32,436 bases of DNA, from IMG/VR virus record IMGVR_UViG_3300021962_000384, positions 1 to 32,436 of that record; one strand, 5' to 3'. This document shows, piece by piece, positions 1 through 32,436 of the stretch (the first letter of the stretch is position 1; the number at the start of each line of letters is the position of its first letter). Source of the stretch: a virus. Below the pieces are notes generated by a model, which ran no database searches, had not been told where the DNA came from, and was given only the letters and a program-made list of their open reading frames with translations. Both the position numbers and the translations under genes were made by a program.

Positions 1-1
1 A

Positions 2-1111
2 ACCAAAGCTGTTAGTTTGTATAACAAAGCCGCTGGCGATGTGCGAATTTACACAAGCGGAACACAGCGTGCAGTAATCGACTCCTCCGGCAACGTAGGT
101 ATTGGGACGAGTTCTCCGCAGTCTGGTTATAACTTAACCTTGTCTGGTTCTACAAATAACAACCTTGTCCTCCAAAGAACTTCTACAACTACCACTGGTG
201 GGTTGTGGTTGTTCGCAAATAACGCAAGTGCGACATCTGTTTCTTACGCTGGGCTTATAGGCCAACCTTCAACTACAACCGCTGGATCAGAGGCTGGTAG
301 TCTGCTTTTCTACACTAAGAACGCTGGCTCAATCGCCGAACGCATGCGCATTGATGCGTCGGGTAATCTTGTTGTTGGAGGTACATCTCAAAAAGGACGT
401 ATTGGCTCGATACTTTCTAGCGCAACTACCACATTCAGCAGTTTGGGTTTGGGGATGCTTGGGCTAATGAACTCAAGTGCCACGAACAACAACTATTCGT
501 GGATGACGTTCAATGAGAGCAATGGCAACTACACAGCAGCTATTGGCTCACTGAATGAAGTCCATGCGGCTGCGTCTTCAAGCGTTGTTGGTTCTCTGGT
601 GTTTGCTACGAAGCAGACCGGGGTTGGTGGTTTCCCAACCGAACGCGCCCGTATCGATTCCTCCGGCAACGTAGGTATTAATACGGCTTCACCGGGAAGC
701 GCACTAGACGTAAAAGGTACTATACGGCTTTCTGGCTCAACTTCAGGTTATGTTGGACTTGCACCAGCTGCCGCTGCTGGATCAACTACTTATACATTGC
801 CTTCTGCTGATGGAACAAGTGGGCAGGTTCTTTCAACTAATGGATCAGGAACGCTGTCTTGGGCATCTGCTGTTTCTAAAGATATTGGAACTGCGGCTAT
901 TGGTTGTTTTGGATACGGAACAGTTGTTGGCACATCAGTTAATAGTGGTTCTACAACATCAGCTTTTAAAATTGCTGCACCTGCTGCTTGGGGTGGAAGT
1001 GCTGGATACATAACTATTTCAGGAACGTGGAGAAACGTATCTGGAAACACTTTGGGATATGAAAGTGTCTCAGACGCACAATGGTCAGGTATTTTTCAAA
1101 GGATTTCTTAA
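2..1111 (+). CDS. Tail fibre protein, C-terminal fragment (5' end outside window)
   Basis: The reading frame is open from the left edge (first full codon at base 2) to a TAA at 1109-1111, so this is the distal part of a fibre; the TTG at 17 is probably not a start. It repeats the fibre motif IDSSGNVGI (around residues 27 and 219 counted from base 2), with variants such as RMRIDASGNL, and has a LSGSTSGYVGL...TYTLPSADGTSGQVLST segment typical of phage fibre and tailspike shafts. No S74 chaperone motif is visible at the C-terminus. It presumably carries the receptor-binding tip. It very likely belongs to the same gene as the fibre N-terminus at 29976-32436, although the window edges do not join in frame. 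Confidence 0.8.
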   Translation, partial: TKAVSLYNKAAGDVRIYTSGTQRAVIDSSGNVGIGTSSPQSGYNLTLSGSTNNNLVLQRTSTTTTGGLWLFANNASATSVSYAGLIGQPSTTTAGSEAGSLLFYTKNAGSIAERMRIDASGNLVVGGTSQKGRIGSILSSATTTFSSLGLGMLGLMNSSATNNNYSWMTFNESNGNYTAAIGSLNEVHAAASSSVVGSLVFATKQTGVGGFPTERARIDSSGNVGINTASPGSALDVKGTIRLSGSTSGYVGLAPAAAAGSTTYTLPSADGTSGQVLSTNGSGTLSWASAVSKDIGTAAIGCFGYGTVVGTSVNSGSTTSAFKIAAPAAWGGSAGYITISGTWRNVSGNTLGYESVSDAQWSGIFQRIS

Positions 1112-1555
1112 ATGAACATTAATTTAATTTCTGCAACTAATCCGCAATATTTAAATGCGGAAGGAACGGCAATTACTCTTGATTGTGAATTTTCACATTT
1201 ACCCGGTGAAACTCATCCTTTTTGCGCTATGCCTACTGATGTTGAAGTGCATGGTCGAGAAGTTTATGCAAGAGCAATTGCTGGAGAGTTCGGACAAATA
1301 GCACCTTATGTTGAGCCGCTGCCAGTAGTTCCTAAAGTTGTTACTATGCGTCAAGCTAAATTAGCTTTGCTTCAAAAAAATCTTTTGAATTTAGTCAACG
1401 TAGCAATTGAACAGGCTGATGATGCGGCGAAAATTGAATGGCAATATGCAACAGAAGTTAAGCGTAATAATTCTTTAGTTCAAGTGATTGCTTCACAGCT
1501 TAACATTACAGAGCAACAACTTGATGAGCTATTTGTTCTTGCAAAATCATTGTAA
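1112..1555 (+). CDS. Tail fibre assembly-like / fibre-associated small protein
   Basis: A 147-residue protein whose ATG directly follows the fibre stop codon, so it is translationally coupled to it. Its layout matches a family often found right after phage fibre genes: an N-terminal beta part with EVHGREVYARAIAGEFG (about residues 45-60), a proline-rich linker (APYVEPLPVVP), then a helical segment starting TMRQAKLALLQKNLL and ending LTEQQLDELF-like. Such proteins are annotated as fibre assembly chaperones or as separate tip proteins. The position and the MRQAKLALL motif support a fibre-related role. Whether it stays in the virion cannot be told from sequence. Confidence 0.6.
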   Translation: MNINLISATNPQYLNAEGTAITLDCEFSHLPGETHPFCAMPTDVEVHGREVYARAIAGEFGQIAPYVEPLPVVPKVVTMRQAKLALLQKNLLNLVNVAIEQADDAAKIEWQYATEVKRNNSLVQVIASQLNITEQQLDELFVLAKSL

Positions 1556-1564
1556 AGGAAAAAC

Positions 1565-1894
1565 ATGAGCGACTCAGTAACTTACACATGGACTGTTAAT
1601 GCAATGGACTGCTACGTTCAGCAGGACGGAAATCACAACGTTGTTTACAATGTCCACTGGACTTGCGCTGGCAGCTTTCTGAATCAGTTTAATGCAAGTG
1701 TCTATTCAACCTGCCAAGTCCCTGCGCCTACGGATTCATTTACGCCTTACGCAGACCTGACTCAAGACCAAGTTTTGGGCTGGATTTGGACGAATGGTGT
1801 AGACAAGGACGCGACCCAAGCGTCTGTAGATGCTCAAATTCAACAACAGATTGCGCCTACCGTCCAGACTCCTTCTTTGCCGTGGGCTGCTTAA
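1565..1894 (+). CDS. Conserved phage protein of unknown function (DUF7936-like)
   Basis: A 109-residue protein with an AAGGAAAAAC ribosome-binding site just before the ATG. It opens with a beta-rich segment (TYTWTVNAMDCYVQQDG, about residues 6-22). The later segment DQVLGWIWTNGVDKDATQASVDAQI (about residues 69-93) is a recurrent signature of small phage proteins coded next to tail fibre or lysis genes. I believe this is the DUF7936 group, from memory only. The three cysteines are scattered and do not suggest a metal site. It overlaps the next gene by one base (TAATG). Function unknown. Confidence 0.6.
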   Translation: MSDSVTYTWTVNAMDCYVQQDGNHNVVYNVHWTCAGSFLNQFNASVYSTCQVPAPTDSFTPYADLTQDQVLGWIWTNGVDKDATQASVDAQIQQQIAPTVQTPSLPWAA

Positions 1895-2082
1895 TGCAAG
1901 CACTTAAATCCAAAACACTCTGGTTTGCCATACTGATTGCTATAGGTGGCATTCTGGAACAGTCTCAGGCGGTAGTGACTCAGATAGTCGGCCCTGCTAA
2001 TACGGGGTGGGTGATGCTGGTCATTTCTGTCGGGGTAGCAATACTGCGTATCATAACTACGCAGCCTATCAACCAAAAGTAA
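1894..2082 (+). CDS. Small two-TM membrane protein, candidate holin-like
   Basis: I place the start at ATG 1894, overlapping the previous stop by one base; a longer frame from 1786 lies inside the upstream gene. The 62-residue product has two hydrophobic segments (TLWFAILIAIGGILE, about residues 8-22, and WVMLVISVGVAILRII, about 40-55) around a short polar turn, and a charged N-terminus. Small proteins beginning with LKSKTLWFAIL-type sequence and ending TTxP are common in phage lysis regions. It sits upstream of the holin/endolysin pair, so a holin, antiholin or membrane accessory role is plausible but unproven. Confidence 0.6.
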   Translation: MQALKSKTLWFAILIAIGGILEQSQAVVTQIVGPANTGWVMLVISVGVAILRIITTQPINQK

Positions 2083-2094
2083 AGGAACTGAAAA

Positions 2095-2313
2095 ATGGCC
2101 GAGAAAAAAACACAGCCTATCAGCATTGACGGTGTTGAATACGATTTTAACGATATGACTCAGGAACAGCAGGTTTTGGTTAATCACGTAGCAGACCTTG
2201 ACCGAAAACTTGCTTCCGCAAGATTTAATGTTGATCAACTTCAGGTAGGGCGGGATGCGTTCTTTGGAATGTTAAAAACTGCTCTTGAAAAAAAAGAAGA
2301 ATCTGAGGAGTAA
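2095..2313 (+). CDS. Small conserved phage protein (DUF6447-like)
   Basis: A 72-residue acidic protein with an AAAGGAAC ribosome-binding site. It starts with the pattern ISIDGVEYDFNDMTQEQQ (about residues 9-26), followed by a helix with coiled-coil character (ADLDRKLASARFNVDQLQVGR). The motif 'I(D)GxxYdxxdLsxeak...hvxxlDxxlxxLxxxlxxxqxaR' is that of a widespread small phage family that I recognise as DUF6447. It is usually coded near lysis or fibre genes. It has no signal peptide or TM segment. Function unknown. Confidence 0.6.
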   Translation: MAEKKTQPISIDGVEYDFNDMTQEQQVLVNHVADLDRKLASARFNVDQLQVGRDAFFGMLKTALEKKEESEE

Positions 2314-2315
2314 TA

Positions 2316-2570
2316 ATGGAAAGTCAGGGGCTATTCAACATCGTTGTGATGTGTGCTGGTGCTTTTGGTGGATTCTTAATTAAGTCTATTCTTGACTCAG
2401 TAAAAGAACTCAAAAGGACAGACGAAACATTGCATAATCGTGTTACTGAATTAGCCTCTGACCTTCCAGAAACCTATCTTAGACGAGATGATTTTGTTCA
2501 ACATCTTAATCGTATTGAAACTACACTAGCAAGAATTGAATCAAAATTAGATGATAAAGTGGATAAATGA
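2316..2570 (+). CDS. Small membrane-anchored coiled-coil protein
   Basis: An 84-residue protein with one N-terminal hydrophobic segment (FNIVVMCAGAFGGFLIKSIL, about residues 7-26), then a charged helical region (about 27-80) including a heptad-like tail (LNRIETTLARIESKLDDKVDK). The topology is an N-terminal membrane anchor with a periplasmic or cytoplasmic coiled coil. It is the second of four membrane proteins in a row before the endolysin. The topology would also fit a very short i-spanin, but it lacks the usual length and no nested o-spanin is seen. It overlaps the next gene by ATGA. Confidence 0.5.
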   Translation: MESQGLFNIVVMCAGAFGGFLIKSILDSVKELKRTDETLHNRVTELASDLPETYLRRDDFVQHLNRIETTLARIESKLDDKVDK

Positions 2571-3052
2571 TTGATCCGATTTCTGCGCTTGCTACTGCGA
2601 CAGCGGTATTCGATGGAGTTAAAAAAGCAGTAAAAGCTGGTCAAGAAGCTGAGGCGATATTTCGCCAAATGGGCAAATGGTGGAGTGCTGTATCAGCACT
2701 AAATGAGCATGAGGAAAGAGTAAAGAACCCGCCAATCTTTAAGAAGTTGCTGCACTCGAAGTCTGTTGAACAAGAGGCAATGGACGCAGTAATACGAAGG
2801 AAGAAGATTGCGGAGCAGGAAAAAGAGTTACGAGAAATGATTTGTTATGCCTACGGCATCGAGGCTTACAGAGAGATGCTGCAAGAAAGACGGAAGATTA
2901 AAGATGACAGGGAGAAGATGGGTCGCAGACAAGCAGAACGACGGTCTGCGTTTTTACAAAATCTGCTTTATGGTGTCTTACTATTGTTATGTTCTTACGG
3001 TTTGTACTGGATTGTAGATTTCATAATCGGCATGTGGCCAAAGGGTAAATAA
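2567..3052 (+). CDS. Conserved phage membrane-associated protein, unknown function
   Basis: A 161-residue protein with a mildly hydrophobic N-terminus (MIDPISALATATAVFDGVKK). A long charged, probably coiled-coil middle follows (about residues 55-130, rich in E, K and R, including AEQEKELREMI and RRKIKDDREKMGRRQAERR). It ends with a C-terminal TM helix (about 131-155, LLYGVLLLLCSYGLYWIVDFIIG). I recognise the general pattern (D-P-I-S at the N-terminus, then a coiled coil with YGxEAYxEMLxxRRKI) from marine and freshwater podoviruses, where it has no assigned role. Its place directly before the holin suggests a link to lysis or the membrane. It overlaps neighbours by 4 bp upstream and 1 bp downstream. 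Confidence 0.55.
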   Translation: MIDPISALATATAVFDGVKKAVKAGQEAEAIFRQMGKWWSAVSALNEHEERVKNPPIFKKLLHSKSVEQEAMDAVIRRKKIAEQEKELREMICYAYGIEAYREMLQERRKIKDDREKMGRRQAERRSAFLQNLLYGVLLLLCSYGLYWIVDFIIGMWPKGK

Positions 3053-3537
3053 TGATTACACTTTTAACGACTGTTGTATCTTTTCTTGCTGGCGGTCTCC
3101 CCAAGATACTGGACTTCTTCCAAGATAAGTCAGACAAGAAGCACGAACTGGAAATGGCTATGCTCCAGAAGGAACGGGAACTGGAGATCCTCGCTAAAGG
3201 CTATGCGGCACAAGCTAGGGTTGAAGAAATCAGGACTGACCAGATAGCAATCCAGGCACATGCCCAAGAACGGCAGGCTCTATATCAGCATGACATCGAG
3301 ATAGGCAAGGGTGCCAGCCAGTGGATCATAAACCTACGTGCCAGCGTCAGGCCGGTTATTACATATGGCCTTTTCTTACTGCTTGTTTTAATTGACGTTT
3401 TCGGTCTATACTATGCCATATCCACTGGAGTTCAATTTGTGGACGCAATGAACCAGATCTGGGATGATGACACGCAGTTGATCTGGGCAAGCGTAGTTGC
3501 TTTCTGGTTTGGCAGTCAAGCGTTCAGCAAAAAATGA
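3052..3537 (+). CDS. Holin, GTA-type 3-TM family
   Basis: A 161-residue protein matching the layout of the 'holin of 3TMs' family (GTA_holin_3TM). It has a hydrophobic N-terminus (about residues 3-22), a charged amphipathic middle (about 25-85, KKHELEMAMLQKERELEIL), then NLRASVRPVITYGLFLLLVL and following (TM about 101-124), and a C-terminal segment with the family's closing pattern WASVVAFWFGSQAFSKK. Holins form inner-membrane lesions that release the endolysin and time lysis. It overlaps the upstream gene by one base and the endolysin by four, so the pair is translated together. Of the four membrane proteins here, it has the clearest holin match. Confidence 0.8.
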   Translation: MITLLTTVVSFLAGGLPKILDFFQDKSDKKHELEMAMLQKERELEILAKGYAAQARVEEIRTDQIAIQAHAQERQALYQHDIEIGKGASQWIINLRASVRPVITYGLFLLLVLIDVFGLYYAISTGVQFVDAMNQIWDDDTQLIWASVVAFWFGSQAFSKK

Positions 3538-4025
3538 ATATCTCGGACAAGTGTCTTGAGATGTTGAAGCACCATGAGGGCGTTCGATACCGTCCGTATC
3601 AATGCCCTGCTTTGTTGTGGACTGTAGGAGTTGGGCATGTCATTAATCAGTCGCACATTAAGATCCCCGTACAAGAAAGACGGGCGCTACCCATCCCTGA
3701 TGGATGGGATCGCACACTCTCATCGGATGAAGTGGACGCGCTACTTAAACAAGACGTGCGCGGTTTTGAGGCGGGAGTTCTTCGTCTCTGCCCTGTTAAT
3801 CTTAATCAGTCTCGCTTTGATGCGCTTGTTTCTTTTTCGTTCAACGTCGGATGTGGAAATCTGCAAGCAAGTACCCTACGTATGCGACATAATAGGGGCG
3901 ATATACAGGGCGCTGCTGACGCTTTTTTAATGTGGACAAGAGGTGGTGGCAGGGTGCTGCCTGGATTAGTCAGGAGACGTAAGGATGAGCGTGACCTCTA
4001 CCTTAGTGAACCAGAAGTCTATTGA
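3534..4025 (+). CDS. Endolysin, GH24 lysozyme
   Basis: A 163-residue muramidase of the T4-lysozyme/lambdoid class. The catalytic triad pattern E-(8)-D/C-(5)-T is present as E15, C24 and T30 in HHEGVRYRPYQCPALLWTVGVGH. The Asp position is Cys, as in many phage GH24 enzymes. Further family signatures are RFDALVSFSFNVGCGNL (about residues 92-108) and the C-terminal GRVLPGLVRRRKDERDLYL. It cleaves peptidoglycan glycan strands after holin release. There is no signal peptide or SAR segment, consistent with dependence on the adjacent holin. The 3' end overlaps the next gene by 41 bp. Confidence 0.9.
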   Translation: MNISDKCLEMLKHHEGVRYRPYQCPALLWTVGVGHVINQSHIKIPVQERRALPIPDGWDRTLSSDEVDALLKQDVRGFEAGVLRLCPVNLNQSRFDALVSFSFNVGCGNLQASTLRMRHNRGDIQGAADAFLMWTRGGGRVLPGLVRRRKDERDLYLSEPEVY

Positions 4026-4329
4026 GGCTGGCTATCACCTATTAAAAGCCACTGCATTCTCAGGCATCAAACTCCCAAAGAAAGTAAAGTTCAAGGCAAG
4101 CAGGCTATCAAAGTATTGGGGGATGTACGTCTGGCCTGACAATATCCTAATCGTAAACACCAGAATCAGGAGCGTTGACTTTATGCTGAAGGTGATAGCG
4201 CATGAGATGATCCACTCTGCCTGGGAGACAAACGCTCCTTGTGCATCTGACCATGAACTGCATGACGCAAACTTCAAGGCACTAGCAGATGTGATATGCC
4301 ATGAGATGAAATGGAAAGGTGGTGTGTGA
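3985..4329 (+). CDS. SprT/Spartan-like zinc metalloprotease domain protein
   Basis: A 114-residue protein with the zinc-metallopeptidase helix HEMIH (residues 73-77) and a downstream third ligand H93 in SDHELHDANF, the arrangement of SprT-like domains. SprT/Spartan proteins degrade DNA-crosslinked proteins in cells; small phage versions have no established role. The start at 3985 is chosen because AGGAG lies at 3972-3976, eight bases upstream, although this puts 41 bp inside the endolysin frame. The stop overlaps the next ATG by one base. Being in the lysis block, it should be expressed late. Confidence 0.7.
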   Translation: MSVTSTLVNQKSIEAGYHLLKATAFSGIKLPKKVKFKASRLSKYWGMYVWPDNILIVNTRIRSVDFMLKVIAHEMIHSAWETNAPCASDHELHDANFKALADVICHEMKWKGGV

Positions 4330-5309
4330 TGGCTGCGCCGAAACTCACGGATCAAGAATTTATACGGCTGTGGAATGAATGCAATTCCTCGTACAAGATG
4401 GCTAAAGTGACCGGTATCGCGTCTCAAAATATCCAAACCAGAAAAAGAACAATCGAAAAGAGACACGGTATTTTACTTAAAACAATAGATTCTCTTGGCC
4501 GTCCAGCATACGATCAATCAATGACTGTTGATTCAGAGCGAGTGGAAATAAAAATTGATATCTCTGACGGCATTGTGCTTGTGGCTGGCGATCAACACTA
4601 TCGGCCAGGTCATGTGCCAGTTTGCCATCGTGGGTTCGTGCATCTAGCGAAAAAGCTAAAGCCAAAGCTATGCGTGTGGAACGGAGACTCGTTCGACTTC
4701 CCTACCATATCTCGGCATCCGCAGATTGGGTTCGAGAACCGGCCAACAGTCAAGGCTGAACTTGAGGCGGTGCGTGATCGCTCTGAGGAGATAATCAAAG
4801 CCAGCCCTAACTCTAAACGGGTTATGTGCTTTGGCAATCACGACCTGCGTTTCTCCTCACGGCTTGCTGCCGTGGCGCATGAGTATCGTGACGTTGCTGG
4901 CACAGATCTGATGGACCACCTACCTGGATGGCAGGCGGTTTGGTTCATCACGATTAACGGTGGCAAGGAAAGCCACACGGAGATCAGGCACCGCGAGAAA
5001 TCTGGTGTCCATGCTGGCTACAATAACACGAAGGAATCCGGCATAAATATCGTCACCGGCCACGATCATCGGGCAGAGGTGATTGCGTATGACGACCGCA
5101 GGGGCAGGCGCTATTCAGTCAGACATGGCATGACCGCAGACAGTTCATCAGATCCCAGCTTCGTTCAATACCTTGAGGGCAGGAAGGTGAATTGGCAGGC
5201 AGGATTCGCTGTTCTGACCTACAGGAATGGGGTGCTGTTACAACCGGAACTGGCGCTGCGGTACGATGACGACAGCATCCAGTTCCGTGGGGAGGTTATT
5301 CCGGTTTAG
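4329..5309 (+). CDS. Calcineurin-like metallophosphoesterase with N-terminal HTH-like segment
   Basis: I place the start at ATG 4329 (overlapping the upstream TGA), with GGAAAGGTGG upstream; an in-frame ATG at 4311 is possible. The 326-residue product has an N-terminal helical region (about 5-48, LTDQEFIRLWNECNSSYKMA...) resembling an HTH. The metallophosphoesterase motifs follow in order: GDQH (D88, H90), NGD (D120), GNHD (170-172), VHAG (H228) and GHDH (H245, H247). All metal ligands are present, so it should be active on phosphodiesters, possibly DNA. It ends convergently with recT, overlapping it by 14 bp. The substrate cannot be inferred; phage homologues are called DNA repair exonuclease-like. 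Confidence 0.75.
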   Translation: MAAPKLTDQEFIRLWNECNSSYKMAKVTGIASQNIQTRKRTIEKRHGILLKTIDSLGRPAYDQSMTVDSERVEIKIDISDGIVLVAGDQHYRPGHVPVCHRGFVHLAKKLKPKLCVWNGDSFDFPTISRHPQIGFENRPTVKAELEAVRDRSEEIIKASPNSKRVMCFGNHDLRFSSRLAAVAHEYRDVAGTDLMDHLPGWQAVWFITINGGKESHTEIRHREKSGVHAGYNNTKESGINIVTGHDHRAEVIAYDDRRGRRYSVRHGMTADSSSDPSFVQYLEGRKVNWQAGFAVLTYRNGVLLQPELALRYDDDSIQFRGEVIPV

Positions 5310-6261
5310 CATCCTTTGGCAGCTTCGCCCCAAGTGCTGCCAGCCTAGCCTTATATCTCGACTCAAACATTGTTTTAATTAGCTTGGGCAGCTTTCCGAT
5401 CTGTTCCTCGTTCGCCTCCTTGAACATCCGTATCTTGGTCATCCTTTCCCTGACCTCGGTTTTCTGATGGTTAGCCACCTGATTGGCTACCACCTCGAAC
5501 CGCTGAAGCCACGCACCTGCGTCTGGCAAAAACTCGCTAGGCTCTGTCTTATTGGGCAGGTATAGTGGGATATCACCAGACGGCTGCGCTTCGCTTGTAG
5601 CCTCTTCTGACGGTTCCTCATCGGTATTTGGCGTGGTGTCAGCCGCCTGAATAACAGGTTCCTCTACCGGCTTGTCCTCAATAACCGTAATTACATCAAG
5701 GTTATTACGTATTGGGATAACCGGAGTGACATCCTTTTCTGTCGGGAAATCCTGCGCCTCTTCTGCCGTAATCAATCCCTTGAGAACGTCAGGAAAGGCA
5801 TCCCGCAGGGCGAAACCCCTGGCCCTCATCTGCATCATGCGGCGGGTGTATTGCGTCCACGGCCCCTGCTTGCCCCATAGCCCAGCCCGCTTTGCATCGT
5901 TGACAGAAAATCTGGCGACTACCGGCTTGCGGTCTTTCCGCTTGGCAATGCAGACTGCCACCAGATTATCGCCCTCGCCCTCAAAAGACTCCTCGATGTC
6001 CTCGCAGACAGGACTTGCCTGCACCAGCGCCATTGCTGCATCGCCGTAAACGCTAGGCTTGCCGTTGATGACCGCGATATTCTGGAGTGCCTGCATCGGT
6101 GCCAGCCCGATCTCGTATCCCCATTGCACACATACCATGATGTCATTGGGCTTGCCCTGATAGGCTTTCGGAACCATGCTTGACTGCGACAACATCTTGC
6201 TGAACTCCATCGCCTCGGTCATGGTAGCCGGTGCGAATCCCTTTGTTGTTGTCAAATTCAT
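5296..6261 (-). CDS. recT: RecT-family single-strand annealing protein
   Basis: A 321-residue protein with the RecT core in its N-terminal half: MVPKAYQGKPNDIMVCVQWG (about residues 29-48), GLAPMQALQNIAVINGKPSVYGD (52-74), AKRAGLWGKQGPWTQYTRRM (123-142) and MRARGFALRDAFPDVLKG (145-162). These anneal complementary single strands during phage recombination. The C-terminal part (about 180-250) is acidic, proline-rich and low in complexity, followed by a lysine-rich tail. It is the last gene of the leftward operon, overlaps the exonuclease gene by 4 bp (ATGA) and so is co-translated with it. Together they form a lambda Red-like pair. Confidence 0.9.
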   Translation of the reverse strand: MNLTTTKGFAPATMTEAMEFSKMLSQSSMVPKAYQGKPNDIMVCVQWGYEIGLAPMQALQNIAVINGKPSVYGDAAMALVQASPVCEDIEESFEGEGDNLVAVCIAKRKDRKPVVARFSVNDAKRAGLWGKQGPWTQYTRRMMQMRARGFALRDAFPDVLKGLITAEEAQDFPTEKDVTPVIPIRNNLDVITVIEDKPVEEPVIQAADTTPNTDEEPSEEATSEAQPSGDIPLYLPNKTEPSEFLPDAGAWLQRFEVVANQVANHQKTEVRERMTKIRMFKEANEEQIGKLPKLIKTMFESRYKARLAALGAKLPKDAKPE

Positions 6262-7214
6262 TTTGACTCCTTGATTGTCAGGTTAGACTGCCTGATTGTG
6301 TAGGCTGGCTTGGCTGGAACAGTTCGCTCTGGCTGCGCCTTGAAACTTCTGGTTCCCCATTTGATGGACCACTTGCCAGCAATAGCCAGTGGCTTCTCTC
6401 CCATCATTTCCTTTAGTTGCCCCTCCCATTTGCTGCGGTTACTCTCAAGTTCAGCCAGCGCCGCTTTGGTGTCCATGAGTTTCTCTGCCAGTTCAGCCGC
6501 CCAATCAGGTAGATTGATTGGCGGAACGTCATCAATGTCAGGAAACATTCTGTCTGCATCCTTGCTGTTCTGAGCAGGATACATGGTGACTTCGCCCTTT
6601 TCTTTGTACTGGTTCAGCTTGCCCTGGAAACCCAGCGCCGCTTTGTGGATGGCATTGACCGTAGGTTCATGCCTAGCGTAAACGAATACGCGCATCTCGA
6701 TGCCCTGGTACAGCACACATACCGCACCCCACTTGTGGCCCAGAATATCCATCTGCGCCTGCAACTGGATCGGCCCGCGATACAATGCTGGCGCATCCTC
6801 CGGTAGATTCTTTGTCAGCTTTGATTCAAGGCAACCTGGCCCGTCCAGCGTCAGACTGTCCATGCCGACAAGATAGATGCCCTTGTCAGGATCGGTGCTT
6901 ATGACCTTGCCACCACCATCAACCCTGCCGTCAAGACTGCAACAGAGTGGGATATCCTTGTGAAAGAATGCTTCAGGGAAATCCGTCTCTGCATCTGTGC
7001 CGACCAGCCGTTGCGCCGCCTCGTTCAGAATAATTTTTTCTAGCCTATTGCCCCAGCCCATTGCTTCGTTGCTGATGTCCGGTCTTTCCTTGCCGTTGAT
7101 CGCGTCAATGCTGGACTTCAGTTCATCGTTCGGGCTGCGATATTTGCTGTAGCCCATCACCGCTGGCAACCTGCTTGCGGACAGCATCGTGTCCGGCGTG
7201 ACTTTACCTACCAT
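6258..7214 (-). CDS. YqaJ-type viral recombinase / PD-(D/E)XK exonuclease
   Basis: A 318-residue nuclease with the YqaJ layout. It has an N-terminal SASRLPAVMGYSKYRSPNDE (residues 12-31), GWGNRLEKIILNE with E59, CSLDGRVD with active-site D95, the E-x-K pair E130/K132 in CLESKLTK, and the trailing glutamine motif QLQAQMD (about 150-156). This is the 5'-3' exonuclease class that supplies single-stranded tails to RecT-type annealers. The C-terminal third is a probable coiled coil (AELAEKLMDTKAALAELES) and a basic end. It overlaps the HTH gene upstream by 11 bp. Confidence 0.88.
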   Translation of the reverse strand: MVGKVTPDTMLSASRLPAVMGYSKYRSPNDELKSSIDAINGKERPDISNEAMGWGNRLEKIILNEAAQRLVGTDAETDFPEAFFHKDIPLCCSLDGRVDGGGKVISTDPDKGIYLVGMDSLTLDGPGCLESKLTKNLPEDAPALYRGPIQLQAQMDILGHKWGAVCVLYQGIEMRVFVYARHEPTVNAIHKAALGFQGKLNQYKEKGEVTMYPAQNSKDADRMFPDIDDVPPINLPDWAAELAEKLMDTKAALAELESNRSKWEGQLKEMMGEKPLAIAGKWSIKWGTRSFKAQPERTVPAKPAYTIRQSNLTIKESK

Positions 7215-7431
7215 TTTTCCTGCCTCCCATGTAGTAGCGTTTAACGTGCGTCTTTCCGAACCTTGTCTTTACTTCGCACATGTACCCCCTTATCCTTTCT
7301 CCCTCTTCCGTTTGCCTTAGATCGTTTATCCGGCTCGCTAACCTTGTTATCCCGTACAACTTTATTGCTTCCAGGCTGGTCAGCGTTTTGCCCGACTTCA
7401 AGTGTGCTAACACCATCTCTGTTTGTGACAT
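7204..7431 (-). CDS. Small winged-helix DNA-binding protein (HTH_55-like)
   Basis: A 75-residue protein, MSQTEMVLAHLKSGKTLTS followed by LEAIKLYGITRLASRINDLR, the hallmark of small phage and prophage HTH proteins (about residues 1-40). A basic C-terminal wing follows (VKTRFGKTHVKRYYMGGRK). The start at 7431 has a strong ribosome-binding site (GAGAGGA about eight bases before the ATG). It is placed between recombination genes and may regulate the operon. Most of the gene (190 bp) overlaps the zinc-ribbon gene in another frame, an unusually long overlap. Confidence 0.7.
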   Translation of the reverse strand: MSQTEMVLAHLKSGKTLTSLEAIKLYGITRLASRINDLRQTEEGERIRGYMCEVKTRFGKTHVKRYYMGGRKNGR

Positions 7432-7591
7432 AAAGTTTTCCTCTCTTCCATTTCATTGAGCATTGAAAACATTTCCACCTTTGTCTCAGGCCATCCTTGC
7501 TTTTGACATAGGTGCCACGTTGCACAGGGCGGCGACTTTGACAGTTCGTACACCATCTGAAACCGTCGATGCTGTTGACTTCTTCAACCAT
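7241..7591 (-). CDS. Zinc-ribbon small protein, nested between two other genes
   Basis: A 116-residue frame. Residues 1-53 look like real protein: a zinc ribbon with CTNC (C14, C17) and CFQC (C42, C45) about a basic GTYVKSKDGLRQRWK strand. Residues 54-116 are low-complexity and very basic, and coincide with the out-of-frame HTH gene, so their sequence is probably dictated by that gene. The ATG at 7591 has GAGGA nine bases upstream, and in-frame stops lie just before it, supporting an internal start. It overlaps the upstream gene by 106 bp and the downstream one by 190 bp. Alternatively it was once fused to the upstream frame and split by a -1 indel. Confidence 0.5.
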   Translation of the reverse strand: MVEEVNSIDGFRWCTNCQSRRPVQRGTYVKSKDGLRQRWKCFQCSMKWKRGKLYVTNRDGVSTLEVGQNADQPGSNKVVRDNKVSEPDKRSKANGRGRKDKGVHVRSKDKVRKDAR

Positions 7592-7719
7592 TTTCTATAT
7601 TCCTCAATCGTTTTCTTGACATTAGTTTTTGCTGCGTTTGTTGGCCTCCATTTGCAATCTTGATCGGCAATGTATTTGCCGCGTGATCGCAGATACTCTA
7701 TTGCCTCGGTCAGTTTCAT
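7486..7719 (-). CDS. Small basic protein, unknown function (3' part overlaps zinc-ribbon gene)
   Basis: A 77-residue frame starting at an ATG that overlaps the preceding TAA by one base. The first ~45 residues (MKLTEAIEYLRSRGKYIADQ to EEYRKWLKK) look like a genuine compact helical domain. The last ~30 are the out-of-frame reading of the zinc-ribbon coding sequence and look unconstrained. It is in the same frame as the downstream HTH gene, while the zinc ribbon lies in a second frame. No family recognised. If a -1 shift occurred around the GAAGAAG stretch, the product would run directly into the zinc ribbon. Confidence 0.45.
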   Translation of the reverse strand: MKLTEAIEYLRSRGKYIADQDCKWRPTNAAKTNVKKTIEEYRKWLKKSTASTVSDGVRTVKVAALCNVAPMSKARMA

Positions 7720-7889
7720 TACTTACTCCTTATTGACATTGAAAATCCGAAAGCAATCAAGCCGCAGACACCGGAGATATTTCCAAGCGCGGCAGCGAAA
7801 TTGATATCGGTCCATGTGTAATACATGAGAGAAATGCTGCTGATAAAAAAAGACATGCAAGCCATCTTGTCGTAGTCATTGAAGTTCAT
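7719..7889 (-). CDS. Small two-TM membrane protein
   Basis: A 56-residue protein. The start is placed at ATG 7889, where GGAGGG precedes it by a few bases; a longer frame to 7937 would lie within the recombinase gene. Two hydrophobic stretches are seen: MACMSFFISSISLMYYTW (about residues 9-26) and FAAALGNISGVCGLIAFGFS (about 31-50). It overlaps the recombinase 3' end by 14 bp and the next ATG by one base, so it is coupled in the leftward operon. An early-expressed membrane protein could act in superinfection exclusion, but nothing in the sequence proves that. Confidence 0.6.
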   Translation of the reverse strand: MNFNDYDKMACMSFFISSISLMYYTWTDINFAAALGNISGVCGLIAFGFSMSIRSK

Positions 7890-8523
7890 TTGCCCTCCGT
7901 AGTAAGTTAGAAACCTGAGACGTATGCCACTGCCCACCTTTTACGGTAGGCACATTCCTGCGCTTGAACTCTTCCGCGATCTCTCTGGTGCTGGTCATAC
8001 CTAGCGCCTGGACTTCGCGTAGTATCGGTAGAATTTTTTTGGTGTATTCCAGTGCCTGCGCCCTACGTGCTGCGCCAGTCACCCGCCCGCCATTTGCTGG
8101 TGCCGGACTGCCCAGCTTCTGCCCGCGTTGACGCGCCGCTTCCAGTGCAGCCTTAGTCCGTCGGCTGATCTCTTCGCGTTCATGCTGGCTGATGACCGCG
8201 CGTATGCCGAACTCAAGACCGCTACAGTTTGGCATATCTGCCGCCAAGATCTCGACACCTGACTTGCGTAGGGTGAGCAGGAATGCTGCATCTCTGGACA
8301 GCCGGTCAATCTTTGCAATCAGCAGGCCGTGGCCGAACTCACGGCATAGGGATATTGCCTGCGCCAGTTGTGGGCGCTCGTCATTCTTGCCCGACTCGAT
8401 CTCGGTAAACTCACCGACGACCTGGCCTGCCCACTGCTGGATTGCTGCCCGCTGCGCTTCCAAGCCAAGACCTGACTGGCCCTGCTTGTCTGTGCTTACT
8501 CTAAAGTATGCAATGTATTTCAT
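7876..8523 (-). CDS. Serine recombinase, resolvase/invertase family
   Basis: A 215-residue protein starting at ATG 8523, chosen because AGAGG lies five bases upstream; a GTG at 8529 would overlap that site. The catalytic domain has AYFRVSTDKQGQSGLGLEAQR with nucleophile S10 and R8, then AKIDRLSRD (R74, R77), and ends near EREEISRRTKAALEAARQRG (the long E helix, about 116-135). The C-terminal part (about 173-210, MTSTREIAEEFKRR...TSQVSNLLRR) is a helix-turn-helix. It is much shorter than large serine integrases, so a resolvase, invertase or multimer-resolution role is likelier than integration. No tyrosine integrase is in the window. First gene of the leftward operon. Confidence 0.85.
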   Translation of the reverse strand: MKYIAYFRVSTDKQGQSGLGLEAQRAAIQQWAGQVVGEFTEIESGKNDERPQLAQAISLCREFGHGLLIAKIDRLSRDAAFLLTLRKSGVEILAADMPNCSGLEFGIRAVISQHEREEISRRTKAALEAARQRGQKLGSPAPANGGRVTGAARRAQALEYTKKILPILREVQALGMTSTREIAEEFKRRNVPTVKGGQWHTSQVSNLLRRANELQ

Positions 8524-8540
8524 GTTCACCTCTTTCTGGG

Positions 8541-8569
8541 TTGAATATCGTATAGCCCTGCGCTATACT
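8541..8569 (+). promoter_or_regulatory. Rightward sigma70-like promoter
   Basis: A -35 box TTGAAT (8541-8546) is followed by a 17-base spacer and a -10 box TATACT (8564-8569). The GTG start of the Arc-like gene follows at 8606. The -10 box overlaps the right arm of the operator palindrome, so binding there should block transcription. Confidence 0.65.
8550..8568. promoter_or_regulatory. Operator-like inverted repeat
   Basis: A perfect 7-bp inverted repeat, GTATAGC (8550-8556) and GCTATAC (8562-8568), flanks CCTGC. It lies in the divergent promoter region and overlaps the rightward -10 box. The first rightward gene encodes an Arc-like repressor, which makes autoregulation by that protein the simplest reading (inference). 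Confidence 0.6.
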
Positions 8570-8575
8570 GTTGCC

Positions 8576-8605
8576 AGTGTAATCCAGCAAAAAAGGAGAT
8601 GTCAA
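8576..8605 (-). promoter_or_regulatory. Leftward sigma70-like promoter
   Basis: On the minus strand a perfect -35 box TTGACA (8605-8600) is followed by an 18-base spacer and a TACACT -10 box (8581-8576). It faces the serine recombinase gene, whose ATG is at 8523. The operator palindrome lies in the leader just downstream of the -10 box. Confidence 0.5.
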
Positions 8606-8791
8606 GTGCCAGCCAACAAACCGTTCATGATTCGATTGCGACCTGATACTAGGGCGATGCTGGATGCTGCGGCTATGGACCAGCGCCGTAGCAGGGCAAG
8701 TATTGTTGATGAGGCCATAAAAGAATTTTTGGGTAGCAAGAATCGTGATATAAATCAGCGACTTGCTGCGCTACTGGAGGCACCGAAATGA
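8606..8791 (+). CDS. Arc-like ribbon-helix-helix DNA-binding protein
   Basis: A 61-residue protein starting at GTG 8606 with AGGAG seven bases upstream; the nearby ATG at 8599 is in another frame that soon stops. The sequence KPFMIRLRPDTRAMLDAAAM (about residues 5-24), then RRSRASIVDEAIKEFLG (27-43), is the beta strand, helix A and helix B of the Arc/MetJ (RHH) fold. The tail predicts a short helix. Such dimers repress their own promoters, and a palindrome lies in the promoter just upstream. First gene of the rightward early operon; overlaps the next gene by ATGA. Confidence 0.8.
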   Translation: MPANKPFMIRLRPDTRAMLDAAAMDQRRSRASIVDEAIKEFLGSKNRDINQRLAALLEAPK

Positions 8792-9111
8792 GTGGACGCA
8801 TGGCTAGGAATAAGGGTGCGGCAGGGGAGCGCGAGTTAGCCCAGATACTGACCGACTGCTTGGGTGTCAAGATCCAGCGCAAGCTAGGGCAGGCAAGGGA
8901 TGGTGGCGATGACATCCAGATCGGCAAGTATCGGATCGAAGTCAAGCGCCGCGAGACTCTATCTATTGACGCATGGTGCAAGCAGGTGGAAGATGCTGCC
9001 GAGTATGATGAAGTTCCGGTGTTGGCATACCGTCGCAACGGGCAACCGTGGCGCGTGGTGGTGCCGCTTGAATGGTTCATGAAACAAGTGCGCGAGGACA
9101 TGGATGGCTGA
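8788..9111 (+). CDS. PD-(D/E)XK nuclease, Holliday-junction-resolvase-like
   Basis: A 107-residue protein with the small resolvase-type nuclease core. GERE (E14/E16) lies in ARNKGAAGERELAQIL, GGDD (D41/D42) in KLGQARDGGDDIQIGKYRIE, and the E-x-K pair is E51/K53. A C-terminal alpha/beta part follows (VPVLAYRRNGQPWRVVVPLE). Archaeal Hjc-like and phage PDDEXK endonucleases share this order. In a phage with RecT/YqaJ recombination it could resolve branched DNA before packaging. It overlaps its neighbours on both sides (4 and 8 bp). Exact substrate uncertain. Confidence 0.7.
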   Translation: MSGRMARNKGAAGERELAQILTDCLGVKIQRKLGQARDGGDDIQIGKYRIEVKRRETLSIDAWCKQVEDAAEYDEVPVLAYRRNGQPWRVVVPLEWFMKQVREDMDG

Positions 9112-9295
9112 CCAAGTTGATGATGCAACCGAGACTGAGGAAAGCAGGATGAACGCTATCCTCAAGGATGCCAGGAAAAAGGCTGCGGCTATACCGCGCG
9201 GAGAACCTGGCGACTGCGACCTATGCGGAGAATATACCGGCAGGCTGGTGCATGGAGTGTGCGCCCCATGCCGTGATCGCTATCACCTAAAATGA
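9104..9295 (+). CDS. Small DksA/TraR-like C4 zinc-finger protein
   Basis: A 63-residue protein with an acidic N-terminal helix (about residues 3-30) and a C4 zinc finger, CDLCGEYTGRLVHGVCAPCRDR (C38, C41, C53, C56). The flanking IPRGEPGDC matches the short TraR/DksA family seen in phages and plasmids, which bind the secondary channel of RNA polymerase. With only ~30 residues before the finger, any coiled-coil arm would be short, as in TraR. A host-transcription role is inference. It overlaps the genes on both sides. Confidence 0.65.
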   Translation: MADQVDDATETEESRMNAILKDARKKAAAIPRGEPGDCDLCGEYTGRLVHGVCAPCRDRYHLK

Positions 9296-9435
9296 GTTCA
9301 TGGCTAGTCATTCTCACCGGCCTGATCTACGCATACATAGCAGCAGAGCAGGTATTCAAAGGTAATACCTCGATGTCTATCGTATATGCTGGCTACGCTT
9401 TTTCTAACGTCGGTCTGTGGCTGGCGGTTAGATGA
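9292..9435 (+). CDS. Tiny two-TM membrane protein
   Basis: A 47-residue frame with ATG at 9292 (overlapping the previous stop by ATGA) and TGA at 9433-9435 (overlapping the next ATG by ATGA). The sequence is hydrophobic throughout: SSWLVILTGLIYAYIAAEQV (about residues 2-21), then SIVYAGYAFSNVGLWLAV (about 29-46), so probably two TM helices separated by VFKGNTSM. The perfect overlaps on both sides make it very likely a real gene. No family recognised. Confidence 0.65.
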   Translation: MSSWLVILTGLIYAYIAAEQVFKGNTSMSIVYAGYAFSNVGLWLAVR

Positions 9436-9719
9436 CATGCCCTGTCTGTGGACAGGCGCATTCAGACGAGCGCATGGTCAAGCTAATTGATGGCACAGAA
9501 GTCAGCAGCTACAGCGAAGAGTGGCGCAGGCATTGTGAGGCCATGTGGGTGCTAGACAATCTGCCTGACAAGTCGAACAGGAGGCTAAAGAAACCCAAGC
9601 CCAGCAAGCTAGAGTATTTGTCCAATGTCAGAGACAGTCGCGGCATAAAAGGTTACGAGATTTTAAGGAAAGAGATGCTATGGATACACACAGAGAGACG
9701 TGGCAAACGCACCCGCTGA
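9432..9719 (+). CDS. Small conserved phage protein, CxxC (DUF7696-like)
   Basis: A 95-residue protein starting MTCPVCGQAHSDERMVKLIDG, with one CPVC knuckle (C3, C6). SEEWRRHCEAMWVLDNLPD (about residues 28-46) follows, then a basic linker and YLSNVRDSRGIKGYEILRKEML (about 63-84). The order WR-HxCEAxWVLxLP...YLxxVxxxRGxxxxxxLxxEM is that of a small phage family I recognise as DUF7696; function unknown. Its final ~40 bp overlap the next gene. It lies in the early rightward operon between a membrane protein and DNA-related genes. Confidence 0.55.
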   Translation: MTCPVCGQAHSDERMVKLIDGTEVSSYSEEWRRHCEAMWVLDNLPDKSNRRLKKPKPSKLEYLSNVRDSRGIKGYEILRKEMLWIHTERRGKRTR

Positions 9720-10111
9720 TGGATACGCTGTTGCCCAAGACATACAAGCCAAAAGGTGCAAAGCTAATCAAGTTCGGAGTGCTGAACGATTACAGCGAGA
9801 GGGAAGAGAAAGTCCAGAAGAATCCTGCCACGATGCAGGATGCCAGCATCATCATGCAGCGTATGGAAATGAACAACAATACAATCAGATACATACGCAA
9901 ACGTATCACTCACATCAATATCTTAAAGAAGCGGGCGAAGGCTGGTCTGATTAAAGATGACGTAGACTACGACAGGATTCTGAAAGATCAAGACCGCAGG
10001 CTTAACCGGCACATCTCACTGCGCCGCAGACTGGAAGCGAAGTTGCACAAGATACTCAAGGCTAACGATGCAATTCAAAATACCCAAGAAGCCCAAAGTC
10101 AAGAAGATTGA
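9680..10111 (+). CDS. Basic helical protein of unknown function
   Basis: A 143-residue, strongly basic, mostly helical protein. A central amphipathic stretch (NNTIRYIRKRITHINILKKR, about residues 65-84) and ILKDQDRRLNRHISLRRRLE (about 100-119) suggest a coiled coil or a nucleic-acid-binding hairpin. The start at 9680 follows AAGGAAAGAG and puts 40 bp inside the previous gene; the 3' end overlaps the initiator-like gene by 44 bp. Its position directly before a replication-initiator candidate suggests a replication or DNA-binding role by context only. No family recognised. Confidence 0.55.
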   Translation: MDTHRETWQTHPLMDTLLPKTYKPKGAKLIKFGVLNDYSEREEKVQKNPATMQDASIIMQRMEMNNNTIRYIRKRITHINILKKRAKAGLIKDDVDYDRILKDQDRRLNRHISLRRRLEAKLHKILKANDAIQNTQEAQSQED

Positions 10112-10568
10112 TGCGCCTGACGAGAAGCGCAAATTCATTATCCTTCCATACCGGTGTGGTGCTGACCGCAGGCTGAGTGTCGGCAGGTGGCGGGTTCTGG
10201 CTACGGTAGCATCATTCTGCAATCGGGCCGGCATCACATGGGCAAGCCAGGAGCGTATGGCAAAAGACCTCGGCATCTCAAAACAAGTATTCGGCCAGCA
10301 TATGATTAAGCTAACAAAGCTAGGCTATCTTGAAAAGGTTGGCGGGTTCTGCAATGGCAGGCGCGGCAACGTCATGCGTATGATCTTCGACCCCTCGCTG
10401 AACGTGGTGGATGCCGTGGCAATCAGTAACGAGGAGGTGCCGGAATTCCTCGATGCCATTTTGCAGGGTATCCGTAAAGAGCAGTCAGAAAATCCCAGCA
10501 AGTCCAGCCCAGAAAAAATGCCAGCGCCCCACAATTTAGGCAAAAATCCTGGCACTCCCAGCGACTGA
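10068..10568 (+). CDS. Winged-helix protein, candidate phage replication initiator
   Basis: A 166-residue protein. Residues ~27-92 form a winged helix-turn-helix of the replication-initiator/HTH_36 type: LPYRCGADRRLSVGRWRVLA, then ITWASQERMAKDLGISKQVF and MIKLTKLGYLEKV. The C-terminal ~40 residues are low-complexity (Ser/Pro-rich) and coincide with iteron-like DNA repeats, as in lambda O, where the origin lies in the initiator gene. No polymerase or helicase is in the window, so this protein would have to recruit the host replisome. It is the last gene of the rightward early operon. A plain transcription regulator is the alternative. Confidence 0.6.
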   Translation: MQFKIPKKPKVKKIDAPDEKRKFIILPYRCGADRRLSVGRWRVLATVASFCNRAGITWASQERMAKDLGISKQVFGQHMIKLTKLGYLEKVGGFCNGRRGNVMRMIFDPSLNVVDAVAISNEEVPEFLDAILQGIRKEQSENPSKSSPEKMPAPHNLGKNPGTPSD

Positions 10569-10713
10569 CAGCCCAAATATTTTCCCAGCGCCCCACAATT
10601 AAAAACGATCATACCCAAAGCCGGAACGATACCGGCCTCATCCGTCATCCGTCATCCGCCACGCTGTCCGGCCATGCCTATACCGTTCAGGATGCGCCAC
10701 AATGCGCCACAAT
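10521..10713. repeat. Iteron-like repeats, candidate replication origin
   Basis: CCAGCGCCCCACAATT occurs twice exactly (10521-10536, inside the initiator-like gene, and 10585-10600, just after it), 64 bases apart. A partial copy of CCCAGCG lies between them at 10558-10564, and an AT-rich patch at 10574-10583. A related shorter unit, ATGCGCCACA, is repeated in tandem at 10692-10701 and 10702-10711. Direct repeats within and beside an initiator-type gene are the usual form of a theta origin. Origin function is inference. Confidence 0.5.
10638..10658. repeat. Three perfect tandem copies of TCATCCG
   Basis: The heptamer TCATCCG is repeated three times without interruption, in the non-coding stretch between the initiator-like gene and the leftward ArdC operon and between the two repeat clusters of the candidate origin. 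It may be part of the origin or a simple-repeat expansion. Confidence 0.6.
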
Positions 10714-10775
10714 CTCACGGCATAGGCTAGGCAATACCAGACCATTGCCAAGCATAGGCACTGCGCTACAGTCAA

Positions 10776-10803
10776 CAAAAAAGGGGCGGTATTAGCGCCC
10801 CTT
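10776..10803 (-). terminator. Rho-independent terminator for the leftward ArdC operon
   Basis: A perfect 8-bp stem, AAGGGGCG (10781-10788) and CGCCCCTT (10796-10803), encloses a 7-base loop. On the minus strand it is followed by a run of six T (complement of 10776-10782, partly overlapping the stem). It lies 18 bases past the last gene of the leftward operon. Read on the plus strand the tail is CTTGTTT, so it may also slow rightward transcription. Confidence 0.8.
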
Positions 10804-10820
10804 GTTTCGATTGCCTGCCG

Positions 10821-10979
10821 TCAATACATTGCCGCTTTTGCTTTCTCTATTGCCTGCCGCGCGCGATTCTCTAATTCTGCCATTGGCATGTCGGGATCGC
10901 CGGATAGGTTTACCCAGTCTTCGAGCGCATTAATCAGATCAGTTACAGCGTCGCGCAGTTTATCCGTTCGCATTTCCAT
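10821..10979 (-). CDS. Small acidic helical protein, unknown function
   Basis: A 52-residue protein with the start placed at ATG 10979, preceded by AAAGGGGC; the longer frame to 11057 would cover another small gene. It begins MEMRTDKLRDAVTDLINALED and ends LENRARQAIEKAKAAMY, so it is almost all helix around a SGDPDMPM turn and probably forms a helical hairpin. It is the last gene before the terminator at 10776-10803. No family recognised. Its place in the ArdC operon suggests a role early after DNA entry, by context only. Confidence 0.55.
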   Translation of the reverse strand: MEMRTDKLRDAVTDLINALEDWVNLSGDPDMPMAELENRARQAIEKAKAAMY

Positions 10980-10993
10980 AATTGCCCCTTTCG

Positions 10994-11125
10994 TTATATG
11001 ACGGCCAGCATACCGGCCAGGATTAGCAAGGCGCATACCGCGCCCATTGCATACCATTCACAGGCGCTACTCTTACCGCATGTGCAGCGCCGGCCTTGTT
11101 CACAATCGCCAGTGCAGGTTTTCAT
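10994..11125 (-). CDS. Tiny cysteine-rich protein with C-terminal TM segment
   Basis: A 43-residue frame from ATG 11125 to a TAA ending at 10994, overlapping the upstream stop by ATGA. The N-terminal half has five cysteines in CTGDCEQGRRCTCGKSSAC (residues 4-22), a possible metal-binding knuckle. The C-terminal half is a single hydrophobic helix (YAMGAVCALLILAGMLAVI, residues 25-43) with no residues after it, so it would be tail-anchored with the cysteine head in the cytoplasm. The coupling overlap supports it being real. No family recognised. Confidence 0.5.
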   Translation of the reverse strand: MKTCTGDCEQGRRCTCGKSSACEWYAMGAVCALLILAGMLAVI

Positions 11126-11295
11126 GCTTTCGCCTTGATGTATTCATTGTAGACTTTCAGCGCGGCGCAGCAAAAACAATCCTTGCATCCGCATATTCGG
11201 CCCGTCATCGCGCTAGGGTTTAGCAGCGCATCCGCGCCCTTACTTTGCAGCAATTCACGCGCCATGCGTATCTGATTTTCCCATGTTGGTTTCAT
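11122..11295 (-). CDS. Small cysteine-cluster protein
   Basis: A 57-residue protein starting at ATG 11295, with GGAG six to seven bases upstream; the longer frame to 11325 lacks such a site. A helix (ENQIRMARELLQSKGADALL, about residues 6-25) precedes a compact cysteine cluster GRICGCKDCFCCAALKVYNE (about 32-51), with Cys spacing C-x-C-x2-C-x-C-C. That could hold zinc or an iron-sulfur centre. It is followed by a second Cys-rich gene overlapping by 4 bp. Function unknown. Confidence 0.6.
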   Translation of the reverse strand: MKPTWENQIRMARELLQSKGADALLNPSAMTGRICGCKDCFCCAALKVYNEYIKAKA

Positions 11296-11310
11296 GATTC
11301 TCTCCAGTAT

Positions 11311-11348
11311 CGTGCAAAGTAGCACGGCGAAGCGCCCTTGCAGGCGCT
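11311..11348 (-). promoter_or_regulatory. Two small hairpins between ardC and the Cys-cluster gene
   Basis: AGCGCC (11331-11336) pairs with GGCGCT (11343-11348), and CGTGC (11311-11315) pairs with GCACG (11322-11326). Both lie in the leftward transcript between ardC and the next start. Neither is followed by a T run, so they look like RNA processing, stability or translation-control elements rather than a terminator. Confidence 0.35.
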
Positions 11349-11361
11349 ACACCTTGGCACC

Positions 11362-12219
11362 TTACGCTGCGATCGCTTCGGCTTTAGCGTCCAGCGCGTT
11401 GATATAATCCGCCGCTTTCTGTGCAAGCGCCGCCGCCTTGAAAATAGCCTTGCTGTCATCACGGCATGCTTTAAGCCAGTGGCCGATATATCCGGCATGT
11501 CGTAATTCGCCTTGTATTGCGTAATCCTGACACAAAAATGCAGCGCCCATTTCGGCGACTAATTCCTCGAAAGCATACGCCGGATTGCCGAAACGGCCCT
11601 TGTCTAGCTGACGGTCTAGCCTATGCTTTGCGCCTGTCCAGTGTGTCAATTCGTGGAAAGCGGTAGCGTAATAGGATGCCTCGTTATCGAAGGCGGTCTT
11701 ATTCGGTAACTGGATGCGATCTTGCGATGGCATGTAGAACGCACTGTCTCCGCCGTGGCCGATGATTGCGCCGGTCTTAACGATGCGATCATCGCATGCC
11801 GGTATCGGGTTGAATCCGCCGACGATTGCTTCCGGTTCCGGTATCTGTGCGTCGGTCTGCTCGATATTGAAAACGTAGTATGCTTTAGCGACACAGTATC
11901 CGGTTTTTTCTGTTTCGCCGGAATCGTTTACCGTTTCCTTGCTGACAGGTTTAAAAAATACAATCTGAGTGCCTTTGCTGCCTTTTTTAACCTGAACGCC
12001 AGCAGCTTGCCATTGTTTAAACGTCGCCCATTCTGGACGGGTAAACCCTTGCGCCATGCTGGACATACCGCACAGCAACCGGTTGATACCTTGATAAGGT
12101 TTACCGCTAAAATTGTTTTTATCTGCGCTGCCGTCTACTTTCCACGGCTTAATCCACGGCGCCGCGCCTTTCTCAAGCTCGCTGATAATCTTGGCTGTAA
12201 CGTCGTCATATATGCTCAT
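11362..12219 (-). CDS. ardC: ArdC-like antirestriction protein with zincin domain
   Basis: A 285-residue protein. The start at ATG 12219 is chosen because GAGGG lies seven bases upstream; ATG 12225 would sit too close to it. The N-terminal ArdC domain (about 1-125) has IYDDVTAKIISELEKGAAPW, then PYQGINRLLC and GSKGTQIVFFKP. The C-terminal zinc metallopeptidase domain has HELTH (189-193) in YYATAFHELTHWTGAKHRLD and the third ligand E219 or E223 in FEELVAEMGAAFL. ArdC proteins bind single-stranded DNA and protect entering DNA from type I restriction. Expression from its own strong promoter fits early action. First gene of its operon. Confidence 0.9.
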   Translation of the reverse strand: MSIYDDVTAKIISELEKGAAPWIKPWKVDGSADKNNFSGKPYQGINRLLCGMSSMAQGFTRPEWATFKQWQAAGVQVKKGSKGTQIVFFKPVSKETVNDSGETEKTGYCVAKAYYVFNIEQTDAQIPEPEAIVGGFNPIPACDDRIVKTGAIIGHGGDSAFYMPSQDRIQLPNKTAFDNEASYYATAFHELTHWTGAKHRLDRQLDKGRFGNPAYAFEELVAEMGAAFLCQDYAIQGELRHAGYIGHWLKACRDDSKAIFKAAALAQKAADYINALDAKAEAIAA

Positions 12220-12239
12220 TTTCATTCCCTCGCAGTGTC

Positions 12240-12254
12240 CGGTAACGTTTACCG
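12240..12254. promoter_or_regulatory. Operator-like inverted repeat downstream of the ardC promoter
   Basis: CGGTAA (12240-12245) and TTACCG (12249-12254) form a 6-bp inverted repeat around CGT, lying about eight bases past the -10 box in the initially transcribed region of ardC. It differs in sequence from the 8550-8568 palindrome, so a different regulator is implied. Confidence 0.5.
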
Positions 12255-12261
12255 TGCGAAC

Positions 12262-12291
12262 ACAATACAAAGGTATGAATGTCGCTGTCAA
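12262..12291 (-). promoter_or_regulatory. Leftward sigma70-like promoter of the ardC operon
   Basis: On the minus strand a perfect -35 TTGACA (12291-12286) is followed by an 18-base spacer and TATTGT (12267-12262). The ardC ATG follows at 12219. This is one of the best consensus matches in the window, fitting immediate expression after DNA entry. Confidence 0.65.
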
Positions 12292-12334
12292 CCTTTTGTA
12301 TTAGAATGTTTTTATATCAAGATAAAAGGATTCG

Positions 12335-12634
12335 ATGATGGCATTGCCTAAGAGAAAGCGCAGGAAACCTGGAATTGAGAATGATTCTCAACAACAACAG
12401 CAGCATTCTATACGTAATGAGAATGATTCTTATCTATCAAGTCTCGATGAGTTAGTGATTGCAGTTAAGGGTAGGATTAAACAAGATGAAGTTAGTAAAT
12501 ACTCACTGACGGATATCAAGGTTAGTGAATACTTACTTACTATCATTCATCGTCAGCAGCAAGAGGCGCTGCCAATGCCGAACGCTGATGCCCTGGCTGA
12601 AAGTGTCCTGATCCTAGCATCCGGTAGGGGTTGA
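12335..12634 (+). CDS. Unknown protein with internal short repeats
   Basis: A 99-residue frame with AAAAGGA upstream; ATG 12335 or 12338 may be used. The N-terminus is basic (ALPKRKRRKPG), followed by a polyglutamine run inside two copies of ENDS (encoded by identical GAGAATGATTCT at 12377-12388 and 12419-12430). Further on are two similar segments, VSKYSLTD and VSEYLLTI, from near-identical 20-mers 30 bases apart. The gene is more AT-rich than its neighbours and stands alone, transcribed away from ardC. No family recognised. It could be a DNA-binding or regulatory protein acquired recently (inference). Confidence 0.55.
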   Translation: MMALPKRKRRKPGIENDSQQQQQHSIRNENDSYLSSLDELVIAVKGRIKQDEVSKYSLTDIKVSEYLLTIIHRQQQEALPMPNADALAESVLILASGRG

Positions 12635-12844
12635 CATGGTGCATACGTTCGTATGTATCGTGTGACAGGGGCATTGCGACGTGTCGCATGTGTCGCGGCG
12701 CTTGTTTGCGCTTGTTCGGCGCTTGCCTGCCTGATGCGCGGCCAGCGGAAGGCACCCTATCCCCCCCCACCCCCTGGCCTGATCGAGTGGGGGTTCCTCT
12801 AAATTTTTAGGCTATATTTTTGTGGTAGCGTTTTTTAAGGTAAA

Positions 12845-12873
12845 AGAACCTCATCCGTATATACGGGGGTTCT
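12845..12873. repeat. Nested palindrome
   Basis: The perfect palindrome CCGTATATACGG (12855-12866) is flanked by outer arms AGAACC (12845-12850) and GGTTCT (12868-12873), giving an interrupted extended hairpin. It follows an AT-rich segment and has no T run after it, so it is more like a protein-binding or processing site than a terminator. Confidence 0.6.
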
Positions 12874-12915
12874 CAAAAAGAGAGTGGCACCTTGTTTATC
12901 TAGGCTGGCGGTGAT

Positions 12916-12970
12916 TTGCCTGGATGCTCTGGTTCCCGAAGTTAGCTTGTTGTCCCATCCGGGCAAGCTA
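12916..12970 (+). other. Mutually exclusive RNA stems, candidate structured leader
   Basis: The 11-mer at 12916-12926 (TTGCCTGGATG) can pair with 12956-12966 (CATCCGGGCAA), all Watson-Crick but one G-U. The 7-mer TAGCTTG (12943-12949), lying in its loop, can pair with CAAGCTA (12964-12970), which shares 12964-12966 with the first stem. The two cannot fully form together, the layout expected of a switching or pseudoknotted RNA. I could not match it to a known RNA family. Confidence 0.4.
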
Positions 12971-13199
12971 GGCTAGGAGAATTCCACCCATTAGCCACGT
13001 TTATCCTGTTTGGTCTGCCACCTACCGTACAGAGGGCTGGATTATGGCCCCACGGAAATAATCATACTACAGCCAAAAAGTGGTTGCAATAGGTTTTATG
13101 GTGATATACACTTTTGTTGAAGCCGAAAGCTGATTTGTACATTCCCTCCAGTGTACGCCACCTGTCAGTGAGTAGGCTTCCTTTTAATGGAGAGGACAA

Positions 13200-13463
13200 A
13201 TGGCATACGAAATGAAGGCTGGTTGGGGTTCTGCTTTTGGTAATGACCAGAAGAAGGAAGATTGGCATGCTGACTTCAGGGGTAAGGTCATGTTGCCGGA
13301 TGACACTGGCGGGCAGGTTAGGTTCCTTGATGTATATCGCAAGAAGGATAAGAACGGTAAGGAATATTTTACTGTCAAGATTGGGAATCTGATGACTGGC
13401 CAGGCGCACCTTGCCAAACCTGCTGGTGGTGTTAAGGAAATGAAAGACGATATTCCGTGGTAG
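13200..13463 (+). CDS. Small protein with SSB-like acidic C-terminal tip
   Basis: An 87-residue protein with a GGAGAGG ribosome-binding site. The middle is beta-rich (GKVMLPDDTGGQVRFLDVYR, then KNGKEYFTVKIGN, about residues 28-63), compatible with a small OB-like barrel and recalling DUF736-type proteins. It ends in MKDDIPW, very close to the DDIPF tip with which bacterial SSB recruits its partners. A single-stranded DNA-binding or SSB-mimic function is inferred from that tip. First gene of the late block, just after the structured region and before the small terminase gene. Confidence 0.6.
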   Translation: MAYEMKAGWGSAFGNDQKKEDWHADFRGKVMLPDDTGGQVRFLDVYRKKDKNGKEYFTVKIGNLMTGQAHLAKPAGGVKEMKDDIPW

Positions 13464-13474
13464 AAAAGGTAAAG

Positions 13475-13888
13475 ATGCCTAATCCTAACAACGTACCCAG
13501 TCTTGATGGCTGGGGCGGGGTTAGGAGCATCAAAAGGCGTTTGAGCAGGTCTGAGACGCTGGTAGCGAATAGGGAAGCGGTGAGTTATGCGCTGCTTTCT
13601 ATGGCGAATACGAAGATTACTGACATCATGGACTGGGATGAGGCTGGTAATGTCAGGGTAAAGCGGGCTAGTGAGATACCGGAACATGCTTTGCAGGCTA
13701 TCAAGTCTATCAAGACTAGGATAGATAAAGACGGTAATCCTATGCTGGAAGTGGATTTGTTTGATAAAGTAGGTGTATTGCGTTTGCTGGCTAAAGCTAG
13801 TGGCCTGCTGGACGCACCGGAGGATTCCGAGAAACCTAGTGTGATCGGGATTAATGTTAAAGCACCAGATATTACGGACGTTGACTAA
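13475..13888 (+). CDS. terS: Terminase small subunit (putative)
   Basis: A 137-residue protein from ATG 13475, preceded by AAAAGG; a GTG at 13457 would overlap the previous gene. The order is a basic N-terminal segment (VRSIKRRLSRSETL), a helix, then ITDIMDWDEAGNVRVKRASE, PEHALQAIKSIKTR and FDKVGVLRLLAKASGLLD, ending in a short disordered tail. This IMDWDExGNV...EIPEHAxxAIK...DKxxxLRxLAKAxGLL pattern is that of phage small terminase subunits, which bind the packaging site. Two genes upstream of the large subunit, with only the MazG-like gene between. Confidence 0.7.
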   Translation: MPNPNNVPSLDGWGGVRSIKRRLSRSETLVANREAVSYALLSMANTKITDIMDWDEAGNVRVKRASEIPEHALQAIKSIKTRIDKDGNPMLEVDLFDKVGVLRLLAKASGLLDAPEDSEKPSVIGINVKAPDITDVD

Positions 13889-14220
13889 TGGACTTTAGCG
13901 AATATCAGAGATTGGCTCTAAAGACTAAGAAGCCTGGCACTAATGAGTTTGACATGACGCACAGTGTCATGGGGCTGGCTGGCGAGGTTGGCGAATATAC
14001 TGACTGCGTTAAGAGGCATCTGATCTATGGCAAGGATCTTGACCGCGCTAACGCACATGAGGAACTTGGAGATATCCTCTGGTTCGTGGCGCTGGCCTGC
14101 AATGCCTTTAACTTTGACATGGGTGCCGTTGCCAGGCTTAACATAGACAAGTTGAGCAAGCGATATCCTGATAAGTATAGCGATGAACTGGCCTCTGCTA
14201 GACTAGATAAGAATGGCTAA
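13888..14220 (+). CDS. MazG-like nucleotide pyrophosphohydrolase
   Basis: A 110-residue all-alpha protein with the MazG-type metal-binding pattern: GLAGEVGEYTDCVKRHLIYG (residues 29-48), carrying E33 and E36, and ANAHEELGDILWFVALACN, carrying E59 and D62. These enzymes hydrolyse NTPs or dNTPs to monophosphates; phage copies may tune nucleotide pools or the host stringent response. It starts on the last base of the small terminase stop and overlaps the large terminase gene by 8 bp, so a dNTP-related enzyme sits inside the packaging operon. Confidence 0.8.
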   Translation: MDFSEYQRLALKTKKPGTNEFDMTHSVMGLAGEVGEYTDCVKRHLIYGKDLDRANAHEELGDILWFVALACNAFNFDMGAVARLNIDKLSKRYPDKYSDELASARLDKNG

Positions 14221-15772
14221 GACTACTGAGAAATCTCAAAAAGAGGTTGGCTATGCTGGCCTTAACCTGGATTTCTCAAAGTCTCCGCTGATCTGGGATT
14301 TCCTGAGTAGCAGTGCGTTTGTCCGTGGCCTGATGGGGCCGGTAGGTAGCGGCAAATCCTATGCTTGCGCCGCTGAGATTATGATGCGGGCTATCAGGCA
14401 GAAGCCATCTCCTATAGACGGAATACGATACACCCGCTGGGCTATTGTCCGTAACTCCTATCCGATGCTGCGTACCACTACGCTCAAGACTTGGATGGAT
14501 CTCTTTCCGGAGGCTACCTTTGGACCGATACATTATACTCCTCCTATCACTCACCATATTAGGCTACCTAGCCGTGGTGATGCTGCCGGTATTGATTGCG
14601 AGGTTATTTTCCTAGCACTAGACCAGCCGAAAGACGTAAGAAAGCTGCTGTCTCTGGAATTGACTGGCGCATGGGTAAACGAGGCGAGGGAACTGCCGAA
14701 AGCCGTAATTGACGGGCTGACGCACCGCGTTGGCCGGTATCCTACAAAGCGTGACGGCGCTCCTACATGGTCTGGTATCTGGATGGATACTAACCCGATG
14801 GACGACGACCATTGGTGGTTCAGGCTGGCAGAGAAAGAAAAGCTGACCGGAAAGTTTGCGTGGAAATTCTTTAGGCAACCAGGCGGCGTAGTTGAAGTAA
14901 AACCTGAAGATCTGCCTGAAAATCCAGAGGCAAACGATCATATCCTTGCTAACGGCAAATGGTGGAAGATAAACCCGAAGGCAGAGAACATCAACAACCT
15001 GCCTGCCGGTTACTACATGCAGATGCTTGGCGGGAAGAATCTGGACTGGATTCGCTGCTATGCCGGAGGAGAATACACTTATGTCCAAGAAGGCAAACCC
15101 GTCTGGCCGGAATACGATGATAACACGATGTCTGGAGATGTTGAACCTGAACCTGGCATCCCGATACAGGTTGGTCTGGACTTTGGTCTTACTCCTGCTG
15201 CCACTATAGGACAGCGCCTGCCCAATGGCCGGTGGATTATCCTGCATGAGATTGTCACATTTGACATGGGACTGGAGCGTTTCGGCCAGCAACTGTTGTC
15301 TGAACTGAATACTAGGTTCCCGCGCTTCCAGACTATGATCTGGGGTGATCCCGCTGGTATGGCTAGGGATGCTATATACGAGGTTACGGCATTCGATTAC
15401 CTGCGAACGCTTGGCCTGAAGGCTAATCCCACGGCAAGCAACGACTTCAAGGTGCGGCGCGAGGCTGCTGCCGCCCCTATGCAGAGGCTGATTACTGGCA
15501 AACCTGGGCTGATTATTCACAGGGATTGCAAGCTACTGCGTAAGTCTCTGGCTGGTGGGTATCACTTCAAACGTATTGCCATAGGCGCTGGGCAGGAAAG
15601 ATTCAAGGATTCCCCAAATAAGAACGAGCATTCACATATTGGCGACTCTTTTGGCTACCTGATGCTGGGTGGCGGCGAATATAACCGCATGACAAGGACT
15701 CGCAGCTATGGCGCAGCGCCAATGCAGGGCGCGGTAGCAAAGATGGACTTTGATGTATTCTCAGTCAATTAG
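14213..15772 (+). CDS. terL: Terminase large subunit
   Basis: A 519-residue packaging motor with both domains. The ATPase domain has Walker A GPVGSGKS (42-49) and a Walker B-type segment ending in AWVNEARE with E157, followed by the coupling-like segment WSGIWMDTNP (187-195). The RNase H-like nuclease domain has three acidic residues: D323 in VGLDFGLTP, D379 in IWGDPAG and D478 in HSHIGDSFGYL. It cuts concatemers and drives DNA into the prohead through the portal. Its end overlaps the next gene by about 20 bp. Confidence 0.95.
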   Translation: MAKTTEKSQKEVGYAGLNLDFSKSPLIWDFLSSSAFVRGLMGPVGSGKSYACAAEIMMRAIRQKPSPIDGIRYTRWAIVRNSYPMLRTTTLKTWMDLFPEATFGPIHYTPPITHHIRLPSRGDAAGIDCEVIFLALDQPKDVRKLLSLELTGAWVNEARELPKAVIDGLTHRVGRYPTKRDGAPTWSGIWMDTNPMDDDHWWFRLAEKEKLTGKFAWKFFRQPGGVVEVKPEDLPENPEANDHILANGKWWKINPKAENINNLPAGYYMQMLGGKNLDWIRCYAGGEYTYVQEGKPVWPEYDDNTMSGDVEPEPGIPIQVGLDFGLTPAATIGQRLPNGRWIILHEIVTFDMGLERFGQQLLSELNTRFPRFQTMIWGDPAGMARDAIYEVTAFDYLRTLGLKANPTASNDFKVRREAAAAPMQRLITGKPGLIIHRDCKLLRKSLAGGYHFKRIAIGAGQERFKDSPNKNEHSHIGDSFGYLMLGGGEYNRMTRTRSYGAAPMQGAVAKMDFDVFSVN

Positions 15773-16250
15773 TTTAATTAATGACATCATAAAGCCACAT
15801 AATGGCGTAGTCATAATGCCATTTGCTGAAGGCCATTTCGATTTCCTGAAGATAGGCCAATCCGACATTGTATCAGCGCAAAGCTATGTGGACATAAGGC
15901 ACAGGATTGTATGTCAGTCCAACATAGGTATTGCATATACGGCGTTTTTGTATAGCAACCCAGTGGCTATATTTGGCTGTGTACCCATCTGGAATGGGGT
16001 AGGTGAGGTATGGTCACTCATGGATAATAGAGCAAAAAAGAGTGCTATCTTGTTGACTAAAATAGGATTTAAGGTATTGTATGTCATTGAGCAATACTTA
16101 TGCTTGCATAGGTCACAAATTACTGTTAAAAGCGCAGATGTAAAAGCTGTACGGTGGGCAAGGGCTTTAGGGTTCAATAATGAGGGAACTCTAAAGAACT
16201 ACGGGCCTGATGGATCTGATTTTTACATGATGGCGAGGACCGCAAAATGA
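15753..16250 (+). CDS. GNAT-fold protein, T7 Gp13-like
   Basis: A 165-residue protein starting at ATG 15753, 20 bp inside the terminase frame (TTG 15750 is an alternative). The central and C-terminal parts, AFLYSNPVAIFGCVPIWNGV, GEVWSLMDNRAKKSAI and SADVKAVRWARALGFNNEGT, then DGSDFYMMAR, follow the acetyltransferase (GNAT) order of the phage Gp13/DUF2833 group. T7 gp13 is needed for the internal core; whether it acetylates anything is unknown. Its position next to the head genes fits. It overlaps the next gene by ATGA. Confidence 0.65.
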   Translation: MYSQSISLINDIIKPHNGVVIMPFAEGHFDFLKIGQSDIVSAQSYVDIRHRIVCQSNIGIAYTAFLYSNPVAIFGCVPIWNGVGEVWSLMDNRAKKSAILLTKIGFKVLYVIEQYLCLHRSQITVKSADVKAVRWARALGFNNEGTLKNYGPDGSDFYMMARTAK

Positions 16251-16492
16251 GTGGACTTTTTGGTGGTGGTGGTGGAGATGGCGGCGCTGCTGCTTCTCTG
16301 GAGCAACAGCGGCAGCAAACCGAGGCAGAGCGTAAGCGCCTGCAAGAAGAGCAGCGTTCTGCTGCTGAACAAATGGCTGGCCGTCGTTCCGCACGACTGC
16401 GAGGCGGTTCTAGGTTGCTGCTGTCAGAGGCGCGACTTTCTCCCGAAACAGGAATTACCGATACTCTTGGTCAATCCAAAACGACTGCTTGA
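16247..16492 (+). CDS. Small Gly/Gln/Arg-rich phage protein
   Basis: An 81-residue, largely disordered protein. A glycine run at the N-terminus (SGLFGGGGGDGG) is followed by a charged coiled-coil-like stretch (LEQQRQQTEAERKRLQEEQR, residues 18-37) and ARLRGGSRLLLSEARLSPET, which recalls the GRxSLL..G ending of small podovirus proteins coded beside terminase or portal genes. Function unknown; probably a minor virion or assembly factor by context. A frame starting at 16251 is its shadow. Confidence 0.5.
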   Translation: MSGLFGGGGGDGGAAASLEQQRQQTEAERKRLQEEQRSAAEQMAGRRSARLRGGSRLLLSEARLSPETGITDTLGQSKTTA

Positions 16493-16500
16493 GGATAAAT

Positions 16501-16656
16501 ATGGAAGCCAAAGAAAAGATGCAGCGCAAAGTCAAGAAGGTAATGCGTGAATATAAGTCTGGCAAACTGAAGTCTAGCAGTGGAGAAAAAGTTACCAGCC
16601 GCAAACAAGCGGTCGCTATCGCAATGTCTGAGGCCGGTATAGCCAAGAAGAAATAA
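16501..16656 (+). CDS. DUF6496 family small protein
   Basis: A 51-residue lysine-rich protein starting at ATG 16501, with GAGGA upstream. The sequence KVMREYKSGKLKSSSGEKVT, then SRKQAVAIAMSEAG, is the signature VMxEFKxGxLkSxsGxxVtxrkQAiAIAlsEAG of the DUF6496 family, very common in phages and of unknown function. It overlaps the next ATG by one base. Similar sequences occur near head genes in other podoviruses; the basic character would allow DNA association. Confidence 0.75.
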   Translation: MEAKEKMQRKVKKVMREYKSGKLKSSSGEKVTSRKQAVAIAMSEAGIAKKK

Positions 16657-17243
16657 TGGCAATAACATACGTCTATCGGGAATCCGAGAACCAGAAAACA
16701 CAGCTTGTCGCTTTAACTCAAAAGGATAAAGACGGCAATCAGGTGCTTTCTGGTTCCGACTTTCCTGTTGTAAACGTCGCCGTAAACCATCACAGGCTGC
16801 ATGAAGGTAGGGCATTTTACGCATTCCACTTAATAAATAATGGCGCTACTCTGGCAGACCAGGCCACTATTGATTTTGTGTTTGCGTCTGCGCTTGGCGC
16901 AAATATGCACGTAACTTTTGGCGGTGCATGTGGCGGTGATGCGGAATTGTTGATGTATGAGGGAACTGTTACAACGGGCGGTACATTATATACGCCACTA
17001 AAAAGAAACAGGCCGTCAACAATAACAAGTAATGTTGCTATGGTTTTAAATCCAACCGTAACTAATGTTGGAACATTGATATCTGCTGATCTTATTGTTG
17101 GTGGCGGAAAGACTAAATCTGGTGGTGGTGGTGCAGAAGGATTGGAATACGTGCTTTCATCACTTACCAATTACATGGTCAGGCTAAAGAATGTATCTGG
17201 CGCTAGTCAGGTGGCTTATCTAAGCCTAGAATGGTATGAATAA
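16656..17243 (+). CDS. Putative virion structural protein
   Basis: A 195-residue beta-rich protein without TM segments or enzyme motifs. It has FPVVNVAVNHHRLHEGRAFY (about residues 37-56), repeated short strands, a CGGDAELLMYEGTVTTGG segment and a glycine-rich loop (IVGGGKTKSGGGGAEG, about 147-162) before a final strand pair ending LSLEWYE. The 'H-R-x-HEGxaF' segment followed by a jelly-roll-like alternation is shared with minor structural proteins of other short-tailed phages. Between terminase and portal, so a head or decoration role is likely. Confidence 0.5.
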   Translation: MAITYVYRESENQKTQLVALTQKDKDGNQVLSGSDFPVVNVAVNHHRLHEGRAFYAFHLINNGATLADQATIDFVFASALGANMHVTFGGACGGDAELLMYEGTVTTGGTLYTPLKRNRPSTITSNVAMVLNPTVTNVGTLISADLIVGGGKTKSGGGGAEGLEYVLSSLTNYMVRLKNVSGASQVAYLSLEWYE

Positions 17244-17568
17244 GAAGCGAATTAAAGATCCTAAAGGCGGGTTGACTGCTTACGGGCGCGAGTATTTCAA
17301 GCGTAAAGAAGGCGCGAACCTGAAGCCTGGCGTAAAAGGCGCGGCAGATACGCCTGAAAAGATGCGTCGCAAAGGTTCGTTCCTTACTAGATTCTACACA
17401 AATCCCAGTGGTCCGCTGAAGAAACCTAATGGTGAACCGACAAGACTTGCTCTTGCTGCCAGGGCGTGGGGCGAACCGGCACCGACAAATGCTGGTGCTG
17501 CTGCAAGACTTGCCGCTAAAGGCAGGGCATTACTAAAACGCTACGAAGCGAGGAAGAAAAATGGCTGA
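17236..17568 (+). CDS. DUF6321 family phage protein
   Basis: A 110-residue, highly basic protein with the ordered motifs GGLTAYGREYFKRKEGANLKPGVK (about residues 11-34), TPEKMRRKGSFLTRFYTNPSG (39-59), NGEPTRLALAARAWGEPAPT (65-84) and AAARLAAKGRALLKRYE. These match the DUF6321 family found beside phage portal genes. Function unknown; the charge and motif spacing suggest nucleic-acid binding. It overlaps the structural gene upstream and the portal gene downstream by 8 bp each. Confidence 0.75.
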   Translation: MNKKRIKDPKGGLTAYGREYFKRKEGANLKPGVKGAADTPEKMRRKGSFLTRFYTNPSGPLKKPNGEPTRLALAARAWGEPAPTNAGAAARLAAKGRALLKRYEARKKNG

Positions 17569-19129
17569 GATGATGAGACTAAAACCAGAGGATATCATTA
17601 AGCGTCACGATATCGCTCTGCGCCGTAAGGACGACTTTAGGGATCTTTATGATGAAGCCTACGAATTCGCGCTCCCGCAACGTAACCTTTATGATGGCTA
17701 TTGGGAAGGAAAAGTTGGCGGATCTAAAAAGATGGCTAGAGTGTTTGACTCAACCGCCATCAATTCTACGCAGCGATTCGCCAATCGTCTCCAATCTGGA
17801 ATCTTCCCGCCGCAAAGGGGATGGTGCAAACTAGAACCTGGTCCTGACATTCCCGCTGACCGTAAGTCAGAGGCTCAAGCTGCGCTGGATATATACACCG
17901 AGAAACTGTTTGCTACTCTGAAGCAAAGCAACTTTGACATTGCTATGGGCGAGTTTCTCCTTGACTTAGCTGTCGGCACAGCAGTTATGATAGTCCAACC
18001 TGGCGACGATATCAACCCCATTAACTTCATTCCTGTTCCGCAATATCTGGTTGCGTTCGAGGAAGGTGCGAACGGCAATGTTGACAACGTATATCGCAGA
18101 ATGCGCCTGAAGGGTGAATCTATCCAGCAGCAATGGAAAGACGCGAAGATTGATCCGCGACTCCAGTTGATGATCGACCAGAAGCCTACCGAGGATGTAG
18201 AACTCATCGAGGCCACTGTTTACGACATGAAGCGCGGTGATTATTGCTACCATGTTATCCACAAGGATACCAAGTCTGAACTGGTGTATCGCAGGATGGC
18301 GTATTCGCCGTGGATTGTCTCGCGGTTTATGAAGGTTGCTGGCGAGATCTATGGCCGTGGCCCGCTGATTACCGCGCTGCCTGACATCAAGACGCTGAAC
18401 AAGACGCTGGAACTGCTGCTGAAGAATGCTTCTCTGGCTATAACCGGCGTATATACGGCTGCTGATGACGGCGTTCTGAACCCGAATACAGTCAAGATTG
18501 TTCCTGGCGCTATCATTCCGGTTGCCCGCAACGGTGGTCCGCAAGGGGAAACCCTGCGTCCGCTGCCTCGCGCTGGTGACTTTAATGTGTCGCAGATTGT
18601 CATCAATGATCTGCGTATGAACATCAAACGTATGCTGCTGGACGAAAGCCTGCCGCCTGACAACATGAGTGCGCGTTCTGCCACGGAAGTTGTCGAGCGC
18701 ATGAAGGAACTGGCGCAGAACTTGGGTAGTGCATTTGGCCGCCTGATTAACGAAACCATGATACCGATTGTCAGCAAGACTCTCAATGTTATGGACAGCA
18801 GGGGCATCATCGACTTGCCGCTGAAAGTCAATGGCCTGGAAGTCAAGATCTCGCCTGTTGCTCCGTTGGCTATGGCGCAGTCTATGGACGAGATCAACAA
18901 GGTTATGCAGTTTGCTCAGATCGCGCAAGCGGCTGGACCGGAAGGCCAGATGTCTCTGAAGGTTGGCGAGATGATCGACTTCGTTGCAGAAAAACTTGGC
19001 GTACCTGCCAGGATTCGCACTTCGCCAGTTGAGAGGATGGAGCGTATGCAGCAGGCCGCTGCACTTGCCCAACAAGCGGCGCAGGCCGCACCAGAGCAGA
19101 TTCCGAATATGATTAAAGCTGTGGCCTAA
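17561..19129 (+). CDS. Portal protein (T7-type head-tail connector)
   Basis: A 522-residue protein of the T7 gp8 (Head-tail_con) family, about the usual length. Recognisable stretches are RKDDFRDLYDEAYEFALPQR (about residues 22-41), VFDSTAINSTQRFANRLQSG with IFPP, YGRGPLITALPDIKTLNKTL, LDESLPPDNMSARSATEVVE and PVAPLAMAQSMDEINK. The C-terminus is Ala/Gln-rich. Twelve copies form the ring through which DNA is packaged and ejected and to which the tail binds. One base overlaps the next ATG. Confidence 0.93.
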   Translation: MAEMMRLKPEDIIKRHDIALRRKDDFRDLYDEAYEFALPQRNLYDGYWEGKVGGSKKMARVFDSTAINSTQRFANRLQSGIFPPQRGWCKLEPGPDIPADRKSEAQAALDIYTEKLFATLKQSNFDIAMGEFLLDLAVGTAVMIVQPGDDINPINFIPVPQYLVAFEEGANGNVDNVYRRMRLKGESIQQQWKDAKIDPRLQLMIDQKPTEDVELIEATVYDMKRGDYCYHVIHKDTKSELVYRRMAYSPWIVSRFMKVAGEIYGRGPLITALPDIKTLNKTLELLLKNASLAITGVYTAADDGVLNPNTVKIVPGAIIPVARNGGPQGETLRPLPRAGDFNVSQIVINDLRMNIKRMLLDESLPPDNMSARSATEVVERMKELAQNLGSAFGRLINETMIPIVSKTLNVMDSRGIIDLPLKVNGLEVKISPVAPLAMAQSMDEINKVMQFAQIAQAAGPEGQMSLKVGEMIDFVAEKLGVPARIRTSPVERMERMQQAAALAQQAAQAAPEQIPNMIKAVA

Positions 19130-19398
19130 TGGCTGGCTGGGAAGATTTAGAGGGCGCTGATATAGACATCCGAGATTCATCCCAAAACAGGGATGACTTG
19201 GACCGTCTATGCCTGCGCGTTTTAGGGACTGAGGATGGAAAGAAGTTGATGCAATGGCTTCGCCAGTCCTTTCTTGAGCAACCAGTAGCCTTGCCTGGTT
19301 CTGCCTCTGACTATGCGTTTTACCGTGAAGGCCAAAATAGCATTATCAGGGATTTAGAAGCGAGGATAACTAGATCTTTGGATAAAGGAAACCTGTGA
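19129..19398 (+). CDS. Bbp19-like phage protein
   Basis: An 89-residue protein with the pattern DLDRLCLRVLGTEDGKKLMQWLRQSFLEQ (about residues 23-51), then ASDYAFYREGQNSIIRDLEARI. This is the 'vfgtpdGxxvLxwL...a..reGqrslv..I' signature of the small Bbp19 family, named after Bordetella phage BPP-1 and coded next to the portal or scaffold. Function unknown. Its place directly after the portal agrees with the BPP-1 order. Its stop overlaps the scaffold start. Confidence 0.65.
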   Translation: MAGWEDLEGADIDIRDSSQNRDDLDRLCLRVLGTEDGKKLMQWLRQSFLEQPVALPGSASDYAFYREGQNSIIRDLEARITRSLDKGNL

Positions 19399-20186
19399 TG
19401 GAAACCCAAGAAAGCCAACCCAGCAACGAAAGCGCAAGCCAAGAAGCTGGCCTATTGGACTCTGCAACCGTATCAACACCAGAGGATCAGGGCCAGCAGG
19501 AACCTAAAGCTATAGAACACCGCGCTCAAGATGCAACAGCAGATGATGAACCGCTAGAAAGGCCAGATTTCTGGCCTGAAAACTTTTGGAACAAAGATAA
19601 TAACGAACCAGACCTAGAGGGCATCGCCAAGTCTTGGATGGATTTGCGGAAGCAGATCAGCCAGGGCAAGCACAAAGCCCCTGCTGACGGGAAATACGAT
19701 ACGTCAGTGTTCGCTAACATTCCTGAAGATGATCCTGTCCGCCAGCATGTTATGGATTGGGCAAAGGAATATGGCGTTAGTCAAACTGCATTTGACGCTT
19801 TGGTTGGCAAAGTAATTGACATGGGCGTTCAGAATGTGGAGGCATCAACAAAAACCATCAAGCAAGAACGTGCGTCACTTGGACCGAATGCCGATGCGAT
19901 TATCAAAGGCATGGTTGATTGGGCTTCTGGCCTGGTAAACAAGGGTGTATGGGGCAAGGATGACTTTGAGGAATTCAAGGTTATGGGTGGTACCGCCAAT
20001 GGAATCAAGGCACTAATGAAGTTGCGCGAAGCCTACGAAGGAACTAGAATTCCAACGTCATCAATACCTGTTGACGGCGCACCAAGTAAAGAAGAACTTT
20101 ACCAGATGGTTGCAGATCCTAGATACAAAACGGATAATGCTTATAGGAGTAAAGTCGAAAAGATGTTTTTGCAGACTTTTCAATAA
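19398..20186 (+). CDS. Capsid scaffolding / assembly protein
   Basis: A 262-residue acidic protein starting at ATG 19398 (GTG 19395 is an alternative), with AAGGAAAC upstream. The first ~60 residues are disordered and Gln/Glu/Ser-rich. RPDFWPENFWNKDNNEPDLEGIAKSWMDLRKQI (about 55-87) is the segment typical of short-tailed phage scaffold (capsid assembly) proteins. Helical regions follow, ending with PSKEELYQMVADPRYKTDNAYRSKVEKMF, the usual C-terminal capsid-binding helix-turn-helix. It guides capsid assembly and leaves before packaging. A terminator follows it. Confidence 0.85.
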   Translation: METQESQPSNESASQEAGLLDSATVSTPEDQGQQEPKAIEHRAQDATADDEPLERPDFWPENFWNKDNNEPDLEGIAKSWMDLRKQISQGKHKAPADGKYDTSVFANIPEDDPVRQHVMDWAKEYGVSQTAFDALVGKVIDMGVQNVEASTKTIKQERASLGPNADAIIKGMVDWASGLVNKGVWGKDDFEEFKVMGGTANGIKALMKLREAYEGTRIPTSSIPVDGAPSKEELYQMVADPRYKTDNAYRSKVEKMFLQTFQ

Positions 20187-20203
20187 CTTAGGCATCAAAA
20201 CTT

Positions 20204-20232
20204 ATGGGTCACTTGCGTGGCCCATTTTTTTT
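20204..20232 (+). terminator. Rho-independent terminator after the scaffold gene
   Basis: A 9-bp stem ATGGGTCAC/GTGGCCCAT (20204-20212 and 20217-20225, one G-U) with a TTGC loop is followed by eight T. It sits between scaffold and capsid genes and probably lowers read-through from the upstream block. Confidence 0.85.
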
Positions 20233-20241
20233 GTGTATAAG
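20213..20241 (+). promoter_or_regulatory. Candidate capsid-gene promoter overlapping the terminator
   Basis: TTGCGT (20213-20218) lies 17 bases before TATAAG (20236-20241, five of six to consensus). The -35 box lies in the loop and 3' arm of the terminator. It would give the capsid operon its own start immediately after termination of the upstream one. Confidence 0.4.
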
Positions 20242-20255
20242 GCGGACAAGGCTAA

Positions 20256-20340
20256 CTGATAAGTATTTTTTATCAGCCCTGACCGTGGCGGATGCCAACG
20301 AGTGGTTGCCGCAAGCAACAAGCAACTGGCCCTGCGATGC
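20256..20340 (+). promoter_or_regulatory. Structured leader of the capsid gene
   Basis: Between the terminator and the capsid start at 20390 lie CTGATAA (20256-20262) and TTATCAG (20270-20276), a perfect 7-bp hairpin without a T run. Two shorter hairpins follow: GTTGC..GCAAC (near 20304) and CCTGC..GCAGG (near 20331-20343). Together they form a likely folded 5' leader that could stabilise the message or tune translation. Confidence 0.4.
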
Positions 20341-20389
20341 AGGCTTACCGGCGCGAGAACCCATATATAACTACGAATGAGGTATTAAA

Positions 20390-21229
20390 ATGAGCGTTTC
20401 TCTCTCTAACGCCTTTGTTACCCTCTTCGACGCGGAAGTTAAGCAAGCCTATCAAGGACAGGCTATGCTGGTTCCGGCGGTTCGCCAGCGTCGTGGGGTT
20501 GAAGGCTCGACTGTGAAGTTCCCGAAAGTTGGTCGTGGTGTTGCTACCCTGCGCGTTCCGCAAACGGACGTTACTCCGCTGAATGTTTCGTTCAGCCAAG
20601 TGACCTGTACGTTGCAAGACTGGAATGCTGCTGAATACAGCGACATCTTCTCGCAAGCCAAAGTCAACTTCGACGAGCGCCAAGAACTGGTGCGCGTTGT
20701 TGCTGGCGCGATTGGCCGTCGCCAAGATCAGCTTATCATCTCCGCGCTTGACGCTGCAAGCACCAGCTACACGGTGAGCAACGACATCGGCGGTACTGAC
20801 ACGAACCTGAACGTGGCGAAGCTGCGCGAAGCCAAGCGTCTGCTGGATGCGAACAATGTGCCGCCGCAAGACCGGCATATCGTGATCCACGCGAACAGCC
20901 TGGCAAACCTGCTGTCGGAAACTTCTGTTACCAGCAGCGACTTCAACACGGTTAAGGCGCTGGTTCAGGGCGATGTCAACACGTTCCTCGGCTTCCAATT
21001 CCATGTGCTTGGCGACCGCAGCGAAGGCGGACTGGCGATTGACGGTTCTAGCGACCGCCAGTTGTTTGCTTTCCACCGCGATGCGATCGGTTACGCGGAA
21101 GGGATTGCGATGCGTACTGAAATTAACTACATCCCGGAGAAAACCTCCTGGCTGGTTAATGAAGTATTCAGCGCCGGGTCGATTGCCATCGACAATGAAG
21201 GCATCGTCGAAATCACCTGCCGCGAATAA
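20390..21229 (+). CDS. Major capsid protein
   Basis: A 279-residue protein with the profile of podoviral major capsid proteins of the HK97 fold: MLVPAVRQRRGVEGSTVKFPKVGRG (about residues 26-50), DIFSQAKVNFDERQELVRVVAGAIGRRQDQ (about 85-114), a central spine-like helix with REAKRLLDANNVPPQDRHIVIH (about 146-167) and a long C-terminal beta region ending GIVEITCRE. It has its own terminator, promoter and leader, and its codons look cleaner (fewer rare ones) than its neighbours', consistent with high expression. A coupled decoration-like gene follows. Confidence 0.85.
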   Translation: MSVSLSNAFVTLFDAEVKQAYQGQAMLVPAVRQRRGVEGSTVKFPKVGRGVATLRVPQTDVTPLNVSFSQVTCTLQDWNAAEYSDIFSQAKVNFDERQELVRVVAGAIGRRQDQLIISALDAASTSYTVSNDIGGTDTNLNVAKLREAKRLLDANNVPPQDRHIVIHANSLANLLSETSVTSSDFNTVKALVQGDVNTFLGFQFHVLGDRSEGGLAIDGSSDRQLFAFHRDAIGYAEGIAMRTEINYIPEKTSWLVNEVFSAGSIAIDNEGIVEITCRE

Positions 21230-21240
21230 GGAGATATAAC

Positions 21241-21513
21241 ATGGCTTTTTCTAGCACTGGTCTGAACCTTGTTGCTGGCTCGAAGGCTGGTAATGCTCCG
21301 CAGATTTGGGCGTATCAATCTGCTGATGCAATCGCCACCGTCAATACCAGCGGTTACTTTAACTCAGTTGCGTCGCTGATGAAAGTTGGCGACCTGGTGT
21401 ATTGCTACGATACGGCTACCCCGACCGCCAATCTGGTCGTGGTCCTGTCGAACACCGGCACCGTGGTTGACGTGTCTGACGGCACTGCGATCACTGTTGC
21501 TGATGCAGACTAA
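21241..21513 (+). CDS. Putative capsid decoration / head-associated protein
   Basis: A 90-residue beta-rich protein preceded by AAGGAGATATAAC, a near-perfect ribosome-binding site. The layout QIWAYQSADAIATVNTSGYF (about residues 21-40), LMKVGDLVYCYDT (46-58) and NTGTVVDVSDGTAITVADAD is shared by small proteins coded directly after phage capsid genes. These have been found as decoration or fibre-like head proteins in some phages. It is followed by a strong hairpin, so capsid and this gene form a short high-expression unit. A decoration role is inference. Confidence 0.55.
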   Translation: MAFSSTGLNLVAGSKAGNAPQIWAYQSADAIATVNTSGYFNSVASLMKVGDLVYCYDTATPTANLVVVLSNTGTVVDVSDGTAITVADAD

Positions 21514-21540
21514 TAGTCGTATAAGCTATATGTAACAAAC

Positions 21541-21574
21541 AAGGGGTACTGCCATTCTGGTGGCGGTACCCTTT
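21541..21574 (+). terminator. Probable terminator after the capsid unit
   Basis: A 13-bp stem joins 21541-21553 (AAGGGGTACTGCC) and 21562-21574 (GGCGGTACCCTTT) with two G-U pairs and an 8-base loop. The following tail is GTCTTATGTT, weak in T. It should partly separate the capsid unit from the tail genes. Confidence 0.65.
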
Positions 21575-21597
21575 GTCTTATGTTCTGGAGATAAATA

Positions 21598-22212
21598 ATG
21601 GCTGCTGGTGATTCAGCACTTTCTATATGCTCTGATGCGCTGCTGATGATCGGGGCCAAAGCTATTTCCTCGTTTAACGAGGGGACGGACGAGGCAAACG
21701 TCTGTGACCGTCTGTATCCTGATATTAGGGATCAGGCGTTGCTTGTTTATCCGTGGTCATTCAGCTTCAAAAAGACTCAACTTGCTCAGTTGGTGACGAC
21801 TCCTGCCAACGAGTACAGATACGAATATCAGATGCCTGCGGACAGGATTACTGCTCCGAGGGCAGTTTATAATACGTCTAGCGTAGGCGCGTATCCCATC
21901 ACGAATTATCGGATTATGGGAGAAAAGCTGCTTACGAATGAGACCACCATTTATGTTGACTATCAGTATTCTGTGCCTGAATACGAGATGCCTATCTACT
22001 TTGTGCAGTTGCTCAAGTATATGATGGCATGGCACCTGTGTGTGCCGATTACGGACCAGACTGATAAGGCTCAATACTGGCAGGGAACCGCAGTAGGATC
22101 TCCAGGCGAGAATGGTCGCGGAGGATACATGCGCGTTGCCATGAACATCGACGGCCAGAATCAGCCTGTCAACTTTATTAGAGACTTTAGTCTTATAGCG
22201 GTGCGTAACTAA
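21598..22212 (+). CDS. Tail tubular protein A (T7 gp11-like adaptor)
   Basis: A 204-residue protein of the gp11/tail tubular A group: DSALSICSDALLMIGAKAIS (about residues 5-24), EGTDEANVCDRLYPDIRDQALLVYPWSF (28-55), a beta segment YRYEYQMPADRI (about 73-84) and VDYQYSVPEYEMPIYFVQLLKYMMA (about 119-143). It forms the ring joining portal to the tail nozzle. Length agrees with T7 gp11 (about 196). Start at 21598 with GGAG upstream. Immediately followed by its usual partner, tail tubular B. Confidence 0.85.
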   Translation: MAAGDSALSICSDALLMIGAKAISSFNEGTDEANVCDRLYPDIRDQALLVYPWSFSFKKTQLAQLVTTPANEYRYEYQMPADRITAPRAVYNTSSVGAYPITNYRIMGEKLLTNETTIYVDYQYSVPEYEMPIYFVQLLKYMMAWHLCVPITDQTDKAQYWQGTAVGSPGENGRGGYMRVAMNIDGQNQPVNFIRDFSLIAVRN

Positions 22213-24210
22213 ATGACAAGATTTGTCAGTATCCAGACAAACTTCACCAATGGTGAGCTAGATCCGCTGCTGCGGTCTAGGGTTGATCTCAAGGTTTACG
22301 AGAATTCGCTTGAGACGGCCTACAATGTAGTGTGCCAGCCACAGGGCGGGATTCATCGTCGCCCTGGTTTGCGTTACATCTCAGCGTTGCCTAACTCTGG
22401 TGGAGATAGCGTCGCCAATGGCGTTCGTCTTATTGCGTTTGAGTTTAGCACTAGCGACAGTTATATGCTTTGCTTTACTAACAATCGCATGTATGTATTT
22501 AAGAATGAAACGCTGATAACGAACATCAATGGCAGCGGCAATCCATATCTTAGTACATCTGCGGTCGGGTTGACTGGGGCAAGGCTGAATGAAATCTGCT
22601 GGACGCAATCAGCCGATACGTTGATTCTTACGCATGAAGATATCAATCCTGTAAAGATTGTGCGCGGCGGAACAGATGCCACATGGACTGCATCTGCTGT
22701 ATCGTTTGATAGCATCCCGAAATATGCCTATACATTGGCTACAAGCAATCCTGCCGCTACGCTGACACCTAGCGCAGTATCTGGCAAGGTAACACTTACG
22801 GCAAGCGCCAGCGTGTTTACTGCTGCATCTGAAGGCCAATATGTTACTGCTACCCCGCAGGGTAGGGCAAAGATCCTTCAATACGTCAGCGGCACAGTGG
22901 TCAATGCCGTGGTTGAGTTTCCGTTTTTCGATACTTCTGCAATAGCATCTGGAGATTGGACTTATGAATCGGGCTACGAAGATGTCTGGTCAAGCGGCAA
23001 AGGCTGGCCGAAAACGGTCACGTTCCACGAAGGCAGGCTCTACTTCGGCGGCTCGAAGTCGCGTCCGTCAACCGTCTGGGGAAGTAAAGTCGGCCTCTTC
23101 TTCGATTTTGAAGCGACTGAAGGATTGGATGATGACGCTGTTGAGGCGACGCTAGACACTAATACCTTTAATAGTATAGTTGACATTACTAGCGGTAGAG
23201 ATCTGCAAGTATTCACTACCGGCGGTGAGTTCTTTGTTCCGCAATCTGGCCTTGATCCTGTAACGCCAGTCAACTTCTTTGTTAAGACTGCTACAAAGAA
23301 TGGCGCAAAGCCTGGGGTCAGGGTGCAGGGAATTGAGAATGGTACGCTATTTGTGCAGCGCCAGGGTAAGTCTCTTGCCGAGTTTACCTATACGGACGCG
23401 CAGGCGGCTTATACGACCACGAAGATATCTTTGCTGGCTGGTCATCTGTTGCGTAGCCCAAAGCGCATGGTATTGCGTAGCAGCGTTGCAACTGATGAGA
23501 ATGATCTGCTGATGATCGTAAACGGGGATGACGGCACGATCGCTGTGTTTTCGCTGCTGCGGTCGCAAAATGTTATCGCTCCGTCTGAATACGACACTGA
23601 TGGCGATTTTCTTGATATTAGCGTTGACTTGACAACGATATACACTGTTGTTAAGCGTAACATTAATGGCTCAGATGTTTATTATATAGAGACATTTGAT
23701 GATGAACTTCTGACAGATTGCGCCGTCACTGGCGGCGCGGCTGCGTCTGGTGGTGCAAGTCATCTGATTGGCGAAGAAGTCAACCTGCTGCTTGATGGTG
23801 CGGTGCAAGATAACGAGACTGTGCCTGGCGGCGGAACTGTGACATTCCCGCGATCATCGACTACATCCTATGAAATGGGCTTGCCATTTACTGTGCAGGC
23901 CGTAACGATGCCTGTAGATCTGAAGCTAAAGACAGGAACTAGGATTGGTTTCAAGAAGCGTATTGTGGAAGTTAATGCTCTGCTGTACGAGACGCAGCAT
24001 CTGAAGATAAATAATATTTTGGTTCCCATAAGAACTCTTGATACCGTTAATATCTTGGACAATCCTGTGCCTGAGTTTACTGGCACGAAAACGCTGCATG
24101 GGATCTTGGGATATTCCCAAGAAGCGAAAATAACTGTATCTCAGGATATACCGGCTAAACTGACGCTGCTTGGTCTTGAGTACAAAGTAGCTACACATCA
24201 AGGAACATAA
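22213..24210 (+). CDS. Tail tubular protein B / nozzle protein (T7 gp12-like)
   Basis: A 665-residue beta-rich protein opening with IQTNFTNGELDPLLRSRVDL (about residues 7-26) and VVCQPQGGIHRRPGLRYISA, the start expected of podoviral nozzle proteins. A WSSGKGWPKTVTFHEGRLYFGGSKSRPSTVW segment (about 257-287), typical of the propeller region, follows, then LEATLDTNTF-like strands. It forms the distal tail tube to which fibres attach. It directly follows tail tubular A with no gap. The ATG at 22213 is the base after the previous stop. Confidence 0.85.
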   Translation: MTRFVSIQTNFTNGELDPLLRSRVDLKVYENSLETAYNVVCQPQGGIHRRPGLRYISALPNSGGDSVANGVRLIAFEFSTSDSYMLCFTNNRMYVFKNETLITNINGSGNPYLSTSAVGLTGARLNEICWTQSADTLILTHEDINPVKIVRGGTDATWTASAVSFDSIPKYAYTLATSNPAATLTPSAVSGKVTLTASASVFTAASEGQYVTATPQGRAKILQYVSGTVVNAVVEFPFFDTSAIASGDWTYESGYEDVWSSGKGWPKTVTFHEGRLYFGGSKSRPSTVWGSKVGLFFDFEATEGLDDDAVEATLDTNTFNSIVDITSGRDLQVFTTGGEFFVPQSGLDPVTPVNFFVKTATKNGAKPGVRVQGIENGTLFVQRQGKSLAEFTYTDAQAAYTTTKISLLAGHLLRSPKRMVLRSSVATDENDLLMIVNGDDGTIAVFSLLRSQNVIAPSEYDTDGDFLDISVDLTTIYTVVKRNINGSDVYYIETFDDELLTDCAVTGGAAASGGASHLIGEEVNLLLDGAVQDNETVPGGGTVTFPRSSTTSYEMGLPFTVQAVTMPVDLKLKTGTRIGFKKRIVEVNALLYETQHLKINNILVPIRTLDTVNILDNPVPEFTGTKTLHGILGYSQEAKITVSQDIPAKLTLLGLEYKVATHQGT

Positions 24211-24211
24211 G

Positions 24212-24754
24212 ATGGAAACAGTTGCTATTGTTGCGTCTGTTGTTGGTGCTATTGGCAAAATTGAAGAAGGATATGCTCGTCAGCGAGAATATCAACTTAG
24301 AGCAGAGCAATCAAAATTACAGGCAGAGCGTCAGGCTCTTGAGTATGAACGTCAAGGCGCTGCTGTTTTGACTCGTATTAACCAGGCTAATTCTGCCGCC
24401 GCTGCTAGGGCATATGCCGGTGGAGTTATGGGCTTCGAGGGGTCTGCCGGTCTTGTGCAGTCAGTGACGGAAAAGAAAGGCGGAAGAGAATTCCTGCTTA
24501 CTCAAGAGGGCGCACAAGCAGCAAGACGAGCAGGGTTTACGCAGGCAGCACTATTTGAGCAGGCCGGAGATACCGCTGTCACTCAGGGCTGGTTTAATGC
24601 CGCAAGTCAAGTCGGCATGGCGGCATATAATTATTCAAAGATTGGCGGGCCTCCTGGCACTCAGCCTCCGGCACCAGTAGAAGATAGGACTTTAATGAGT
24701 ACAGATGTTGGCTCTGCTTCTTGGGCTAGGAGTTACGGGGCAAATTATGGCTGA
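24212..24754 (+). CDS. Internal virion (ejection) protein, small, T7 gp14-like position
   Basis: A 180-residue, helical, Ala/Gln-rich protein with a hydrophobic N-terminus (VAIVASVVGAIGKIEEGY, about residues 4-21), a charged coiled coil (QREYQLRAEQSKLQAERQAL) and a low-complexity C-terminus. Small alanine-rich proteins at this point, directly after the nozzle gene, form the first part of the ejected core in T7-like phages. Its identity rests on position and composition, not on motifs. The 3' end overlaps the next gene by 8 bp. Confidence 0.6.
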   Translation: METVAIVASVVGAIGKIEEGYARQREYQLRAEQSKLQAERQALEYERQGAAVLTRINQANSAAAARAYAGGVMGFEGSAGLVQSVTEKKGGREFLLTQEGAQAARRAGFTQAALFEQAGDTAVTQGWFNAASQVGMAAYNYSKIGGPPGTQPPAPVEDRTLMSTDVGSASWARSYGANYG

Positions 24755-26381
24755 ACTTCCAAGATATCAAATGATGGGCATACCGGTGCCTGGTATGCCA
24801 CAGCTTGAGTTTGCTGCACAGCGCGAACAGGCTAGGCTTGCTGGCGGCATATCTGAGGGTCTTTCTCGTATCTCTCAATTTGCTTTCAAAGAAGCTGCCG
24901 CTGAAGCTGAGATCAAGGGCTTGCAATATGGGGCCGAGAATCCAGTAACGAAAGAGCAGATTGATGCCGCAATGCAGGAGGGCCGTTCTCCGCAGGAATT
25001 GTTCCAGCAGCGCGGTACGTCATTCGGTGACGCGGCAAGGAAAGTGCAAGCAATACAGTTGCGTAATGAATTGGAAGTAAAGGCCAGGAATGATCTGGCT
25101 ATTATGAGCGCAGGTATTGATGCTAATAAAGTGAGTGATTTAAATAGCATCAAGACAACTATAGATGGCATGACCACTGGATACGCGAATGTGTTGCGCG
25201 GCGTTGACCCGGAGCAGGCGTTAAGGTTCCGCCAAAGCATAACTGTTGCCGGTAATTCTGTGTATGCAAAAGCGGCAGAGCGTATGGCTAAGTTGCATAC
25301 TGCTGCCATGAAAGATTCTGCCGATCTTTCCGTACAATCAACATCGGCAATCATATCTGATACGTTTAACGTCGAGCAAGATCCAACCTTAGTTGTTGAA
25401 AGGGTTGCGCTTGAAAGAAAGCGAGTGCAAGACATTGCTATTCAGGTTGGAGATCCTACGTTCTATTCATCAACCATGAATAGCTTTAACAAAAAGCTAA
25501 TTGATGCGGTTGCTAATCAAGCAATCAAGATGGGGTTGAAGCCAGCAGATACGGTTAAAGCAATCGATTCTGGTGATCTTGGAAATCTTAGCGGATTGCT
25601 TAAAGGGAAGATTATCGACAAAGAACTGGTAAAAGACCAGTATCTCAAGAATCTTTCTGAACAAGTACGGGTAATGGAATCAACTAAGAAACTTGAGGAT
25701 GAAGGAAGGAAAGATAAATCCATAGGTTATTGGGATGATTTTTATAAGGGGAAACTATCTGGCGATTCTCTTATTTCCTCATTACGCGCAAACGGTACAC
25801 CGCCAAGTCCAGAGCAAGTAAAGGCTATTAGAAAAGGCGAGGGCGCTGAACCTAAAGGTAGCGATGAACTTATGGGGAAACTTTATTCTCTGGCTGACAA
25901 CGGCCAGATTGGGGAAAATACTGTAGATACGTATGCCAGATCAGGACAGATTAGCTGGAAGCAGGCTAACGAAATAAAGCAAAAAGTAAGAAATAATAGA
26001 TCTGATATGTCGCAGGCTAGTAGATTTATTGATTTTAATCTTGGCGTTCCAGATCCGTTGGCTCCAGGGCTTCGCGCAGAAAGACAGAATGCCGCTGAAG
26101 TTAAGTCAGAACTTATTAGTGAAGAAAACAAGGCAAGACTTGAGGGCAGACCATTCGATCCAATAGCTACCTCAAGAGAGTTAATAGCAAAGAAAAAATC
26201 ATCAGAATCATTTAAGGCGCTTCAATCGGCAAAAGATACTCTTAAAAAAACACAGGATGCATTAAACATTAGATATAGCGAGGACTACACTGAAGAGGAT
26301 CTTAAAAGACTTAATATATCAGATAAGAATTTGAGAGCAAAAGTTATTAGGCAAATGAAAGCTGCCAGAGGCGAGCTATGA
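24747..26381 (+). CDS. Internal virion (ejection) protein, T7 gp15-like
   Basis: A 544-residue protein starting at ATG 24747 (MAELPRYQMMGIPVPGMPQ), which overlaps the previous stop; the longer frame from 24705 is inside the upstream gene. It is predicted to be mainly helical with several coiled-coil regions (AAQREQARLAGGISEGLSRI; STKKLEDEGRKDK; KTQDALNIRYSEDYTEEDLK). It has no TM segment, signal peptide or enzyme motif. Size, helical character and position between a small and a giant ejection protein match gp15-type core proteins. It overlaps the next gene by ATGA. Confidence 0.65.
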   Translation: MAELPRYQMMGIPVPGMPQLEFAAQREQARLAGGISEGLSRISQFAFKEAAAEAEIKGLQYGAENPVTKEQIDAAMQEGRSPQELFQQRGTSFGDAARKVQAIQLRNELEVKARNDLAIMSAGIDANKVSDLNSIKTTIDGMTTGYANVLRGVDPEQALRFRQSITVAGNSVYAKAAERMAKLHTAAMKDSADLSVQSTSAIISDTFNVEQDPTLVVERVALERKRVQDIAIQVGDPTFYSSTMNSFNKKLIDAVANQAIKMGLKPADTVKAIDSGDLGNLSGLLKGKIIDKELVKDQYLKNLSEQVRVMESTKKLEDEGRKDKSIGYWDDFYKGKLSGDSLISSLRANGTPPSPEQVKAIRKGEGAEPKGSDELMGKLYSLADNGQIGENTVDTYARSGQISWKQANEIKQKVRNNRSDMSQASRFIDFNLGVPDPLAPGLRAERQNAAEVKSELISEENKARLEGRPFDPIATSRELIAKKKSSESFKALQSAKDTLKKTQDALNIRYSEDYTEEDLKRLNISDKNLRAKVIRQMKAARGEL

Positions 26382-27022
26382 ATTTAGACGAAAGATACAT
26401 GCAGTATATGGCTAACGGGATGATTGAGGCTTCCGATGCCGAACTCGCTGTCGCAGAAAAGCCAGCAGGATTTGAGGTATCTCCTATGTTTGGTGCTGCC
26501 GCAGAGCGTCCTAAAACCGGCGCTGTTGAGGCGGCTGGCACTGTTGTATCCGGTATCGCTGCAAGCGTTCCAGCCGGTCTTGCTGGCATATATGAATACA
26601 TTAAGACTCAAGATCCAACTAAGGCGCAGGCAAGGATTAGTCAGATTCAGCAGGCTCTTACTGCCATTCCTCAAACTGAAGAGGGAATGAAGGCGCTGGA
26701 ATCTGTTGGTAAATTCATGGAGGCAATCGGCGTAACTGGTGAGATGGCTGGAGATGCTTTCTTTAATGCCGCACAAAAAGCTGGGGCTGGTGAGAAAGCC
26801 TCTGCAATAGCTGGAACTATAGGTAATATTTTTGCAGATCCCATTAATCTTATCACTTTGGGAACTTTAGGCTCTGGAATTAAAGCGGTAAGAAAAGGTA
26901 CTGCCGCAGCGACCAAAGCTGTGAAAAAATCCATAACCAAAAAGAATGTTGGTATTGGGGTAGCTGGTGGCGCAATGGCAGCGTCTCCGTCAGAAACAGA
27001 TAAAAATGCGGAGCAACAATAA
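26378..27022 (+). CDS. Internal virion protein, Ala/Gly-rich with hydrophobic segments
   Basis: A 214-residue protein with long Ala/Gly-rich hydrophobic stretches (GTVVSGIAASVPAGLAGIYEY, about residues 54-74; IAGTIGNIFADPINLITLGT, about 143-162) and a lysine-rich end (RKGTAAATKAVKKSITKKNV). The amphipathic, membrane-active look suits an ejected protein that helps cross the inner membrane. It overlaps both neighbours (4 bp and 1 bp) and lies between the two larger ejection genes. No direct family match recognised. Confidence 0.5.
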   Translation: MNLDERYMQYMANGMIEASDAELAVAEKPAGFEVSPMFGAAAERPKTGAVEAAGTVVSGIAASVPAGLAGIYEYIKTQDPTKAQARISQIQQALTAIPQTEEGMKALESVGKFMEAIGVTGEMAGDAFFNAAQKAGAGEKASAIAGTIGNIFADPINLITLGTLGSGIKAVRKGTAAATKAVKKSITKKNVGIGVAGGAMAASPSETDKNAEQQ

Positions 27023-29964
27023 TGGCAATAGCAACTGATCTGAACCAGCGCATTGACGATTTGGCGGCTATTGCGCCAGACGCACAGAAAACAGAGTTAA
27101 TGCCTGAAGTCGGGCCTGCTGATGTATTGGTTCCTGAAGATACACAGCCTGAGTTTGAACCGACAAAGGTTGCTGGTTTATCTAAAATCATACCTCAAGT
27201 TATAAAGGAAGTAGCTAAAGCACCGCTGAAAACAAAAAGGCCGGTAATCAAAGGGGATACCGGTGCTGTTGGTCCATATCAGGTTATCAAAGAAACAGAT
27301 CCAGCAAAGATTGGGCCGACCAAAGAAGAGCAAGTAATTCAGATGGCACCAAGTATGCCGAAAGAAGGTGTGCCGTCACCAAAGCCTGGTGAGATAAAAG
27401 CTGCATTTAATCTTAATCAAATTAACGATTCCGATAGTTTTAAGCAATTTATTGAATCTACTGCCAGGGCTTATGGCGCAGACAAGATAGAAAAGATTTC
27501 GTATAAAGAAATAGCCGCCAAAGCATCAGATGATGGATATGACGAGGCGTTCCTTGCCAAAGTATTAGATCCTCTTGAGAGAACTCAGGCAGATCCTACG
27601 CAGGCATACAAGATGATGCTTGCGATTACGGACGCTGGCAAGCGGGCATTTGATCTTGCCGAGCAAGTAAAGCAGGCCAAGATTGCAGGTACATTGACAC
27701 CAGAACTTGGCGCAGAGTTCTCGCAGGCTCTTGCCCTAGAAGGTTCTTTAATGAAGGCTGCGCGTGGCCGTCAAGCAGATATCGCTAGAACTCTTGGTAT
27801 ATTCTCCCAAGCCAGAACCGCCACCAAAGAACGTGGCGCAATGCTTGACGAGATTATCCGTGGCTCTGGTGGCATAGAATCTGTACATGATCTTGCATCG
27901 AAATATACGGCTCTTGATAGCCGTAGCGCAAGGGCATCTCTGTCCGAGAAAACTATCTCTGGGCGCTTGACTGATGTATGGTTTAGCACATGGATTAATG
28001 GACTGCTTTCAAGCCCAGTAACGCAGGCAAGAAACATTGCTGGTAACTTGGCTTTCGGTGCCATTCAAATACCTGAACGCGCAGTTGCGTCAATCATCGG
28101 CAAGGCTAGAAACTTTGCATTTGGTGGTGAAGAAGCTATACAGATGAATGAAACCTATTCAATGGCAATAGGTTTTATGCAAGGCATGAGAGAAGGATTT
28201 GCAATCGGCGGTAGGGCATTTATGAAGAATGAACCTACTGACGCATTTCAAAAGATAGAGCAGGCTAAGGTTGGTAGGGATACATTTGAGTTTGATCTTG
28301 GCGATAGCGTAACAGGCAAAGCATTGTCTGGTGCGCTTAAATACTACGGCAATTTTGTTACTCTTCCTGGTCGCGCAATGATGTCTGTCGATGAGATGTT
28401 TAAGGCGATCGGATATCGCGTTGAACTTAATTCGCTTGCCACCAGAGAATACAACATTGCGTATCGCAGAATGGTTGAATCTGGAATACCAGAGGATGAG
28501 GCCGCAAGACAAGCCGCTGAGATCACGGCAAAGATACTTGCCGATCCCACCGAAAGCATTGATGATGCGGCGAAGTCTATGGCGAGGACGGTGACGTTCA
28601 CCAAGACTCTTGGAAGTTCTGAGCGCATTGGTACCGCAAACTTTGGTTTTGATTTGAACCTACAGGCAATGCAGGGTGCGCTGCAAAATCCGTTGCTAAA
28701 GATGTTTGCACCATTTGTCAGGACTCCGACAAATATTGCGATGGAGGCAATGGCTCGTACTCCTGGCCTTAACTTCGCCAGCCCCAGATTCTGGGGTGAT
28801 TACAATGCTGGCGGTATCCGGCGTGACATGGCGATGGCTAGAGTTACATTGGGCGCTGGGATAACATTTGCTGCTGGTTCTTATGCGCTTGAAGGAAGGT
28901 TGACCGGATATGGTCCGATGCGGGTTGGTGACAAAGAAACACTAAAAGGCACTGGATGGCAGGAATTTAGTTTGGTATTTAACAAAGATGATGTTAGCCC
29001 AGCATTGCTTGAAGATTATAAGAAAATCACTAAGGTTAATGTCGGGCCGGATAAGGTTTATGTAAGCTACGCTGGCCTAGAACCTTTGGGAACACTGCTT
29101 GCCTTGTCTGCGACCGCTGGCGAATATAGCATGATGGCTGCTGGTGGAGCAGATATGGAAAAGATAATGATGGGCGCATCTTTGGGTATATATGAGTATA
29201 TGAAGGATCAGCCAATGCTCAAGGGCGTTAGCGATCTCATGAATGCGTTTCAGACGCAGGCTAAAGATATGCCTAGCCGTGTGTATAACATCATGTCCGC
29301 AATCTCAAAACAAGCAACCACATTTGCTATTGGTGGCTCTCCTGCTGGCGCATATTCTTCTGCCGTTGCTGCCGTAGAACGGATTATGAAGCCTGAGAAA
29401 AGCCAGGTTATGGAGGCATTCAGCGAAGAAGAGAATTCTTTTACCGCTGGGGCAGCGAAAGGCTTTTGGGAGGCGATGAATACATATTGCTCACGCAATC
29501 CATTGTGTTCTGACAAGTTGCCTCCAATGCTAGATCCTATTACAGGTGAGGTTAAAACGATTGGTCAAGGTAATTGGGCGGAAGCATTCAATCCATTCAA
29601 GCGTTCTGATGGCACTTGGTCTGACGCATATCGTGTTCTTGCACAGTATGGAATACCAGCGTATAAGCCGCCAAAGAAAATTGATGGTGTTGAACTAACT
29701 GCACAGCAATACAATCGCTGGATAGAATTGGCAACAAGCAGTCGTTATAAGTTAGAGGAAAGAATCATATCTGCTGGTAATGATAGTGGAATTCAGCGGG
29801 CGGCTGAGAAAGATCTGGTTGTTGCACAAGACGCAATTAACAAACACATATCAGATGTGTATTCTGATGCCAAGAAGTTATTGATTATTGAAGATAAAGA
29901 TCTTGGCGCTGCTATCCAGGCGGTCAAAGAAGAGCAAATGATTGAAGGCAAATATAAACGGTAA
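27022..29964 (+). CDS. Large internal virion (ejection) protein, T7 gp16-like position
   Basis: The longest complete gene, 980 residues. An N-terminal Pro-rich disordered part (to about 130) is followed by a helical body, including SKYTALDSRSARASLSEK and SSPVTQARNIAGNLAFGAIQ (about 331-350). Hydrophobic segments include AGITFAAGSYALEG, and TGWQEFSLVF...VSYAGLEPLGTLL (about 649-691) recalls large internal proteins of environmental podoviruses. I see no transglycosylase motif, unlike T7 gp16. It is expected to be ejected and to line the DNA channel across the cell envelope. Confidence 0.65.
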   Translation: MAIATDLNQRIDDLAAIAPDAQKTELMPEVGPADVLVPEDTQPEFEPTKVAGLSKIIPQVIKEVAKAPLKTKRPVIKGDTGAVGPYQVIKETDPAKIGPTKEEQVIQMAPSMPKEGVPSPKPGEIKAAFNLNQINDSDSFKQFIESTARAYGADKIEKISYKEIAAKASDDGYDEAFLAKVLDPLERTQADPTQAYKMMLAITDAGKRAFDLAEQVKQAKIAGTLTPELGAEFSQALALEGSLMKAARGRQADIARTLGIFSQARTATKERGAMLDEIIRGSGGIESVHDLASKYTALDSRSARASLSEKTISGRLTDVWFSTWINGLLSSPVTQARNIAGNLAFGAIQIPERAVASIIGKARNFAFGGEEAIQMNETYSMAIGFMQGMREGFAIGGRAFMKNEPTDAFQKIEQAKVGRDTFEFDLGDSVTGKALSGALKYYGNFVTLPGRAMMSVDEMFKAIGYRVELNSLATREYNIAYRRMVESGIPEDEAARQAAEITAKILADPTESIDDAAKSMARTVTFTKTLGSSERIGTANFGFDLNLQAMQGALQNPLLKMFAPFVRTPTNIAMEAMARTPGLNFASPRFWGDYNAGGIRRDMAMARVTLGAGITFAAGSYALEGRLTGYGPMRVGDKETLKGTGWQEFSLVFNKDDVSPALLEDYKKITKVNVGPDKVYVSYAGLEPLGTLLALSATAGEYSMMAAGGADMEKIMMGASLGIYEYMKDQPMLKGVSDLMNAFQTQAKDMPSRVYNIMSAISKQATTFAIGGSPAGAYSSAVAAVERIMKPEKSQVMEAFSEEENSFTAGAAKGFWEAMNTYCSRNPLCSDKLPPMLDPITGEVKTIGQGNWAEAFNPFKRSDGTWSDAYRVLAQYGIPAYKPPKKIDGVELTAQQYNRWIELATSSRYKLEERIISAGNDSGIQRAAEKDLVVAQDAINKHISDVYSDAKKLLIIEDKDLGAAIQAVKEEQMIEGKYKR

Positions 29965-29975
29965 AAGGAACTACA

Positions 29976-32436
29976 ATGGCTGATTACGCAATTTCAAATG
30001 TTGACCGTCGCATAGTCTATACCGGATCTGCTGGCGTAGGACCGTATGCGTTTAACTTTGAGGTGTTGGCGCAGACGGATATTGCTGTTTACAAGAACAG
30101 CACCCTGCTGACTCTCACGACAAACTATACGGTATCAATCAATCCTACCACTGGCGTAGGATCTGTCACGCTGACCTCTGCTGCTACCGGTGCAGATACC
30201 ATCACCATCGTCGGGGCCAGAGCGATTGAGCGCACGACTGACTTCACCACTGGCGGTGATCTGTTTGCCAATACGCTCAATGATGAATTAGACAGCCAGA
30301 CTATTTTTGTTCAGCAGGTTGCGGAATCAGCAGAGAGAGCTTTGAAAGCCCCTGTTACAGATCCTACAACCATAAACATGACACTCCCGGAAAAAGCAAG
30401 CCGAGTTGGAACTGTGCTTGCATTCCATGAAACAACCGGCGATCCAGTAGTTGGGCCAGATATTGCAGATGTCAATACTGTTGTTGATAACGTGGCCGAT
30501 ATCAATACAGTCGCTACAGACATTGCCAATGTAGACACTGTAGCAACAAATATTGCAAATGTTAATACTGTAGCTGGTATCAGCGCAAACGTAACAACAG
30601 TTGCGAATAACACTACAAACATTAACGCTGTTGCTGCTGACGCAACAGATATTGGAATTGTCAGTTCAAATATAGCTAATGTCAATACTGTAGCTGGTAT
30701 TAGTTCAAATGTAACAACTGTTGCCAATAACACTTCAAACATTAATGCTGTAGTTGCCGATGCAACAGACATAGGTGTTGTTGCTGCTAACATTGCTGAT
30801 GTAAATACAGTTGCCGGTATTAATGCCGATGTCTCTACTGTTGCGGGTATATCAGGTGATGTGACTTCAGTTGCGGCAGATGCTACGGATATAGGAACAG
30901 TTTCAACTAACATTGCTAACGTCAACACGGTGGCTGGTATTAGTGGCAATGTAACAACGGTAGCAGGCATTAGCAGTGATGTTACATCAGTTGCTGGCAA
31001 TGCAACTAACATCACAACTGTAGCTAACATATCAGGAAACGTCACCACTGTTGCTGGCATTTCTTCAGATGTAACTACAGTGGCAGCAGATGGTACAGAT
31101 ATTGGGACAGTGGCAACAAACATTTCAAATGTAAACACTGTTGCTGGTATAAGTTCTAATGTTAGTACAGTTGCAGGTATTAGTTCTAATGTTACAACGG
31201 TAGCTGGAGTTAGTGGAAATGTAACTACAGTTGCAGGTATTTCTGGAAATGTTACAACTGTTGCTGGTATTTCAAGCGATGTTACAACTGTTGCCGCTGA
31301 TAGTGCAGATATAAATACAGTTGCAAACAACATTGCAAACATTAATACAGTTATAGGAATATCCGGTGATGTTGCAACCGTTGCTGGTATTGCTGGAGAT
31401 GTGTCTGCTGTTGCTGCACAAGTAATTGGCTACAACTTTTCAACCACAACCACAATGGCTGATCCCGGTAGTGGGAATGTGCGGTTTAACAATGCCACTG
31501 TAAGTAGTGTTACATCTATTGCCATTGATGATTTAGACAGCAATGCTGTAGATCAGTCAGCTTACATTGCATTATGGGACGACAGTACAAACACCAGTAG
31601 CAAAGGAAGTTTGATTTTCCGTACTAGCGGTGGAGATGTTGCAACATTTAACATCACCAATCTTACGGACAATACTGGATGGTTTGAAGTTACAGTGACA
31701 CACATTTCATCTAGCGGAACATTTAGTGCAAGTGAGTTGTGTTACATAGGGTTTACTCGCACAGGTGATAAAGGTGCTGATGGTGTAGGTTCAGGTGATG
31801 TGTCTGGCCCCGGAGCATCAGTTACAGACAATGCCATTGTTCGTTGGGACACTACAAGTGGACAACTTGTTCAAAACTCAACAGTGACAGTGAGTGATAC
31901 AGGTACTATATCTGCAACTGAACTCATTACATCTGGCAACACCACACTCGGAGACGCCTCCACAGACACTGTGACGGTGAATGGGTATATGGGGGTTGGG
32001 GGCGCTGCTAATGCAAGCCGAGCCGTTTATGCGTCATCCACAGCTTTGACAGGCACAAGCCAACGAGGTTTTAGGTCAGATGTAACGGCTTCTTCTGCGG
32101 CTACGTCTGACTTTGTTGCGTTTCAGTCTGTTCCAAAAACAGAGGCTGCGGCATTCACTATCACCGATGTAATCGGGTTTTATAGTGGAAATGCGACCAA
32201 AGGTGCTGGTTCTACCATTACAAATTTGTATGGTGTTCGCATAGAAGACCAAACTCAAGGCACGAACAACTACGGCATCACTAGCGCAGTTTCCAGCGGT
32301 GCTAATAAATGGAACATCTACGCCAGCGGGACGGCGAATAACCACTTTGCAGGACAAACATTATTTGGCGGTGCTATTGTGTATGGGTCGCCATATATTC
32401 AATCAAGAACCGCAAATAGCAACACTATAAGCGGAA
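29976..32436 (+). CDS. Tail fibre protein, N-terminal part (3' end outside window)
   Basis: The frame is open from ATG 29976 (AAAGGAAC upstream) to the right edge, 820 codons without a stop. Residues ~1-130 match the T7 gp17-type N-terminal tail-attachment domain: NVDRRIVYTGSAGVGPYAFN, then AVYKNSTLLTLTTNYTVS and a coil QTIFVQQVAESAERALKAP. Residues ~163-480 are a decapeptide repeat array. Then come a beta domain and a shaft with TTSGQLVQNSTVTVSDTGTIS-like sequence. The distal end is probably the fragment at 2-1111. Any long minus-strand frame here is a by-product of the repeats. Confidence 0.88.
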   Translation, partial: MADYAISNVDRRIVYTGSAGVGPYAFNFEVLAQTDIAVYKNSTLLTLTTNYTVSINPTTGVGSVTLTSAATGADTITIVGARAIERTTDFTTGGDLFANTLNDELDSQTIFVQQVAESAERALKAPVTDPTTINMTLPEKASRVGTVLAFHETTGDPVVGPDIADVNTVVDNVADINTVATDIANVDTVATNIANVNTVAGISANVTTVANNTTNINAVAADATDIGIVSSNIANVNTVAGISSNVTTVANNTSNINAVVADATDIGVVAANIADVNTVAGINADVSTVAGISGDVTSVAADATDIGTVSTNIANVNTVAGISGNVTTVAGISSDVTSVAGNATNITTVANISGNVTTVAGISSDVTTVAADGTDIGTVATNISNVNTVAGISSNVSTVAGISSNVTTVAGVSGNVTTVAGISGNVTTVAGISSDVTTVAADSADINTVANNIANINTVIGISGDVATVAGIAGDVSAVAAQVIGYNFSTTTTMADPGSGNVRFNNATVSSVTSIAIDDLDSNAVDQSAYIALWDDSTNTSSKGSLIFRTSGGDVATFNITNLTDNTGWFEVTVTHISSSGTFSASELCYIGFTRTGDKGADGVGSGDVSGPGASVTDNAIVRWDTTSGQLVQNSTVTVSDTGTISATELITSGNTTLGDASTDTVTVNGYMGVGGAANASRAVYASSTALTGTSQRGFRSDVTASSAATSDFVAFQSVPKTEAAAFTITDVIGFYSGNATKGAGSTITNLYGVRIEDQTQGTNNYGITSAVSSGANKWNIYASGTANNHFAGQTLFGGAIVYGSPYIQSRTANSNTISG
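30462..31424 (+). repeat. Decapeptide (30-bp) tandem repeat array in the tail fibre
   Basis: About 32 imperfect copies of a 10-residue unit of the form V-x-T-V-A-G-I-S-x-N (variants INTVANNIAN, IGTVATNISN, VTTVAADGTD) run without interruption. Conserved small and beta-branched residues at fixed positions suggest a repetitive beta fold or triple-stranded fibre shaft. A longer super-period, TDIG..V..NIxNVNTVAGIS, recurs several times, showing expansion by block duplication. Confidence 0.85.

Follow-up and report, generated by a model that had tools for sequence, protein, structure and literature searches.

A conserved, pseudoknotted RNA element in diverse phages of betaproteobacteria

Positions 12842–13054 of a virus record of 32,436 bases, the whole of which was analysed and is called the window here, probably form a gene in their own right for a noncoding, structured RNA of roughly 210 nucleotides, which host sigma-70 RNA polymerase would transcribe from the minus strand. 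The window encodes an O-like replication initiator, RecE/RecT, MazG, terminases and a head–tail connector (portal-like) protein, and its TerL shares 77% identity with that of MEP301, a cultured OM43 phage that also carries the RNA element. As judged from sequence comparisons, the element recurs in many otherwise different phages of betaproteobacteria. The coordinates of its features are given in Table 1.

Table 1. Features of the RNA element and its promoter in the window
Feature	Positions	Strand	Evidence or remark
Sigma-70-type promoter, TTGCAA-N17-TATGAT	13061..13089	−	9 nt before the first base of Pc
Putative structured noncoding RNA gene	12842..13054	−	Identity relative to flanks, covariation, noncoding test, promoter and G-U usage
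Pc, 5′-terminal hairpin GGGGCCAUAAUCCAGCCC	13034..13051	−	Two-sided changes; 5′ strand of PK2 lies in its loop
Pa (13006-13009/13029-13032) and Pb (13012-13014/13024-13026)	13006..13032	−	Two-sided changes in every helix pair
PK1, strand in Pb loop (TGCCAC on plus strand)	13016..13021	−	Pairs with 12884-12889
PK1, partner strand (GTGGCA on plus strand)	12884..12889	−	Pairs with 13016-13021; beside P0
First GAUAAAC motif, single-stranded	12999..13005	−	Near-invariant, but within the search pattern
Second GAUAAAC motif, single-stranded	12894..12900	−	Near-invariant; outside the search pattern
P4, closes the inner domain	12903-12906 with 12993-12996	−	78% paired over 30 sequences
P2 hairpin (7-bp stem plus tip 12954-12956/12961-12963)	12943..12970	−	Covariation
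11-bp stem (12916-12926/12956-12966)	12916..12966		Present, not conserved; exclusive with P2
P0, variable hairpin (TCTC/GAGA in the window)	12871..12883	−	Adjoins PK1
PK2 strand near the RNA 3′ end	12853..12856	−	Pairs with 13039-13042 in the Pc loop
Possible terminator, window lineage (GAACC..GGUUC hairpin, then UUUU)	12842..12873	−	Direct sequence reading

An element shared by many phages

The element stands out from its surroundings when the window is compared with a related contig (L003). The two are 91.5% identical over 12842–13054, a value that derives from two near-identical contigs in which the same gap is present, whereas the gap to the left shows 63% identity and the flanking genes for ssb and the terminase small subunit show 74% and 76%. 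A profile made from the window, this relative and MEP301 located the element in more contigs with related terminases. The most conserved part, GTTTAT...GGRCTGGRYNATGGYCC, served as the search pattern and matches at least 120 stretches in the viral collection; at least 114 distinct elements with sufficient flank were gathered from contigs that are viral or, in a few cases, bacterial. The matches from the earliest exact-pattern searches were mostly chance ones in coding sequence and were discarded.

Among bacterial genomes, the element was found in a Nitrosomonadales MAG and in a prophage of Paraburkholderia. Of 398 genomes in the Paraburkholderia family group, 6 match a covariance model built on the 3′ part of the element; five of the six have GTATAT in place of the first GTTTAT, and these elements lie in phage-gene surroundings with terminase and primase-helicase genes. 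Burkholderiaceae loci L248–L252 and L253–L257 carry the GTATAT variant and have a different conserved sequence at the place where the promoter is expected. Among named phages the element was found only in MEP301 and the environmental record MW202825, and a search of plasmids did not find it. Several records begin or end at the element, namely G006 (65-114), G007 (31-82 and 40671-40722) and MW202825 (38-108), where either real genome ends or assembly breaks may lie; because identical 50-mers of co-occurring phages also break assemblies, we do not read these contig ends as genome termini.

Covariation supports two pseudoknots

We counted base pairs over 30 divergent sequences whose positions were set by sequence motifs rather than by complementarity. 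Paired cells amount to 91.9%, compared with 68.7% in shuffled sequences, and the covariation score of 0.585 is far above the values obtained with slid partners (0.059–0.115) or shuffled sequences (0.148; reached in 0 of 500 shuffles). Since Pc and one GTTTAT motif belong to the search pattern, the search itself accounts for part of their conservation; PK1, Pa, Pb, P0, P2 and P4 lie outside the pattern.

The RNA is predicted to start near 13052–13054 and, in the window lineage, to end near 12842. It opens with Pc (minus strand GGGACCAUAACCC...), where GGGC/GGCC is replaced on both sides by GGAC/GGUCC in MEP301 and L205. The pairs of PK2, which joins the loop of this hairpin to a strand near the 3′ end, are always matched, as ACCC/GGGU, AUCC/GGAU, GUCC/GGAC or GCCC/GGGC. 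The loop of the Pa/Pb hairpin holds one strand of PK1, in which each of the five counted pairs covaries and appears as three or four Watson-Crick types; its strands match their own partners in 53 of 57 combinations, but in 31% when partners are swapped. The corresponding values for P4 are 21 of 33 and 24%, with two-sided changes in all three counted pairs. A P0 stem of at least 4 bp can be formed by 89% of 57 distinct sequences, as opposed to 22% after shuffling, and is built from 44 different stems. The possible terminator of the window lineage overlaps the PK2 strand, and a general intrinsic terminator at the RNA 3′ end was not found across the family.

A preliminary description of this locus had proposed a switching or pseudoknotted RNA on the basis of two competing stems, both of which are present: 12916-12926 (TTGCCTGGATG) pairs with 12956-12966 (CATCCGGGCAA) over 11 bp with a single T-G pair, 12943-12949 (TAGCTTG) pairs perfectly with 12964-12970 (CAAGCTA) over 7 bp, and positions 12964-12966 are used by both. 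The 7-bp stem is a conserved part of the fold, the base of P2, and is supported by covariation, with stem variants that include GUUG/CAAC, GCUUG/CAAGC and GCCAG/CUGGC; of 13 distinct sequences, 11 have Watson-Crick pairs at the tip and the remaining two have G-U there on the minus strand. The 11-bp stem, in contrast, was not found beyond the nearest relatives, and on the minus strand it includes an A.C mismatch in the window and more of them in L003; a switch between the two stems finds no conserved evidence. The proposal of a pseudoknotted RNA holds in that PK1 and PK2 covary, although neither is made by these two stems. The additional stems placed near 13025–13055 also exist, as Pa and Pb (13006–13032) and Pc (13034–13050).

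Folding energy does not bear out the argument that such a density of stems is unlikely by chance. The plus strand of 12880–13200 folds at −94.1 kcal/mol, no lower than its shuffles (mean −94.7, z = 0.10), and 12842–13054 on the minus strand gives z = 0.20. As the mean z is 0.13 over 31 family members, energy is uninformative for this RNA family. Thus, a real RNA that covariation reveals can be discarded by folding-energy z-scores.

Transcription is probably from the minus strand

An independent scan of 12640–13220 recognizes the minus-strand site at 13061–13089 as the only promoter-like sequence, and a promoter signal was not found in the plus-strand flank. MEP301 carries TTGCAA-N17-TATAAT. 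Over 95 loci, a TTGACA/TATAAT-type promoter ends 5–11 bases upstream of Pc on the minus strand, with a score of at least 5 in 80 loci (15% of shuffles) and at least 9 in 51 (1.3% of shuffles). The place of the promoter is constant while its sequence differs in 80 of the 95 relatives, and a sigma-70-like promoter was not recognized in several GC-rich lineages (L111, L115, L138 and L216). The −35 element of the RNA promoter, the palindromic TTGCAA, may double as part of a divergent promoter for the ssb operon (TTGCAA...TATACA, 13084–13112).

Pair usage points in the same direction. When read on the plus strand, the helix ends of the inner domain contain 110 A.C and 41 G.U combinations, where composition predicts a ratio of 0.9, and this excess of A.C agrees with the minus strand being the RNA. 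Inner domains on the minus strand also fold slightly better than shuffled sequence (mean z −0.64 against +0.07). Pc lends weak support to the plus strand through one invariant closing U-G that may be no more than part of the loop. The promoter, G-U and fold comparisons together overturn a plus-strand model, and transcription of the RNA probably proceeds leftwards and away from the late operon. The locus had been described as a leader of that operon, a reading that is wrong because transcription is probably from the other strand; the orientation of the element to the operon also varies.

The same observations bear on whether the palindromes might work as DNA, in a packaging, origin or recombination site. 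Terminase genes adjoin the element and some contig ends lie nearby, as such a site would lead one to expect, but loop-to-strand pseudoknot covariation, the excess of minus-strand G-U pairs, a promoter of variable sequence at a fixed distance and the patchy occurrence of the element among phages that share a terminase make this explanation very improbable.

The element lacks coding constraint

The conserved part can be read as a peptide, ATFIPLVADYRREGWVMAP, in some lineages, and open frames in L127, L063 and L036 give similar peptides, as would be expected of a protein-coding remnant. Other lineages, however, are frameshifted or stopped in this reading. The 721 substitutions between 41 close pairs are spread evenly over the codon positions (236/244/241), indels between close pairs are mostly of 1 nt, and open frames are no commoner than in shuffled sequences. 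At the level of this alignment the coding hypothesis is refuted, and we dropped it as having next to no probability. Covarying helices and the absence of coding constraint together support a structured noncoding RNA, whose transcription is predicted from the promoter.

An accessory RNA with variable gene context

The element neighbours initiator, primase-helicase or recombination genes, and its direction varies among lineages. In the window, the nearest minus-strand gene downstream of the RNA encodes an anti-restriction protein (phrog_7245, 11362-12291). A C-rich block (CACCCTATCCCCCCCCACCCCC...GGGGG) and, after it, an AATTTTT tract occupy 12745–12812 (about 849–915 in L016). Every relative examined has them between the initiator and the genes for ssb or terminase, whether the RNA is there or not, which makes this stretch a candidate site for packaging or an origin.

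In one lineage (L112, L117, L121, L122, L143 and L155) the RNA runs straight into the replication-initiator gene and could be its 5′ UTR. The start codon of the O-like initiator lies 8–14 nt past the PK2 strand in this L112/L117/L143 lineage, with GAGG as a possible ribosome-binding site, and some other lineages have co-directional RecE, primase-helicase or small-protein genes. This arrangement would suit a cis-acting leader of minus-strand early genes, whether a switch, a translational control element or an antiterminator like put. Against such a leader, the window lineage, MEP301 and the L095 group have a convergent gene next to the RNA and none that begins where the RNA ends, the downstream gene is not constant, and close relatives retain the genes without the RNA; we consider it unlikely. 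In L128, L146, L151 and L220, a small cysteine-rich protein (ESPCIFQCRLESIDDIELC...CGRT) begins right after the RNA on the same strand.

A covariance-model search, in which relatives with the element score at least 55 bits, found no match in ten near-full-size relatives whose TerL is 79–83% identical and which keep the gene order. The absence from these ten relatives and the varying orientation suggest that the element is an accessory, possibly trans-acting RNA. BLASTP clustering over 22 phage genome sets, which could miss a very divergent partner, found no protein cluster common to all 14 carriers, and a host partner is therefore likelier than a phage one.

These comparisons also weigh on a replication-origin RNA, which, like ColE1 RNA II, would act as a preprimer or form an R-loop and so help to start phage DNA synthesis. 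O-like initiators, primase-helicases or RecE genes adjoin the element, and a read-through transcript in the window would enter the G-rich stretch 12812–12745. The RNA is nevertheless missing from relatives that share the initiator, the C-rich block and ssb, and the C-rich block and the RNA are apart in an inverted lineage, so that an origin function is improbable.

Relation to known RNAs

ColE1 RNA II and other origin preprimers combine a strong promoter with a structured RNA near replication genes. The window element likewise has a promoter, a structured RNA and nearby replication genes, but close relatives manage without it and a matching Rfam family is absent. HK022 put is a structured phage antiterminator RNA that could meet host RNA polymerase; it works in cis where early operons begin and makes the polymerase transcribing it resistant to termination. 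The orientation of the window element to operons, by contrast, varies. The pRNA of phi29 resembles the element in being a small structured phage RNA with loop pairings, and in the window the element lies near packaging genes; it differs in that the element has no Rfam match and occurs with different terminase types. A phi29-type pRNA is needed by the packaging motor, and the relatives with 79–83% TerL identity and no element argue, indirectly, against that assignment.

The preliminary description recognized no known RNA family, and this view stands under both gathering and relaxed thresholds. Rfam 15, a comparison that took in pRNA, GOLLD, ROOL, ToxI, 6S, riboswitches and ribozymes, gave zero matches in the window at the gathering score, chance matches only in 12600–13210 at E up to 5 and, for nine homologue loci at E up to 1, two unrelated sub-threshold matches that both lie outside the element. 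GOLLD and ROOL are described in PMC12286853 as large, highly structured phage and prophage RNAs that contain pseudoknots and are accessory. The window RNA is similarly phage-borne, structured, pseudoknotted and accessory, but it is about 210 nt long rather than over 600–800 nt, lies away from tRNA islands and lacks an Rfam match. A description of the element was not found in the available portions of PMC12286853 and PMC8040213, on structured phage RNAs, and of PMC8024684, mainly open literature, and the last of these, the MEP301 paper, does not mention a noncoding RNA in the portion available. We rate the element as a new family among structured phage RNAs of unknown function, one for which an earlier description is possible.

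A possible role in the host cell

Our tentative reading, which we hold at somewhat less than even confidence, is that the RNA acts in trans as an accessory whose GAUAAAC motifs and body bind or decoy a host component. Host sigma-70 RNA polymerase would start the minus-strand transcript just upstream of Pc, the loop of this 5′-terminal hairpin would pair with the strand near the 3′ end to form PK2, and the loop of the next hairpin, Pb, would pair with the strand beside P0 to form PK1. Both pseudoknots would draw the RNA into a compact body around the multiloop closed by P4 and leave the two GAUAAAC motifs exposed, so that body and motifs could engage the host component, perhaps to serve host takeover or counter-defence. 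A little more doubtful still is the broader proposal of a new class of accessory phage RNA, defined by a double pseudoknot and two GAUAAAC motifs, that would move between unrelated phages of betaproteobacteria and, unaided by any phage protein, disable or redirect a host component.

Aquatic phages and Burkholderiaceae prophages thus carry a widespread structured RNA that has apparently gone unrecognized and is missed by current annotation. Because the RNA is present in a cultured phage and dispensable in close relatives, its role is directly testable.
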